From: Hydrogenovibrio sp. SC-1
GTDB taxonomy: Bacteria; Pseudomonadota; Gammaproteobacteria; Thiomicrospirales; Thiomicrospiraceae
Direction: 5' to 3'
DNA length: 64,000 bases
Assembly (NCBI RefSeq): GCF_002848135.1
Contig: NZ_PKGB01000013.1
Span: 1 to 64,000 of the forward strand
A program made the position numbers and the translations under genes. Positions 1-64,000 of the stretch are shown in pieces. The stretch's first letter is position 1; each line of letters opens with the position of its first letter. The notes beneath the pieces are model-generated. The model was not told where the DNA came from. It made no database searches and saw nothing but the letters and a program-made list of their open reading frames with translations.

Positions 1-1473
1 TTGATCGCAATCCTGATGCATCGCTATTTAGTCACTCCATTGCGACGCTTGAGGCAGTTTGCTTATTATCATGACCGAATTCCCCCTAAACAGCGGTTAA
101 AAGAAATTGAATCCATTCGCTATTCAATGATGAATACCTTTAAGCGGTTGGATGATGAACAGAAGACTCTCTATCGGAATGCGCGCACGGATTCGCTGAG
201 TGGGCTTTCTAATCGTCAGGCTTTGCAGGAGTACTTAAAGCAAACGATTGCCGATTCTGAAAAAACCCATAGTCAATTTGCGTTTTTATTTTTAGATTTT
301 GACGATTTTAAAGCGGTGAACGATTCGCTTGGCCACGATATTGGCGATCAAGTGATTCGTGAAGCCTCAAGAGTATTGGTATCTGAAGTACGCAGCCACG
401 ACTTTATCGCACGAGTGGGGGGTGATGAGTTTGTTATTATTTTAAAACACTTTGAAACACTTGAAACGCTGGGTGCTGAAATTGATGAATTACAAAGAGG
501 GCTTAAGAACGCTGATTTGGCGGGTGAACTGAATATTCATATGAACAGTAGTATTGGCGTGTCCTTTTATCCGAAGGATGGCGATGATTATGTCTCATTA
601 ATGCAAAAAGCTGACATTGCCATGTTCCAAGCGAAACGTGAGGGGAAATCGCGTTATCACTTTTATTCTCATGAGCTTAATGAGCGCGTTCAGAAAAATA
701 TTTATTTAGATAAAGAAATGCGCCAGGCGGTGTTAAATGATGAATACAGCTTGTTTTATCAACCAAAAATTGATCTCAATACCAAACAGGTCATTGGTGC
801 TGAAGCTTTAATTCGTTGGATTCGGCCGGATGGCGAAATGATTTCTCCAGTCGAATTTATTCCATTGGCTGAGGAGAACGGTTTTATCGTTGAATTAGGT
901 CAATGGGTGTTGGAGACGGCGTTAAAACAATTGCAGCTGTGGCAAACGCAATGTCCGAATTTTGTGCTGTCCATTAATGTCGCGACCAAACAACTGTTGG
1001 AAGATAGTTTTTTAGAGAATTTTAAAGAACTGATGAGTCTCTACGAGATTAATCCGAGTAATGTCGACTTGGAAATTACAGAGTATTTGTTTTTAGAACA
1101 GAATGAGCGTAATACCGGGATTATTGACGAGCTTCGTCAGCTTGGGGTATCCATTTCGTTAGATGACTTTGGTACCGGCTTTTCGTCCTTGTCTTATCTT
1201 AAAAAATTCTATGTTGATCAGATTAAAATCGATAAAGCCTTTATTGATGATTATCAATCGGAAAGTGGGGCGATTTTTATTGAAACCATTATCCGTATGA
1301 GTGAGAGCCTAAAGAAAAATATCATTGCCGAAGGGGTTGAAACAGAGCATCAAGCAGATTATTTACGTCAGGCAGGCTGTCACTATGCGCAAGGATTTCT
1401 ATTTTCTAAACCCCTGCCCATTGATGCGTTTGAAGTCTATTGCCAGCAAAATAAGAGCACGTCATCGAGCTGA
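1..1473 (+). CDS. GGDEF-EAL cyclic-di-GMP signalling protein, 5' end cut by window edge
   Basis: This is a membrane-associated cyclic-di-GMP turnover protein whose beginning lies outside the window; the TTG at base 1 is not a real start. Visible residues 1-55 look like the end of a HAMP or membrane-proximal linker. The GGDEF domain follows, with GGDEF at residues 140-144 and an RxxD product-inhibition site (RSHD, 131-134) exactly five residues before it. The EAL domain starts near residue 240 with EAL at 268-270, DDFGTG at 388-393 and the later EGVE and QGF motifs. All key residues of both domains are present, so both activities are possible; family knowledge says one often dominates. The missing N-terminus presumably carries the sensor. 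It converges with the TonB receptor gene, and a CCAGGCCTGG palindrome lies six bases past its TGA. Confidence 0.93.
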   Translation: MIAILMHRYLVTPLRRLRQFAYYHDRIPPKQRLKEIESIRYSMMNTFKRLDDEQKTLYRNARTDSLSGLSNRQALQEYLKQTIADSEKTHSQFAFLFLDFDDFKAVNDSLGHDIGDQVIREASRVLVSEVRSHDFIARVGGDEFVIILKHFETLETLGAEIDELQRGLKNADLAGELNIHMNSSIGVSFYPKDGDDYVSLMQKADIAMFQAKREGKSRYHFYSHELNERVQKNIYLDKEMRQAVLNDEYSLFYQPKIDLNTKQVIGAEALIRWIRPDGEMISPVEFIPLAEENGFIVELGQWVLETALKQLQLWQTQCPNFVLSINVATKQLLEDSFLENFKELMSLYEINPSNVDLEITEYLFLEQNERNTGIIDELRQLGVSISLDDFGTGFSSLSYLKKFYVDQIKIDKAFIDDYQSESGAIFIETIIRMSESLKKNIIAEGVETEHQADYLRQAGCHYAQGFLFSKPLPIDAFEVYCQQNKSTSSS

Positions 1474-1478
1474 AAATA

Positions 1479-1490
1479 ACCAGGCCTGGT
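1479..1490. repeat. CCAGGCCTGG palindrome, copy 1
   Basis: The perfect 12-base palindrome ACCAGGCCTGGT lies in the 30-base gap between two convergent genes, six bases after the GGDEF-EAL stop codon. It is preceded by A-rich and followed by T-containing sequence, so it could help terminate in both directions. It belongs to a nine-member family in this window. Confidence 0.8.
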
Positions 1491-1503
1491 CCGTTTTAGC
1501 CGT

Positions 1504-3666
1504 TTAAAAGTTGCCGCGAATACTGAACGACGGTAAAAATGGCAGGCCGCTGACGGTATCTGGGTTGGCATAGTTGGCGTAATCTTCTTCATATTCATAA
1601 CCAATGGTATTGCCGTCTGCATAAAACGCGCTGGTAATATTGATCAGTTCAAATCGAACATCCAAATCCCAACCTTGGTATTGATAATTACGTTCCATTG
1701 ACAGGTCTAACCGTGTCTGAAAGGGCAAACGTTTGCCATTGGTTTTGCCATAGATTGGATTCCAATAACATCGGGCGCTATCCGGTGCTGACGCAGAACA
1801 GGTGGCTTGGGTATTGGGAATTGCAACATATTCACGCCCTATGACTTCGGTATACGGCTGACCCGATTGCACCTTTAAACTCAATCCCCAAGTCCAATTA
1901 GACCAGCTACCGCTAAAAGGCTGTGCCCATACCATATTTAACGTGTGGGGCTGGTCACCATCAAAAAGTCGATCCGCAGTGGGCGCATTACGGTCAGAGC
2001 GCGTTGATTCTAAGTAACTATAACTTAACCAACCATAAGCCCCATTTTGCCATTGTCGCTTGAGAAGAATATCTAATCCTTGCGCTTGGCCTTCACCTTC
2101 ATTGGCAAAGTTTTCTGGGCTGGGTCGTGACACCACCAGTTTGCGCATGGGCTTTTGATAAATTTCGACTTGTGACGACCAAGCGTTGCTCCACTGTGTT
2201 TTGATCCCTAAAATACGGTGCTCGGCTTGCGTCATGACCAAGTCAGGATTACCTAATGTCTTTGAAATTTCATTGCCTTGCGGGACTTGTGCATACTGCC
2301 CCCAGCTGGCGGTGAGGAGATTTTGTGTGTTTAGGTCATATTCGAGCGTTATACGTGGTGACAGTTGTTGGTATGGATTGCGACCATAGTCATATTGGCT
2401 CATTCGCAAGCCAAATTTTCCATACAGTCGATCCGTAATCGGGCGATTTAAGTTAATGTAACCGGCAAGCTGTTCGCCATCAAAGGTTTGGCCAATATCT
2501 TGTGCAGCGCTTTCGGTCAGCGAGCAGTCAGGCTGTCCTTCTCGGCATGGATTGGTGATGTAGCCAGTGAGGTTAAAGCGGTATTGATAATAATCGACGC
2601 CCATTTGCCAGAGATTCATACCTTCTGTCAGTTGCCACTTGGGAAGAATGAAACGAGTATCTCCTTGCTGTTTGAATTGATAAGGCGCCCCAGGGTTCGG
2701 GTCGGAAGCTTGTTGAGTGCCAATTTGAAAGCGATTAAAGGTGTTCAGCTGTCCAACTCGAAGCGTCTGCTGTAGCGACGCCGTCAGTCGCTGAGTCCAG
2801 TTAAGTCCATAGGTTTGGAAAGCCGTATCACTGGCAAGTTCTCCTGCCAAAGCAGGATCTTTATTGACATCCTTCGGGTCGGTTAAATTGATTTTTAGCG
2901 CATCATTGGCACTGAACATCGACAATTCAAGATGGCCGGCATTGAGTTCATAGCGGTACTTGGCTTGTAAATCCCAGAACTGTGGGAATTGGGTGTAGGT
3001 GTTGTCAGAATTGCCTAGCTTGCCGGTTGTGGGCAGTAGTAAATCAATGTAGCTGCGGCGAACGGCGAAGTAACCAGAACTGTTTTCCGACATCGGGCCT
3101 TCAATGCGTGCCGAGGAATCATAAAAACCAACCTGATAGCTCTGGCTCAGTTTCTCTTGGTTGGGCGCACGCGTACGCACGTCCACCACGCCACCCAAGC
3201 GGTCACCATATTCCACACCAAAACCACCAAGATAGGTTTTGAAGTTGTCAATGAGGTCTGGATTTAAGATGGAATAGAATCCGCCAACATGATAGATATA
3301 ACCAACAGGTAGACCGTCAATCCAGGTGAGATTTTCATTGGCATTGGAACCGCGAACAAAGAAACCAGAACTGCGCCCCTTGCCGCCACTGGCAGTGACC
3401 ACGCCCGGTAAAGTTTTAACAGCACCCAATGGATCGCCTTGAGTGCCAGCCACCCCTTTAAGCTCGGTAATATTGAGTTGTATTTGAGAGGCTTCGGTAT
3501 CAAGCGTTGAAGTTGAAGGGGTAATTTTCGGCGCTTGATTGGTCGACTCACCGCTCATGACCTGATCGCTGACCGTAATAGGAGCCAGCTCGGTGGCTTC
3601 CGCAAATAGGATTGAGGGCATTAAGAGTGCGCAAGCGACACAGAATAAATGGATGTTTTTTTGCAT
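1504..3666 (-). CDS. TonB-dependent outer-membrane receptor
   Basis: This is an outer-membrane active transporter (substrate unknown) energised by TonB-ExbBD. The reading frame can be extended upstream to 3705, but AAGGA followed six bases later by the ATG at 3666 supports a 720-residue product. A signal peptide of about 22 residues ends near LFA-EA. A TonB-box-like stretch, ELAPITVS, follows. The plug domain covers roughly residues 60-190, with LPGVV, a RGS segment and an EYGDRLGGVVDVRTR stretch typical of the family. The rest is a beta barrel ending in a terminal phenylalanine (IRGNF), the usual assembly signal. No siderophore- or vitamin-specific partner is adjacent; the next gene upstream on the same strand is a thioredoxin-like protein. 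Confidence in the family is high, in the substrate nil. Confidence 0.93.
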   Translation of the reverse strand: MQKNIHLFCVACALLMPSILFAEATELAPITVSDQVMSGESTNQAPKITPSTSTLDTEASQIQLNITELKGVAGTQGDPLGAVKTLPGVVTASGGKGRSSGFFVRGSNANENLTWIDGLPVGYIYHVGGFYSILNPDLIDNFKTYLGGFGVEYGDRLGGVVDVRTRAPNQEKLSQSYQVGFYDSSARIEGPMSENSSGYFAVRRSYIDLLLPTTGKLGNSDNTYTQFPQFWDLQAKYRYELNAGHLELSMFSANDALKINLTDPKDVNKDPALAGELASDTAFQTYGLNWTQRLTASLQQTLRVGQLNTFNRFQIGTQQASDPNPGAPYQFKQQGDTRFILPKWQLTEGMNLWQMGVDYYQYRFNLTGYITNPCREGQPDCSLTESAAQDIGQTFDGEQLAGYINLNRPITDRLYGKFGLRMSQYDYGRNPYQQLSPRITLEYDLNTQNLLTASWGQYAQVPQGNEISKTLGNPDLVMTQAEHRILGIKTQWSNAWSSQVEIYQKPMRKLVVSRPSPENFANEGEGQAQGLDILLKRQWQNGAYGWLSYSYLESTRSDRNAPTADRLFDGDQPHTLNMVWAQPFSGSWSNWTWGLSLKVQSGQPYTEVIGREYVAIPNTQATCSASAPDSARCYWNPIYGKTNGKRLPFQTRLDLSMERNYQYQGWDLDVRFELINITSAFYADGNTIGYEYEEDYANYANPDTVSGLPFLPSFSIRGNF

Positions 3667-3696
3667 TTTCATTCCTTGTTTAATACCGGTGCAAAT

Positions 3697-3702
3697 ATTA
3701 TA
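3697..3702 (-). promoter_or_regulatory. Candidate -10 box for the TonB receptor gene
   Basis: Read on the minus strand this is a perfect TATAAT, about 30 bases upstream of the chosen ATG. No convincing -35 box is seen at the right distance, so the promoter may be activator-dependent. A start site just downstream of it would leave the longer reading frame (ATG at 3705) untranslated, which supports the shorter protein. Confidence 0.35.
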
Positions 3703-3732
3703 CATAATCGTTGCACTTGCCGCTAAAGGTCC

Positions 3733-3742
3733 CCAGGCCTGG
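3733..3742. repeat. CCAGGCCTGG palindrome, copy 2
   Basis: The ten-base core lies between the end of the thioredoxin-like gene (stop at 3757) and the TonB receptor start. Read on the minus strand it is TTTTGACCAGGCCTGGGG, starting about a dozen bases past the thioredoxin-like stop codon. Confidence 0.75.
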
Positions 3743-3756
3743 TCAAAAGAACGCTG

Positions 3757-4314
3757 TCATTCTTTCCATTTAATGGAGCAGCCGATTGAGGGAATTTGCT
3801 CGGTTGGGCCTTTTCCTGTTAGGGCAACTTGCTTCATGGCTTCGAGCAGGTCTCGACGCACGCTTTCGGGCGCGGTTTCTTTGTTAGACGCATCGAGTCG
3901 ACCTCGATATTGCAGTGCTAAATCAGCATTGTAACCAAAAAAGTCGGGGGTACAAACCGCGCCATAGGCCTTGGCAACCTGCTGCGTTTCGTCTAAGACA
4001 TAAGGGAACGGAAAGTCGAATTGATCAGAAACCACTTTCATTTGTTCAAATGAATCTTCAGCATACTCGGTGGGATCATTCGACATAATAGCAATGCTAT
4101 GGATGCCAAATTCGTTTTGTAAAATTCGTGCATCCTTGGCCAGGCGAGGTTGTATGGCTTTGACATAAGGGCAGTGATTACAAATAAACATAATCAGCAA
4201 GCCGTTAGGCCCTTTGGCCTTCTCTAGCGTCCAGTTCTGTCCATCAACGCCCGGTAGATCGAAGTCGATAGCGGCTTGATTAAATTCACAAATAGGGGTG
4301 GTTAAACTGACCAT
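3757..4314 (-). CDS. Thioredoxin-like redoxin family protein
   Basis: This 185-residue protein has the thioredoxin fold of the AhpC/TSA-redoxin group. It carries a CNHC motif (C45, C48) in the context FICNHCPYV and a conserved VCTPDFF segment containing the cis-proline. A late PSIGCSIKW motif is typical of this redoxin subgroup. There is no signal peptide, so it should act in the cytoplasm as a thiol-disulfide oxidoreductase or peroxidase; the substrate cannot be read from sequence. A good Shine-Dalgarno (AGGAGA, six bases before ATG) fixes the start. It lies 21 bases downstream of the antiporter gene on the same strand, so the two may be cotranscribed. Confidence 0.88.
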   Translation of the reverse strand: MVSLTTPICEFNQAAIDFDLPGVDGQNWTLEKAKGPNGLLIMFICNHCPYVKAIQPRLAKDARILQNEFGIHSIAIMSNDPTEYAEDSFEQMKVVSDQFDFPFPYVLDETQQVAKAYGAVCTPDFFGYNADLALQYRGRLDASNKETAPESVRRDLLEAMKQVALTGKGPTEQIPSIGCSIKWKE

Positions 4315-4335
4315 AGTCTTCTCCTAATCGTTTTC

Positions 4336-6009
4336 TTAAACTTCAATGGCAATGGCTTTATCCGTTTTAAAGCCGGCCTCTAATTTTTCGTACAGTAATT
4401 CAAGGTTGTCGCCTGGGGTATATTCGGCAATGCTGACTTGTTTACTCTCAAGCCGTTTTCGCAACTTTTGGGCAATAATCATGGCACTATCGATATCGGA
4501 ATGAGTGGCAAGAATGCAAAACCGTTGTTGGTTTAAGCGGCCAAAATAGTCCGATTTGCGTAGCATGGGTAAAATGATCTGCCCCGTTAAGTCGGCTTTA
4601 TCGCTTTCAAATGCCAGCAGGGCAAAAGGGGCGTGATAGCGTTGTGAACGTGCCATTTCCTTTTCAATGAGCTCTTCAAACACCAAAGCGTTATAGGCTT
4701 GTGATTGGGCATCTTTTTGCAGTAATTTTTTTAGTTGCTGTTTGGCTTCTTCGCCCGATAAGGTATTGTGGTCATCGGCTTTGTCCAGCGCAAAGGCTTC
4801 ATTATTCAGTCGCAAAAACAGGACGAGGAGAGCCGTGTTAACAAACATGGATAGGATGACAACACCGACCACGATTGACATAAAGGCTTCTTTGTAACTG
4901 AAATTATCGGGTAGGGCAAACACCATAATAATGGCCAAGCCGCCTTTCATACCCGCAAAAGTGAGTACGCCTGCCCAGCGAAAAGGGTGTATTTTCCACC
5001 AAATAAGGGGGGTCACGACAAGGAATCGAATCAGAGTGGTGAGTGCGAATACCACTAAGATAGGTAGGTGGTATTGCCAGAGCAGGTTTAAATCGACCAC
5101 ATTGGCAATGGCAATAAAGATGACGCCATTGGCAAACAGCCCTAGATAATGGGCTTCTTTGCGATAGGCTCGAAAGTTGCCATCCGAAGTACTTTCAGTG
5201 TTTAAAAATTGGGTGAGTACCGAGGTGTTGATTTTCTTGTACTGGCCTTCTTTATCAAATAAATATTTGAACAATAAAATGGTGACGACCACGCCTAACA
5301 TTCCAGAGACTTGCAGGTGTTCACCCACAATAAAAGCCAGACTGGCCATAATATACAGCGTGAGAAACTGTTCAACATTATCGGTAAAAAATTTAAACGC
5401 ATAATAGCCTAACATGCCTGCGGTTAAACCAATTAAAATCGATTCAATAAATAGCTTGCCTAGAACAAGGTGTAAACTTGAGGTTTGCAATGTTTGCCCT
5501 TCGATAAGGGGGAGCGCAATAAAGAAGAAAATAATCATTGCGGTGATGTCGTTAAACAGACTTTCGCCTTCGGCATAGAGTTTGAGTTTTTCAGGCAATT
5601 TAAATTTTGCAAAAATAGCCGAAACGGACACCACATCCGTTGCCATCAATGGCGTGAAGAGTGCCAATAACATACCCATAGTGAATTGCTGCTCTGGGGT
5701 GAGCAGCAGGGTTGCTATGATGGCTAGAGCAATCGAAATTAATACCGCGAAAACCGAGAGGTAAATGATTGCCGACAGGTTGTGTCTGAGTTCTGAGCGT
5801 GAAACGCCGAGTACATCCGGAATCAAGATAATCGGGAGCATTAAGTAGACGATATCGGGAAAGTGTTCGCCAAATGCGGATAGGTCAAACACCATATTGG
5901 CTAAGTAAGCAGAGACAATGGCGGTTAGCGCAAAGGGGATTTTAAAGCTTTGTTCAAAAAAACGTGATAGTAATACCACGAGTAAAATAAGGGTAAACAG
6001 TAATAGCAT
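4336..6009 (-). CDS. CPA1-type Na+/H+ antiporter with C-terminal degenerate GGDEF domain
   Basis: Residues 1-400 are a polytopic membrane domain of the cation:proton antiporter family. It shows the TPLMATD segment (T124-D125), the EGESLFND signature (147-154) and a GMKGG motif near 353-357, so monovalent cation/proton exchange in the inner membrane is expected. Residues about 410-450 form a charged linker. Residues about 455-557 resemble a GGDEF domain: RYHAPFALLAFESD matches the start of the fold, and RKSDYFGRL precedes NQQRF exactly where GGDEF would be (493-497). The catalytic signature is therefore lost and the domain should be a non-catalytic regulatory or binding module. The gene lies between two genuine cyclic-di-GMP genes. 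The Shine-Dalgarno is weak. Confidence 0.87.
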   Translation of the reverse strand: MLLLFTLILLVVLLSRFFEQSFKIPFALTAIVSAYLANMVFDLSAFGEHFPDIVYLMLPIILIPDVLGVSRSELRHNLSAIIYLSVFAVLISIALAIIATLLLTPEQQFTMGMLLALFTPLMATDVVSVSAIFAKFKLPEKLKLYAEGESLFNDITAMIIFFFIALPLIEGQTLQTSSLHLVLGKLFIESILIGLTAGMLGYYAFKFFTDNVEQFLTLYIMASLAFIVGEHLQVSGMLGVVVTILLFKYLFDKEGQYKKINTSVLTQFLNTESTSDGNFRAYRKEAHYLGLFANGVIFIAIANVVDLNLLWQYHLPILVVFALTTLIRFLVVTPLIWWKIHPFRWAGVLTFAGMKGGLAIIMVFALPDNFSYKEAFMSIVVGVVILSMFVNTALLVLFLRLNNEAFALDKADDHNTLSGEEAKQQLKKLLQKDAQSQAYNALVFEELIEKEMARSQRYHAPFALLAFESDKADLTGQIILPMLRKSDYFGRLNQQRFCILATHSDIDSAMIIAQKLRKRLESKQVSIAEYTPGDNLELLYEKLEAGFKTDKAIAIEV

Positions 6010-6059
6010 AGTTCATCCAGTTCAAAAAGAGCCAGTCAATCCCTTTTTACTTTGTTGCA

Positions 6060-8867
6060 TTAGATCCAAGATGCATGTGGGCGCCATGTTTTCAACCAAG
6101 CTTCAATTTCATCCGCTGGCATGGGGCGGGCGATGCCGTAACCTTGTCCTAATAAGCAGCCCAACTTTAACAGACGCTCACCATGCAAAATGGTTTCAAC
6201 TCCCTCGGCAATGGTATTGCGGCCAAAGGCATTTGATAATCCGAGTACGCCTTGAATAATCGCCAGATCTTCTGGGTCTTCTAGCATATCTCGTACGAAC
6301 CCTTGATCAATTTTAATCAAATTGGCTGGTAGACGTTTCAAATAAATCAGTGAAGAATACCCTGTACCAAAGTCATCTAATGCAAAGCCAATCCCTAATT
6401 CATGGCAAGATTCAATGACATTGGAGACGTGGGTTAAGTTGTCAAGAGCACTACTTTCCAATACTTCCAATTCCAGGTCGCCATGACTAATATTCGGATG
6501 GCTTTCTAGCAAAGTTTTTAGGTGGCTGACGAAGTTTGGGGATTCGAGATGAAGTGCATCAATATTGACACTAATTGGCAGGTGAATATCGATCGACTTC
6601 CAGTGCTCAATTTGTTGCATGGCGGTTTTGATGACCCAGTTTCCAAGGTTAATAGACAATTCATGTCCCGCAATGATGGGTAAGAAATCGATGGGTGATA
6701 GAAGACCTTGTTGCGGGTGCTGCCAGCGAATGAGTGCTTCAACGCCAATGACCTCACCTGACTTCATATTGACTTTAGGTTGATAATAAAGGACAAATTC
6801 ATCGTTTGACAAGGCGCTACTGATGCTGGTGATATCGGCATTGTAGTTGCGTAGCAATCGATCCTTTTGGGTGTCAAATAAGTGAAAACAATTCTTGCCT
6901 GCCAGTTTGGCTTGGTACATGGCTTGGTCTGCCTGACGTAGCAGTTGGTCGGCATCGATTTCTTCAACTTGTGGGTAGTAGGTGGCGCCTAAGCTGGCCG
7001 ACACTCTTAAAACATGTTCTCCATCAATAACGGGCTTGTATGCCGCTTGCAGTAAACGTTCAAAAATCATTTCGCTCACTTGTGGCGTTTGCACATCCAC
7101 CAAAACGGCCACAAATTCATCACCACCTAACCGAGCAAGGGTATCCCCTTCCCGTAAAGCATGTTTCATGCGTTGAGCTATTTTGGTCAGCAGGCGGTCT
7201 CCAACTTCATGTCCATATTCGTCGTTGACTTCTTTAAATCCGTCTAAATCCAAGTAAACCACGGCCAATTGTGAATCGCGTCTGAGTGCTTGGTTCATGG
7301 CTAGGTGAAGACGATCGGCGAGTAACACTCGGTTAGGTAGATTGGTGAGGGCATCAAAATGAGCAAGATACTGTAGTTGTTGGTAATGTTCTTTGCGTTC
7401 AGTAATATCTTGAACGGTGCCGAGCGCACGGAGTAAATTCCCGCTATGATCAAAGCTGAATTCGCAGTTTTCTTGTAACCAACGAATTTTGCCATTGACG
7501 AGAATGCGGTGCTCAACTTCGTAAAGTGTTCGTTTGCGAACCGCTTTATCCCAGGTGGATTGAACCAAGTCACGGTCATCTGGGTGGATGAGTTCAAAAA
7601 ATGCGTCTAGATCAATAGGCGAACCAGGCTCCATTCCAAAGATTCGGTAGGTTTCATTTGACCAGCACAAAAGATTATCGGCGACTTCCAATGTCCAGCT
7701 ACCAATTTGACCAACACTTTGCGCTTTTTCAAGTAGCATTTGACTTTCCGCTAGGTGCTGTTCGTCTTCCCAGTGCTGGGTAATGTCATGTGCAACGCCA
7801 AGGATGCCATAGATTTCACCCTCAGTATCTAAAAGGGTCGTTTGGGTAATGGAGAGGAGAACCTCATGTTCGCTGTCCGCAGAAGGCAACCAAGTTTCTC
7901 GTTTAATCGGTCTTTTTGCACTGAGTGCAATTTTGTCGTATTTATTTAGCGCATCCGCAACGGTTGTCGGTAAAAGTTCATCATTGGTTTTTCCGGCAAT
8001 GTCAGCTTCAGCCAGACCAATAAATGCCTCAAAGGCAGGGTTGCATGACTGAAAGTGGCCGCTAGCATCTTTAAACCAGATCAAGTCGGCAATACTATTT
8101 AAGAGTGTTCTAAAGTGATTCTTTTCGGTTGCCAATGCTTGTTGGGTATTGATGTGATCGGTAATGATATAGGCAATGCCAAAGAGTCCAGTTAAGTGAC
8201 CTTCTGAATCGGTAATGGGGTATTTGCGACTATCGAGCGAAAGCGTTTCGTGTTCAAAGTCAAAATGATGTAATTCTTGAGCAACTGTCTTCCCTGTGAA
8301 AACCGCCTGTTCTTGTAGGTACTCTTTGTCTGCGATGGCTTCAGGAAAAAGGTCATAGCTCGTTAGGCCCGCTATCTCGGGCCAATGGATGTCATTTGCG
8401 GTCATTGACGCTAAGTTTTCACTTGCCGCTATATAAACATGGTTGGTGTCTTTGAAACAGACCAGTTCACAGGCGGCATTGTTCATCATCGCTTGAAACG
8501 CTTGATGCTGGCAAAGGCTTTCATCAGCTTTGAATAGACTTTTAACGGTTTGTAATTTGAGTAATCGCTTGTCGTTATCTGAGTCTTTGCTTGGGTGTAA
8601 TCGCGCTTTAAATATTTCGATGCGCTGGGTTTTCGCATGACGCAGGCGTAGATGAAAAGTATTGTCCTTCGCTGACACATTTTGTACTAATTCCGTTATC
8701 AAGGGAATATCATCAACATGCACTAAAGGTGTGATGCCTTCAGCGAGTTCTGTCAATGCCGCTTCGCTATACCCTAACAAGGCCTGGCAGTCGCCAGTTA
8801 CGTCAAGAACGGATAGTGTTGGGCTGAGAAAAATGCCGAGCGTGCAACGGTTTTTATGAGACGTCAT
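6060..8867 (-). CDS. PAS-PAS-PAS-GGDEF-EAL sensor and cyclic-di-GMP enzyme
   Basis: This 935-residue protein has no obvious membrane segment and should be a soluble sensor. Residues 1-110 are a divergent PAS-like region. Recognisable PAS domains span about 120-237, 245-365 and 380-490, the last with the W-E-x-H-R and GxVQDIT features of the PAS_3 type. The GGDEF domain follows (GGDEF at 581-585, with an RxxD inhibition site REGD at 572-575). The EAL domain has EAL at 710-712, DDFGTG at 831-836, then EGVE and a GQGYG motif. Both catalytic sets look intact. The gene diverges from the lipoprotein gene across a 220-base region containing a perfect palindrome. Its signal is unknown; PAS domains of this kind commonly sense redox state, oxygen or small ligands. 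Confidence 0.95.
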   Translation of the reverse strand: MTSHKNRCTLGIFLSPTLSVLDVTGDCQALLGYSEAALTELAEGITPLVHVDDIPLITELVQNVSAKDNTFHLRLRHAKTQRIEIFKARLHPSKDSDNDKRLLKLQTVKSLFKADESLCQHQAFQAMMNNAACELVCFKDTNHVYIAASENLASMTANDIHWPEIAGLTSYDLFPEAIADKEYLQEQAVFTGKTVAQELHHFDFEHETLSLDSRKYPITDSEGHLTGLFGIAYIITDHINTQQALATEKNHFRTLLNSIADLIWFKDASGHFQSCNPAFEAFIGLAEADIAGKTNDELLPTTVADALNKYDKIALSAKRPIKRETWLPSADSEHEVLLSITQTTLLDTEGEIYGILGVAHDITQHWEDEQHLAESQMLLEKAQSVGQIGSWTLEVADNLLCWSNETYRIFGMEPGSPIDLDAFFELIHPDDRDLVQSTWDKAVRKRTLYEVEHRILVNGKIRWLQENCEFSFDHSGNLLRALGTVQDITERKEHYQQLQYLAHFDALTNLPNRVLLADRLHLAMNQALRRDSQLAVVYLDLDGFKEVNDEYGHEVGDRLLTKIAQRMKHALREGDTLARLGGDEFVAVLVDVQTPQVSEMIFERLLQAAYKPVIDGEHVLRVSASLGATYYPQVEEIDADQLLRQADQAMYQAKLAGKNCFHLFDTQKDRLLRNYNADITSISSALSNDEFVLYYQPKVNMKSGEVIGVEALIRWQHPQQGLLSPIDFLPIIAGHELSINLGNWVIKTAMQQIEHWKSIDIHLPISVNIDALHLESPNFVSHLKTLLESHPNISHGDLELEVLESSALDNLTHVSNVIESCHELGIGFALDDFGTGYSSLIYLKRLPANLIKIDQGFVRDMLEDPEDLAIIQGVLGLSNAFGRNTIAEGVETILHGERLLKLGCLLGQGYGIARPMPADEIEAWLKTWRPHASWI

Positions 8868-8939
8868 AGGTCTAATCTTATTGTTTTTTGATAGGCTCTA
8901 TCATACTGAAATTTTGTTCGCTATGACTAAAAAAGTACC

Positions 8940-8958
8940 AATTTCTCGGCGAGAAATT
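8940..8958. promoter_or_regulatory. Perfect inverted repeat in divergent intergenic region
   Basis: AATTTCTCG, one central G, then CGAGAAATT form a perfect 9-1-9 palindrome in the 220 bases between the divergent PAS-GGDEF-EAL gene and the lipoprotein gene. It lacks a loop and a T-tract, so it looks more like a dimeric regulator site than a terminator. The binding protein is unknown. Confidence 0.45.
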
Positions 8959-9087
8959 AGGGGAATGGCGCGGGAATTTGTGATTAAGTGAGTAATGTCA
9001 TTTTTTTGTCATTTTTACTTCATTTAGGTGTTACTTAAACCCTCTAATATGACTGTGTTGTCATTTAGTGTAAAAAGAGAAAATACT

Positions 9088-9663
9088 ATGAAAAAATTAT
9101 TAATTACCTTGTCTGTTGCTTCAATTATGGCCGGTTGTGCATCGTCACCTGAAAAGGTGGCTTCGTCTGAGCAGAAGGCGATCCATAAGACAGTCGTTGC
9201 ACCCAATTCTGATAACAATGATATGTATGTTGCTTATGCTGACGGTAGAGAGAATATCTTTTATGATGCTGATGAGTATAAGTCCTTTTTAAAAGTGGGT
9301 GAATCCACGTTCCGGAAGACCTATATCGGTGCGGGAACCAATGGCATGACCCGTTCTTTTGGGTTAACTAAGGCGGATAAGAAAAAGCCAACCAACCCAG
9401 CAGAACAAATGTTAAAGGGAGAGTTGGCGCCCGCTTCTGATTTTTACGCTGAAGTTTATAATGAAGAAAGAAATCGTTTCTATGTATTTGGCAATTGGCA
9501 AGACTTTTCAGATTACCTAAAAACAGGTATTGACACTTATCATTACACTGAGATTGGCGCAGGTCCAAAAGGTGCTACAGTGGTTTATGTGTTAAATAAA
9601 AGTAATAACAAGGTTAAGCCAGAAGCGACAGTGAAGCAGTTTAAGGCAAATCACGCTGACTAG
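9088..9663 (+). CDS. Lipoprotein with a duplicated domain
   Basis: This 191-residue protein starts with a lipoprotein signal peptide: a KK n-region, a hydrophobic core and the lipobox MAGC with the acylated cysteine at 17. Alanine at +2 predicts Lol sorting to the outer membrane. The mature part holds two related blocks of about 55 residues (46-100 and 119-177). Each has an F/Y-rich start, a (D/N)-x-x-(D/E)-(Y/F)-x-x-(F/Y)-L-K-x-G core and an IGAG-x-x-G segment, indicating internal duplication. I do not recognise a named family. The start at 9088 is preferred over the upstream in-frame start at 9028 because it gives a proper signal peptide and has AAGAGA upstream. It diverges from the PAS-GGDEF-EAL gene and ends at a strong bidirectional terminator. 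Confidence 0.85.
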   Translation: MKKLLITLSVASIMAGCASSPEKVASSEQKAIHKTVVAPNSDNNDMYVAYADGRENIFYDADEYKSFLKVGESTFRKTYIGAGTNGMTRSFGLTKADKKKPTNPAEQMLKGELAPASDFYAEVYNEERNRFYVFGNWQDFSDYLKTGIDTYHYTEIGAGPKGATVVYVLNKSNNKVKPEATVKQFKANHAD

Positions 9664-9681
9664 TTTTTAGAAGAATCGTAT

Positions 9682-9719
9682 CCTATAAAAAATCCCGCTC
9701 AGGCGGGATTTTTTATAGG
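9682..9719. terminator. Bidirectional intrinsic terminator
   Basis: A perfect 17-base inverted repeat has a GC core AATCCCGC, loop TCAG and GCGGGATT, flanked by an A-tract on one side and a T-tract on the other. It serves the convergent lipoprotein and superoxide dismutase genes. Confidence 0.93.
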
Positions 9720-9753
9720 TGCAGTAAGAGCTCTTTTGAGCACCGGGCGCCTA

Positions 9754-10365
9754 TTAAGCTTTGGCAGCAGTATAAAGTTCGGAAACTTTATCCCAGTTAA
9801 CAACATCCCACCAAGCTTGCATATAAGCAGGGCGAAGGTTTTGATAACGAAGATAATAAGCATGTTCCCAAACATCTAGGCCTAGAATCGGTGTGCCTTT
9901 GACTTCAGCAACATCCATCAAAGGATTATCTTGATTTGGGGTTGATGAAATTTCAAGTTTACCCTCTGCAGAAACGGTTAGCCATGCCCAACCAGAACCA
10001 AATCGGGTTGCACCAGCCGTGTTAAATTTTTCTTTCATGGCATCTAGGCCACCGAAGGTGCTGTTAATGTCTTCTGCAAGTGCACCTGAAGGAGTCCCCA
10101 TGCTGTCGCCAGTCATGACATTCCAAAAGAAAGTATGGTTCCAGTGGCCACCACCATTGTTGCGAATGGCAGGAGATAGTTGTCCTGCATTAGCGATTAA
10201 CTCAGTAAGCGATTTGTCGGCATTCGGCGTATCAGCGACGGCGTTATTTAAGTTAGTTACGTAGGTGTTGTGATGCTTGGTATGGTGGATTTCCATAGTA
10301 CGAGCATCAATGGATACTTCTAAAGCATCATAATCATAGGGAAGGTCTGGAAGCGTAAAAGCCAT
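9754..10365 (-). CDS. sodA: Superoxide dismutase, Fe/Mn family with Mn-type signature
   Basis: This 203-residue enzyme converts superoxide to peroxide and oxygen in the cytoplasm. The family signature DVWEHAYYL near the C-terminus supplies two metal ligands; the other histidines lie in [10 protein letters not shown] and [10 protein letters not shown]. Two positions usually separate the metal types. The first segment reads GGGHWNH, without the glutamine of Fe enzymes. The second reads TPNQDNPLM, with the glutamine typical of Mn enzymes. I therefore favour Mn or cambialistic use, although databases may label it Fe. The start at 10365 has AAGGATA upstream and gives the normal N-terminus [16 protein letters not shown]; the upstream extension to 10401 is rejected. 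An 8-2-8 inverted repeat lies 37 bases upstream. Confidence 0.93.
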
Positions 10366-10401
10366 AATAGTATATCCTTTCTTTAGGGTCTCAAATATCA
10401 C

Positions 10402-10419
10402 CTGTTTGCAGGCAAACAG
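10402..10419. promoter_or_regulatory. Inverted repeat upstream of superoxide dismutase
   Basis: CTGTTTGC, two bases, then GCAAACAG form an 8-2-8 perfect inverted repeat starting 37 bases upstream of the sod ATG, where a promoter or operator is expected. It does not match a Fur box that I can recognise. Confidence 0.4.
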
Positions 10420-10476
10420 CGAATCATCAGTTTGATTAAAAAACCGTTCTATTCTATCGAAGTTGAGGGATTTATC

Positions 10477-10503
10477 AATACCCGACTAAAATAATCGGGT
10501 ATT
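10477..10503. terminator. Stem-loop downstream of ycgL
   Basis: AATACCCGA, a nine-base loop, then TCGGGTATT form a nine-base-pair stem between ycgL and sod. It lies 24 bases beyond the ycgL stop codon. The T-run is better on the plus strand than in the direction ycgL is read, so termination strength for ycgL is uncertain. Confidence 0.45.
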
Positions 10504-10526
10504 TTATTTTTGAATGGCGTGAAGGG

Positions 10527-10832
10527 CTAAAAAATATTATCGAGATGTGGTGGTGGCGGTGGCATTTCCCCGAATTTTTCAACTTCTGAGGGCGGCATTT
10601 GAATGTAGTAGCCTTTGGTGGTTAAGGCTTCGTGGAGTTCTGTTGTATTCGTTCTAGGGAGCTTTCTTTCCGGATGCAGTTCGAAGTCAATAACGTGCTC
10701 GGGCTCACCGAACATCACTAAAAGTTCTTGGGGTAGTTTTTCGAGTCCATCTTGCTCTGGCACAAATAAAAATAATTCGGCCTTTTTGGGGCTTTTAAAG
10801 GTTGATACCTTTAGCGGTTGAAATGCTGTCAT
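10527..10832 (-). CDS. ycgL: YcgL-domain protein
   Basis: This small protein of 101 residues matches the YcgL family (DUF709). Diagnostic segments are ELFLFVPEQDGLEKLPQEL, a short FGEPEHVIDFEL region, RKL, and a late ALTTKGYYIQMPPS close to the family's GYYLQLPP motif. The molecular function of the family is not established. The C-terminus is proline-rich (MPPPPPH). An AAGGA sequence eight bases before the ATG supports the start. It is probably monocistronic, read away from the epimerase-like gene and toward sod. Confidence 0.85.
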   Translation of the reverse strand: MTAFQPLKVSTFKSPKKAELFLFVPEQDGLEKLPQELLVMFGEPEHVIDFELHPERKLPRTNTTELHEALTTKGYYIQMPPSEVEKFGEMPPPPPHLDNIF

Positions 10833-10899
10833 AATCCGATCCTTGTTTGTCAGTATTGGTTATTTTAGCAAATAGCCTGTTAGACAGGGTGTCATTTGC

Positions 10900-10928
10900 T
10901 TGACCTTGCAAACAAACTTCATTATTCT
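10900..10928 (+). promoter_or_regulatory. Candidate sigma-70 promoter for the epimerase-like gene
   Basis: TTGACC (10900-10905), a 17-base spacer and TATTCT (10923-10928) lie 32 bases upstream of the chosen start of the NAD(P)-binding protein. The -35 box matches consensus at five of six positions and the -10 box at four. Confidence 0.45.
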
Positions 10929-10960
10929 TAGCGGTTGGTCAATCAAATTGGAAAGTGAAT

Positions 10961-11932
10961 ATGATGAACAATAAAGCAGTGATACTTGGCGGAACGGGGT
11001 TTATCGGGCGCGCCGTGGTGAATGAATTATCTAAGCATGGATATGAAGTCAGTGTTGTGGTGCGTCGTCCGGAACGTTTTAGAGATTATTTATTGTTCCC
11101 AAAAACGAAACTGGTTCAGATGGATGATTTGTTGTCCTCTGAAACGCTGGGAAAGGTTTTTAAAAATGTCGGATTGGTGGTGAATTGCTTGGCCGACCTA
11201 ACCCTTAAAACAGAAGCGGTTGATGAAAGTGATTACGTTGCCGTGCATCAGCAAATCAAAAAAGCAGCTGAAACGGCGCATGTAAAACGTGTCATCTCGC
11301 TATCTCAGATCGGTGCGGATGCTGGTGATGCGACCAACCAGTGGGGGTATCACCTAGGCGAAGCCGATGCGATTATGCATACGATTGCGACAGCTCAGAC
11401 CACCATTCTGCGCGCTGGGGTTTTATTGGGGGCGAATGATGAAGTGGTTTCTTGTTTCAAACGTCAATTAGAGTTAATGCCCGTTTTGCCTGTCGCCAAT
11501 AGTGCAAAGCAGGTTCAACCTTTGGCGATACAAGATTTTGCAAAAGCAGTGGTCGCTTGTATTGATAATGTTGATGCTTTCGGCAAAAAAATATCGGTTG
11601 TTGGTGAAGAGCGAATGACCTTAAAAGAACTGGCCAATCGCGTTAAGGAAATGATGGAAAAAGAGGATGCGATTGTTTTTCCGATGTGTCGATTGAACGC
11701 AAAGTTTATGAGCTTTTTAGGCGCGCTGGCACCGATTAAGTCGGTTTCTAGCGTTCAAATGTCGTTATTGCAGACAGACTTAATTTCTGATACTGATTTT
11801 TCCTCGCAGTTTGGTTTTGAGCCAATGAGTGTAGAGCAAGCTTTGGCACTTTATGTATTAACGACGCATCAACGTGAACGTTATAATCAATTTCGTCAAG
11901 CAGCAGGCCGCAATTTAGAAGAGTTGGCTTGA
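10961..11932 (+). CDS. NAD(P)-binding Rossmann protein, NDUFA9/atypical SDR type
   Basis: This 323-residue protein begins with a dinucleotide-binding GGTGFIG motif at residues 10-16, followed by the alternating strand-helix pattern of atypical short-chain dehydrogenases and epimerases. RVISLSQIGAD and the single later Y of WGYHLGEAD fit the group often named complex I NDUFA9-like or sugar-epimerase-like; no substrate can be assigned. A GTG at 10955 is in frame, but the GGA at 10950-10952 spaces well to ATG 10961, and a further ATG follows at 10964. The gene has its own candidate promoter and a strong terminator, so it is probably monocistronic. Confidence 0.85.
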   Translation: MMNNKAVILGGTGFIGRAVVNELSKHGYEVSVVVRRPERFRDYLLFPKTKLVQMDDLLSSETLGKVFKNVGLVVNCLADLTLKTEAVDESDYVAVHQQIKKAAETAHVKRVISLSQIGADAGDATNQWGYHLGEADAIMHTIATAQTTILRAGVLLGANDEVVSCFKRQLELMPVLPVANSAKQVQPLAIQDFAKAVVACIDNVDAFGKKISVVGEERMTLKELANRVKEMMEKEDAIVFPMCRLNAKFMSFLGALAPIKSVSSVQMSLLQTDLISDTDFSSQFGFEPMSVEQALALYVLTTHQRERYNQFRQAAGRNLEELA

Positions 11933-11966
11933 AACGATTGCAAAATAAACGTTTGTAGCAGAACGC

Positions 11967-11993
11967 AAAACCGTCTTTTTAGACGGTTTTTTT
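11967..11993 (+). terminator. Intrinsic terminator after the epimerase-like gene
   Basis: AAAACCGTCT, loop TTTT, AGACGGTTTT and further T residues make a ten-base-pair stem with a T-tract, 35 bases after the stop codon and 44 bases before cca. Confidence 0.93.
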
Positions 11994-12036
11994 GGTTTAT
12001 GATGATAGTAAACTAAGCCTACGAAAGGAGCTCACT

Positions 12037-13281
12037 ATGAAAACCTATTTGGTTGGCGGCGCGGTGAGAGATAGATTGCTGGGTATGGCAGTTTATGATC
12101 GTGATTGGGTGGTGGTTGGTGCGATCCCCGAACAATTGCTTGCACAAGGCTTTCGTCAAGTTGGGAAAGGCTTTCCGGTCTTTTTACATCCTGATACCCA
12201 AGAAGAATATGCGCTGGCACGAACAGAGCGCAAGTCGGGTTTGGGCTATCATGGGTTTGATGTGCAATTCGATCCCAGTATCACGTTAGAAGCAGATTTA
12301 TCTCGGCGAGACTTAACCATCAATGCCATGGCCGAAGATGAGCAAGGCAATCTTATTGACCCTTATGGCGGTCAGCAGGATTTGGCGGCCAAAAAATTGC
12401 GTCACGTTTCAGGCGCGTTTAGTGAAGATCCTTTAAGAGTGTTACGGGTTTGTCGATTTGCGGCTAAATTAGCCCCCTTTGGATTTGTGGTGGCGCCTGA
12501 AACGCATCAATTGATGTGTGATATGGTTAACTCTGGTGAGTTGTCAGCGCTCACGCCAGAGCGAGTCTGGCAAGAAGTGGTTAAGGCGTTGCAAACCAAT
12601 ATGCCAAGTCAATTTTTTGCACGGTTAGATTCGGTTGGCGCCTTGTCACTGCTCTTTCCCGAAATAGCCGCTTTAAAAGGCGTTGAGCAGCCTGTTCAAT
12701 ATCATCCAGAAGGAGATGTTTGGGTCCACAGTTTGATGGTGTTGGACGCAGCAGCAAACTTATCGGATGCGGGCATGGTTCGTTGGGCTGCCTTAATGCA
12801 TGATTTGGGTAAGGGGCTTACGCCCAAAGCGTTATGGCCAAAGCATGCAGGTCATGATCAGGCTGGTGTGCCGCTGGTCTCGGCTTTGGCTGAACGTTAT
12901 CGTATTCCGAAAAAATGGCAAGTATTTGCCGAGCAGGTAACGGCTTACCATGGCTTGATTCATCAAGGGCTCAATTCAGAAGGTCGGCCTCACCTGAAAG
13001 CCAGTACGATGCTTAAAGTGTTAAAGGCTTGTCATGCATTGAAAGACCCAAAAACGTTTGCGTTGTTATTAATTGCCTGTGAGGCCGATGCAAAAGGGCG
13101 ATTAGGCTTTGAACACACTCCTTATCCTCAAAGAGATTTCTGGTTAGCGGTTGCAGATACTGCCAATCATGTTGATCGAAAAGCGATTTTAGCGCAAGGG
13201 CTTTCTGGACCAGCCATTGGCGAAGCGATAGAGCATGCGCGTTTGCAATTGGTGAAGGATTTTTTGGCGAAATATAGATAA
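12037..13281 (+). CDS. cca: CCA-adding tRNA nucleotidyltransferase with HD domain
   Basis: This enzyme builds or repairs the 3' CCA of tRNA without a template. The 414-residue product begins [12 protein letters not shown], the class II nucleotidyltransferase G-G-x-V-R-D signature, followed by the catalytic DRD (21-23). The flexible-loop and [10 protein letters not shown] region follows. An HD phosphohydrolase domain is present ([18 protein letters not shown]), as in the multifunctional gammaproteobacterial enzyme with phosphatase and 2',3'-cyclic phosphodiesterase activity. AAAGGAG six bases before ATG 12037 fixes the start and excludes the 15-codon upstream extension. A 24-base CCAGGCCTGG-type palindrome follows the stop. 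The four tRNA genes in this window encode their own CCA, so its role here would be mostly repair. Confidence 0.95.
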
Positions 13282-13289
13282 ATCAATTA

Positions 13290-13313
13290 AAAATGACCAG
13301 GCCTGGTCATTTT
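13290..13313. repeat. CCAGGCCTGG palindrome, copy 3 (24-base form)
   Basis: AAAATGACCAGG followed directly by its exact reverse complement forms a perfect 24-base palindrome eight bases past the cca stop and 13 bases before fieF. As RNA it could fold into a ten-base-pair hairpin with GGCC as tetraloop and a trailing T-run, like a bidirectional terminator. The same 24-mer recurs at 40165-40188. Confidence 0.85.
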
Positions 13314-13326
13314 GGCAAGGATGAGC

Positions 13327-14247
13327 ATGGAACAAAGAATGAAACTAACCCGTTTGGCTACCTATGTATCAGTTGCGGTCGCGGTGACTTTATTAGGTGT
13401 TAAATCTTATGCCTGGTGGACAACAGGGTCAGTTGGGGTAATGGCCTCTATGCTGGATTCGGCAATGGATGTGATTGCGTCTGTGATGATTTTGTTAGCG
13501 GTACGCATAGCTCAAATACCCGCTGACAGTGAACACCGGCTAGGACATGGCAAGGCTGAGCCACTTGCTTCGCTTGCACAGAGTGTTTTTATCGCTGGGT
13601 CGGCCTTTTATTTGATTATGCACGCGTTGGAACGGCTGGTGTATCCGGTGGCAATGAACGAACCTGAAACGGGTGTGATGGTGATGCTGTTTTCGATGAT
13701 ATTAACGCTGGTGCTGGTTGCCTTTCAGCGTTATGTGATTCGTCAAACAGCATCAACGGCAATCAAAGCGGATTCGTTACATTATTTGTCGGATTTGGGG
13801 GCGAATTTTGCGGTAATGGTCGGCTTGTTGCTGGCCGCCTTTGTTTGGTTGGATTCGATACTGGGGATGATGATCGGTCTTTGGATCGGCTGGGAGGCAC
13901 TTAAGCTGGCAAAGCTGTCAGCGAACCAACTGTTAGATCGTGAGTTGCCTGATGAGACTCGTCAAGAGATTGCAGAATTGGTGATGGTGCACCCGAAGGT
14001 ATCCGGGTTTAATGATTTGCGAACCTTTCAATCCGGTCCGACGATATTTATACAGTTGGATTTGGAACTGGATGATGATTTTAGCTTATTGCAGTCTCAT
14101 GCGATTTCAGAAGAAGTTACCGAGATACTCAAACAGCGATTTCCAAATGCGGATATTTTAATTCATCAAGAACCGGTGAGTTTGCAAGGGGATCCAGATC
14201 ACCATCAATGGGATATGAACGCGAAGCAAAGTGAAACACCGAATTGA
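13327..14247 (+). CDS. fieF: Cation diffusion facilitator, FieF-like Fe2+/Zn2+ efflux
   Basis: This is an inner-membrane proton-coupled exporter of divalent metals, 306 residues with about six membrane segments and a cytoplasmic ferredoxin-like C-terminal domain. The metal site residues are present: D44 and D48 in SMLDSAMD, H152 and D156 in LHYLSDLGAN. The loop HRLGHGKAEPLASLAQ closely matches the FieF subgroup rather than the ZitB subgroup. ATG 13327 has AAGG at a six-base spacing and is preferred; ATG 13321 abuts the same AAGG, and the in-frame TTG at 13312 falls inside the palindrome. The C-terminal histidines (DPDHHQWD) may bind metal. An RND efflux pair follows 145 bases downstream. Confidence 0.92.
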   Translation: MEQRMKLTRLATYVSVAVAVTLLGVKSYAWWTTGSVGVMASMLDSAMDVIASVMILLAVRIAQIPADSEHRLGHGKAEPLASLAQSVFIAGSAFYLIMHALERLVYPVAMNEPETGVMVMLFSMILTLVLVAFQRYVIRQTASTAIKADSLHYLSDLGANFAVMVGLLLAAFVWLDSILGMMIGLWIGWEALKLAKLSANQLLDRELPDETRQEIAELVMVHPKVSGFNDLRTFQSGPTIFIQLDLELDDDFSLLQSHAISEEVTEILKQRFPNADILIHQEPVSLQGDPDHHQWDMNAKQSETPN

Positions 14248-14392
14248 ACAGCAATGAGACCTTATTGAAATTCGTTTTTTCGTCATACTGTTAGCAAAAA
14301 AAGTTGTTTTAATGTGCACTGGTGGTTATTTATTGATGGGTATTATGTTGTTTGGCAACATTGTTTAATGGGGTTTAAAGGTTAAATTAAAA

Positions 14393-15628
14393 ATGGCTTT
14401 TCCAAAAAATATAAAAAAATGGTTGTATCCTCTGTTAATTATTGCTGGTGCAATGGGGGTTTTTGCGTTTTTAAAAGCCACTAAACCTGTTCAGCCTCCG
14501 GTTGAAATAACCCAAAAGCGTTGGGCGGTGCAGGCTCAGACACTAACATTGCAGACGCTAGCGCCGATGCATACCTTGTATGGCAAGGTTGAGTCAACAA
14601 AGATGGTAGCGGTTGTGGCTCCGGTTTCCGGCGTGGTTGAAAGATTGCCCCTAAAGTCGGGTGAGCACTTTGAACCCGGTGCACTGATCGTGGCGATGGC
14701 AGACACGGATTTGAACTTGCCTTTAGCGATTGCGCAAGCCGATGTTGATGATATCGCGCAGCAGCTTAAACTGGAGAAATTGGCATTTGAGAATGATCGG
14801 AAACGACTTGCATTTGAGACACGATTAATGGCCTTAAACAGTCGAGAAGTCGAGCGTAGTAGCCGATTATTAAAAAAAGATTTAGCTTCGCAAGCAGTAC
14901 TGGATCAGGCTAAGGCGGTATTGATCCGTCAGGAACAAGTGGTTGCTGCGGCGCAGTTGACGGTGGCACAGCATCAAGCAAAACAATCACAATTGGAAGC
15001 ACGCTTAGCAAAGGCTAAAGCAACCCTGATGCAGCGCCGAGTTAATTTGGAGCGGGGGCAGCTGAAAGCCGACTTTAAAGGCCGTATTGCCGAAGTTTTG
15101 GTGGCTGAGGGCAGTCAGGTATCTCAAGGTGCTGCTTTATTACGATTTTATCCACTCGATAGCCTGGAGTTACGCGCTAAATTGCCGAGTACGGAACGCC
15201 GTTCAGTATACGATAGTTTGCAGTCGAGCCGGCCTATGTATGCAGTGTTCGAAATGCAAGGCCATCACTATCAGTTACCTTTAAATCGTTTAGCAGGAGA
15301 GTCTGAAACCAGTGGTGTGGATGCCTTTTTTGCGTTACCTGCCGCATTGGGCGTTTTACGGCCTGGAGATATGATAGATGTACAATTTTATCAAAGTCCG
15401 GTTCAAGATGTTTTTCCCGTCCCATTAACAGCGGTATATGGACGGGAACGCGTCTATGTGATTGAACAAGGGCATTTGCAAAAACGTCAAATTAAGGTGG
15501 TTGGAGAGACCAAAATTGACGGTGTGATGCATGCTTTGTTGCAAGGGGATTTGCAGGCGGGGGAGCAGTTATTAACAACGCATTTGCCAAATGCCATGAC
15601 GGGTTTAAGTGTGATGGTGATTGAATAA
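14393..15628 (+). CDS. RND efflux periplasmic adaptor (membrane fusion protein)
   Basis: This 411-residue protein is the periplasmic adaptor that links an RND pump to an outer-membrane channel. It has an N-terminal membrane anchor (about residues 9-27) without a lipobox cysteine. A half-lipoyl segment follows (VVAPVSGVVERLPLKSGEHFEPGALI), then a long alpha-helical hairpin about 110-215 and the second half-lipoyl segment (LKADFKGRIAEVLVAEGSQVSQGAALL). Beta-barrel and membrane-proximal domains end the protein. The stop codon TAA overlaps the pump ATG by one base (TAATG), so the two are translationally coupled. The Shine-Dalgarno spacing (AAAGG, about 11 bases) is long. No outer-membrane factor gene is nearby, so a shared TolC-like protein is presumed. 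Confidence 0.93.
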   Translation: MAFPKNIKKWLYPLLIIAGAMGVFAFLKATKPVQPPVEITQKRWAVQAQTLTLQTLAPMHTLYGKVESTKMVAVVAPVSGVVERLPLKSGEHFEPGALIVAMADTDLNLPLAIAQADVDDIAQQLKLEKLAFENDRKRLAFETRLMALNSREVERSSRLLKKDLASQAVLDQAKAVLIRQEQVVAAAQLTVAQHQAKQSQLEARLAKAKATLMQRRVNLERGQLKADFKGRIAEVLVAEGSQVSQGAALLRFYPLDSLELRAKLPSTERRSVYDSLQSSRPMYAVFEMQGHHYQLPLNRLAGESETSGVDAFFALPAALGVLRPGDMIDVQFYQSPVQDVFPVPLTAVYGRERVYVIEQGHLQKRQIKVVGETKIDGVMHALLQGDLQAGEQLLTTHLPNAMTGLSVMVIE

Positions 15629-18600
15629 TGTCTCAACAAGATACGGAATTAGATCATCAGAATTTATTGCGCCCTGAATCTCATCAAGGCGATTTTCCCG
15701 GTTATCACCCACAACATCAACGCTTTCAATCGAGAGGGTTTATTGGTCTGTTTGCCCGCCATAAGGTTGCAGCTAACTTGTTAATGCTCATCATGCTTTT
15801 AGCTGGTGTGGTGGCTTTACTAAAGTTAAATGTACAGTTTTTTCCGAATTTTGAATTGGACTATGCAACGGTTAGAGTGGTTTGGCCAGCGGCCAATGCT
15901 GAAGATGTTGAGTCCTCCATTACTGAGCCAGTCGAACGCGTATTGCGGAACCTAGATAATTTGGACGAAATGTCGTCAACTTCCTCTTTGGGGGTGTCAG
16001 TCGTGTCTTTAAAGTTTGAAGAAGGCACCAATATGATTGAGGCATTGGATCAAATTAGTCAACGGGTTGGAGAGTTAAGAAACTTACCGCAAGATGCCGA
16101 GAAACCGGTTATTGAACGGATTGTGCGTTATGAATCGATAGCGCGGGTTTTGTTGATCGGTGAGCAGGCAACTCTGGATGAACTCAGGCCGCTCGCTAGG
16201 CATTTTGAAAGGGAGTTGTTGGATGCTGGAATTGATAAGGTCGATTTGAAAGGATTGCCAATCGAGGAAATGGCAATTGAGATACCACAATATCAGCTAG
16301 AGACGTTAGGTCTGTCTTTTGACGAAATTGGCGCTAAGGTGGCAGGGATGAGCCGGGATTTGCCGATGGGAACGGTAGGGGATGCGGACAATGCACAGGA
16401 TATGCGCACGATTCAACAGGGTAGAGATGAGCAGGGCTTTGCCAACCTAACCATTCAAGTTACCGATACAGAAAAGGTCGAACTGGCGGATATCGCTCAC
16501 ATTGAAAGGCGTGCTAAAAAGAACGCTGCCAAGTTGTTTGTAGAGGGACATCCAGCAATTGAAATGCAATTGATGCGGTCTGAGGCTGGTGATACCTTAG
16601 AGTCTTCTGAAATCATGCAGGCTTGGTTAGCGAAAGCTCAGCCCCAATTGCCTGAAGGGGTTCGATTTCAGGTCTATAACGAAACTTGGTCATTGGTGAA
16701 TCAGCGGATTATGTTGTTGGTCAATAATGGGGTTAGCGGATTGATCCTAGTTGTGCTGATTTTGTATTTGTTCATGAATGGGCGAGTTGCCTTTTGGGTT
16801 GCCGTTGGTATTCCAGTGTCGTTTATGGCGACTTTAATGATTATGTATCTCGCCGGAGGCAGTATTAATATGATCAGCTTGTTTGGGTTGATTATGGCAC
16901 TGGGGATTATTGTTGATGATGCGATCGTGGTGGGAGAAGATGCATTAGCGCATCATGAAATGGGTGAGCCAGCTTTGGAAGCAGCAGAAGGCGGCGCGCA
17001 TCGTATGCTTGCGCCAGTGACGGCGTCTTCGATTACGACGGTGGGCGCTTTTCTGCCTTTGATGATGATTGGTAATGAAATGGGCAATATTTTGTTTGCC
17101 ATACCATTGGTTATTATTTCGGTCATTTTCGCATCTTTGATTGAAAGTTTTGTTATTTTGCCTGGCCACTTACGCAACGCGCTAAAAAAGGTTGAACCTC
17201 CAAAAAAAGGCAGCTTGCGAAACCGACTAGATGGTGCGATTGATCATTGGCGAAATGTGCAGTTTCGGCGGGTGGTTCGGTGGGTGTTAACCCATAGAGC
17301 AATTGCAGTGGCAAGTACGATGGCGGCAATGATTGTCGTGATAGGCCTATTAGCGGGTGGTCGTTTATCTTTTGTATTTTTCCCATCACCGGAATCGACT
17401 CGACTGGTTGCAGAAGCTCGGTTTGTCGCTGGAACGCCTTCTGAAGTGAGTTCGCATTATGTTGAACATTTGTATCAAGCCATGCTAGAAACGGAGGCTG
17501 AGTTAGAGCCGGGTATTGTTGAAGTAGCGGTTGTTCATTATAACGAAGGGGCTCGTGAAAAAGGGGCCAGTTTTAGTAGTATTAACATAGAGTTAATGGA
17601 GCCTGATGAGCGACAGACGCGTAATGAAGCCTTTATTCGATTATGGCAGCAGAAGGCAGGGCGCGTTCCAGGGTTAGAAGTGCTAACCATTGAATCGCCT
17701 AGAATGGGTCCGCCGGGCAGTGATGTCGATGTGCGGATTTGGGGGGCAGAACCAAGAGTGCTCAAGCAAGCAGCGTTGGCATTGCAAGAAGTGTTGAGAC
17801 AAATTCCAGGCGTATCCGGTGTTCGAGACGATTTGCCTTATGGGCGGGACCAGTTGGTATATGAATTAACGCCAGAAGGCAAAGCGCTAGGGTTTAGCTA
17901 TGCGAGTTTAGCTCGACAATTGTCGGATGCTTATTCTGGACGTTTAGTCCAAATTTTTACAGATGAAGAAGATGAGGTTGAGGTGCGGTTGCAGTTGCCT
18001 CGCTCAGAGCAAGCAACTTTATCCAGCTTAAGCCGAATGCAAGTGGTTTCTCCTTCTGGAAAACGGCTTCCCTTGAGTTCAGTGGCCACCTGGAAGACTC
18101 AACGTGGATTTGATGTGATGCGTCATGTGGATGGTCGTTTGGCAGTGACGGTATTGGGTGAGGTTGATAAGAATTTAAATAATGCGAATCGGATTTTGGA
18201 GCAGCTCAAGGCGACCACCTTGAAGTCGTTGGTTGACGAGTATGGTGTTCAATATAGTTTAGAGGGCCAAAATGCACGCCAAGCCGATACAATGGCGGAT
18301 ATGAAAATTGGATTATTTATTGGGTTGTCCATTATCTATATTGTCTTGGCTTGGGTGTTCGCTTCTTACGCTTGGCCATTGGTGGTGATGTTGGCCATTC
18401 CATTTGGACTGGTTGGGGCCTTGGCTGGACACTGGTTGTTAGGGATTGATATGACGATTCTATCCTTGTTTGGCTTTTTTGGACTGGCGGGGATAGTGGT
18501 CAATGACTCCATTATATTGGTGAGTTTCTACAAGCGCCTTCGAGAGGAGGGCATGGCTGTAAACCAGGCATTAGAGGAAGCTTCAGTGCAACGGGTTCGC

Positions 18601-18813
18601 GCTGTGCTATTAACGTCACTGACAACGATTGCGGGGCTGTTGCCGCTCTTGTTTGAGACATCATTGCAAGCGCAGTTTTTAATTCCAATGGCCGCATCTA
18701 TTGCCTTTGGCTTGGCTTTTTCAACCTTGTTAATTTTATTAGTTATCCCTGCGATCTTGTCGTTTTATGAAAAGTGGCGGCAGGGAGGCGAAGCACAAAC
18801 GACTCATGGTTAG
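15628..18813 (+). CDS. RND-family efflux pump, AcrB/MexF-like permease
   Basis: This 1061-residue inner-membrane transporter has the RND layout: one membrane segment (about 48-68), a large periplasmic loop, a bundle of segments from about 360, a second periplasmic loop and a final bundle. The proton-relay aspartates D430-D431 lie in GIIVDDAIVVGED, as in AcrB. Late motifs include FGLAGIVVNDSIILV. Export of hydrophobic or cationic compounds is expected; specificity cannot be told. An unusual hydrophilic N-terminal extension of about 38 residues, rich in Q, H, D and P, precedes the first membrane segment. It is cotranscribed with the adaptor (TAATG overlap). No clear terminator is seen after it. 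Confidence 0.94.
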   Translation: MSQQDTELDHQNLLRPESHQGDFPGYHPQHQRFQSRGFIGLFARHKVAANLLMLIMLLAGVVALLKLNVQFFPNFELDYATVRVVWPAANAEDVESSITEPVERVLRNLDNLDEMSSTSSLGVSVVSLKFEEGTNMIEALDQISQRVGELRNLPQDAEKPVIERIVRYESIARVLLIGEQATLDELRPLARHFERELLDAGIDKVDLKGLPIEEMAIEIPQYQLETLGLSFDEIGAKVAGMSRDLPMGTVGDADNAQDMRTIQQGRDEQGFANLTIQVTDTEKVELADIAHIERRAKKNAAKLFVEGHPAIEMQLMRSEAGDTLESSEIMQAWLAKAQPQLPEGVRFQVYNETWSLVNQRIMLLVNNGVSGLILVVLILYLFMNGRVAFWVAVGIPVSFMATLMIMYLAGGSINMISLFGLIMALGIIVDDAIVVGEDALAHHEMGEPALEAAEGGAHRMLAPVTASSITTVGAFLPLMMIGNEMGNILFAIPLVIISVIFASLIESFVILPGHLRNALKKVEPPKKGSLRNRLDGAIDHWRNVQFRRVVRWVLTHRAIAVASTMAAMIVVIGLLAGGRLSFVFFPSPESTRLVAEARFVAGTPSEVSSHYVEHLYQAMLETEAELEPGIVEVAVVHYNEGAREKGASFSSINIELMEPDERQTRNEAFIRLWQQKAGRVPGLEVLTIESPRMGPPGSDVDVRIWGAEPRVLKQAALALQEVLRQIPGVSGVRDDLPYGRDQLVYELTPEGKALGFSYASLARQLSDAYSGRLVQIFTDEEDEVEVRLQLPRSEQATLSSLSRMQVVSPSGKRLPLSSVATWKTQRGFDVMRHVDGRLAVTVLGEVDKNLNNANRILEQLKATTLKSLVDEYGVQYSLEGQNARQADTMADMKIGLFIGLSIIYIVLAWVFASYAWPLVVMLAIPFGLVGALAGHWLLGIDMTILSLFGFFGLAGIVVNDSIILVSFYKRLREEGMAVNQALEEASVQRVRAVLLTSLTTIAGLLPLLFETSLQAQFLIPMAASIAFGLAFSTLLILLVIPAILSFYEKWRQGGEAQTTHG

Positions 18814-19108
18814 TGAATGAGTCAATCTGTTTTGGTGACGGTTGAACGCCCGTCTTAAAAATTTTATCTGTTTGTCATCTTAAACAAATAAAGTGGTCAA
18901 AGCAGGTCTTTATCAGCTTTCAGTGGAAAATAGCAACAATGTAAAGCCGTTAAGTTGATGATGGATGAATAAGAAAACTTGATGATTTGATGATTTTAAG
19001 AGAGAATAAGCGTCCAAATTTAACCTTTTTCCGTTTTTAAAAAAAATAAAATGACCCAAAAACGAGAAAAAAATATCCGAATTTTTTATAACTTGAGGGA
19101 AGTTGCTA
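18814..19108. other. AT-rich intergenic region upstream of tkt
   Basis: These 295 bases separate the RND pump from tkt and should hold the promoter of the central-carbon cluster. The sequence is AT-rich with A and T runs around 19020-19080. I see no convincing promoter pair, regulator palindrome, RNA gene or real ORF. A tandem TTGATGATTTGATGATTTT occurs near 18980. Confidence 0.5.
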
Positions 19109-21097
19109 ATGCCAACTCGTAGAGAACTTGCAAATGCAATTCGTGCTTTGAGCATGGATGCAGTCCAAAAAGCCAAATCTGGTCACCCAGGCGCCCCAAT
19201 GGGAATGGCTGATATTGCTGAAGTATTATGGAATGATCACATGAAGTTCAATCCAACCAATGCAAAATGGGCGGATCGTGATCGTTTTGTATTGTCAAAT
19301 GGCCATGGGTCAATGTTGATTTATTCACTGTTGCACCTTACCGGATTTGATCTCAGCATGGAAGACATTAAAAGTTTCCGTCAATTACATGCTAAGACAG
19401 CAGGTCACCCTGAATATGGGTATGCCGATGGGATTGAAACCACGACAGGTCCTTTAGGGCAAGGGATTACCAATGCAGTCGGGATGGCGATTGCTGAGCG
19501 GACTTTGGCGGCGCAATTTAACAAACAAAATCATGACATCGTAAACCACTACACTTATGTCTTTATGGGTGATGGTTGTTTAATGGAAGGTTTGTCTCAT
19601 GAAGCAGCTGCCATGGCTGGTACGCTTGGTTTAGGCAAGTTGATCGCTTTCTGGGATGATAATGATATTTCGATTGATGGTCACATTGGTGACTGGATGG
19701 AGCGTGACGTTGCGGGCCGTTTTGAGTCATACAACTGGCAAGTTATTCGTGATGTTGATGGTCACGATGCCGAAGCGGTCGATAAAGCGATCCGTGAAGC
19801 TAAGTCTGTTAATGATAAGCCAACGCTGATTTGTACCCGTACGACTATCGGTTTTGGTTCACCTAACTTGTGTGGAACGCATGACTGTCATGGTGCTCCA
19901 TTAGGTGATGAAGAAATTAAACTAACCCGTGAAAATCTGGGTTGGAATCATGAGCCGTTTGTTGTTCCTGAAGAAGTGTATGAAGGTTGGGATCACAAGG
20001 CAAAAGGCGCACAAGATGAAGCGGATTGGAATCAGAAGTTTGAAGCTTATCGTGCAGAATTCCCTGAAGATGCAGCTGAATTTGAACGTCGTATGGCGGG
20101 TGATTTGCCAGCTAACTTTGAAGTGGAAATGGATAAGTTTATTGCTCAAACGCAAGCGGATATGCCAAATATCGCTTCACGTAAAGCCTCTCAAAATGCC
20201 ATTGAAGCAATGGGTCCATTATTGCCAGAAATGTTTGGTGGTTCAGCTGACTTAACCGGTTCTAACCTAACTAATTGGTCAGGAACGGTCAAAGTAACGC
20301 CTGCTAATGCAAATGGTAACTACCTATCATGGGGTGTTCGTGAGTTTGGTATGGCGCACATGATGAACGGTATGGTTCTTCATGGTGGCTTCAAAGTTTA
20401 TGGCGCAACCTTCTTTATGTTTATGGAATTCATGCGTAACGCATTGCGCATGTCAGCCTTAATGAAGATCGGCACTATCTATGTTTATACCCATGATTCA
20501 ATTGGTTTGGGTGAAGATGGCCCAACGCATCAGCCTGTTGAGCAGTTGGCAACAATGCGTGTCATTCCAAACTTCCAAACTTGGCGTGGTTGTGACGCTA
20601 TTGAGTCTGCTGTATCTTGGAAAGTTGCCATGATGCGTGGAAACGCTCCGACTGCATTGGTCTTTTCTCGTCAAAATCTGACGCCTATGGAAAGAACGGC
20701 TGAGCAAGTTAAAAATATCGAGAAAGGTGGTTATGTTCTTAAGGACTGTAATGGCACGCCAGATATCATCTTAATTGCGACCGGTTCAGAAGTTGGCTTG
20801 GCTGTTGATGCAGCTGCTGCTATGGATGCAAATGTGCGTGTGGTTTCAATGCCATCCAGTTGTGCATTTGATACTCAAGATCAAGCCTATAAAGATTCCG
20901 TATTGATCCCAGGCGTGAAGCGCGTTGCGATTGAAGCGGGTGTAGCTCAGTCATGGTATAAGTATGTTGGAACCGATGGTGACGTTGTTTGTATGTCTTC
21001 TTTTGGTGAATCCGCACCTGCTGGCGAATTGTTTAAAGAATTCGGCTTTACCGTTGAGAACGTTGTTGCAACTGCAAACGCAGTATTAGGCAAGTAA
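19109..21097 (+). CDS. tkt: Transketolase
   Basis: This thiamine-diphosphate enzyme transfers two-carbon ketol units between sugar phosphates in the Calvin and pentose phosphate pathways. The 662-residue length fits the bacterial enzyme. Visible motifs are the N-terminal [11 protein letters not shown], the cofactor-binding GDG (154-156) in [15 protein letters not shown], and the pyrimidine-domain segments [10 protein letters not shown] and [19 protein letters not shown]. The start at 19109 has AGGGA eight bases upstream; an in-frame TTG six bases earlier is rejected. It heads a same-strand series with gap, pgk, pyk and fba. A CCAGGCCTGG palindrome lies 19 bases past its stop. Confidence 0.96.
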
Positions 21098-21111
21098 TTA
21101 AATTTTTATGA

Positions 21112-22164
<1,053 letters not shown>

Positions 22165-22203
22165 TTCTGTCGCTTCTCATTTTTGAGGAGTATCTGAATT
22201 TTT

Positions 22204-22233
22204 CATTTGGAGGCTTGTATTAGCCTCCAAATG
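22204..22233 (+). other. Stem-loop in the gap-pgk intergenic region
   Basis: CATTTGGAGGCT, loop TGTATT and AGCCTCCAAATG form a perfect 12-base-pair stem 39 bases after gap. It is not followed by a T-run, so it looks more like an mRNA-stabilising or processing hairpin than a full terminator. Confidence 0.7.
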
Positions 22234-22327
22234 GATTTTCTTATCCGTATTTCATGAAGTACTGAAAAGAAAATTTTATTTTTTCTACACTGGTTCAGTG
22301 TTTTTTAAACTTTAAAGAGGACTCAAT

Positions 22328-23509
22328 ATGTCTGTTATTAAAATGTCAGATTTAGACTTGGCTGGTAAGCGCGTTCTAATCCGTGAAGATTTGAATGTGC
22401 CTGTTAAAGATGGAAAGGTAACGTCTGATGCACGTATTCGTGCATCCTTACCAACTATCAAAATGGCTGCTGAGGCCGGTGCTAAGGTAATGCTGATGTC
22501 TCACCTGGGTCGTCCAACTGAAGGGAACTATGAAGAAGTTTTCTCTTTAGCGCCTGTTGCAGCAAACTTAAGTGAAAAGCTTGGAAAAGAAGTGCGTGTG
22601 ATTAAAGATTACCTAGATGGAAATTTTGAAGTCGCAGAAGGTGAAGTTGTTCTATTAGAAAACGTACGTTTCAATGTCGGCGAAAAGAAAAATGACGAGA
22701 CTCTTTCTAAGCAATATGCAGCGCTTTGTGATGTCTATGTAATGGATGCATTTGGTACGGCTCACCGTGCACAGGCTTCAACTCATGGTGCCGGCGCATT
22801 TGCTGATACGGCTTGTGCTGGTCCTTTATTGGCGGCTGAGTTAGATGCACTAGGTAAGGCTTTAAATAATCCTGCTCGCCCAATGGTTGCGATTGTTGGT
22901 GGTTCTAAAGTTTCCACTAAGCTAACCGTGCTAGAATCGCTTTCTGAAAAAGTAGATCAACTCGTTGTGGGTGGTGGTATCGCCAATACCTTTATTGAAG
23001 CGGCAGGTCACAATGTCGGTAAGTCGTTATCTGAATCAGACTTGGTGCCCACTTGTAAGAAACTGAACGAAATCATGGAAGCACGTGGTGCAGCGATTCC
23101 ACTGGCATCTGATGTTGTTTGTGGTAAAGAGTTTTCTGAGTCTGCTGCTGCAGAAACGAAGAATGTCTCAGAAGTTTGTGATGACGATATGATTTTTGAT
23201 ATCGGTCCAGATTCTGCGGCGGAATTGGCTGCAATCATTAAGAATGCCGGTACGGTTGTTTGGAACGGTCCTGTCGGTGTATTTGAATTCGATCAGTTTG
23301 GTGGAGGCACCAAAGCGATTTCAATGGCGATTGCAGAATCAAACGCTTTTTCAATTGCAGGCGGTGGTGATACCCTTGCTGCAATTGACAAATATGATAT
23401 CGCGGATAAGGTTTCTTACATTTCAACCGGTGGTGGGGCTTTCCTTGAGTTCCTAGAAGGAAAAACTTTACCTGCTGTTGAGATGCTTGAAAAAGCCGCA
23501 ACAAAATAA
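22328..23509 (+). CDS. pgk: Phosphoglycerate kinase
   Basis: This enzyme transfers phosphate between ATP and 3-phosphoglycerate, the ATP-consuming reduction step of the Calvin cycle or the ATP-forming glycolytic step. The 393-residue product shows the substrate-binding [12 protein letters not shown], the SHLGRP motif, the hinge segment [12 protein letters not shown] and the C-terminal nucleotide region [16 protein letters not shown] and [10 protein letters not shown] Shine-Dalgarno AGAGGA precedes the ATG by seven bases. A 163-base gap with a hairpin separates it from gap, and a strong T-tailed hairpin follows it. Confidence 0.97.
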
Positions 23510-23523
23510 AACTCAAATGAGAG

Positions 23524-23553
23524 GGTCAGGTAATCTAGATTACCTGACCTTTT
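23524..23553 (+). terminator. Terminator-like hairpin between pgk and pyk
   Basis: GGTCAGGTAATC, TA, then GATTACCTGACC form a perfect 12-base inverted repeat followed by TTTT and further A/T bases, 14 bases after the pgk stop. It probably terminates most transcripts, so pyk may have its own promoter in the remaining 134 bases. Confidence 0.8.
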
Positions 23554-23687
23554 AAATTTTTTAATACTATGTGAAATGGGCGGTTTGAAAGAGTAAAGGA
23601 TGCCTCGGTAAATGAATTTGATTTGGAATTTATTTTGCGAGACGTCTTGCTTTCTATCGCTAAAACTTAAAAGGTCAAAAAAATAAC

Positions 23688-25130
23688 ATGCCATCAGGTT
23701 TAAGAAGAACAAAAATTGTTGCTACTTTAGGTCCCGCTACCGATAGAGAAGGGGAGCTAAAGAAAATTATTGAGGCTGGCGTTGATGTTGTCCGCATCAA
23801 TATGTCGCATGGCAACCCAGAAGAACATATTGCAAGAGCAAGTCAAGTTAGAGAAATTGCCGCAAAACTCGATAGAGAGGTTGGGGTTTTAGTTGATTTA
23901 CAAGGGCCAAAAATACGCATCGCACGTTTTGCGGATGACAGCATTTTCTTGATGCCTGGTGATCAATTTGCATTGGACAATAATGTTGATCCACTAGCGG
24001 GAAATCAGAATGAGGTCGGGTTGACCTATAAGAGCCTGCCTTATGATGTGAAAGCTGGGAATCGTTTATTGCTTGATGATGGTCGCGTGGTATTGGATGT
24101 CGATGAAGTTGTCGGCGAGCGCGTTATTTGTACCGTTGTTGTTGGCGGTAAATTATCAAACAATAAAGGTATTAATTTGCAAGGCGGTGGTTTATCTGCT
24201 GCAGCATTGACAGAGAAAGATAAGGAAGATATCTTAACGGCCGCCCAAATCCAGTGTGACTATTTAGCGCTTTCGTTCCCAAGAAGTGCGGAAGATGTTG
24301 AGTATTGTCGTTCCTTAGCGGAAAAAGCCGGATTGGTTTGTAGCATTGTGTCAAAAGTCGAACGTGCCGAAGCCGTGAATGATGATTTCACGCTCGACAG
24401 TATTATCCTTGCATCTGATGTCATTATGATTGCACGCGGAGATTTAGGGGTTGAAGTTGGGGATGCCCAGCTCCCAGCTCTGCAAAAGAAAATGATTAAG
24501 CGTGCACGTCAACTCAACCGCATTACTATTACCGCAACGCAGATGATGGAAACCATGATTGAAAATGCGATTCCGACACGTGCAGAAGTGTTTGATGTTG
24601 CGAATGCGGTCATGGATGGAACCGATGCAGTCATGTTATCCGGCGAAACTGCAACAGGTCACTCTCCAAGTTTGGTCATCAAAACTATGGCCGAAATAGC
24701 GAGAGAAGCTGAAAAATCCAGAAGTACCCGTGAATCAACCCATCGTATTGATGAGTCCTTTACTGCGGTGGATGAAACCATTGCGATGTCAGCCATGTAT
24801 GCCGCTAACCATTTTGGCGTGACTTGCATTGCAGCGTTGACTGAATCTGGAAATACGCCATTATTGATGTCGCGTATCAGTTCCGGCATTCCAATTATTG
24901 CCCTGACACCCCATCTGGATACGCGTCGGAAAGTAACACTATATCGCGGTGTTTATCCGACAACGGTTGATTATACCGGCTTATCAGATGAAGAAGTTCA
25001 AGACCAAATCCTCCTTGAATTAAAGGCAAAAGGCGTGACTAAAGCTGGCGACTTGGTGGTGGTAACACGTGGACAGTCACGTGGCTTGATGGGCGGAACC
25101 AATCAAATGGAAATTGTTAAGGTCCCTTAA
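23688..25130 (+). CDS. pyk: Pyruvate kinase, PykA-like
   Basis: This enzyme makes pyruvate and ATP from phosphoenolpyruvate. The 480-residue length and the segments SGLRRTKIVATLGPATDR, LSNNKGINLQGGGLSAAAL and EKDKEDI resemble the E. coli PykA isoform rather than PykF. The metal/substrate loop IMIARGDLGVEVG and the TATQMMETM motif are present. The best AAGG is 13 bases before the ATG, a weak ribosome site, and codon bias is milder than in gap or fba. Both suggest lower expression than its neighbours, which fits an autotroph where pyruvate kinase is a side exit. Confidence 0.95.
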   Translation: MPSGLRRTKIVATLGPATDREGELKKIIEAGVDVVRINMSHGNPEEHIARASQVREIAAKLDREVGVLVDLQGPKIRIARFADDSIFLMPGDQFALDNNVDPLAGNQNEVGLTYKSLPYDVKAGNRLLLDDGRVVLDVDEVVGERVICTVVVGGKLSNNKGINLQGGGLSAAALTEKDKEDILTAAQIQCDYLALSFPRSAEDVEYCRSLAEKAGLVCSIVSKVERAEAVNDDFTLDSIILASDVIMIARGDLGVEVGDAQLPALQKKMIKRARQLNRITITATQMMETMIENAIPTRAEVFDVANAVMDGTDAVMLSGETATGHSPSLVIKTMAEIAREAEKSRSTRESTHRIDESFTAVDETIAMSAMYAANHFGVTCIAALTESGNTPLLMSRISSGIPIIALTPHLDTRRKVTLYRGVYPTTVDYTGLSDEEVQDQILLELKAKGVTKAGDLVVVTRGQSRGLMGGTNQMEIVKVP

Positions 25131-25147
25131 CAGTTGATAATGAATCC

Positions 25148-25178
25148 AAAGAGTTACTGATGATAGTCAGTACTCTTT
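25148..25178 (+). other. Stem-loop in the pyk-fba intergenic region
   Basis: AAAGAGT and ACTCTTT, with ACTGA/TCAGT inside and a single bulged T, form a hairpin 18 bases after pyk. There is no T-run after it. Its position matches the hairpins at the other junctions of this cluster. Confidence 0.5.
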
Positions 25179-25270
25179 GCAGAATGTTTGAGCAAGCAGT
25201 TAAATCAATCATTGAATTGGTCAAAACTGAAACGATTTTTATTTTTTAAACTAATAGAGGAGTCACGCAC

Positions 25271-26335
25271 ATGGCGATGATTACACTTCGTGAATTAATG
25301 GACTACGCAGCAGAAAATAATTTTGGTATGCCTGCGTTTAACGTAAACAATATGGAACAAGTTCGTGCAATCATGCGCGCTGCTGACGCTGTAGATTCTC
25401 CAGTAATCCTTCAGGGTTCTGCTGGTGCACGTAAGTACGCTGGTGAGCCAATGCTGCGTCACATGATCGCTGCTGCGGTTGAAATGTTCCCTAACGTTCC
25501 TGTTGTAATGCACCAGGATCACGGTTCTGACGTTGGCGTATGTCTACGTGCAATCCAGTCTGGTTTTACATCAGTAATGATGGATGGTTCTTTAGAAGCA
25601 GATATGAAAACTCCAGCTTCTTATGAATACAATGCTGGTATCACGGCTGAAGTTGTAAAGATCGCTCACGCTGGTGGTGTTTCTGTTGAAGGTGAACTAG
25701 GGTGCCTAGGTTCTCTTGAAACTGGTAAGATGGGTGAAGAAGATGGACATGGTTCTGATGAAGTTCTAGATCACTCTTCTCTATTAACTGATCCTGAAGA
25801 GGCGGCACAGTTCGTTAAAGATACTAACGTTGATGCTCTAGCAGTAGCTGTTGGTACTTCTCACGGTGCTTATAAGTTTACTTCTAAGCCATCTGACGAT
25901 GTTCTTAAGATTGACCAAATCAAGAAAATCCATGAGCGTATTCCTGACACTCACATCGTAATGCACGGTTCTTCTTCTGTTCCAGAAGAGTGGTTAGAGA
26001 TCATCAATAACTACGGTGGTGATATGGGTCAAACTTACGGTGTACCTGTTGAAGCAATCGTTGAAGGTATCAAGTACGGTGTGCGTAAAGTAAACATCGA
26101 TACTGATTTACGTATGGCATCTACTGGTGCAATCCGTAAGCACCTTGCTGAAAACACTTCTAACTTCGATCCTCGTAAATTCTACAATGCAGCAGAAAAC
26201 GCGATGATGGAAATCTGTAAAGCACGTTTTGAAGCATTTGGTTGTGCGGGTCATGCTGGTAAAATCAAGGCATTAGGACTTGAAGAAATGCAGGCGCGTT
26301 ATGCTAATGGTTCATTGGATCAGAAAGTAAGATAA
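25271..26335 (+). CDS. fba: Class II fructose-bisphosphate aldolase, Calvin-cycle type
   Basis: This zinc aldolase joins dihydroxyacetone phosphate with glyceraldehyde-3-phosphate (or erythrose-4-phosphate). The 354-residue length and the motifs [10 protein letters not shown] (zinc and catalytic residues), VEGELG and MHGSSSVP place it in the class II subgroup called CbbA/FbaA in autotrophs. Shine-Dalgarno GAGGAG lies about nine bases before the ATG. Codon use is extreme: many Leu codons are CTA and Arg is nearly always CGT, resembling tuf and gap and indicating very high expression. A clear terminator follows. Confidence 0.96.
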
Positions 26336-26358
26336 ATTACACTGAGCCTTACCGAAGA

Positions 26359-26384
26359 GCCCGAGCTTTGTCTCGGGTTTTTTT
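26359..26384 (+). terminator. Intrinsic terminator after fba
   Basis: CCCGAG, loop CTTTGT and CTCGGG followed by seven T residues end the central-carbon cluster, 24 bases after the fba stop and just before the convergent bioD. Confidence 0.92.
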
Positions 26385-26398
26385 ATGCCTAAAGAAAG

Positions 26399-27085
26399 TT
26401 ATAGAGTTTGAAAAGGGATTTGGGAAATCGGGTAGACGGTCAGATTTTGCAAGTCGTTAAGCGTATTAGGGTCAGCATGGTCAGATAGATTGTTAACAAA
26501 AATGTGAAGTAGCTTCAGCCCAGCATTTTCAATGGCGCTTATTGACAGTAAAGCATGATTCAGACACCCGAGCTTATTGCCGACCACTAAGATAACGGGT
26601 AGTTGCAATGCGGTGGCAAGATCGATATTAAGCCCATCTATAGCAAGCGGAGAATAAATGCCGCCAGCCCCTTCGACTAATGCAAAATGATTTGTTGGAA
26701 CACGGCAGGCACTAACCAAGTTCTGGATACAAATGCGTTCACCACCTTGGTTGATTGCTTGTTGAATGGCTCTTGCCGGTGAAATTGGCTCTTCAAATAA
26801 ATAGTGACAGATTTCGACTAGGGTTTCATGGTTTCCCGTTGCTTGTTGAAGCTGTAAAGCATCTTCAGAATACAGTGTATCGTTGTGATCTCTTAGAGCT
26901 CCAGAAGCGATGGGTTTGCGAGCAGAAATAACCAGGCCTGGTTGATTTTGTTGCAAGGCATTGGCTAATTGACAACTGACATAGGTTTTGCCGATATCGG
27001 TATCGGTTCCGGTTACAAAAAAACCACCTGGAAGGGTGGTTTTTAGTTGATCAAATAAAGCGGTAAAAGGGCTAGCAGTGTTCAT
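26399..27085 (-). CDS. bioD: Dethiobiotin synthetase
   Basis: This enzyme closes the ureido ring of dethiobiotin from 7,8-diaminopelargonate, CO2 and ATP. The 228-residue product has the family P-loop FVTGTDTDIGKT (23-34), the substrate-binding RKPIASG segment and the VEGAGGIYSPL motif. The ATG lies one base past the purC stop codon, so purC and bioD are probably one transcription unit. A copy of the ACCAGGCCTGGT palindrome is embedded in the coding sequence (26931-26942), encoding part of PGLVIS. The partner bioA is 14 kb away at 40.2-41.5 kb; bioB, bioF and bioC are not in the window. Confidence 0.95.
   Translation of the reverse strand: MNTASPFTALFDQLKTTLPGGFFVTGTDTDIGKTYVSCQLANALQQNQPGLVISARKPIASGALRDHNDTLYSEDALQLQQATGNHETLVEICHYLFEEPISPARAIQQAINQGGERICIQNLVSACRVPTNHFALVEGAGGIYSPLAIDGLNIDLATALQLPVILVVGNKLGCLNHALLSISAIENAGLKLLHIFVNNLSDHADPNTLNDLQNLTVYPISQIPFQTL
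26930..26943. repeat. CCAGGCCTGG palindrome, copy 5 (inside bioD)
   Basis: A 14-base perfect palindrome (AACCAGGCCTGGTT) lies inside bioD, encoding the PGLV stretch just upstream of RKPIASG. A coding location argues against a purely terminator role for the family. Confidence 0.75.
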
Positions 27086-27086
27086 G

Positions 27087-27974
27087 TTATGGATTGTCCA
27101 TTAGTCGTGATTGCGCTTCCTGATACTTTTGGAATGTCATTTCAATTACTTCGTCTGGTAATTCAGGTCCGGGTGCCGTTTTGTCCCAGTCTAGTGACTC
27201 GAGATAGTCACGAATATATTGCTTGTCAAAACTGGGTGGGTTTTTCCCCACTTGATAGCTGCTAACTGGCCAAAATCTCGAGCTATCGGGGGTTAAAGCT
27301 TCGTCAATCAGGTGAATGGTACCGGCTTCATCTTCACCAAATTCGAATTTAGTGTCAGCAATGATAATGCCTCTTTCAATAGCAAAATCAGCAGCCATTT
27401 TGTAGAGGGCCAAACTTAAATCGCGGACCTTTTCGGCTCTTTCCTGACCAATGAGCGAAACGACTTCTTCAAAAGAGATGTTTTCATCATGTTCACCAAC
27501 TTCAGCTTTGGTTGAAGGGGTAAATAAGGGCTCAGGTAATTTTTCGGCTTTTTTAAGCCCTTTAGGAAGATTGATACCACACACAGTTTGTTTCTTTTTA
27601 TATTCCTTCCAACCAGATCCTACCAAATACCCTCGAACGATGGCCTCAACGGGAAGGGGTTTTAATTTTTTAACAATCATTCCTCGACCGTCGAGCTGTA
27701 ATAACTCTTCTGGCGTTAAAATATCGGCCAACTTTAGATCGGTTGCTAATTGGTTGGGAAGGATGGATTCGGCCTTATGCATCCAAAATTGAGCTGTTTC
27801 TGTAAGGATCCGGCCTTTTCCAGAAATGGGTGTGGGGAGTACGACATCAAAAGCAGAGATTCGATCAGTCGTGACAATTAGAAGATGGTTATCATCAATG
27901 TCATATAAGTCGCGAACCTTGCCCTTATTGATTAACGGAAGACTCGTGAGGCTGGATTCGAATAGTGGGTGCAT
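27087..27974 (-). CDS. purC: SAICAR synthetase (phosphoribosylaminoimidazole-succinocarboxamide synthase)
   Basis: This enzyme of purine synthesis couples CAIR with aspartate using ATP. The product from 27974 is 295 residues, the longer bacterial/yeast-like form. It begins MHPLFESSLTSLPL and continues with the signature GKVRDLYD and TDRISAFDVVLP. Later motifs include PVEAIVRGYLVGSG and IADTKFEFG. The 32-codon upstream extension is rejected: AGGA lies ten bases before ATG 27974, and the extension resembles no purC. It diverges from rpe across 150 bases and is followed directly by bioD. Confidence 0.95.
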   Translation of the reverse strand: MHPLFESSLTSLPLINKGKVRDLYDIDDNHLLIVTTDRISAFDVVLPTPISGKGRILTETAQFWMHKAESILPNQLATDLKLADILTPEELLQLDGRGMIVKKLKPLPVEAIVRGYLVGSGWKEYKKKQTVCGINLPKGLKKAEKLPEPLFTPSTKAEVGEHDENISFEEVVSLIGQERAEKVRDLSLALYKMAADFAIERGIIIADTKFEFGEDEAGTIHLIDEALTPDSSRFWPVSSYQVGKNPPSFDKQYIRDYLESLDWDKTAPGPELPDEVIEMTFQKYQEAQSRLMDNP

Positions 27975-28124
27975 ATAAACATATCCTAAGGTAATAATTT
28001 GTATTGCGGCCAATCTCACGCAAGATGCTAAACAAGATGATGGACAGATAATTTGTTTCCAATTATACAAAGGTCTCTGTTAAAATGCTGTCAATATTTT
28101 GAATTGATTTAATGGGGATTATAA

Positions 28125-28829
28125 ATGTCTAAAAAAGAAAATTGGATTGCACCTTCGATATTGTCTGCGGATTTTGCACAATTAGGTAAAGATGTAAAAG
28201 ATGTGATAGCTTCTGGTGCAGATGTTGTGCATTTTGATGTGATGGATAATCACTATGTTCCGAACTTAACCATCGGGCCTTTGGTGTGTGAATCGTTAAA
28301 AAACTTCATGGATAAAGAGGGTGTGAAAGCCCCGATTGACGTTCACTTGATGGTCAAGCCTGTTGATCGAATTATTCCCGATTTCGCTTCGGCCGGTGCT
28401 GACTATATTACATTCCATCCGGAAGCATCTGAACATGTTGATCGCTCTTTGCAGTTAATTCAGGCTGAAGGCTGTAAAGCTGGCTTGGTATTTAATCCAG
28501 CCACCTCTTTAAACTATCTTGAGCATGTAATGGATAAGATCGACATGATTTTAATCATGTCAGTTAACCCAGGCTTTGGTGGACAAGCTTTTATTCCACA
28601 GGCATTAGAAAAACTGAAAGCGGTCAGACAAATGATTGATGCATCTGGACGCGATATCCGTTTGGAAATTGACGGTGGTGTTAAGGTTGAAAATATTGCT
28701 GAAGTGGCGGCTGCGGGCTGTGATACGTTTGTTTCTGGTTCGGGAATTTTTGGTAAGGCTAATGCCGCAGATGCCAACCGATATGATACGGTTATTCAAC
28801 AGATGCGTGAAGAGCTGGCTAAGGCTTAA
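28125..28829 (+). CDS. rpe: Ribulose-phosphate 3-epimerase
   Basis: This enzyme interconverts ribulose-5-phosphate and xylulose-5-phosphate in the Calvin and pentose phosphate pathways. The 234-residue TIM barrel has the N-terminal [11 protein letters not shown], the metal-binding [19 protein letters not shown], the VDVHLMV-like IDVHLMVKP segment, [10 protein letters not shown] and [13 protein letters not shown]-containing site lies just before the ATG. Function and location fit the tkt-fba cluster and gph, which follows after a hairpin. Confidence 0.96.
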
Positions 28830-28860
28830 GCTCAATCTGACATTGTAGTCGCGACGCGAT

Positions 28861-28885
28861 AAACGCCAGTCAAAGCTGGCGTTTT
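28861..28885 (+). terminator. Intrinsic terminator between rpe and gph
   Basis: AAACGCCAG, a six-base loop and CTGGCGTTT, with a further T, form a nine-base-pair stem 31 bases after rpe. Only 56 bases separate it from gph, so readthrough into gph is possible. Confidence 0.75.
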
Positions 28886-28941
28886 GCGTTCTAGGCATGA
28901 CCTTGATATGGCTGACCAGCCGAACAATATGGAAATTAGTA

Positions 28942-29628
28942 ATGACTCAGCAAAAAATTCATCCAGGCTTTGTTTTAATCGATTTAGATGGAACCTTGAT
29001 TGATAGTGTTCCAGATCTAGCCTATTGCGTTGATGAAATGATGAAGCAACTGGATATGCCAGTGCGTGGCGAAGCAGCGGTCAGAAATTGGGTAGGCAAT
29101 GGCGTTCAACGATTGACCGAAAGAGCGCTAATCAACTCAGTAGAGGGTATGCCTGATCCGCAGTTAATGGAAAAAGCCTATCCCATTTTCTTAGATTTAT
29201 ATAAAGAGAATACCTCACAACGAAGTCGTGTATACGATGGCGTGGTTGAAGGGATTGAATGGATGAAAGCACAAGGTTATCGCGTTGCTTGTGTCACCAA
29301 TAAGGCTGAGGCCTTTACGGTTCCTTTATTAAAAGATAAGGGGTTGTATGAATATTTCGAAGTGGTTGTTTCGGGCGATACCTGTGCTGAGAAAAAACCC
29401 CATCCAATGCCGTTATTATTTGCTGCTGAACAATTAGGTGTATCTCCTGAGAATGCCTTAATGATTGGCGATTCTCGTTCAGACGTGAAAGCGGCGAGAG
29501 CAGCAAGCTTTCACATCTTTTGTATGACGTATGGTTATAATCATGGTGAAGATATTCGTGACTATGAGCCCGATGCGGTCATGGATTCTTTTATGGAACT
29601 GCCAAACTATTTAGTGGCGAAACCCTAA
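28942..29628 (+). CDS. gph: Phosphoglycolate phosphatase, HAD family
   Basis: This enzyme dephosphorylates 2-phosphoglycolate, the toxic product of RuBisCO oxygenation or of DNA repair. The 228-residue product shows HAD motif I as DLDGTLIDS (nucleophile D14, D16), motif II in CVTNK, and the late IGDSRSDVKAARAA. The cap domain fits the Gph/CbbZ subgroup. ATG 28942 with GGAAA nine bases upstream is chosen over the in-frame ATG at 28897, which overlaps the region just after the terminator. Next to rpe, as in many proteobacteria, it precedes the trp genes (the rpe-gph-trpE order is a familiar one). Confidence 0.93.
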   Translation: MTQQKIHPGFVLIDLDGTLIDSVPDLAYCVDEMMKQLDMPVRGEAAVRNWVGNGVQRLTERALINSVEGMPDPQLMEKAYPIFLDLYKENTSQRSRVYDGVVEGIEWMKAQGYRVACVTNKAEAFTVPLLKDKGLYEYFEVVVSGDTCAEKKPHPMPLLFAAEQLGVSPENALMIGDSRSDVKAARAASFHIFCMTYGYNHGEDIRDYEPDAVMDSFMELPNYLVAKP

Positions 29629-29664
29629 ACGGCTAATCCCACGAGTGTAAGGAGAATCACCAGA

Positions 29665-29805
29665 ATGATATCGTTTCTTAGAGCCTTTTTAACGGTGCTG
29701 ACGCGACCGTTTTGGTGTTCATTCTCCGGTGTCTATCAATACTTTCGACTCAATCGCTATATCCGCGTTGAATCTAAGCGCACGTTAAAAACGAGACGCC
29801 CATGA
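29665..29805 (+). CDS. Small basic 46-residue ORF overlapping trpE
   Basis: This 47-codon frame has a strong Shine-Dalgarno (AAGGAG, 29649-29654, ten bases before the ATG). Its TGA overlaps the trpE ATG as ATGA, the normal arrangement for translational coupling. The product begins [15 protein letters not shown] and ends in a basic tail with KRTLKTRRP. It has one tryptophan (W17) and a moderately hydrophobic N-terminal half, and I do not recognise it. It fills most of the otherwise empty gph-trpE gap. It could be a real small protein, or a coupling ORF whose translation delivers ribosomes to trpE. It does not look like a classical trp leader peptide, which would carry tandem Trp codons followed by alternative hairpins. 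Confidence 0.55.
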
Positions 29806-31307
29806 CACAGCAGCACTTTACCCAACTTCATCAGCAAGGTTACCAAACCGCGCCAGTCATGCGCACCATCTTATCCGATTATGACACACCCTTAAGTGTG
29901 TACCATAAGGTGGCGAACCAGCCAAATAGTTATTTGTTTGAGTCGGTACAGGGTGGTGATAAATGGGGACGTTATTCCATTATTGGATTGCCGTGTCAAA
30001 AGCGACTAGAAATTATTGGTCATCAAGTTTCTTTGTTTGATGGTGAGCAATTATTAGAGCAACAAATGACCGACGATCCTTTGGCGTGGGTTGCGGCTTT
30101 TCAATCTCGGTTTAAAGTGTATCAGCAGCCTGGATTACCTGCTTTTACAGGCGGGTTAGTGGGCTATTTTGGTTATGATACAATTCGCTATATTGAGCCA
30201 AGACTTCAAGATTCGCAACCTGAAAGGGATGATATAGAGGCCGCTGATATTCAGCTTTTAGTATCAGAAGAAATCGTGGTATTTGATAATCTTAGTGGCC
30301 AGGTTCATGTGATTGTTCACGCGGATCTATCGCAGCAGGATGCACTTGCTAAGGCAGAAGCGCGCGTAGCCGAGATTGCAGAAATGATTAATCAACCGAT
30401 GTTGGTGCCTAATGATCTTCCCCAAGAAGAGACCTTGACCGAACAAGATTTTGAATCGAGCTTTGGGGAAGAGGCATTTAAAGCGGCCGTGGCAAAAATT
30501 AAAGAGTATATTTTAGCCGGCGATGCGATGCAGGTGGTCATTTCACAGCAAATGGCAGTTGATTTTAATGCTTCGCCAATTGATCTTTACCGTGCTTTGC
30601 GCTATCTGAATCCTTCCCCTTATATGTTCTTTTTAGATTTAGGCGATTTACAAATCGTGGGGTCTTCTCCTGAAATACTCGTTCGCCTGGAGGACAATAA
30701 GGTGACGGTTCGACCGATTGCCGGAACCCGTCGTCGAGGTCTGACGCCAGAAAAAGATCAAGCGTTGGAAGCTGATCTCCTATCAGATCCTAAAGAATTA
30801 GCTGAACATTTGATGTTGATTGATTTAGGGCGTAATGATGTTGGGCGAATAGCCCAAGTTGGAAGCGTTGAGTTGACGGAGAAGATGATCGTTGAACGCT
30901 ATTCTCACGTCATGCACATTGTTTCCAATGTGAATGGTCAAGCCAAGCCTGGAATGTCGGCACTAGATGTATTAAGAGCGACCTTCCCCGCCGGAACCGT
31001 TTCCGGCGCGCCAAAAATTCGGGCAATGGAAATTATTGATGAATTGGAACCGGTCAAACGTGGCGTTTATGCTGGAGCGGTTGGGTATTTAGGGTGGCAT
31101 GGCAATATGGATACGGCAATTGCTATTCGTACCGCCGTGATTAAAGAGGGTCGTTTATTTGTTCAGGCCGGTGCCGGAGTGGTTGCAGATTCGAATCCGC
31201 AACTGGAATGGGATGAAACGATGAATAAAGGCCGTGCAATCTTTAAGGCTGCAGAGTTTGTGACAAATGGATTAAAGACCGACAATCCAGATGTCGGACA
31301 TCGTTAA
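29802..31307 (+). CDS. trpE: Anthranilate synthase component I
   Basis: This enzyme makes anthranilate from chorismate using ammonia delivered by TrpG. The 501-residue product has the N-terminal feedback region with [17 protein letters not shown], close to the tryptophan-binding LLES motif. The C-terminal chorismate-binding domain includes [33 protein letters not shown] and [23 protein letters not shown]. Its ATG overlaps the TGA of the 46-residue ORF. trpG follows after 23 bases, then trpD and trpC; trpB, trpA and trpF are elsewhere. Confidence 0.97.
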
Positions 31308-31330
31308 TGGCCAAGGGAAAATAAAATAAC

Positions 31331-31909
31331 ATGTTGTTAATGATTGATAATTACGATTCGTTTACCTATAACTTAGTGCAATATTTTGGTGAGTTGGGTC
31401 AGGATGTCCATGTCCATCGCAATGACCAAATTAATATCGAAACCATTGAAATGCTTGCACCAGATTACTTGGTGATTTCACCCGGCCCTTGTACCCCGAA
31501 TGAGGCGGGGATATCGATTGCTGCAATCCAGCATTTTGCGGGTAAAATTCCGATTTTAGGTGTGTGTTTAGGGCACCAAAGCATCGGCCAGGCTTTTGGC
31601 GGTCAGATTATTCGCGCCAAACAAGTGATGCATGGTAAAACGTCCCCGGTATATCATCACAATTTGGGAGTTTTTAAAGGGTTGCCGAACCCTGTAGAGA
31701 CCACTCGCTATCATTCGTTAGTAATAGAACAATCGAGTTTGCCAGACTGCTTGGAAGTGACCGCTTGGACGCAAACTGAAAACGGCGATCAAGATGAGAT
31801 TATGGGGGTGAGACATAAAACCTTGCCGATTGAAGGGGTGCAATTTCATCCAGAATCCATTTTGACCGAACAGGGTCATGCAATGTTGAAAAACTTTTTA
31901 GAGCAATAA
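31331..31909 (+). CDS. trpG: Anthranilate synthase component II (glutamine amidotransferase)
   Basis: This is the glutaminase subunit that feeds ammonia to TrpE. The 192-residue class I amidotransferase has the catalytic triad C79 (GVCLGHQS), H173 and E175 (FHPES) and the N-terminal [15 protein letters not shown] motif. It is separate from trpD, unlike the fused enterobacterial form. It may also serve folate synthesis as PabA, since trpG-type proteins are often shared. It lies 23 bases after trpE and 33 bases before trpD. Confidence 0.96.
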
Positions 31910-31942
31910 GCTGTGCGCGCTCGCTAACTGTTAGGATTGAAC

Positions 31943-32965
31943 ATGTCATTACGAGAAGCTTTAGAACAATTATTAAGACGTGAAGATTTTACCGCTGAAC
32001 AAATGCAAGCCGTTATGCAAGAACTTATGTCAGGTTCTGCCACGCCGGCACAAATTGCGGCGATTCTAATTGCGCTTCGAGCGAAAGGTGAAACAGTGAC
32101 AGAGGTCAGTGCCGCAGCATCGGTGATGCGATCCTTAGCAACGCCTGTTCATATTGAACAGAAAACCCACTTAGTTGATACTTGCGGCACAGGCGGAGAT
32201 GGCGCCAATACCTTTAATATTTCTACTGCATCGGCTTTTGTTTCCGCCGCTGCGGGGGCAAAGGTTGCTAAGCATGGTAATCGTTCGGTATCCAGTCAGT
32301 CTGGTAGTGCCGATTTACTGGAACAAGCGGGTGTCAATCTCAACTTAACCCCCGATCAGGTTAGCCAATGTGTGGAACAAGTTGGGGTTGGTTTTATGTT
32401 TGCGCCGGCGCATCACAGTGCGATGAAGCATGTGATTGGTGTACGCCGTGAAATCGGCGTCAGAACCATTTTTAATCAGTTGGGACCTTTGACGAATCCA
32501 GCACAGGCACCCGCACAGGTGTTAGGCGTTTATGATGCCGCTTTGCTAAGACCTTTTGCCGAGGTATTATCAAACCTGGGTTCTCGACACGTGATGGTAG
32601 TACATGCGGAAGATGGCTTGGATGAGATCAGTATTGCCAGTGTGACACAGGTTGTTGAACTTAAAGAGGGTCAGATTACCGAATGGCAAATTAATCCGGC
32701 AGACTTTGAGATACATCATGCGGATTTAACCGCCTTACAAATTCAATCTTCGGCAGACAGTTTGGAGATTATTCAAGCTGTTTTTGATAATCAACACCCT
32801 GCAGCAGTTGATATTGTCAGCTTGAATGCTGGTGCTTCCATTTATGTGGCAGGCCTAGCACCAACCTATCAAGATGGGGTCGCCAAGGCTCGTGCGGTGA
32901 TTGCTGATGGCTCAGCCAAACAGCTTTTTGCTGACTTTATTAACCTAACCAACCAATTTAAATAG
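31943..32965 (+). CDS. trpD: Anthranilate phosphoribosyltransferase
   Basis: This enzyme attaches phosphoribose from PRPP to anthranilate. The 340-residue product contains the PRPP-binding CGTGGDGANTFNIST and the KHGNRSVSSQSGSADLLE region, plus the later GPLTNPA segment. AGGA six bases before ATG 31943 supports this start over the TTG two codons upstream. A palindrome of the CCAGGCCTGG family lies eight bases after the stop, between trpD and trpC. Confidence 0.96.
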   Translation: MSLREALEQLLRREDFTAEQMQAVMQELMSGSATPAQIAAILIALRAKGETVTEVSAAASVMRSLATPVHIEQKTHLVDTCGTGGDGANTFNISTASAFVSAAAGAKVAKHGNRSVSSQSGSADLLEQAGVNLNLTPDQVSQCVEQVGVGFMFAPAHHSAMKHVIGVRREIGVRTIFNQLGPLTNPAQAPAQVLGVYDAALLRPFAEVLSNLGSRHVMVVHAEDGLDEISIASVTQVVELKEGQITEWQINPADFEIHHADLTALQIQSSADSLEIIQAVFDNQHPAAVDIVSLNAGASIYVAGLAPTYQDGVAKARAVIADGSAKQLFADFINLTNQFK

Positions 32966-32972
32966 CAAAACG

Positions 32973-32984
32973 CCCAGGCCTGGG
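32973..32984. repeat. CCAGGCCTGG palindrome, copy 6
   Basis: CCCAGGCCTGGG lies in the 55-base trpD-trpC gap, within ten bases of the trpD stop. The flanks AAAACG and TGTTTT extend the symmetry with a single G-T type mismatch, giving a terminator-like hairpin in the middle of the trp genes. Confidence 0.8.
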
Positions 32985-33020
32985 TGTTTTCTATGGCATT
33001 TATTTGACTAGAGACAAACC

Positions 33021-33824
33021 ATGAATCAGACGCCAGATATTCTTAAGAAGATTATTTTTCGCAAGCTAGAAGAAATACAGCAAAACTGTGAAAAAACCCC
33101 CTTGCGCGAAATGAAGCAGAAGGCGTTGATGATGACGACCTCTCCGACGCGTGGTTTCGCTGATGCTTTGCAAGCGAAATTGGATCAAGGCCAATCAGCG
33201 GTGATCGCGGAAATCAAAAAAGCTTCGCCCAGTAAGGGTGTTTTACGTGATCCTTTTAATCCGGTTGAAATTGCACAGAGTTATCAAGCCCATGGCGCGG
33301 CGTGTTTATCGGTATTGACTGACCAGGACTTCTTTCAGGGGTCAAATGAATACTTACAAGCGGTTCGTGCTGCTGTGGACTTACCGATTATTCGTAAAGA
33401 CTTTATTGTCGATGATTATCAAGTGTATGAAGCTCGGGTCATCGGTGCCGACTGCATCTTATTGATTGCAGCAGCCATTGGTGATGCTCAGTTGTACGAG
33501 CTAACAGAAACCTCAATGCAGCTGGGAATGGATGTGTTGGTTGAGGTGCATAATGAAGCTGAGATGGAACGGGCTTTACGTTTGCCATTACCGATGATTG
33601 GCATTAATAACCGTGACCTCCATACGTTTGATGTTTCATTAGAAACGACGATTCGAATGTTGGATATGATTGATGATGACCGAATCGTGATTACGGAAAG
33701 TGGCATTTTAACGCCAAAAGATGTGGCGACTATGCGCGCCCATCATGTCAACAGTTTCCTGGTCGGTGAAGCCTTTATGCGCGCTGACAACCCTGGTGAA
33801 AAGTTGGCTGAGCTATTTCAATAG
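33021..33824 (+). CDS. trpC: Indole-3-glycerol phosphate synthase
   Basis: This enzyme closes the indole ring from the Amadori intermediate CdRP. The 267-residue monofunctional TIM barrel has [16 protein letters not shown] (substrate and catalytic lysine region), [37 protein letters not shown] and VITESGI. It lacks the fused TrpF domain of enteric bacteria. The Shine-Dalgarno is weak. No clear terminator follows; 299 bases separate it from the chosen speD start. Confidence 0.96.
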
Positions 33825-33932
33825 CACTGAAAAGCCTGGACGCGGGGTCTAATACAAAGATCATTTACGAAATTGTTAAATTTATTCTGTTATATCAATC
33901 AATTAAAGATTAAATATTTTTATAAAAAAGAC

Positions 33933-33962
33933 TTGCATTGTTCAAAAAAAGCGGAATAATAC
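33933..33962 (+). promoter_or_regulatory. Candidate promoter upstream of speD with long leader
   Basis: TTGCAT (33933-33938), an 18-base spacer and TAATAC (33957-33962) form a plausible sigma-70 promoter in the AT-rich gap after trpC. It would give a leader of about 155 bases before the speD ATG, with no T-tailed hairpin that I can see. The rest of the 33825-34123 gap shows no gene. Confidence 0.4.
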
Positions 33963-34123
33963 GCTGTCCTTTTTTCCAAAAGAAAAATGGTTATTTCCTC
34001 ACCTAACGTTATGAAATGAAAGGTGGTTGGGGTTCATCAAACTATGCCTTTGTTTGTGAACTATTATTAATCATTCATCCGTATGCATTTCTTTTCTGCG
34101 GGTGTTTTATAAGGTACCTCTTA

Positions 34124-34621
34124 ATGCCTAATTCAGAAAACGTCCTGGTCACGGGTAACGACCATTTTGAAGTGATTGAAAAAACCACTGTGATTGATGA
34201 TAGCTGGCCTACTCATGATCAAGCAGTTGAAGATCAAACCCTGGACCATTTTATTTGCCGTGATGGCAAAACCTTTGCCGGAACCCATTTAATTGCCGAT
34301 TTTTGGGGCGCATCTCATTTAGATGATTTACCACGAATGGAAAAAGCCCTACGTGAGGCGGTTGAAAGTGCCAAAGCCACTTTATTACATATTCATTTGC
34401 ACCACTTTACGCCAAATGGTGGTATTTCGGGGGTGGCGGTATTGGCAGAATCTCATATTAGTGTCCATAGTTGGCCTGAACGCAATTACGCAGCATTTGA
34501 TGTGTTTATGTGCGGTGACTCTGAACCTGAAAAGGCGATTGCTGTATTACAAGCCGCCTTTACCCCGACTCAGGTTCAAGTCGATAACCTAATGAGAGGA
34601 GAAGTGGTTGATGTCAGCTAG
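34124..34621 (+). CDS. speD: S-adenosylmethionine decarboxylase proenzyme
   Basis: This pyruvoyl enzyme supplies decarboxylated SAM for spermidine synthesis. From ATG 34124 (AAGG nine bases upstream) the product is 165 residues, a short-form SpeD with a bacterial/archaeal-style core. The self-cleavage site is visible as [12 protein letters not shown], cleaving before S110 to form the pyruvoyl group. A conserved cysteine lies in [10 protein letters not shown]. The reading frame stays open to 34016, adding a hydrophobic stretch, but no Shine-Dalgarno supports that start. The 3' end overlaps speE by 11 bases, so the genes are coupled. Confidence 0.93.
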
Positions 34622-35480
34622 TACGCAAACAGCAAAAAAGTATCTAGAAACACTTTACCCTAGTTGGGGGCAGCAATTTGTTATTGACGAAGTGTTGTTT
34701 GAAGTGGATACAGGGCACCAGCATTTGGTTATTTTTAAAAATGATCAATGGGGCACTGTAATGGCATTGGATGGCGTGATTCAAACGACTGAAAAAGATG
34801 AGTTTATCTATCATGAGATGATGACACATGTGCCGATGCTGGCGCATGGCCATGCCAAAAAGGTGCTGATTATTGGCGGAGGCGATGGAGGTATTTTACG
34901 AGAGGTACTGAAGCATTCCTGCGTCGAGTCGGTGACCCAGGTAGAAATTGATCAACAGGTGATTGATATGTGTGTTCAGTATTTGCCGAATCATTCAGCT
35001 GGCGCATTTGAGGATCCAAAAGCCAATATTGTGATTGCGGATGGGGTTGACTTTGTCACTGACTGTGCTGAGCAGTTTGACGTGATTATTTCAGATTCCA
35101 CCGATCCGATTGGCCCTGGAGAAGTGTTATTTACGTCGCGTTTTTACCAAGGGATTCAGCGCTGTTTAAACCCCGGCGGTGTGTTTGTAGCACAAAATGG
35201 GGTCAGCTTTATGCAAACCGATGAAGTGTTTACGACCTTTAAGCGATTGACGCCTTTATTTCAACAAGCCAGCTTCTATGCGGCGGCGGTACCCACCTAT
35301 GTCGGAGGGATAATGACATTTGCTTGGGCAACCGATCAGGCGGCATTAAAACAACAACCATTGGCAGTGATTCAGTCTCGTTATGATGCTGCGGGGATTC
35401 AAACGCGCTTTTATACGCCAGAGCTTCACCTTGGTGCTTTTGCACTTCCCAAATATGTACAAGACGCGATGCAGTCTTAA
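34611..35480 (+). CDS. speE: Spermidine synthase
   Basis: This aminopropyltransferase makes spermidine from putrescine and decarboxylated SAM. The 289-residue product has YHEMMTHVP, the cofactor-binding [28 protein letters not shown] and the substrate signature [20 protein letters not shown] lies nine bases before ATG 34611; the TTG three bases earlier has the better spacing but is the less usual start. It overlaps speD and precedes the PLP decarboxylase by 48 bases, giving a compact polyamine group. Confidence 0.95.
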
Positions 35481-35528
35481 AATCACACTTTTACTTTCAG
35501 GCAACCGTCTTTTGGAGCAAAAAATACA

Positions 35529-36725
35529 TTGAATACAGCAGAACTTGTCCAGCATTTTGCAGAACAAACACACCCGGACGAATTAGAGCAATTTGACCGT
35601 TCGACCTTAAGGGATTTATTGAAAGCGCATGAGACGCCGTTTTTGGTGTTAGATTTGCAGGAAATTGAGTATCAATATTGCGCTCTACAGAAAGCATTGC
35701 CAGGGGTTGAGTTATTTTATGCGGTGAAGTCTTTTTCCCATCCAGCCGTCATTCGTCGATTGAAGAAGCTAGGAGGCAGTTTCGATCTAGCAACTTCTGG
35801 TGAAGTAGACTTGGTGAAAGGGCTTGGGATTGTGGGAGATCAATGCATTCATACCCATCCGATTAAGAAAGACCGTGAAATTCGTCATGCATTGGAATTT
35901 GGCTGTCGTCGTTTTGTGGTAGACAACCCTGACGAGGTGTTGAAGTTTATTCCTTATAAAGACGAAGTGGAACTGATGATACGCGTCAGTTTCCGAAGTC
36001 AGGATGCGACGGTGGATTTGTCTCGAAAATTTGGTTCTGCGCTGGAAGAATTACCAGGCCTGGTCAATTTGGCGGTGGAAAATGGTTTAACGGTGTCTGG
36101 CTTGTCATTTCATGTTGGATCTCAGTCATTGTCGCCTTTTGCGCAGGTCAATGCCATTCAAGCATCAGCGGCGGCGATGAAAGAAATGCGGCACGTCCAT
36201 TGGAAATGGTTGGACATAGGCGGCAGTTTCCCCGTGTCCTATCAGGGGCCAGTCATGCCGATTGAAGACTTTTGCGCGCCGATTGTGGAGGCGTTATCTG
36301 TCTTGCCCAAGTCGATCAAGGTGTTTGCCGAACCTGGACGGTTTATTTCCGCGCCGTCAATGATAGAAGTGGTTAGTGTGGTTGGCAAAGCTAAACGCGG
36401 TGCACGTACTTGGTATTATTTGGACGATGGGGTATATGGTGCCTTTAGTGGCCAGATGTATGATCATGCGAAATATCCGGTAGCCCCTTTAAAGCCGTTT
36501 GACCCAACCGGTGATTTTTATCCCAGTGTTTTGGCAGGGCCAACTTGTGACAGCATTGACGTGGTCGATGAAGATATCGAACTCCCTGATTTGGCGGTGG
36601 GCGATATATTGATTGCTAAACAAATGGGGGCTTATACCATTGCATCTGCTTCGGAATTTAACTATTATCCAAAGCCTAAGGTGGTGGTCGTTGAAGATTT
36701 AATCGAACACCCAGAAGACGAATAA
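35529..36725 (+). CDS. Fold-III PLP decarboxylase, ornithine/lysine type
   Basis: This 398-residue alanine-racemase-fold decarboxylase should make putrescine from ornithine (possibly cadaverine from lysine). Visible motifs are the cofactor lysine K67 in FYAVKSFSHP, FHVGSQ, DIGGSFP, the phosphate-binding EPGRF (268-272) and GPTCDSID with C340-D341. The last is the ornithine-decarboxylase signature; a diaminopimelate decarboxylase would differ there. The context after speD and speE agrees. The start appears to be TTG 35529, with GGAG 11 bases upstream; no ATG is nearby. A CCAGGCCTGG palindrome is embedded at 36053-36064. It could be annotated lysA by similarity, which I think is wrong. Confidence 0.88.
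   Translation: MNTAELVQHFAEQTHPDELEQFDRSTLRDLLKAHETPFLVLDLQEIEYQYCALQKALPGVELFYAVKSFSHPAVIRRLKKLGGSFDLATSGEVDLVKGLGIVGDQCIHTHPIKKDREIRHALEFGCRRFVVDNPDEVLKFIPYKDEVELMIRVSFRSQDATVDLSRKFGSALEELPGLVNLAVENGLTVSGLSFHVGSQSLSPFAQVNAIQASAAAMKEMRHVHWKWLDIGGSFPVSYQGPVMPIEDFCAPIVEALSVLPKSIKVFAEPGRFISAPSMIEVVSVVGKAKRGARTWYYLDDGVYGAFSGQMYDHAKYPVAPLKPFDPTGDFYPSVLAGPTCDSIDVVDEDIELPDLAVGDILIAKQMGAYTIASASEFNYYPKPKVVVVEDLIEHPEDE
36053..36064. repeat. CCAGGCCTGG palindrome, copy 7 (inside the decarboxylase gene)
   Basis: ACCAGGCCTGGT lies within the decarboxylase coding sequence, encoding LPGLV. Together with copy 5 in bioD it shows that the motif is tolerated or favoured in reading frames. Confidence 0.75.
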
Positions 36726-36735
36726 GGAAGAGAAT

Positions 36736-37152
36736 ATGACCACACAGGTAAAATGGCAGGGCGGATTATCATTTGAGGGAACGACAGAAAGTGGGCATTC
36801 CATTTTAATGGATGCAGCGCCGGAGGTCGGGGGTGAAAATAAAGGCGCTCGTCCGATGGAGCTGGTCTTGCTGGGGTTGGGCGGTTGTACCAGTATTGAT
36901 GTGATTATGATGTTGCAGAAAGCCAAACAAGCGGTTGAAGACTGTCAGGTCGACATTACATCTAAGCGTTCCGAAACCGTGCCGAAAGTCTTTACCAAAA
37001 TTCATGTCCATTTTATAGTAACGGGACAGGATCTAAATCCGAAGAAAGTCGAACGAGCGGTGAATCTGTCGGCGGAAAAATATTGCTCGGTTTCAAAAAT
37101 GCTCGAAGCCTCGGTTGAGATGTCGCACGATTTCGAGATTATTACGCTCTAA
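36736..37152 (+). CDS. OsmC-family protein
   Basis: This 138-residue protein belongs to the OsmC/Ohr superfamily, thiol peroxidases that reduce organic hydroperoxides. It carries both conserved cysteines, C51 in LGGCTSIDV and C117 in KYCSVSKML, and the ARPMELVLLGLGGC segment. It looks closer to the YhfA-like subgroup than to Ohr. An AGGAAG sequence precedes the ATG. It follows the decarboxylase by ten bases and precedes zntB by 21, so all three could be cotranscribed, although the functions are unrelated. Confidence 0.9.
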   Translation: MTTQVKWQGGLSFEGTTESGHSILMDAAPEVGGENKGARPMELVLLGLGGCTSIDVIMMLQKAKQAVEDCQVDITSKRSETVPKVFTKIHVHFIVTGQDLNPKKVERAVNLSAEKYCSVSKMLEASVEMSHDFEIITL

Positions 37153-37173
37153 TCCTTCACCAAAGGAGGCGCT

Positions 37174-38139
37174 ATGAATGGGTTGATTCATGCATTATTG
37201 CTTGATGGTCAAGGGGGTGCTCAATCATTGCCTTGGTCGGCTGTTGAGCAGTGGCGCCCTGAAGACGGTGAATTATGGCTGCACTTTGATTATGCTACCG
37301 CAGATGTAAAAACGTGGTTTCAAAGCCAAGATCAATTGGATGAGGCTATTATTGAGACGCTGTTAAGTGGTGGTTCACGCCCTAGATTTAGCCCGCAGGA
37401 AAACGGGGTGTTTATTGCATGGCGCGGGGTGAACTTGAACCCGCAATCAGACCCAGATGATATGGTTGCATTGCGTTTGTGGCGAGACGAACATCGACTG
37501 ATTTCAACCAGGAACCGGCAATTGTTGGCTGTCAGAGAAATGGTGCAGGCCTTAGAGAGAGGTCAAGGCCCCCGCACCACGGCGGAAATTCTAGTGGAAT
37601 TGGCATCCAATATGACATCAAAGATAGGTAAGGTACTCGGCGATTTTGATGAGCAAATGGCAGAACTTGAGGAGTTGGTGATTGATTCTCGTCAAGTGAC
37701 GTTGCGATCAGAATTGAGCGAGTACCGTCGTCATGTCATGGCTATGCGGCGCTATATTGCGCCACAAAAAGAAGCGCTATCGGCATTCTCAATGGAAAAG
37801 CTCGCCTGGTTAACCGGCAGTGAGAAGGTTCAGCTTCGAGAAGTGGTGGATCGGATAACACGACATTTAGAGGACTTAGAGCTATTACGGGAAAGGGCTA
37901 TAATCGCTCAAGAAGAACTGCAGAACCGAATTTCAGAAGAGTTAAATAGTCGGTTATATGTGTTATCCGTGATTACGGCAATCTTTCTACCGTTGGGATT
38001 CTTTACCGGGTTATTTGGAATCAATGTCGGCGGGATGCCAGGTACCGAAAATGCCAGTGGGTTTTGGTACGTCGTCTCGGGTATGGCGTTGCTGTTGGTT
38101 CTTCAGTTGGGCTATTTTCGCTGGCGACGTTGGCTTTAA
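37174..38139 (+). CDS. zntB: CorA-family zinc transporter ZntB
   Basis: This inner-membrane protein of the CorA/MIT superfamily has a large cytoplasmic domain and two C-terminal membrane helices. The 321-residue length and the pore signature GINVGGMPG (a ZntB-type variant of GMN) suggest zinc rather than magnesium transport. A RLWRDEHRLISTRNRQLLAV segment is typical of the subgroup. A very strong Shine-Dalgarno AAAGGAGG lies just before the ATG. Its stop overlaps the stop of the convergent metallopeptidase gene in a shared TTAA, with no intergenic terminator. Confidence 0.9.
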   Translation: MNGLIHALLLDGQGGAQSLPWSAVEQWRPEDGELWLHFDYATADVKTWFQSQDQLDEAIIETLLSGGSRPRFSPQENGVFIAWRGVNLNPQSDPDDMVALRLWRDEHRLISTRNRQLLAVREMVQALERGQGPRTTAEILVELASNMTSKIGKVLGDFDEQMAELEELVIDSRQVTLRSELSEYRRHVMAMRRYIAPQKEALSAFSMEKLAWLTGSEKVQLREVVDRITRHLEDLELLRERAIIAQEELQNRISEELNSRLYVLSVITAIFLPLGFFTGLFGINVGGMPGTENASGFWYVVSGMALLLVLQLGYFRWRRWL

Positions 38140-39197
38140 TCAATCGCCCTGTTTGCCAGTTGCTCAATCAGTTTCATAAACGCCTTGACCGAAGTGATCG
38201 ATGCGGTTTCATTCATGGTGTGATAGCCCGTGGTCGGAATTTGAATGGTGGTGCCGTGAACCAGTCCATCGGCGTTGGCTGTGATGCGACCGAGTTCTGT
38301 TCGACCTAACCCTAATCTGGGGGTGTCAGGGTTGAGGCTTTGTTGATTGAGTTGCTCAATGTATAGATCTTTAAAGCTAAAAGAAATGCCTTGCTCCGCA
38401 CAGATGCGTGCCACCGCTTGGGTGGTTTCAGGGTGAAAATGGGCATGCTCATCTCTATTGCGAAGCACAACCGACTGTTTATCAGCTTCTTCTCGGTTGC
38501 GATAGGGACTGGTGTCTAGTACATACAAGTTGTTGGTGGATTCTCCAAATCGGCGATACCATTCAAGTAAATAGCGCCAACTGCCACCGGACTCTTCTTC
38601 AGCGGTAAAAAAGGCGGTACCTTGATAGCCTCGACTAAATAGGTGTACCAACATTGCAGCGGTTAACACATTATCCAATTGACCGGATAAGAAGGTGTCG
38701 TCAGTTCGCAATCGGTCCTGAAAGCCAACCGGGGTGCCAGCTACCAAGTGTTCCAAGCCATCGACTTCAAAAATTAGATTTTGGCGAAATTCACAGATAT
38801 AGGCATTATTAATGGTGCCAGACCCACGATAAGCACCTGACCAAGGTTCATAAGCCAGTACAGGGGTATTCTCAAAGCGATTCATTAGAGTGAGTTTGAG
38901 TTCGTTACCCACATCATTGCCGAGCAAGTTGGTCACTTTTCCAGCAACAAAGGCAGCAAATTGAAACTCATTTGGCCCAGTGCAAACTAAACCATGACGA
39001 TCAATGTGACTAGAAAAATGACAACTATCCGGTTGTGAGCCCTGAGCAACCAGTAAGCCCTCATACCAGGTCACCTTTGCACCCCTTTCTTCAAGTTCTC
39101 GTTGCAATACTCGAAAAAAAGCATGTTCCGCTCCGACAACGCTGGGTTGCCTGATTAAGGCTTTAAGCAAGTCTAAGAAGTCACTGAAATCATCCAT
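38136..39197 (-). CDS. M42/M20-like zinc metallopeptidase
   Basis: This 353-residue protein looks like a co-catalytic metallopeptidase. Metal-ligand candidates are H64 and D66 in SSHIDRHG, D175 in SGQLDN, E200-E202 in AEEESGG, D228 in LDTSP and the late histidine in TGYHTMNETAS. That order matches clan MH (M20, M28 and M42 aminopeptidases or deacylases). There is no signal peptide, so it is cytoplasmic; the substrate is unknown. The ribosome site is weak. It converges on zntB, sharing four bases at the 3' ends. Confidence 0.82.
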   Translation of the reverse strand: MDDFSDFLDLLKALIRQPSVVGAEHAFFRVLQRELEERGAKVTWYEGLLVAQGSQPDSCHFSSHIDRHGLVCTGPNEFQFAAFVAGKVTNLLGNDVGNELKLTLMNRFENTPVLAYEPWSGAYRGSGTINNAYICEFRQNLIFEVDGLEHLVAGTPVGFQDRLRTDDTFLSGQLDNVLTAAMLVHLFSRGYQGTAFFTAEEESGGSWRYLLEWYRRFGESTNNLYVLDTSPYRNREEADKQSVVLRNRDEHAHFHPETTQAVARICAEQGISFSFKDLYIEQLNQQSLNPDTPRLGLGRTELGRITANADGLVHGTTIQIPTTGYHTMNETASITSVKAFMKLIEQLANRAID

Positions 39198-39418
39198 TAT
39201 TGGTTACTCATGCTGAGGCTGTTGAAATTGAAAGTGTATCCTAACGCTGATTGAAAAGTGAATATATTGATGAGATGAATGAATCTATAGTCAAACTAAA
39301 ATGGGAATCAATTGTGGATTTGAATCAATCACGCTGCGCGGAGGAATGGAGTCGATTAAAATAGCAGCAGTTTGTCGAAAAATAAATGGCAAGAATGCAC
39401 CCAGAAAAGGAGAGTTGG

Positions 39419-40171
39419 ATGCGTTATCACTTTAAGTATTTGTGGTTTAGAGATCGAACAGAAGACGTGGTGTTTATTAACCATCACGCGGTTCGCTTAA
39501 GAGCCGGCCTGATGTTGTTGTTACCGGTCTATATGATTACGGTATTACTGACAACCGTGAATGCGTCGACATGGACCGTGTTTACGAATGGTCCAATGGA
39601 AGAAACCTTTGAGCTGACTGAAGATCTTCGAGTCATTTTTACTGTGCAAGCTTATAAGACTGCATTCGATTATACGGTGCCGACTTGGGTGCTGTTTTAC
39701 GGACTGTTTGAAATGTTGTCCGGTATGTTTATTAAGACGGCCTATTTATCACCGACAGTACATCTTGCAACCTATCTAACAAGAAATATTCCGCCCAAAT
39801 GGGAACCGCTAAAACCCAAACGGTTTGCTTGGCTAATTGGGGCGCTATTGATTTCATCGTGTTTACTCTTTTTTAATCCTGATAGTTTTGCGCGATTTGT
39901 AAATGGCGTCAGCGGGATGGAATTATTGCCGACCACGTCGAATTGGATGCCGTTTTTCATTCCGCTATTGGTGTGGGTGTGTTTTGGGTTGATGTGGTTA
40001 GAGGCCACGTTTGGCTGGTGCTTGGGCTGTAAGTTGCATTGGTTACTGGCCAAGCTGGGGATATTTAAACGACATTGTTATGATTGTATGAATGTGGATT
40101 TTGCAGAGAAAGCTTGGATAGAGGAGCGTAAGCGTTTGGAAGCAGAGCTTGAGCAGGCGCAACAAAAATGA
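39419..40171 (+). CDS. DUF4395-like membrane protein with two cysteine pairs
   Basis: This 250-residue protein has about four membrane segments (around 29-46, 88-106, 136-153 and 178-196). WLEATFGWCLGCKLHWL (193-209), a preceding KRFAWLIGALL and an FYGLFEMLSGMF region resemble DUF4395 proteins, whose C-x-x-C lies at the membrane edge. A second pair follows at HCYDCMN (C220, C223), then a charged helical tail. ATG 39419 has AAGGAG six bases upstream and is preferred over ATG 39386, which has no ribosome site. The function is unknown; the cysteine pairs suggest redox or metal chemistry. The stop codon lies within a 24-base CCAGGCCTGG-type palindrome. Confidence 0.75.
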   Translation: MRYHFKYLWFRDRTEDVVFINHHAVRLRAGLMLLLPVYMITVLLTTVNASTWTVFTNGPMEETFELTEDLRVIFTVQAYKTAFDYTVPTWVLFYGLFEMLSGMFIKTAYLSPTVHLATYLTRNIPPKWEPLKPKRFAWLIGALLISSCLLFFNPDSFARFVNGVSGMELLPTTSNWMPFFIPLLVWVCFGLMWLEATFGWCLGCKLHWLLAKLGIFKRHCYDCMNVDFAEKAWIEERKRLEAELEQAQQK

Positions 40172-40188
40172 CCAGGCCTGGTCATTTT
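40165..40188. repeat. CCAGGCCTGG palindrome, copy 8 (24-base form)
   Basis: This is identical over 24 bases to copy 3 at 13290-13313: AAAATGACCAGG and its exact reverse complement. The TGA stop of the DUF4395-like gene lies inside its left arm. It sits between that gene and the convergent bioA. Confidence 0.85.
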
Positions 40189-40226
40189 ATATGTGATTCG
40201 CTACCCAGTTGACACGTTTCTGTTGT

Positions 40227-41525
40227 CTAGTTTATGTCAGCCAATGCTTGAGTGACGGCTTTGCAGATACCGGTGGTGAGTTGGTTGAGCTGGGTCGGTG
40301 GAATATTGTATGCCGGCATGGTGTAAATTAACTTGCCAAAAGGACGAATCCAAATATTTTCGGCGACAGCCAGTCGTTGAATGGTCTCGCCTAAATCAGA
40401 TCGTTCCAGTTCAATCACGCCAATAGCTCCAAGTACCCGTGTATCTTTTACCCCATTAACCGATTTCAATGGCAACAGTGTTTGCTGTAGCTGCTGTTCG
40501 ATTTGAGCAATATTGGTTTGCCAAGGCGAGTCAAGGAGAACATCAATATTGGTCGCGGCTGCTCGGCAAGCCAGCGGATTAGCCATATAGGTGGGGCCGT
40601 GCATTAACAACCCCGGGTTGCCTTCGCTAATCGTTTGACTGACCTGTTCTGTCGCTAAGGTCGCGGCTAGGGTGATATGGCCACCCGTTAGGGTTTTACC
40701 CAGTGCCATAATGTCTGGGCAGATATTGGCCCACTCACAGGCAAATAATTTGCCTGTTCGGCCAAATCCGGTGGCAATCTCATCCGCAATGAGCAAGACA
40801 TCATAGTCATCACAAAGCTGTCGAACTTGACGTAAGTAGTCCGGTCGATAAAAACGCATGCCTCCAGCGCCTTGTACGATCGGCTCTAAGGTGACAGCAG
40901 CGATCTCATGGTGATGTTGTTCAAGCACCTTTTTAAACGCATCAATATCTTGATTGTCAGAGTCAATATCGAACCCCATCCGAGGGGCAGGGGCAAAAAA
41001 ATGCGGGGTTAGGTTGTCCGCAAACAGGGTGTGCATGCCGTTGTCAGGATCGCAAATTGCCATAGTGGCAAAGGTATCACCGTGGTAACCATGTTTGAGT
41101 GCCAGTAACTTATGCTTCTGTGGCTGGCTTAAACTGATCCAATATTGCAGCGCCATTTTAATCGCCACTTCCATGGCCACAGAGCCAGAGTCAGTAAAAA
41201 AGACTTTTTGTAATGGTTCCGGTGTCAGTTTGATCAACCGTTTTGCTAACTCAATTGCCGGTTCATGGGTTAAGCCACCGAACATAATATGGGGCAGCGT
41301 TTCAATTTGTTCAATCATGGCTTTTTGAATACGAGGGTGATTATAGCCATGAAGCGCCGCCCACCAAGAACTCATGCCATCAACCAATTCTTGCCCATTA
41401 CTAAGCGTTATGATTGAGCCTTGTGTTTTGGTGACGGCCAATGGTTGAATCGGGTTGGGCATTTTGGCATAAGGATGCCAAATATGAGATTGATCAAATT
41501 GAAGGTTTGCAGTCCAGTCTGTCAT
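40227..41525 (-). CDS. bioA: Adenosylmethionine-8-amino-7-oxononanoate aminotransferase
   Basis: This PLP enzyme makes 7,8-diaminopelargonate, the substrate of BioD, using SAM as amino donor. From ATG 41525 (AGGA five bases upstream) the product is 432 residues. Visible are IWHPYAKM, VDGMSSWWAALHGYNHP, TDSGSVAMEVAIKMALQYW, the PLP-contacting LLIADEIATGFGRTG (D248) and the Schiff-base lysine K277 in ALGKTLTGGH. The 36-codon upstream extension is rejected as unlike BioA. A TATAAT on the minus strand at 41553-41558 may be its -10 box; I see no BirA-type operator. It lies downstream of truC on the same strand. Confidence 0.95.
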   Translation of the reverse strand: MTDWTANLQFDQSHIWHPYAKMPNPIQPLAVTKTQGSIITLSNGQELVDGMSSWWAALHGYNHPRIQKAMIEQIETLPHIMFGGLTHEPAIELAKRLIKLTPEPLQKVFFTDSGSVAMEVAIKMALQYWISLSQPQKHKLLALKHGYHGDTFATMAICDPDNGMHTLFADNLTPHFFAPAPRMGFDIDSDNQDIDAFKKVLEQHHHEIAAVTLEPIVQGAGGMRFYRPDYLRQVRQLCDDYDVLLIADEIATGFGRTGKLFACEWANICPDIMALGKTLTGGHITLAATLATEQVSQTISEGNPGLLMHGPTYMANPLACRAAATNIDVLLDSPWQTNIAQIEQQLQQTLLPLKSVNGVKDTRVLGAIGVIELERSDLGETIQRLAVAENIWIRPFGKLIYTMPAYNIPPTQLNQLTTGICKAVTQALADIN

Positions 41526-41590
41526 GGCTTTCCTCGTGTTGTGTTTCATCTTATTATACAAGCTTAGCGATAGGTGGCGATATTCGGTTA

Positions 41591-41614
41591 AAAATGGCCA
41601 GGCCTGGTCATTTT
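41591..41614. repeat. CCAGGCCTGG palindrome, copy 9 (24-base form, one mismatch)
   Basis: AAAATGGCCAGG followed by CCTGGTCATTTT differs from copies 3 and 8 at one position. It overlaps the last bases of truC (stop at 41608-41610) and lies between truC and bioA. Confidence 0.8.
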
Positions 41615-42348
41615 GGCTGCCAGTCCAAGGCATTTAAGGTGTTTTGAAAAGAGGTTTCTAGTGGGCTAGTTAACTCTATGGGGTGTTGGGTTTCTGGGTG
41701 CGTAAAGTTTAACGCTGTGGCCGCAAGGTAGAGGCGATGGTAGGAGTGCAATTCATTAAAAAAATGATTGTGATGGCGGTCGCCGTATTGAACATCGCCA
41801 ATAATGGGGTGGTTAATATGGTTTAGGTGCCGGCGAAGCTGGTGCTTTCGACCGGTTTTTGGGCGCAGTTTAACTAGGCTGTAGCGTTGACTTGGATAAC
41901 GCCCGATTGCATGATCGACTTCGCAAGTGGCCATGCATTGATAATGTGTGATCGCCATTTGCGGTGGCTTGGGTTTTTTATTGGGTTCGGCAATCGGGTC
42001 AATTTTATATTTCAACGCATGATCGATTACGCCTGAATCGGCTATCCATCCACGGCAGATTGCCAGATAGTTTTTTTGAATCTGGTGTGACAGGAATTGT
42101 TCGCTTAGGTGGCGTGCATACGCCGAGCTGAGTGCAAATAATAAGATGCCAGAGGTGGCTTTGTCCAAGCGGTGAACTGGGTAAACACGCTGTTGAATCA
42201 GGTCTTCCGTTAAGTTGACGGCAAATTGGGTTTCATGTCGATCAATCGCAGAAGGATGAACCAACAATCCTGCTGGTTTATGAATGGCGACAATGGCATC
42301 GTCTTGATAGATATTGTGAAGTTGTGTTAGGTCACAATGCGTTTGCAT
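41608..42348 (-). CDS. truC: tRNA pseudouridine(65) synthase TruC
   Basis: This RluA-family enzyme isomerises U65 in some tRNAs. The 246-residue product has the catalytic aspartate in YPVHRLDKATSG, then SEQFLSHQIQKNYLAICRGW, an ALKYKIDPIAEP segment and GRKHQLRRHLNHINHPIIGD. The last is the TruC-like version of the RluA motif and matches E. coli TruC better than RluA, RluC or RluD. There is no S4-like domain, as expected for TruC. The ribosome site is weak. Its stop overlaps palindrome copy 9. Confidence 0.9.
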   Translation of the reverse strand: MQTHCDLTQLHNIYQDDAIVAIHKPAGLLVHPSAIDRHETQFAVNLTEDLIQQRVYPVHRLDKATSGILLFALSSAYARHLSEQFLSHQIQKNYLAICRGWIADSGVIDHALKYKIDPIAEPNKKPKPPQMAITHYQCMATCEVDHAIGRYPSQRYSLVKLRPKTGRKHQLRRHLNHINHPIIGDVQYGDRHHNHFFNELHSYHRLYLAATALNFTHPETQHPIELTSPLETSFQNTLNALDWQPK

Positions 42349-42509
42349 AAAATATTGAACTTTCTAATTCAGGTAAATGTGAAGAAAACACATTGTAAGG
42401 TAAAAGTGAATTTGTTGGGTGGCTGGATAAGGAAATTTACAGAAATCCGGGAACTGAATCCTTATTGGATTCGTCTGGGAGGGGAATTGATAAAAAAACG
42501 GATTTTTGC

Positions 42510-42537
42510 TTGACACTAAGGGATTTTCAATTAAAAT
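42510..42537 (+). promoter_or_regulatory. Promoter of the tRNA-tuf operon
   Basis: A perfect TTGACA (42510-42515), a 16-base spacer and TAAAAT (42532-42537) lie 19 bases before tRNA-Tyr. The bases after the -10 box (ACGCCC) are GC-rich, the discriminator type linked to stringent control of stable RNA promoters. Confidence 0.8.
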
Positions 42538-42556
42538 ACGCCCATCAATTTGATTG

Positions 42557-42641
42557 GGAGGGTTTCCCGAGCGGCCAAAGGGGGCAGACTGTAAATCTGC
42601 TGGCAACGCCTTCAGTAGTTCGAATCTACTACCCTCCACCA
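42557..42641 (+). tRNA. tRNA-Tyr (anticodon GTA)
   Basis: The acceptor arm GGAGGGT pairs with ACCCTCC, followed by A and an encoded CCA. The anticodon GTA is at 42591-42593 inside CAGACT-GTA-AATCTG. A long variable arm fits a class II tRNA-Tyr. It is first of a Tyr-Gly-Thr-tuf-Trp series. Confidence 0.97.
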
Positions 42642-42661
42642 TTCAATTTGTTTTACATTAT

Positions 42662-42736
42662 GCGGGTATCGTATATTGGCTATTACCTCGGCCTTCCAAG
42701 CCGATGAGGGGGGTTCGATTCCCCCTACCCGCTCCA
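42662..42736 (+). tRNA. tRNA-Gly (anticodon TCC)
   Basis: The acceptor arm GCGGGTA pairs with TACCCGC, followed by T and an encoded CCA. The anticodon stem TCGGC/GCCGA encloses the loop CTTCCAA with anticodon TCC at 42695-42697. It reads GGA and GGG codons. Confidence 0.97.
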
Positions 42737-42800
42737 ATTCTAGGCTCTCTTTGTTATTTTGTTTTAGGACAAATTAGTAGTGAGGGCCTTTTTAATATTT

Positions 42801-42876
42801 GCTCTCATAGCTCAGTAGGTAGAGCGCATCCATGGTAAGGATGAGGTCATCGGTTCGATTCCGATTGAGAGCTCCA
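42801..42876 (+). tRNA. tRNA-Thr (anticodon GGT)
   Basis: The acceptor arm GCTCTCA pairs with TGAGAGC, followed by T and an encoded CCA. The anticodon stem CATCC/GGATG encloses ATGGTAA with anticodon GGT at 42834-42836. It lies 64 bases before tuf, as thrT does before tufB in E. coli. Confidence 0.97.
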
Positions 42877-42940
42877 TTTATTTCATCATGGCGGGCGTGG
42901 CTAATCGAAGTCTGTCGCTGTTTTTAACGGAGTTTGCATC

Positions 42941-44131
42941 ATGGCAAAAGAAAAGTTTGAACGTAGTAAGCCGCACGTAAACGTTGGTACGATTGGTCAC
43001 GTAGACCATGGTAAAACAACTCTTACAGCGGCATTAACGATTGTACAAGGCAAGAAATTTGGTGGTTTAGCTAAAGATTATGCCTCTATTGATAACGCAC
43101 CAGAAGAGCGTGAGCGTGGTATCACTATCTCTACAGCACACGTAGAGTATGAATCAGAAACTCGTCACTATGCACACGTTGACTGCCCAGGTCACGCCGA
43201 CTATGTTAAAAACATGATTACCGGTGCGGCACAAATGGATGGTGCAATCCTAGTATGTTCAGCAGCAGATGGCCCAATGCCACAAACGCGTGAGCACATC
43301 CTACTATCACGTCAGGTTGGTGTGCCTTACATCGTTGTTTTCCTAAACAAGGCTGACATGGTTGATGATGAAGAGTTACTAGAGTTGGTTGAAATGGAAG
43401 TTCGCGAACTACTAGACGCTTATGACTTCCCAGGTGATGATACGCCAGTTATCATGGGCTCAGCTCTAAAAGCTATCGAAGGTGATCAGTCAGATATTGG
43501 TGAACCAGCAATCGGTCGTCTAATTGAAGCGCTAGATGAGTACATTCCTACTCCAGAGCGTGAAACTGACAAGCCATTCCTAATGCCAGTAGAAGATATC
43601 TTCTCAATCCAAGGTCGTGGTACGGTTGCAACCGGTCGTGTTGAAACTGGTGTGATCAAAGTTGGTGAAGAAATCGAAATCGTCGGTATTCGTCCAACGA
43701 CTACGACAACTGTAACCGGTGTAGAAATGTTCCGTAAGCTTCTAGATCAAGGTGAAGCAGGGGATAACGTTGGTATCTTATTACGTGGTACTAAGCGTGA
43801 AGATATCGAACGTGGACAAGTACTTGCTCATAAAGGTACTGTGACGCCACATACCAAGTTCGAAGCTGAAGTATATGTACTGTCAAAAGATGAAGGTGGT
43901 CGTCACACACCATTCTTCCAAGGTTACCGTCCACAGTTCTACTTCCGTACAACGGATGTAACAGGTGCATGTGAACTACCAGCAGGAACAGAAATGGTTA
44001 TGCCTGGTGATAACGTTCAAATGACAGTTACCCTAATCAACCCAATCGCCATGAACGAAGGTCTACGCTTCGCGATTCGTGAAGGTGGTCGTACAGTTGG
44101 TGCGGGTGTTGTTGCAAAAATCCTTGAGTAA
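42941..44131 (+). CDS. tuf: Elongation factor Tu, copy 1
   Basis: This GTPase delivers aminoacyl-tRNA to the ribosome. The 396-residue product has the P-loop GHVDHGKTT (residues 19-27), the switch [10 protein letters not shown] and the NKADM G4 motif. It is the same protein as the copy at 59270-60460, and every stretch of DNA I compared was identical, with the flanks diverging right at the start and stop codons. By my count 15 of 26 leucines use CTA, an unusual preference shared with fba and gap. GGAG lies about nine bases before the ATG. It is cotranscribed with the upstream tRNAs and ends at a strong terminator. Confidence 0.98.
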
Positions 44132-44160
44132 TAGAATAACTCAAATAGCACTTGCTAAAT

Positions 44161-44192
44161 AAAAAAGGGGATTGTATAATCCCCTTTTTTTT
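44161..44192 (+). terminator. Intrinsic terminator after tuf copy 1
   Basis: AAAAAAGGGGATT, loop GTAT and AATCCCCTTTTTTTT form a 13-base-pair stem with an eight-base T-tract, 29 bases after the stop. tRNA-Trp begins 31 bases later. Confidence 0.95.
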
Positions 44193-44223
44193 CGAGTGCT
44201 GAAACATTAAATGTTTCTTTCTT

Positions 44224-44300
44224 AGGGGTATAGCTCCAATTGGTAGAGCACCGGATTCCAAATCCGGGTGTTGGGGGTTCGAGTCCCTCTACCCCTGCCA
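44224..44300 (+). tRNA. tRNA-Trp (anticodon CCA)
   Basis: The acceptor arm AGGGGTA pairs with TACCCCT, followed by G and an encoded CCA. The stem CCGGA/TCCGG encloses TTCCAAA with anticodon CCA at 44258-44260. It lies between tuf and secE, a common proteobacterial position. Confidence 0.97.
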
Positions 44301-44357
44301 AATTCTTTACGGCTCGTTTGTTAAACGGGTCGTTTTTATTTTAGATATTAAGTAGTT

Positions 44358-44741
44358 ATGAGTCATAAAGCAGATAATTCAACAAGTACCAGTTTATTAG
44401 AAACGCTAAAGCTGTTTATGGCAGTGGCAATCCTGATTGCAAGCTTTATTGGATATTATTATTACGCAGATGCGCATGCAGTCATTAGAGTGCTGGGTGT
44501 GTTGGCGGGTGTAGCAGTCTCTGCTTTTGTGTTTTATCAGACAGAAAAGGGTAGTGCGTGGTTTCAGTATGTCTCTCATGCAAAAAAGGAAGTTAAGCAG
44601 GTTATTTGGCCAACTCGCCCTGAAACCGTGCAAATGACGTTGATTGTGTTTGTTGTCGTCATTATTATGAGTATCTTTTTATGGTTGGTTGATATGTTCT
44701 TTTTGTGGGCGGTTCAATTATTAACAGGGCAGGGTGGTTAG
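44358..44741 (+). CDS. secE: Preprotein translocase subunit SecE
   Basis: This inner-membrane protein clamps the SecY channel. The 127-residue product has three membrane segments (about 15-33, 41-58 and 94-120), the gammaproteobacterial form. The conserved cytoplasmic amphipathic region [20 protein letters not shown] precedes the last helix. It is followed by nusG, whose ATG lies one base after the secE TAG. No strong Shine-Dalgarno is visible. Confidence 0.96.
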
Positions 44742-44742
44742 T

Positions 44743-45276
44743 ATGGCTCAAAGATGGTATGTCGTTCATGCCTATTCCGGATATGAGAATAAGGTCAAGA
44801 AGGGGATAGAAGAGTATGTTGAGCGTGCAGGTTTAGCAGATGCCTTTGGTAAGATCCTAGTTCCGTCTGAAGAAGTTGTTGAAATTCGTGATGGTAAAAA
44901 AAGAACCTCTGAAAGAAAGTTTTTTCCTGGTTATGTCCTGGTTGAGATGGAGTTGAATGATGATACTTGGCATTTGGTGAAAAGTGTCCCTCAGGTTATG
45001 GGGTTTATTGGCGGGACTTCAGATCGTCCGGCACCTATCTCAAAGCGTGAAGTAGATCGCATTCTGCAGAAGGTTGAAGAAGGGGTTGATAAGCCTAAGC
45101 CTAAAGTTATTTACGAGCCAGGCGAAATGGTTCGTGTTATTGATGGTCCCTTTAATGACTTTGAAGCGGTTGTTGAAGAAGTTGACTATGATAAAAACAA
45201 GCTACAAGTATCAGTATTGATTTTTGGTAGATCTACTCCGGTTGAGTTAGAGTTTACCCAAGTCGAAAAAAGTTAA
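44743..45276 (+). CDS. nusG: Transcription termination/antitermination factor NusG
   Basis: NusG binds RNA polymerase, suppresses pausing and links it to Rho or the ribosome. From ATG 44743 the product is 177 residues, the usual size. The NGN domain starts [15 protein letters not shown] and includes [11 protein letters not shown]. The KOW motif is [24 protein letters not shown] three codons earlier is in frame but would overlap secE and is rejected. It is cotranscribed with secE. Confidence 0.97.
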
Positions 45277-45281
45277 TGAGA

Positions 45282-45304
45282 GCTTACGGACAGTAAGCGT
45301 TTTT
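45282..45304 (+). terminator. Hairpin with T-run between nusG and rplK
   Basis: GCTTAC, loop GGACA and GTAAGC followed by GTTTTT form a short six-base-pair stem six bases after the nusG stop. It may be a partial terminator between secE-nusG and the rplK operon. Confidence 0.55.
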
Positions 45305-45350
45305 AAACCCCTGGGAAGTCGCGAGACGTTATACCCATAAGGAGAAAACA

Positions 45351-45779
45351 ATGGCAAAGAAGATTCAAGCCTATATTAAGTTGCAGGTTCCTGCTGGAAA
45401 TGCAAATCCTAGTCCACCAGTTGGTCCTGCGTTAGGTCAGCATGGTGTTAATATCATGGAATTCTGTAAGGCGTTTAATGCGCAAACACAGTCTATGGAA
45501 AAAGGTTTGCCAATCCCTGTTGTAATTACGGTTTTTAATGATCGTAGTTTTACCTTTATTACTAAGACTCCGCCAGCATCAATTTTGCTGAAAAAGGCTG
45601 CTGGTATTCAAAAAGGTTCTGGTGTTCCTAATTTGAATAAAGTTGGAACCGTTACACGCGCTCAGTTAGAAGAAATTGCGAATGTGAAGATGGCGGATTT
45701 AAATGCGAACGATTTAGATGCGGCAGTCAATATTATTGCTGGCTCTGCACGCAGCATGGGTCTAACGGTAGAAGGGTGA
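45351..45779 (+). CDS. rplK: 50S ribosomal protein L11
   Basis: L11 forms the GTPase-associated centre with 23S rRNA and is needed for RelA activation. The 142-residue product shows the proline-rich [20 protein letters not shown] and the C-terminal rRNA-binding [18 protein letters not shown] lies about seven bases before the ATG. It starts the rplK-rplA-rplJ-rplL-rpoB-rpoC series, with rplA six bases downstream. Confidence 0.98.
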
Positions 45780-45784
45780 TAAAG

Positions 45785-46474
45785 ATGGCGAAATTAACTA
45801 AAAAACAAAAAATGATTGCCGAGAAAGTCGATTCCCTAAAAGCGTATGATGCAATTGAAGGGTTTAAATTGGTATCTGAATTGGCGACAGCGAAATTTTC
45901 AGAGTCTGTTGATGTAGCTATTAAGCTTGGTATTGACCCTCGTAAGTCGGATCAAGTGGTGCGTGGTGCGAGCGTTATGCCAAACGGTACCGGTAAAGAT
46001 GTTCGTATTGCGGTGTTTACAGGTGATGCCAATGCAGAAGCAGCTAAGGCAGCTGGTGCGGATTTTGTTGGTATGGATGAGCTTGCTGCTGAAGTTAAGG
46101 GTGGCATGATGGATTTTGATGTTGTTATCGCGTCTCCTGATGCTATGCGAGTCGTTGGTATGTTAGGTCAAGTGTTAGGTCCTCGTGGTCTGATGCCAAA
46201 CCCTAAGACAGGGACTGTAACACCTGATGTTGTTGGTGCAATCCAAAAAGCAAAATCTGGTCAGGTTCGTTTCCGTGCAGATAAAGCGGGCATCGTTCAT
46301 GCGTCAATTGGAAAGGTGTCGTTTGACCCAGAAAAATTAAAAGAAAATTTGAATGCTTTGATTGATGATCTAAATAAAGCAAAACCATCTGCTGCAAAAG
46401 GAACTTATATGAAAAAAGTTTCTATCTCAAGCACGATGGGTCCAGGTTTGGTTTTAGATCAGTCGTCATTGTAA
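45785..46474 (+). CDS. rplA: 50S ribosomal protein L1
   Basis: L1 forms the mobile stalk near the E site, and in related bacteria it represses its own operon. The 229-residue product has the [20 protein letters not shown] and [14 protein letters not shown] motifs. ATG 45785 is used; an in-frame GTG at 45776 overlaps rplK and is rejected. It is followed by the L10 leader region. Confidence 0.97.
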
Positions 46475-46481
46475 ATTGAAT

Positions 46482-46625
46482 TTTACGGTTAAGCCGTAAA
46501 GTGCGAATCGGGTTGCCTTGAATTAAGTTGTACTTATGTGAGCGCGCCCATCGCAGACCGTAGGCGAATACTGATGTGGTATTCTTAATAGATTTAAGCC
46601 TACGTAGATGGTTGGTTTGATTGAT
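46482..46625 (+). promoter_or_regulatory. L10 leader, autoregulatory RNA before rplJ
   Basis: The 173-base rplA-rplJ gap contains the elements of the L10-(L7/L12) binding leader. CGTAGGC (46559-46565) pairs with GCCTACG (46598-46604) just before TAGATGG. Inside is the hairpin GAATAC/GTATTC and the conserved CTTAAT. An upstream hairpin TTTACGG/CCGTAAA lies at 46482-46500. The sequence closely parallels the E. coli leader segment ending GCGUAGACGG, so repression of rplJL translation by excess L10-L12 is expected. Confidence 0.8.
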
Positions 46626-46647
46626 TTCAAACCGTATTGGAGGTTAT

Positions 46648-47148
46648 ATGGCACTCAATATCAATGATAAGAAAGCCGTTGTTGAAGAGGTTTCTGCGCT
46701 TGTTTCAGAAGCTGGTTCAATGGTAGCGGCTGAGTATCGCGGGTTGACAGTGGCACAATTAACTGAGCTTCGTGCAAATGCTCGAGCAGCAAACGTAACC
46801 GTTCGTGTTGTAAAAAATACATTGGTTCGACGTGCAGTTGCTGGAACTAAGTTTGAAGATATGGCTGACACTTTTGTTGGGCCACTTGTTTTTGCTTTCT
46901 CTGGTGAAGAGCTTGGGAATGCAGCAAGAGTCTTTAAAGATTTTGCGAAAGACAATGAAGCTTTGGTAGTTAAGTCCTTGTCTATTGGTGAAGGTGTAAT
47001 GGATGCAAGTCAGCTTAATGCGGTTGCGGCATTACCTACATATGATGAAGCGCTTAGTAAGTTGCTTTATGTTATGAAAGAACCTGTTGCCAAGTTGGCT
47101 CGTGGTTTGGTCGCTGTTAAGGACCAAAAAGAAGCTGAAGCAGCTTAA
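46648..47148 (+). CDS. rplJ: 50S ribosomal protein L10
   Basis: L10 anchors the L7/L12 stalk dimers to the ribosome and, as the L10-L12 complex, represses its own leader. The 166-residue product begins MALNINDKKAVVEEV and contains AEYRGLTVAQLTELR and VRVVKNTLVRRA. ATG 46648 has TTGGAGG upstream and gives normal length; the earlier frame start at 46621 lies in the leader. rplL follows after 39 bases. Confidence 0.97.
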   Translation: MALNINDKKAVVEEVSALVSEAGSMVAAEYRGLTVAQLTELRANARAANVTVRVVKNTLVRRAVAGTKFEDMADTFVGPLVFAFSGEELGNAARVFKDFAKDNEALVVKSLSIGEGVMDASQLNAVAALPTYDEALSKLLYVMKEPVAKLARGLVAVKDQKEAEAA

Positions 47149-47187
47149 TTCAGAATAGTAACAATTTAATTTTTAAGGAATTACAAA

Positions 47188-47559
47188 ATGGCAATTACAA
47201 AAGAAGATATTTTAGAAGCCGTTGCGAACATGTCAGTAATGGAAGTTGTTGAACTTGTAGAAGCAATGGAAGAGAAATTTGGTGTTTCTGCGGCTGCAGT
47301 TGCAGTTGCAGGTCCTGCAGGTGATGCAGGCGGTGCTGCTGAAGAGCAAACTGAATTTGATGTTATCTTGACTGGCGCTGGTGCTAACAAGGTTGCAGCA
47401 ATCAAAGCAGTTCGTGGCGCGACTGGCCTAGGCTTGAAAGAAGCTAAAAGTGCGGTTGAAAGTGCACCATTTACGCTTAAGGAAGGTGTTTCTAAAGAAG
47501 AAGCTGAAGCCCTTGCTAATGAGCTTAAGGAAGCTGGAATTGAGGTTGAAGTTAAGTAA
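47188..47559 (+). CDS. rplL: 50S ribosomal protein L7/L12
   Basis: This stalk protein recruits translational GTPases. The 123-residue product has the N-terminal dimerisation region, an alanine-rich hinge ([18 protein letters not shown]) and the C-terminal [25 protein letters not shown] helix-loop that contacts factors. An AAGGA site precedes the ATG. A hairpin in the 173-base gap to rpoB probably reduces polymerase subunit expression relative to the stalk protein. Confidence 0.98.
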
Positions 47560-47592
47560 TTATTACTTACTCAGCTCTTGAAGCATGACAAT

Positions 47593-47620
47593 GGCTGACG
47601 TTTTTTGCGTCGGCCTTTTG
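47593..47620 (+). terminator. Attenuator-like hairpin between rplL and rpoB
   Basis: GGCTGACG, loop TTTTTTG and CGTCGGCC (one G-T pair) followed by a T-rich run form a terminator 34 bases after rplL. A partial terminator at this position is well known in enteric bacteria. Confidence 0.75.
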
Positions 47621-47732
47621 TTGTTTATAGTAGTGTGTAAAAGTGTAATCAATCGTTTGTAACTGTTATTACAGTTTTATGCATTTTTGGAAAAGAAAAT
47701 TTTCCGTTATTAAAATAATGTTGGGGTAATTG

Positions 47733-50700
47733 ATGGCCTATTCTTTAACTGAAAAGAAACGTATTCGTAAAGACTTTGCGACACGTTCTTCTATTCTTGA
47801 AGTTCCTTATCTTCTGTCTTTACAGAAAGAATCCTTTAAAGATTTTTTGCAAAAGGATAAAAAACCACTATCACGTGATGTTGCTGGATTGCATGCAGCA
47901 TTTACATCGGTCTTTCCGATCCATGGTGTTGCTGGTACAGCTGATCTTGAGTATGTTAGCTATACGCTAGGACAGCCTGAATTTGATGTTAAAGAATGTA
48001 AGCAACGAGGTGTGACTTACTCGTCCCCTTTGCGCGTAAAAATGCGTTTGGTCCTATATGATAAAGATGCACCAGCCGGTAAGCGTCCTGTAAAAGATGT
48101 TAAAGAGCAAGAAGTCTATCTTGGTGAGCTCCCATTGATGACGGAGAATGGAACTTTCGTAATTAATGGTACAGAGCGCGTTATCGTGACTCAGTTGCAT
48201 CGTTCTCCTGGGGTTATTTTTGATAGTGATAAAGGGAAGTCACACTCATCTGGTAAAGTCCTTTTTAATGCACGAATTATCCCTTACCGTGGTTCTTGGT
48301 TAGATTTCGAGTTTGATCATAACGATTGTGTGTTTGTTCGTATTGATCGTCGTCGTAAGTTACCTGTCTCAATTATTTTAAGAGCGATGGGTTATAGCAC
48401 TGAAGAGATTTTAGATGCGTTCTTTGATCATACTGAGGTCAGTTATCAAGCCAAATCAAAAAACTATGTTATGAAATTGGTGCCTGAGCAAATTAAAGGG
48501 CAGTCTGCTGCATTCGACATTAAAGTGGGTGAAGAAGTTGTTGTCGAAGCTGGAAAGAAAATTACCGCTCGTCACTTGAAACAGTTGAAAGAGTTTAAAG
48601 CGAAAGAGATTGTTATTCCGGATGAATATCTCGTTGGCAAGGTACTGTCATCAGGTATTACAAATGAAGCGACAGGTGAATTAGTAGCGCGATCTAATGA
48701 AGTAATGACCGCAGAGCTGATTGAAAATATCAAAGTGATCAAGGATCTATCATTTAGAGTGTTATTTATTGATGACCTTGAAAACGGTTCCTATATTTCG
48801 GATACATTGAACCTTGATCATGCTACCTCACAATTAGAAGCCCAGATTGAGATTTATCGTATGATGCGTCCGGGTGAGCCACCAACAAAAGAATCTTCTG
48901 AGGCGTTATTTAATAGCTTGTTCTTTGATGAGTCACGCTATGATTTATCTGCCGTCGGCCGGATGAAATTAAATAGAAGATTGGGTCGTGAGGAAAATGA
49001 CGGCAGTTTGGTTCTAGAAAATGAAGATATTATTGATGTCGTTAGAGAGTTGTTAAATATTCGTAATGGTCATAGCACGATTGACGATATTGATACGCTT
49101 GGGAATCGTCGTATCAGAGCGGTTGGCGAAATGGCTGAAAATGCTTTCCGTGTCGGTCTCGTTCGAGTTGAAAGAGCGGTTAAAGAACGATTGAATCAAG
49201 CTGAAACAGATGGCCTATTACCACAAGACTTGATTAATGCGAAGCCTGTTTCTGCTGCGATCAAGGAATTCTTTAGTTCGAGTCAACTGTCTCAGTTTAT
49301 GGATCAAGTTAATCCATTGTCTGAGATTACGCATAAGCGACGTGTTTCTGCATTAGGGCCAGGCGGTTTGACGCGTGAACGTGCAGGGTTTGAGGTGCGT
49401 GATGTTCACCCAACGCATTATGGTCGAGTTTGTCCAATTGAAACGCCAGAAGGGCCAAACATTGGTCTGATTAACACCTTGGCGATTTATGCTAAAACCA
49501 ATCAATATGGATTTTTAGAAACGCCTTATCGAAAAGTTATTAATGGGCAGGTGACAGAAGAAGTTGAATATGTTTCTGCTATTGATGAAGGGCAGCATGT
49601 CATCGCACAAGCAAGCGCGGCGATGGATGCAGATAATAATCTTTTAGATGAGCTGGTTACAGCTCGTCATAAAAATGAGACAGTTTTAGCGGCATCAAAA
49701 GATGTTGACTATATGGACGTTTCTCCTAAGCAAATTGTCTCGGTTGCCGCTTCACTGATTCCATTCCTAGAGCATGATGATGCTAACCGGGCCCTAATGG
49801 GATCGAACATGCAGCGTCAAGCGGTGCCCACTTTGCGTGCTGATAAGCCTTTAGTCGGTACAGGAATTGAGAAGACAGTTGCAATTGATTCCGGTGTTAC
49901 CGTGATCGCTTCGCGTGGTGGAGAGGTGGTTTCATCAGATGCGTCACGCATTGTTGTAAGAGCCAATCAGGATGAGATTGCAACGGGTGAGACGGGTGTT
50001 GATATCTACAACTTGATTAAGTATCAGCGTTCTAACCAAAATACCTGTATCAATCAAAAACCGATTGTCAAAGCTGGCGATATCGTTAATCGTGGTGATG
50101 TCTTGGCTGATGGACCATCGACAGATTTAGGTGAGTTGGCCATTGGTCAAAATATGCGCATCGCCTTCATGCCTTGGAATGGCTATAACTTTGAAGATTC
50201 GATTTTAGTATCAGAGCGAGTGGTCCAAGAAGATCGTTATACCTCTATTCATATTGAAGAATTGACGTGTCTTGCTCGTGATACCAAGCTAGGGCCTGAG
50301 GAAGTCACAGCTGATATCCCGAATGTAGGTGAAGCAGCATTATCACGTTTAGATGAGTCTGGTATTGTTTATGTCGGTGCGGAAGTCAAGCAGGGTGATA
50401 TTCTGGTTGGTAAAGTAACGCCTAAGGGTGAAACGCAGTTGACGCCAGAAGAAAAGCTGTTAAGAGCCATATTTGGAGAAAAAGCATCAGACGTTAAGGA
50501 TACTTCTTTACGAGTTAGTAAAGGGGTTGAGGGAACGGTTATTGATGTCCAGGTCTTTACACGTGAAGGTGTCAAAAAAGACGCGCGTGCTATGTCAATT
50601 CAAGAAGATGAGTTGCAAAAAGTCCGTAAAGATATCGATGAGCAATACAAAATTCTCTTGTCAGATACACTCGACCGTATCAAACAAATGCTGGTTGGTA

Positions 50701-51797
50701 AGTCATTGGTTGATGGCACAGAAATTACGAGTGACTACTTGGATTCAATGGATTCTTTGAAGTGGTTTGGATTAAATGTTGCGGATGATACCGTTGCAGA
50801 AACACTAGAGTTGCTAGAAAAGCAATTAGCCGCTAAGAAAGAAGAGCTGAACGCAGCCTTTGAAGAGAAGAAGAAAAAGTTAACACAAGGTGACGACTTA
50901 CAGCCGGGTGTTTCTAAAATGGTTAAGGTCTATGTGGCGGTCAAGCGTCGAATCCAGCCAGGTGATAAGATGGCAGGGCGTCATGGTAACAAAGGTGTTA
51001 TTTCAAGAATTTGTCCTGTTGAGGATATGCCTTATGATGAAACAGGTCGTCCAGTCGATATTTGTTTGAACCCATTAGGGGTTCCATCACGGATGAACGT
51101 GGGTCAGATTTTAGAAACACACTTGGGTCTCGCTGCAGAAGGCTTGGGCTCTAAAATAAATGCTATGTTAGAGCAGCAAGCGGATGTGAAGACGATCAAA
51201 GGGTTTTTACATAAAATCTACAATGAGACACAAGGACAAAGTGTCGATTTTGATTCTTTAACTGAGAATGAGATTTTAGAACTTGCGAGCAACTTGCGAA
51301 AAGGTGTTCCAATGGCATCGCCCGTGTTTGATGGCGCGTCTGAAGCCGAAATCAAAGCCTTGTTGAGATTAGCTGATTTACCTGAGTCTGGTCAAATGGT
51401 GTTGTTTGATGGTGTGACAGGTGAGCAATTTGATCGTCCAGTCACCGTTGGATATATGTACTATCTTAAGTTAAATCACTTGGTTGATGACAAGATGCAT
51501 GCCCGTTCGACAGGACCTTATAGCTTGGTTACTCAGCAGCCTTTAGGCGGTAAAGCACAGTTTGGTGGGCAACGATTCGGTGAAATGGAAGTGTGGGCCT
51601 TAGAAGCTTATGGCGCAGCCTTTACACTACAAGAGATGTTGACCGTTAAATCTGATGATCTGAACGGACGAACAAGAATGTATAAAAATATCGTCGATGG
51701 TAATGAATATATGGAGCCGGGTATTCCTGAATCATTCAGTGTATTACGCAAAGAAATTCGTGCCTTAGGGATTGATATTGAGTTGGAGCAAGAATAA
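47733..51797 (+). CDS. rpoB: RNA polymerase beta subunit
   Basis: This is the 1354-residue beta subunit of the core polymerase. Family landmarks include [15 protein letters not shown] at the start, the rifampicin region [22 protein letters not shown] near 515-537, [38 protein letters not shown] and the C-terminal [18 protein letters not shown]. In the rifampicin region the usual resistance positions appear wild-type; the only difference from E. coli is V in place of the first N after DQ. A TTG codon directly before ATG 47733 is in frame and ignored. The stop overlaps the rpoC ATG by one base (TAATG). Confidence 0.98.
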
Positions 51798-54700
51798 TGA
51801 AAGATTTATTAGGTTTTCTAAAAAAACAAAACGTTTCAAGTGAGTTTGACACGATTAAGGTCACCCTTGCTTCACCTGAAAAAATTCGTTCTTGGTCATT
51901 TGGTGAAGTTAAAAAGCCAGAAACCATTAATTATCGTACGTTCAAGCCTGAAAGAGATGGCTTATTTTGCGCCAAAATCTTTGGGCCAATCCGTGATTAT
52001 GAATGTTTGTGTGGTAAGTATAAGCGTTTAAAACATCGTGGCGTCATTTGTGAAAAATGTGGTGTAGAGGTTACACAGTCCAAAGTCAGACGAGAAAGAA
52101 TGGGTCATATTGATCTAGCAACCTCCGTTGCGCACATCTGGTTCCTAAAGTCATTGCCCTCACGGATTGGGTTAATGTTGGACATGACGCTTAAAGAAAT
52201 TGAAGCTGTCTTGTACTTCGAAGCCTTTATGGTCGTCGATCCAGGTTTAACGCCCTTAGAACCATGGCAGCTATTAAGTGAAGAAGAATACTTAGATGCG
52301 ATGGATGAGTATGGTGATGAATTTGAAGCACAAATGGGTGCTGAAGCCATTAAGAAAATGTTGCAGGCAATCGATTTGGATGCTGAGGCTACCAAGCTTA
52401 GAGAAGAGATGGAAGCGACAAGTTCTGAAACAAAACAGAAGAAAATTTCTAAGCGATTGAAGTTGGTGGATTCATTTTTACAGTCTGGCAATAAGCCTGA
52501 ATGGATGATTTTAGATGTATTGCCAGTTCTGCCACCTGAATTACGTCCTCTGGTTCCGTTAGATGGTGGTCGTTTTGCAACTTCTGATTTGAATGACTTG
52601 TATCGTCGTGTTATCAATCGAAATAACCGTTTGAAGCGCTTATTAGATTTGATGGCGCCTGACATCATTGTTCGTAATGAAAAACGTATGTTACAAGAGT
52701 CAGTTGACTCAATGTTAGATAATGGTCGCCGTGGTAGAGCCGTTACAGGAACCAATAAACGTCAGTTAAAATCCTTGGCCGATATGATTAAAGGTAAGCA
52801 GGGGCGTTTCCGTCAGAACCTGTTAGGAAAGCGTGTCGATTATTCAGGACGTTCTGTTATTGTTGTTGGTCCGACGCTAAGATTACATCAGTGTGGTTTG
52901 CCTAAGAAAATGGCATTGGAACTGTTTAAGCCTTTTATCTTTAGTAAGCTTCAAAAGCGGGGATTAGCAACGACGATCAAAGCCGCTAAAAAAATGGTTG
53001 AACAAGGCTTGCCAGAAGTCTGGGATGTTTTAGATGAAGTCATTCGCGAGCATCCAGTTTTATTAAACCGTGCTCCAACACTTCATAGACTGGGTATTCA
53101 AGCGTTTGAGCCAGTATTAATTGAAGGTAAGGCGATTAACTTACATCCTTTAGTCTGTTCTGCATTTAACGCTGACTTCGATGGTGACCAAATGGCTGTG
53201 CATGTGCCATTGTCATTAGAAGCACAACTTGAAGCACGTACGTTAATGATGTCGACTAATAACCTATTGTCACCAGCAAATGGTGATCCAATTATTGTGC
53301 CATCTCAAGATGTTGTACTGGGTTTGTACTATATTACACGTGAAAAAATTAATGCCATTGGTGAAGGTAAAGCCTTTTCTAACTGGATGGAAGTGCAAAG
53401 AGCACTTGATGCAAAAATCGTCCACATTCATACACGCATCAAACTTAAAGTTGAAGAGACTGTTATTGATGATGCAGGTATTGAGTCTGTCAACCGAGGA
53501 ATTGTTGAGACGACAGTCGGTCGTGCATTATTGCTAAGAATTCTGCCAAAAGGATTAGGGTTTGACTTAATTAATCTTAACCTGACAAAGAAAAATATCT
53601 CAAAAGCTTTGAATGCTTGTTACCGAATTTTAGGTCCTAAGGAAACGGTTATTTTTGCAGATCAGTTAATGTACGCTGGTTTTAAATGGTCAACCCTTGC
53701 AGGTCTATCTTTCTGTTCTGATGATATGTTAATTCCTGATGATAAGCCGGGGATTATTTCAAAAGCGGATGAGCAGGTTACTGAAATTCAAAGACAGTTT
53801 GCACAAGGTTTAGTTACAGAAGGTGAGCGTTATAACAAAGTTGTTGATATTTGGTCGCATACCAATGAGTTAGTTACTAAGTCAATGATGGAAGAATTGC
53901 AGTTTGAAACTGTTAAAGATGCAGAAGGAAATGACGTTAAGCAAACTTCCTTTAACTCTGTTTATATGATGGCAGATTCCGGTGCAAGGGGGTCTGTTGC
54001 ACAGATGCGTCAGCTTGGTGGGATGCGTGGTCTGATGGCGAAGCCAGACGGATCTATCATCGAAACGCCAATTACGGCAAACTTCCGTGAAGGTTTGAAC
54101 GTTCTTCAGTACTTTATTTCAACACATGGTGCTCGTAAAGGGTTGGCCGATACAGCATTGAAAACTGCGAACTCGGGGTATTTAACCCGTCGTTTGGTTG
54201 ATGTTGCTCAGGACGTTGTTGTTACCGAGGACGATTGCGGTACAGAAAGCAGTATTACGATGTCTTCTCACGTAGAAGGTGGTGATGTTGTTGAAGAATT
54301 AAAAGAGCGTATATTGGGTCGTGCCGTTGCAGAAGACGTTTATACGTTGGATGGTGATTTGATTGTCGCCAAGGATACCTTGTTAGACGAACGTTTGGTC
54401 AATATCATTGACGAATCGGGGATTGATTCTGTAAAAGTACGCTCTCCTATCACTTGTGAAACAAAATTTGGTATTTGTAAAAAATGTTACGGACGCGACC
54501 TAGCTAGAGGTCATATGGTTAACCTAGGTGAAGCAGTAGGTGTTATGGCTGCACAGTCGATTGGTGAGCCTGGTACTCAGTTAACCATGCGTACATTCCA
54601 TATCGGTGGTACCGCATCTGCATCAACCGCGCAAAGCCAAGTTGAAGTTAAGCATGATGGCAAGGTTAAGTTTGATAACTTAAAAACCATTAAAAACTCA

Positions 54701-56014
54701 GAAGAGCAAGTTGTTGTAACGTCAAGATCTGGTGAGATTTCAATCCTAGATTCCCTAGGTCGTGAAAAGGAACGTTATAAAATTCCATACGGTTCTATGT
54801 TGAATGTGAAAGATGGTATTGATGTTTCTTCTGGTAGTATTCTTGCAACTTGGGATGCACATACCCATCCAATTATTACCGAGGCTGAAGGGATCATTCA
54901 ATTTGGTAATTTTGAAGGAGCAGTTGAAGAACATACAGATGAACTAACCGGGTTGACAACCCATGTTGTTAAAAGTGCGAAAGAACGATCTTCAGCAACT
55001 AAAGAAGTTCGTCCAACCATTCAAATTATCGATGAAAATGGCGAAATTGTTCCTTTCCCGGGAACGCAAACGCCAGCCATGTATTACTTGCCTGAAAACT
55101 CAGTTGTAGTTGTTAATGCGAAGGAAAAAGTCGGTGCGGGTGATATTCTTGCGAGGATTCCACAGGAGTCTTCGAAAACAAAAGATATTACGGGTGGTTT
55201 ACCGAGAGTAGCTGACTTGTTTGAGGCCAGAGTTCCTAAGGAGCCTGCAATTATGGCAGAAGTCTCAGGGGTTGTTAGCTTTGGTAAAGAAACAAAAGGT
55301 AAGCAGCGTCTTGTGATAACGCAAGATAGTGGTGAGCAACATGAAACTCTTATTCCAAAATGGCGTTCTGTTGATGTGTTTGAAGGCGAGCGTGTTGAGA
55401 AAGGGGATGTTGTTGTTGATGGAAATCCAAATCCACACGATATCCTGAGACTGCTTGGTGTTGAACGCCTAACAAAATATATCGTAGACGAAGTTCAAGA
55501 TGTTTATCGATTACAAGGTGTAAAAATTAATGATAAGCACATTGAAACTGTTGTTCGACAAATGCTTCGTAAAGTTGAAGTTAAAACAACGGGTGATACA
55601 CCTCTGATAAGAGGTGAGCAAGCTGAGTTTGCGCGTGTGCTTGAAATGAATGAAAAGGTCGCTCAAGAAGGTGGGGTTGAAGCAACCTATCAACGCGTTT
55701 TATTGGGTATTACCAAGTCATCATTAGCAACAGAATCCTTCATTTCTGCCGCTTCTTTCCAAGAAACAACACGAGTGTTGACTGAAGCAGCAGTAAGTGG
55801 GAAACAAGATAAGCTGGTCGGTTTAAAAGAAAATGTTATTGTTGGGCGACTGATTCCGGCTGGAACAGGGTTTGCCTATCATAAAGCACGCAAAGCCGCA
55901 GCTGAAAAAACACAAATTGAACTCGCAACATTTATGTCACGCAATTCAGCAGATGTAAATGATGAGGAATCGATCGAAGATTCGATTACTTTACCTGCAA
56001 GTGAAATTGAATAA
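51797..56014 (+). CDS. rpoC: RNA polymerase beta' subunit
   Basis: This is the 1405-residue beta' subunit. The N-terminal zinc finger ([20 protein letters not shown]) and the catalytic NADFDGD (residues 458-464, binding the active-site magnesium) are present. So are the bridge-helix/trigger-loop regions and the second zinc site [15 protein letters not shown]. Length and layout match gammaproteobacteria. Translation is coupled to rpoB. No T-tailed terminator is obvious in the 146-base gap before rpsL, which instead holds a strong promoter. Confidence 0.98.
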
Positions 56015-56050
56015 GCATGAATTTCGTTGAATGATTTCATAAACTTGTGC

Positions 56051-56079
56051 TTGACATTGTGAATGAGGGTCACTAAAAT
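56051..56079 (+). promoter_or_regulatory. Promoter of the str operon (rpsL-rpsG-fusA-tuf)
   Basis: A perfect TTGACA (56051-56056), a 17-base spacer and TAAAAT (56074-56079) lie between rpoC and rpsL, leaving a leader of about 75 bases. Eleven of twelve consensus positions match. The discriminator CCCTC is C-rich, like the other ribosomal promoters here. Confidence 0.82.
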
Positions 56080-56160
56080 CCCTCAACCTTACACATGGAT
56101 GATTTATGTCCATGATTTTTTAGTAATTAAGATTTTAATCTTAAGATGGAGTGAGAATTA

Positions 56161-56535
56161 ATGGCTACTATTAACCAGTTGGTGCGTAAGCCGCGTAAAG
56201 ATAAAGTTAAAAAATCAAATGTTCCTGCCTTAGAGGCTTGCCCTCAAAGACGTGGAGTCTGTACGCGTGTTTATACAACAACCCCTAAAAAGCCTAACTC
56301 TGCCCTACGTAAAGTTGCACGTGTACGCTTGACCAATGGATATGAAGTTTCTAGTTATATCGGTGGTGAAGGTCACAACTTGCAAGAACACTCCGTGATA
56401 TTAATTCGCGGTGGTCGTGTAAAAGATTTGCCTGGTGTACGTTATCACACAGTTCGTGGTTCATTAGATTGTTCTGGTGTTGATGGTCGTAAACAAGGTC
56501 GTTCTAAGTACGGTGCGAAGCGTCCTAAAGGCTAA
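56161..56535 (+). CDS. rpsL: 30S ribosomal protein S12
   Basis: S12 lines the decoding centre. The 124-residue product has K43 ([12 protein letters not shown]) and K88 (GGRVKDLPG), the wild-type streptomycin-sensitive residues, and the [11 protein letters not shown] segment. It has its own strong promoter. rpsG follows after 60 bases. Confidence 0.98.
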
Positions 56536-56595
56536 TAGTCGTCTTTAACATACGTTCGCAATTAATTAGTGTAAATTTATACCGGAAGAGTAAGA

Positions 56596-57069
56596 ATGGC
56601 AAGAAGAAGAGAAATACCTAAAAGACAAGTATTACCAGATCCTAAGTTTGGAGATACTACATTAACAAAGTTCGTTAACATGATTATGGTTAGCGGAAAA
56701 AAAGCAGTCGCTGAAAAAATCGTTTATGGTGCATTGGATGTCGTAGTCGATCGTAAAAAAGGTGGCGCACACGCAGAGCTTCTAAAAGAAGCGCTTGAGA
56801 ATGTTGGACCTATGGTTGAGGTTAAATCCCGACGAGTTGGTGGTGCAACGTATCAGGTGCCAGTTGAAGTTCGTTCAGAAAGAAAGATGGCTCTTGCGAT
56901 GCGCTGGGTTGTTGAAGCGGCTCGTAAGCGCAGTGAAAAAGGCATGATGTTGCGTTTAGCTGGTGAGCTTTCTGATGCATTAGAGAACCGTGGTTCTGCA
57001 ATTAAGAAAAAAGAAGATACGCATCGGATGGCTGAAGCGAACAAAGCTTTCTCACATTTTCGTTGGTAA
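56596..57069 (+). CDS. rpsG: 30S ribosomal protein S7
   Basis: S7 nucleates assembly of the 30S head and, in E. coli, represses its own operon. The 157-residue product begins [19 protein letters not shown] and includes [12 protein letters not shown] and [20 protein letters not shown]. It is followed by a hairpin and fusA. GGAAGAG precedes the ATG. Confidence 0.98.
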
Positions 57070-57078
57070 TCTGAAATG

Positions 57079-57100
57079 GGCCCTGTTAAGGGCCTTTGTT
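57079..57100 (+). terminator. Attenuator-like hairpin between rpsG and fusA
   Basis: GGCCCT, loop GTTA and AGGGCC followed by TTTG form a short GC-rich stem nine bases after rpsG. The T-run is poor, so it is probably a partial terminator or mRNA stability element. Confidence 0.55.
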
Positions 57101-57132
57101 ATTTTAGACTTAAACATAAAAGGTTGATTAAC

Positions 57133-59235
57133 GTGGCACGTAAGACCCCAATTGAAAGATATCGTAATATCGGTATTATGGCGCACATTGATGCGGGTAA
57201 GACAACAACGACAGAGCGTATTCTCTACTATACCGGTGTTTCTCATAAAATCGGTGAAGTACATGATGGTGGTGCAACCATGGATTGGATGGCTCAGGAA
57301 CAAGAGCGTGGTATCACCATTACTTCAGCAGCAACTACAGCTCACTGGAGCGGGATGGCTCAACAGTTTCCACAGCATCGTATTAATATCATCGATACTC
57401 CGGGACACGTTGACTTTACCATTGAAGTAGAGCGTTCATTGCGTGTATTGGATGGTGCTGTAACGTGCTTTTGTTCTGTAAGTGGTGTTGAGCCTCAATC
57501 AGAAACAGTTTGGCGTCAGGCTGATAAGTATGGTGTGCCACGTATGGGCTTTGTGAACAAGATGGACCGCGCAGGCGCCAACTTCTTGAATGTAAATCAG
57601 ATGGTAATCGATCGTTTAGGTGCGAATCCTGTGCCGATGCAATTACCAATTGGTGCTGAAGAAACCTTTAGAGGAATTGTCGATCTTGTCAAAATGAAAG
57701 CAGTTTACTGGGAAGAAGAAAACATGGGTATGAAGTATACCTATGAAGAAATTCCAGAAGATATGCTTGAGTTATGCCAAGAATGGCGTGAGAAAATGGT
57801 TGAATCAGCAGCCGAAGCAACTGAGGAGTTGATGGATAAGTACCTTGAAGAAGGTGATTTGTCAGAAGACGAGATCAAGGAAGGCATTCGTAAGCGTTGT
57901 ATTGATGTTGAGATTGTTCCAATGTTCTGTGGTTCTGCCTTTAAAAATAAGGGTGTACAGTCACTATTGGATGCGGTTATTGAGTATATGCCTTCTCCAG
58001 TAGATGTTCCTGCTATTCAGGGTGAATTGGAAGATGGCTCAAAAGCAGAGCGTCATTCAACAGATGATGAACCTTTTGCATCATTAGCATTTAAAGTAAT
58101 GACCGACCCTTATGTTGGAACCTTGACGTTCTTTCGTGTTTATTCTGGTGTGTTTGAAGCTGGTAATGCAGTTTATAATTCAGTTAAGCAAAAGCGTGAG
58201 CGTATCGGCCGAATTTTGCAGATGCATGCAAACTCTCGTGAAGAGATTAAAGAGGTGCGTGCAGGTGAAATTGCTTGTGCTGTTGGTCTAAAAGATACGA
58301 CAACTGGGGATACTTTGTGTGATCCAGATAATAAAATTATTTTAGAGCGTATGGAGTTTCCAGATCCTGTTATTTCGATCGCAATCGAGCCGAAGACAAA
58401 AGCAGATCAAGAGAAGATGGGGATTGCTTTACAAAAACTAGCAGCAGAGGATCCTTCTTTCAGGGTGAAGACGGATGAAGAAACCAATCAAACCATTATT
58501 TCAGGGATGGGTGAACTGCATTTAGATATCATTGTTGATCGTATGAAGCGTGAGTTCAATGTTGAAGCAAACATCGGTGCACCTCAGGTATCTTATCGTG
58601 AAACAATTAAAACACCTGTTGAAGCTGATGGTAAGTTTGTACGTCAATCGGGTGGTCGTGGTCAATATGGTCATGTTGTCTTTAAGATATATCCTCGTGA
58701 ACCTGGGGAAGGATTTGAGTTTGTTAACTCGATCGTTGGTGGTGCAGTGCCGCGTGAATACATTGGTGCTGTTGAAAAAGGTGCAAAAGCACAGCTTGAG
58801 AGTGGTGTTATTGCTGGTTTCCCAATGGTTGATGTTGGTGTTGAATTGATTGATGGTTCTTACCATGATGTGGATTCCAACGAAATGGCATTCTCTGTTG
58901 CAGCAGGAATGGGTATCAAAAACGGTACTCAACAAGCAAATCCAGTTATTCTTGAGCCTATTATGGCAGTTGAAGTAACAACTCCTGAAGAGTATATGGG
59001 TGATATTATCGGTGACCTTAATCGTCGTCGTGGAATGGTTTCTAGCATGGATGATATTCCGGCAGGTAAGTCTGTTAAGGCGGAAGTTCCTTTGTCAGAA
59101 ATGTTTGGATATTCAAATCAAATGCGTTCATTGACTCAAGGTCGAGCGAATTATAGTATGCAGTTTTTGAAGTACAATGATGCACCTAATAATATTCAAG
59201 AAGAAATCATTGCTAAGGCCAAAAAAGGCGAATAG
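57133..59235 (+). CDS. fusA: Elongation factor G
   Basis: EF-G is the GTPase that drives translocation and, with RRF, ribosome recycling. The start is GTG 57133 (AAAGG about nine bases upstream), giving a 700-residue product beginning (M)[21 protein letters not shown], which aligns directly with E. coli FusA. The 19-codon upstream extension overlaps the hairpin and is rejected. P-loop AHIDAGKTT, switch [10 protein letters not shown] and NKMDR are present. A tuf copy follows 34 bases later. Confidence 0.97.
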
Positions 59236-59269
59236 AGCAAATTTATATTTATAACGATAGGTATTTAAA

Positions 59270-60460
59270 ATGGCAAAAGAAAAGTTTGAACGTAGTAAGC
59301 CGCACGTAAACGTTGGTACGATTGGTCACGTAGACCATGGTAAAACAACTCTTACAGCGGCATTAACGATTGTACAAGGCAAGAAATTTGGTGGTTTAGC
59401 TAAAGATTATGCCTCTATTGATAACGCACCAGAAGAGCGTGAGCGTGGTATCACTATCTCTACAGCACACGTAGAGTATGAATCAGAAACTCGTCACTAT
59501 GCACACGTTGACTGCCCAGGTCACGCCGACTATGTTAAAAACATGATTACCGGTGCGGCACAAATGGATGGTGCAATCCTAGTATGTTCAGCAGCAGATG
59601 GCCCAATGCCACAAACGCGTGAGCACATCCTACTATCACGTCAGGTTGGTGTGCCTTACATCGTTGTTTTCCTAAACAAGGCTGACATGGTTGATGATGA
59701 AGAGTTACTAGAGTTGGTTGAAATGGAAGTTCGCGAACTACTAGACGCTTATGACTTCCCAGGTGATGATACGCCAGTTATCATGGGCTCAGCTCTAAAA
59801 GCTATCGAAGGTGATCAGTCAGATATTGGTGAACCAGCAATCGGTCGTCTAATTGAAGCGCTAGATGAGTACATTCCTACTCCAGAGCGTGAAACTGACA
59901 AGCCATTCCTAATGCCAGTAGAAGATATCTTCTCAATCCAAGGTCGTGGTACGGTTGCAACCGGTCGTGTTGAAACTGGTGTGATCAAAGTTGGTGAAGA
60001 AATCGAAATCGTCGGTATTCGTCCAACGACTACGACAACTGTAACCGGTGTAGAAATGTTCCGTAAGCTTCTAGATCAAGGTGAAGCAGGGGATAACGTT
60101 GGTATCTTATTACGTGGTACTAAGCGTGAAGATATCGAACGTGGACAAGTACTTGCTCATAAAGGTACTGTGACGCCACATACCAAGTTCGAAGCTGAAG
60201 TATATGTACTGTCAAAAGATGAAGGTGGTCGTCACACACCATTCTTCCAAGGTTACCGTCCACAGTTCTACTTCCGTACAACGGATGTAACAGGTGCATG
60301 TGAACTACCAGCAGGAACAGAAATGGTTATGCCTGGTGATAACGTTCAAATGACAGTTACCCTAATCAACCCAATCGCCATGAACGAAGGTCTACGCTTC
60401 GCGATTCGTGAAGGTGGTCGTACAGTTGGTGCGGGTGTTGTTGCAAAAATCCTTGAGTAA
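59270..60460 (+). CDS. tuf: Elongation factor Tu, copy 2
   Basis: This copy encodes exactly the same 396 residues as copy 1 at 42941-44131, and the DNA was identical in every segment I compared, including silent positions. Identity stops sharply at both ends of the coding sequence, the mark of ongoing gene conversion rather than recent block duplication. It is the last gene of the str operon. Flanking control differs: copy 1 is read from a tRNA promoter, copy 2 from the rpsL promoter. Confidence 0.98.
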
Positions 60461-60489
60461 TTGTTTGGCTGAATAGCAAAAATAAACTC

Positions 60490-60518
60490 TTGATATAAAG
60501 CGGATTTGTTGTTACAAT
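60490..60518 (+). promoter_or_regulatory. Promoter of the S10 operon with symmetric -10 region
   Basis: TTGATA (60490-60495), a 17-base spacer and TACAAT (60513-60518) precede a CCGCACCC discriminator. An inverted repeat GCGGATT (60500-60506)/AATCCGC (60516-60522) overlaps the -10 box. The promoter lies upstream of the leader hairpin, and there is no room for another one between that hairpin and rpsJ. Confidence 0.7.
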
Positions 60519-60532
60519 CCGCACCCTTAGTG

Positions 60533-60568
60533 AGCAGTGGTTGTAGAAATCACTGCTTTTCTTTTTTT
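60533..60568 (+). terminator. S10 leader hairpin with T-run, possible attenuator
   Basis: AGCAGTG, an 11-base loop and CACTGCT followed by TTTCTTTTTTT form a terminator ending 22 bases before rpsJ. Because the likely S10 promoter is upstream, transcripts must pass through it, as in the L4-controlled attenuator of E. coli. The leader is much shorter here, so L4 control is only a suggestion. Confidence 0.7.
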
Positions 60569-60590
60569 GTAATATGAGAAAAAGATTATT

Positions 60591-60902
60591 ATGGCGACTC
60601 AAAATATACGTATTCGCTTGAAGGCGTTTGATCATAGATTGATCGATCAGTCTGCACGTGAGATTACGGAAACTGCAAAAAGAACAGGTGCTCAAGTTAA
60701 AGGGCCTATTCCAATGCCTACCCGTAAAGAGCGTTTTACCGTATTGATTTCACCGCATGTTAATAAAGATGCACGTGATCAATATGAAATTCGTACACAT
60801 AAGCGTTTGTTGGATATTGTTGATCCAACAGATAAAACAGTTGATGCTCTAATGAAATTAGATTTAGCAGCTGGTGTTGATGTGCAGTTAGAGCTTAGAT
60901 AA
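60591..60902 (+). CDS. rpsJ: 30S ribosomal protein S10 (NusE)
   Basis: S10 is a head protein of the 30S subunit and, as NusE, joins antitermination complexes. The 103-residue product has [16 protein letters not shown] and [27 protein letters not shown] motifs. It heads the S10 operon, which continues beyond the window. rplC follows after 68 bases. Confidence 0.98.
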
Positions 60903-60970
60903 TAAGCTTAACTTAATAGTGTTAGTCATCAATCGTAATGGCTAATTGATAAAAATAATGAGGTAATGAT

Positions 60971-61609
60971 ATGGGTATTGGTCTCATTGGTACCAAAATT
61001 GGTATGACTCGTGTGTTTAACGAGGATGGTGTCTCAACCCCTGTAACGGTGGTTGAAGTGAAGCCAAACCGGGTTACGCAAATAAAAAGTACAGATGTCG
61101 ATGGTTATGACGCTGTGCAAGTAACTTGTGGTTCAAAGCACGCAGGCCGTGTTTCTAAGCCTGAAGCAGGTCATTTTGCTAAAGCTTCTGTTGAAGCTGG
61201 GAATGGTTTGTGGGAGTTTAGAGTTGATGATCTTGCTGAGGCGGAAGGTCTAGCACCTGGTTCGGAAATTACAGTTGAAAAGTTTAATGATGTCAAAATC
61301 GTTGATGTGACTGGAAATACAAAAGGTAAAGGTTTTCAGGGTGGTGTAAAGCGTCATAATTTTAAAATGCAAGATGCTACGCACGGTAATTCTTTATCAC
61401 ATAGAGCGCCTGGCTCGATCGGTCAAAATCAGACACCTGGAAGAGTTTTTAAAGGTAAGAAGATGGCAGGTCAAATGGGAAATGTTAAACAAACTACTTT
61501 AAATCTCGAGTTGGTTAAGGTTGACGTTGAAAATTCATTATTGCTGATCAAAGGTGCTTTGCCTGGTGCAAAAGGTAGTACTGTTATTGTTCGCAAGGCA
61601 ATTAAATAA
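60971..61609 (+). CDS. rplC: 50S ribosomal protein L3
   Basis: L3 reaches toward the peptidyl-transferase centre. The 212-residue product begins [20 protein letters not shown] and contains [20 protein letters not shown]. The latter includes the glutamine methylated by PrmB in E. coli. rplD begins ten bases after its stop. Confidence 0.98.
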
Positions 61610-61619
61610 GGTGGGCGTG

Positions 61620-62240
61620 ATGGATTTTAAAATAATTGAATTGTCGAGTGGAAAAGAAAATGGATCAGTTGCTGTTTCTGATGCGATATTCGCAGTAGAT
61701 TTTAATGAAGCATTGGTTCATCAGGTTGTGAATGCCTATATGGCGGGTTCACGTTCAGGTACAAAAGGGCAAAAGAATCGTTCTGCTGTCCGTGGTGGTG
61801 GTGCTAAACCTTGGGCTCAAAAGGGTTCTGGTCGGGCGAGAGCCGGTACATCACGTGGGCCAATCTGGATTGGTGGTGGACGTGCGTTCCCCGGTCATAA
61901 CCGTGATTTTTCGCAAAAAGTAAATAAGAAAATGTACCGTGGTGCTCTAAAGTCTATTTTTTCAGAGTTAGCTAGAACTGAAAGATTGGTTGTCGTTGAT
62001 GACTTTAAAATGGATGCACCTAAGACAAAAGAATTTGTAGCAAAGCTGAATACGCTAAATCTTCAAGATGTTTTGGTAATTACAGAAGGGTTTGATGAGT
62101 ATTTGTATCTTTCTGCGCGCAATTTATATCATGCTGGAGTGTGTGATGTTGCATCTATAGATCCTGTTAGTTTAGTTGGCTTTAAGTCTATAGTGGTAAC
62201 GCAAGGTGCGCTAAAGCAGCTTGAGGAGAAGTTAGCATGA
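61620..62240 (+). CDS. rplD: 50S ribosomal protein L4
   Basis: L4 lines the exit tunnel and is the autogenous regulator of the S10 operon in E. coli. From ATG 61620 (AAGGTGGG upstream) the product is 206 residues, with RSGTKGQKNRSAVRGGG, KPWAQKGSGRARAGT and the tunnel loop region. The longer frame from 61554 runs through rplC and is rejected. Its TGA overlaps the rplW ATG (ATGA). Confidence 0.97.
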   Translation: MDFKIIELSSGKENGSVAVSDAIFAVDFNEALVHQVVNAYMAGSRSGTKGQKNRSAVRGGGAKPWAQKGSGRARAGTSRGPIWIGGGRAFPGHNRDFSQKVNKKMYRGALKSIFSELARTERLVVVDDFKMDAPKTKEFVAKLNTLNLQDVLVITEGFDEYLYLSARNLYHAGVCDVASIDPVSLVGFKSIVVTQGALKQLEEKLA

Positions 62241-62533
62241 GTAAAGAGCGTATATTGAAAGTGCTTTTGGCACCCCATGTTTCTGAGAAGTCAGCTCTTA
62301 TGGCAGATGCGTCTGAGCAATATGTTTTTAAGGTTGTTTCAGATGCAACAAAACCAGAAGTTAAGCAAGCAGTAGAGAGTTTGTTTGATGTTCAGGTTCA
62401 GTCTGTAAATATGATTAATATTAAAGGCAAGACCAAGATCTTTAAAGGGCGTGCAGGAAAGCGCAACGGTACTAAGAAAGCCGTTGTACGTCTTGCGCCT
62501 GGGCAAGAAATTGATTTTGTCGGCGCTGAATAA
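62237..62533 (+). CDS. rplW: 50S ribosomal protein L23
   Basis: L23 sits at the tunnel exit and docks trigger factor and SRP. The 98-residue product has [15 protein letters not shown] and [28 protein letters not shown]. It overlaps rplD by four bases, and rplB follows after 11. Confidence 0.97.
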
Positions 62534-62544
62534 GAGGGATTGTC

Positions 62545-63372
62545 ATGGCTATTATTAAAAAATCAAAACCAACATCACCAGGACGTCGTTTTGTTGTTAG
62601 TGTTGTTGAGCCAGATTTGCATAAAGGTAAACCTCATTCTGCGTTATTAGAGAAAAAGTCTAAAAGCGGTGGGCGAAATGCAAATGGACGTATCACAGTA
62701 AGACATCAGGGTGGTGGACACAAGCAGCATTATCGTCAAATTGACTTTAAAAGAAATAAAGATGGAGTCAATGCTGTCGTTGAGCGTTTAGAGTATGATC
62801 CAAATAGAACTGCTCACATTGCGTTGCTTAAATATGCAGATGGTGAAAGACGTTATATCCTTGCTCCTAGAAATGTTAAGGCAGGTGATAATATTGTTTC
62901 AGGCGATGTTGTTTCAATTAAGCCTGGGAACGCGTTGCCATTGAGAAACATCCCAGTTGGTACGATTATTCATGCGATGGAAATGCGACCTGGTAAAGGA
63001 GCTCAAATCGCGAGAAGTGCGGGAGCCTATGCGCAAATTGCTGGTAGAGATGGAGCTTATGTATTAGTTAAGTTACGTTCTGGTGAAATGCGTAAGATTT
63101 TGGCAGAGTGTCGAGCTACTATCGGTGAAGTTGGCAACCAAGAGCATTCATTGAGAAAGCTCGGGAAGGCTGGCGCTAAGCGTTGGAAAGGTGTTCGACC
63201 TACTGTTCGTGGTGTTGCTATGAACCCTGTGGATCATCCGCATGGTGGTGGTGAAGGGCGTACTTCGGGCGGCCGTAACCCTGTGACTCCATGGGGTGTA
63301 CCAACTAAAGGTAAGAAAACACGTAGTAATAAACGTACAGATGGAATGATCGTACGTCGTAGAAATAAATAA
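62545..63372 (+). CDS. rplB: 50S ribosomal protein L2
   Basis: L2 is needed for subunit association and peptidyl-transferase activity. The 275-residue product includes [36 protein letters not shown] and the conserved histidine region [14 protein letters not shown]. It is cotranscribed with rplW and rpsS. Confidence 0.98.
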
Positions 63373-63383
63373 GGAAGGACCCT

Positions 63384-63656
63384 ATGCCACGTTCAGTTAA
63401 AAAAGGACCTTTTGTAGATCATCACCTTGTTAAAAAGGTGTTGGAGGCACAAGAATCTGGTAGTAAACGTCCGATTAAAACATGGTCAAGAAGATCAATG
63501 ATTCTTCCAGACATGATTGGTTTGACGATTGCAGTACACAATGGTAAAGAGCATATTCCGGTCTATGTTTCAGAAAACATGGTCGGTCATAAGCTTGGTG
63601 AATTTTCAATGACCCGCACTTACCGTGGTCATGCAGCTGATAAAAAGTCTAAATAA
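63384..63656 (+). CDS. rpsS: 30S ribosomal protein S19
   Basis: S19 binds with S13 in the 30S head. The 90-residue product begins [15 protein letters not shown] and has [23 protein letters not shown] and the [16 protein letters not shown] end. A strong AAGGA site precedes it. rplV follows 11 bases later. Confidence 0.98.
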
Positions 63657-63667
63657 GGAGAATGGAT

Positions 63668-64000
63668 ATGCAGGTTAGTGCAACACATAAATTTGCTCGA
63701 ATTTCTCCTCAAAAGGCACGTCTTGTCGCAGATTTAATTCGCGGTAAAGATGTTGAGGCTGCTGTTAATATTTTGGCTTTCAGCGATAAAAAAGCTGCTA
63801 AGTTAATGAGTACAGTATTGAATTCAGCAATTGCTAATGCAGAGAATAATGAAGGTGCGGATATTGATGAGCTTAAAGTTACACAAGCCTATGTCAATGA
63901 AGGGCCAATCATGAAACGTATGCGTGCAAGAGCAAAAGGTCGCGGAAATCGTATCTTAAAACGTATCAGTCATATTACTGTGACTGTCGGCGATAAGTAA
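63668..64000 (+). CDS. rplV: 50S ribosomal protein L22
   Basis: L22 lines the exit tunnel opposite L4. From ATG 63668 (AGGAG seven bases upstream) the product is exactly 110 residues, the usual length, and ends with TAA at the last base of the window. ATG 63662 is in frame but only one base from the AGGAG and is rejected. Motifs include [16 protein letters not shown] and [17 protein letters not shown], wild-type in the macrolide loop as far as can be judged. Confidence 0.97.

Follow-up and report, generated by a model that had tools for sequence, protein, structure and literature searches.

Does an ion exchanger of Hydrogenovibrio sp. SC-1 end in a cyclase-like domain, and if so, what could that domain do for the exchanger? 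The question is raised by one gene in a window of 64,000 nucleotides (the whole stretch analyzed; positions 1 to 64,000 of contig NZ_PKGB01000013.1, assembly GCF_002848135.1). A preliminary description, made from the sequence alone, had read this gene as a Na+/H+ antiporter fused to a catalytically dead GGDEF domain that could couple ion exchange to c-di-GMP or GTP level. The fusion was borne out by Pfam, by a profile search of the PDB, and by an AlphaFold model; the gene lies on the minus strand (Table 1), with its ATG at 6009 and its stop at 4336-4338. The residues quoted for the tail are correct: RYHAPFALLAFESD starts at R457, RKSDYFGRL spans 484-492, and NQQRF spans 493-497. Two features go beyond that description, the excision of helix alpha1 and an intact RxxD I-site. 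From sequence, models, and analogy with known receptors, we consider it somewhat better than an even chance that the cytosolic tail derives from a diguanylate cyclase domain and now serves as a c-di-GMP receptor regulating an ion/proton antiporter.

Table 1. Features of the antiporter gene and its immediate neighbors, in window positions
Feature	Positions	Strand	Support or conservation
CPA1 antiporter with degenerate GGDEF tail, whole gene, 557 aa	4336..6009	minus	
Membrane exchanger domain, residues 1-402	4804..6009	minus	PF00999; full-length model
ND motif, N153-D154	5548..5553	minus	Invariant in 17/17 relatives
Linker/helix into tail, residues 403-432; model confidence low at 415-430	4714..4803	minus	
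Degenerate GGDEF-fold domain, residues 433-557	4339..4713	minus	Pfam, model, PDB profile search
R457, aligned with WspR R198 (second I-site arginine)	4639..4641	minus	27/27 tails
Short segment at the place of alpha1, residues 469-483, ∼16 residues missing	4561..4605	minus	
R484-K-S-D487 (RKSD), putative RxxD I-site	4549..4560	minus	D in 27/27, R in 24/27 tails
NQQRF, degenerate active-site signature, residues 493-497	4519..4533	minus	
K515, third I-site position, equal to SgmT R794 by spacing from RxxD	4465..4467	minus	K in 22, R in 4, A in 1 of 27 tails
AhpC/TSA-redoxin gene, directly downstream, 21-bp gap	3757..4314	minus	
PAS-GGDEF-EAL gene, directly upstream, 50-bp gap, possible operon partner	6060..8867	minus	

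By its domain, its NHE/NhaP fold, and its ND motif, the N-terminal part is a CPA1-type cation/proton antiporter of putative transport activity and ion specificity. The Pfam Na_H_Exchanger domain (PF00999) covers residues 23-399 (E = 1.2e-25), and the full-length model (pLDDT 79.2) matches structures of SOS1, PaNhaP, SLC9C1, and NHE exchangers, including NHE1. Within the EGESLFND motif, E147, E149, S150, N153, and D154 are invariant in an alignment of 17 relatives; we take N153-D154 to be the Asn-Asp (ND) motif in TM5 of CPA1 exchangers. Among NCBIfam models, the protein scores below the cutoffs of TIGR00831 and TIGR00840.

The tail was recognized as a GGDEF domain by several independent routes. 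Run alone against Pfam, it passes the cutoff for GGDEF (PF00990; E = 6.9e-6; 26.4 bits against a cutoff of 23.8), in agreement with the original assignment. In the full-length protein the same match reaches 23.6 bits, narrowly below the cutoff, so automatic annotation could miss the tail. NCBIfam and PDB searches are consistent with the assignment. Of the 17 relatives, 14 have a tail that PF00990 detects at E ≤ 0.01, and a profile of 17 tails retrieves solved GGDEF cyclases from the PDB with E values down to 3e-17. A hidden Markov model built from the 59 GGDEF domains of the SC-1 genome (2.45 Mb; 13 of the domains have an altered signature) recovers 17/17 tails, the short ones mostly in two pieces. 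The tail model derived from 17 tails (pLDDT 87.6) runs helix, helix, strand, one helix, two strands, helix, strand, helix, strand; the reported consensus core of active cyclases has two helices after the first strand (PMC7439463). By VIA, the model aligns over 131 residues with 3ign, a c-di-GMP-bound GGDEF domain (Z = 17.9, rmsd 1.7), and with WspR, PleD, DosC, and many other cyclases at Z = 17-18; Foldseek matches it to GGDEF structures at E = 2e-9. PelD and BcsE were absent among the fold-search matches listed, which has no bearing either way. An RCK or UspA fold, which the preliminary description had named as the outcome that would overturn its reading, did not appear: at E ≤ 10, Pfam reports only Na_H_Exchanger and GGDEF on this protein and no RCK_C or USP domain, and this listing together with the model rules such a fold out. 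Orthologues keep the GGDEF-like tail at 63-93% identity, and more distant relatives, 36-59% identical over their full length, keep it as well. Because it is retained in orthologues and distant relatives, matched by profiles, and modeled as this fold, the tail is not a chance match.

Sequence and model together indicate that the tail is a catalytically dead GGDEF domain, as had been supposed. The GG[DE]EF signature occurs in none of the 27 tails that we collected. This set counts L004, a near copy of L003 that was left out of A4/A5, and the partial L189 for tail residues only, with the incomplete L039 outside the count; it includes the near neighbors window/L002, L003/L004, and L064/L178. At the position of the metal-binding Asp stands E468, which is variable among tails, and alpha1 (FKxxNDxxGHxxGD), the substrate helix of active cyclases, is missing from both the sequence and the model. 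Since signature, metal Asp, and alpha1 are all lost, the canonical GTP site is gone. The suggested coupling to GTP level is therefore not supported, and GTP sensing by the tail was rejected because the substrate site is deleted. Coupling to c-di-GMP stands as a possibility, given the putative RxxD I-site that is kept.

The residues of this I-site have changed little. RKSD occupies the exact place of the RxxD motif, five residues ahead of the old signature, and a phmmer alignment pairs R457 with WspR R198. WspR is reported to contact c-di-GMP via R242 (of R242xxD245) and R198, and c-di-GMP at its I-site to bridge adjacent GGDEF domains, with R198 supplied by the neighbor (PMC2270323). At a third position, 515, 26 of the 27 tails have a basic residue (Lys or Arg), usually Lys and not Arg; the window tail thus has Lys where SgmT has R794 and PelD has R402. 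This position presumably corresponds to PleD R390. Among 33 I-site cyclases of the SC-1 genome, nine have Lys and five have Arg there, and since Lys is common at this place, K515 neither helps nor hurts the case. R484 is replaced by Ser in L052 and L173, which form the long-tail branch, and by Gly in L174; with three members lacking it, the I-site is not universal among the tails. On an antiporter-domain tree of 24 tips (without L179 and L182), parsimony requires no steps for R457 or D487 and two for R484, compared with 10, 12, and 10 steps for positions 493, 494, and 495 and a median of 6 over 124 columns. Y439, G490, D534, and K542 are likewise unchanged, which brings the positions without any step to six; invariance is thus shared with residues outside the I-site. 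Nor are the I-site arginines needed for the fold, since many GGDEF domains of the SC-1 genome do without them: Arg stands at the R484 position in 36 and at the R457 position in 29 of the 59, and RxxD is complete in 35, three of them among the 13 with altered signatures.

Both halves of the protein resemble systems already described. PelD and BcsE are c-di-GMP receptors that, like the window tail, lack the signature and alpha1 and keep RxxD (PMC7439463, PMC7112168). In both, the absence of alpha1 is reported to leave I-site binding unchanged (PMC7439463), and the RxxD residues of Bacillus cereus PelD are described as required for biofilm formation (PMC7112168). Unlike the window protein, where an ion/proton antiporter carries the domain, PelD and BcsE control exopolysaccharide export and place the domain beside GAF or receiver-like neighbors. 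SgmT and PopA, reported to be receptors with a degenerate A-site and an intact I-site, share with the window tail the kept RxxD beside a degenerate A-site (PMC3509222), but PopA is a response regulator and SgmT a histidine kinase, and neither is a transporter. On the transporter side, CpaA is a K+/H+ antiporter with an RCK_C domain whose export is reportedly activated by c-di-AMP (PMC10243994); it resembles the window protein in joining an antiporter to a cyclic-dinucleotide domain (putative in the window) and differs in its messenger and in the unrelated regulatory domain. SLC9C1, a sperm Na+/H+ exchanger with a cyclic-nucleotide domain that is described as modulated by cAMP (PMC6052114), has the NHE-type fold that the window protein matches structurally, but it is an animal protein that responds to cAMP through a CNBD and carries a voltage sensor. 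The tail profile also matches the C-terminal region of the ammonium transporters 8qj3, 8qj4, and 8qpf (644-661 aa; E = 2.7e-6), which like the window protein are transporters with a cyclase-like end, in a different transporter family. A literature search found no paper on an ammonium transporter with a GGDEF end. No antiporter with a GGDEF tail was found in the open-access literature, as judged by titles and abstract starts. Each half nonetheless has precedent, in c-di-AMP-gated CpaA, cAMP-modulated SLC9C1, and an ammonium transporter with a cyclase-like end.

How might such a tail act on the exchanger? The intact RxxD I-site makes c-di-GMP the likeliest ligand. The catalytic face has been taken apart, with a scrambled signature and neither metal Asp nor alpha1 left, and the product-binding I-site has been retained as R484xxD487, R457, and the basic K515. 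In the receptor reading, c-di-GMP, probably as an intercalated dimer, would bridge the I-sites of the two tails in an antiporter dimer; CPA1 proteins are dimers, so two tails could be bridged as in WspR. Bridging would either lock the membrane domains or free them and would so set the exchange rate, and internal pH and Na+/K+ would thereby be tied to the motile/sessile signal. We infer c-di-GMP binding, dimer bridging, the direction and size of the transport effect, and the cation moved. Gating does not follow from binding, since the I-site of SgmT is reported to bind c-di-GMP and its loss to give no phenotype beyond localization (PMC3509222).

The same frozen residues could serve protein contacts rather than a ligand. 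The tail would then be a ligand-free protein-protein or dimerization module, in which R457, R484, and D487 form a salt bridge or make up a contact surface, for instance toward active GGDEF-EAL proteins or from one protomer to the other. I-site surfaces are known to make such contacts as well, the I-site of GcbC being reported to support its interaction with LapD (PMC12421958). R484 is dispensable in 3/27 tails and R457 and D487 are not, the invariance of the I-site residues is equaled at Y439, G490, D534, and K542, and a PAS-GGDEF-EAL gene is adjacent in the window. We regard this explanation as unlikely, if still the most serious rival: the conserved residues coincide with published c-di-GMP contacts, the same anatomy (without alpha1, with the I-site kept) occurs in two proven receptors, and there is no constant partner gene, the neighbors varying by genus.

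The gene neighborhood bears this variation out. The window gene had been described as flanked by active GGDEF-EAL genes, which holds for the one immediately upstream, encoded on the antiporter's strand; between the antiporter and the other (1-1473, plus strand) lie the redoxin gene and a gene for a TonB-dependent receptor. Both carry Pfam GGDEF and EAL matches, and their activity is predicted from sequence. The order PAS-GGDEF-EAL, antiporter, redoxin recurs only in L002, a close relative. The adjacent GGDEF-EAL gene was rejected as a defining partner, since it immediately adjoins the antiporter nowhere except in the window and L002. The redoxin gene, too, adjoins the antiporter in L002. Elsewhere the neighbors differ among genera: in Thiomicrorhabdus they are presumably cca and an SMR-type gene, and in Hydrogenovibrio presumably an isocitrate dehydrogenase-like gene, all named from sequence. 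Other GGDEF genes lie near several homologues. Of 12 nonredundant loci, 7 have a GGDEF gene within 6 kb, against 2.6 expected by genome density (P of ∼0.006), in a post hoc comparison with hand-entered counts and rough flanks, uncorrected for clustering; this association with the antiporter is a hint, suggestive at most. A promoter and terminator scan gave counts near those of shuffles and did not help with the operon question.

A further alternative is that the old I-site binds a different ligand, through which the tail regulates the antiporter; ppGpp, GTP, another cyclic dinucleotide, and an anionic lipid are examples. The kept basic pocket, in which residue 515 is Lys and not Arg, would suit this, and the PDB matches include PleD structures with c-di-GMP and (p)ppGpp, as given in their titles. 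We find it improbable nonetheless, considering that RxxD with the R198 equivalent is the binding pattern of c-di-GMP, that the canonical GTP site is gone, and that every genome searched has many GGDEF proteins. Each of 17 tail-bearing genomes has 16-56 GGDEF matches; with this number and that in the SC-1 genome, whose c-di-GMP gene set is dense, c-di-GMP is likely available to the tail.

The distribution of the receptor candidate spans two phyla, with the 27 tails found in Gammaproteobacteria and Campylobacterota. Within the family of SC-1, the antiporter was matched in 15/62 genomes, seven of which have the tail. A draw from the class gave matches in 4/274 genomes, all four with the tail, and a draw from the phylum gave 63/398, with a tail in the SC-1 genome only and the listed matches of the others ending by residue 474. 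Among 298 Campylobacterota genomes, 21 matched and seven of the matches extend to residue 549 or beyond; in the family of genome G591, 25/228 matched, with 14 full tails and one partial. The relatives include Thiomicrorhabdus marina, Hydrogenovibrio halophilus, Thiomicrospira sp. WB1, and metagenome-assembled genomes (MAGs) of Sulfurimonas and other Campylobacterales. On a midpoint-rooted tree, which took in only some of the nine tail-less loci L066-L074, tail-bearing proteins cluster apart from all tail-less relatives; because they form one group, the tail sequences are not independent.

Three grades of tail are found: long (L052 and L173), shortened (L062-L065, L178-L182, and L189), and without alpha1 (the window's group, L051, and seven Campylobacterota). 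Judged from sequence, this series reads as a single fusion followed by stepwise erosion, with weak support (66-90) for the branch order among the three grades. L052 (208-2058) and L173 have a GGDEF tail that is of full length but degenerate, with Ser replacing the I-site Arg (STLD); this tail may represent a step that preceded the loss of alpha1, or its I-site may have been lost separately. L182 (G1177), the least eroded of the shortened tails, retains a DLD metal-like motif (IMIDLD) and an REND I-site and has NDGRF where the signature would stand. Near the antiporter of a Sulfurimonas MAG (L106), two 193-aa open reading frames (1024-1605 and 4052-4633), 3 kb apart, share identical first 45 residues, reflecting either a real duplication or an assembly artifact.

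Erosion has not released the tail from selection. In four pairs (Nei-Gojobori count, with dS near saturation in some), dN/dS was 0.093, 0.032, 0.046, and 0.099 for the tail and 0.035, 0.027, 0.065, and 0.081 for the membrane domain. Thus, the tail is under purifying selection, with dN/dS of 0.03-0.10 close to the 0.03-0.08 of the membrane domain. The notion of a functionless relic, left from a protein in which the antiporter was the sensor and the cyclase the output, could draw on the three grades and on the solved ammonium transporters (8qj3, 8qpf) ending in a tail-profile match, by which transporter-GGDEF fusions exist, but we reject it as very improbable in view of this selection and of 27 tails kept across two phyla with six positions that never change.

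More tentatively, and at rather less than even odds in our judgment, the tail-bearing proteins may constitute a family of c-di-GMP-gated cation/proton exchangers in Gammaproteobacteria and Campylobacterota, derived from a single antiporter-cyclase fusion that shed its catalytic half. The flow of the signal would have been reversed, from an exchanger that controls a cyclase to c-di-GMP that controls an exchanger, and the receptor design without alpha1 would have been reached independently of PelD and BcsE. The receptor idea is directly testable because the tail is small, scores around annotation cutoffs, and offers three named residues to mutate.

Control of K+ transporters by c-di-AMP and of an animal Na+/H+ exchanger by cAMP is known, and the usual associations of c-di-GMP are with motility, adhesion, and polysaccharide. 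The antiporter tree would preserve stages of an enzyme domain becoming a receptor. If the receptor reading is true, the switch between motile and sessile life would be directly linked to internal pH and salt in these bacteria (Thiomicrorhabdus, Hydrogenovibrio, and Sulfurimonas relatives).
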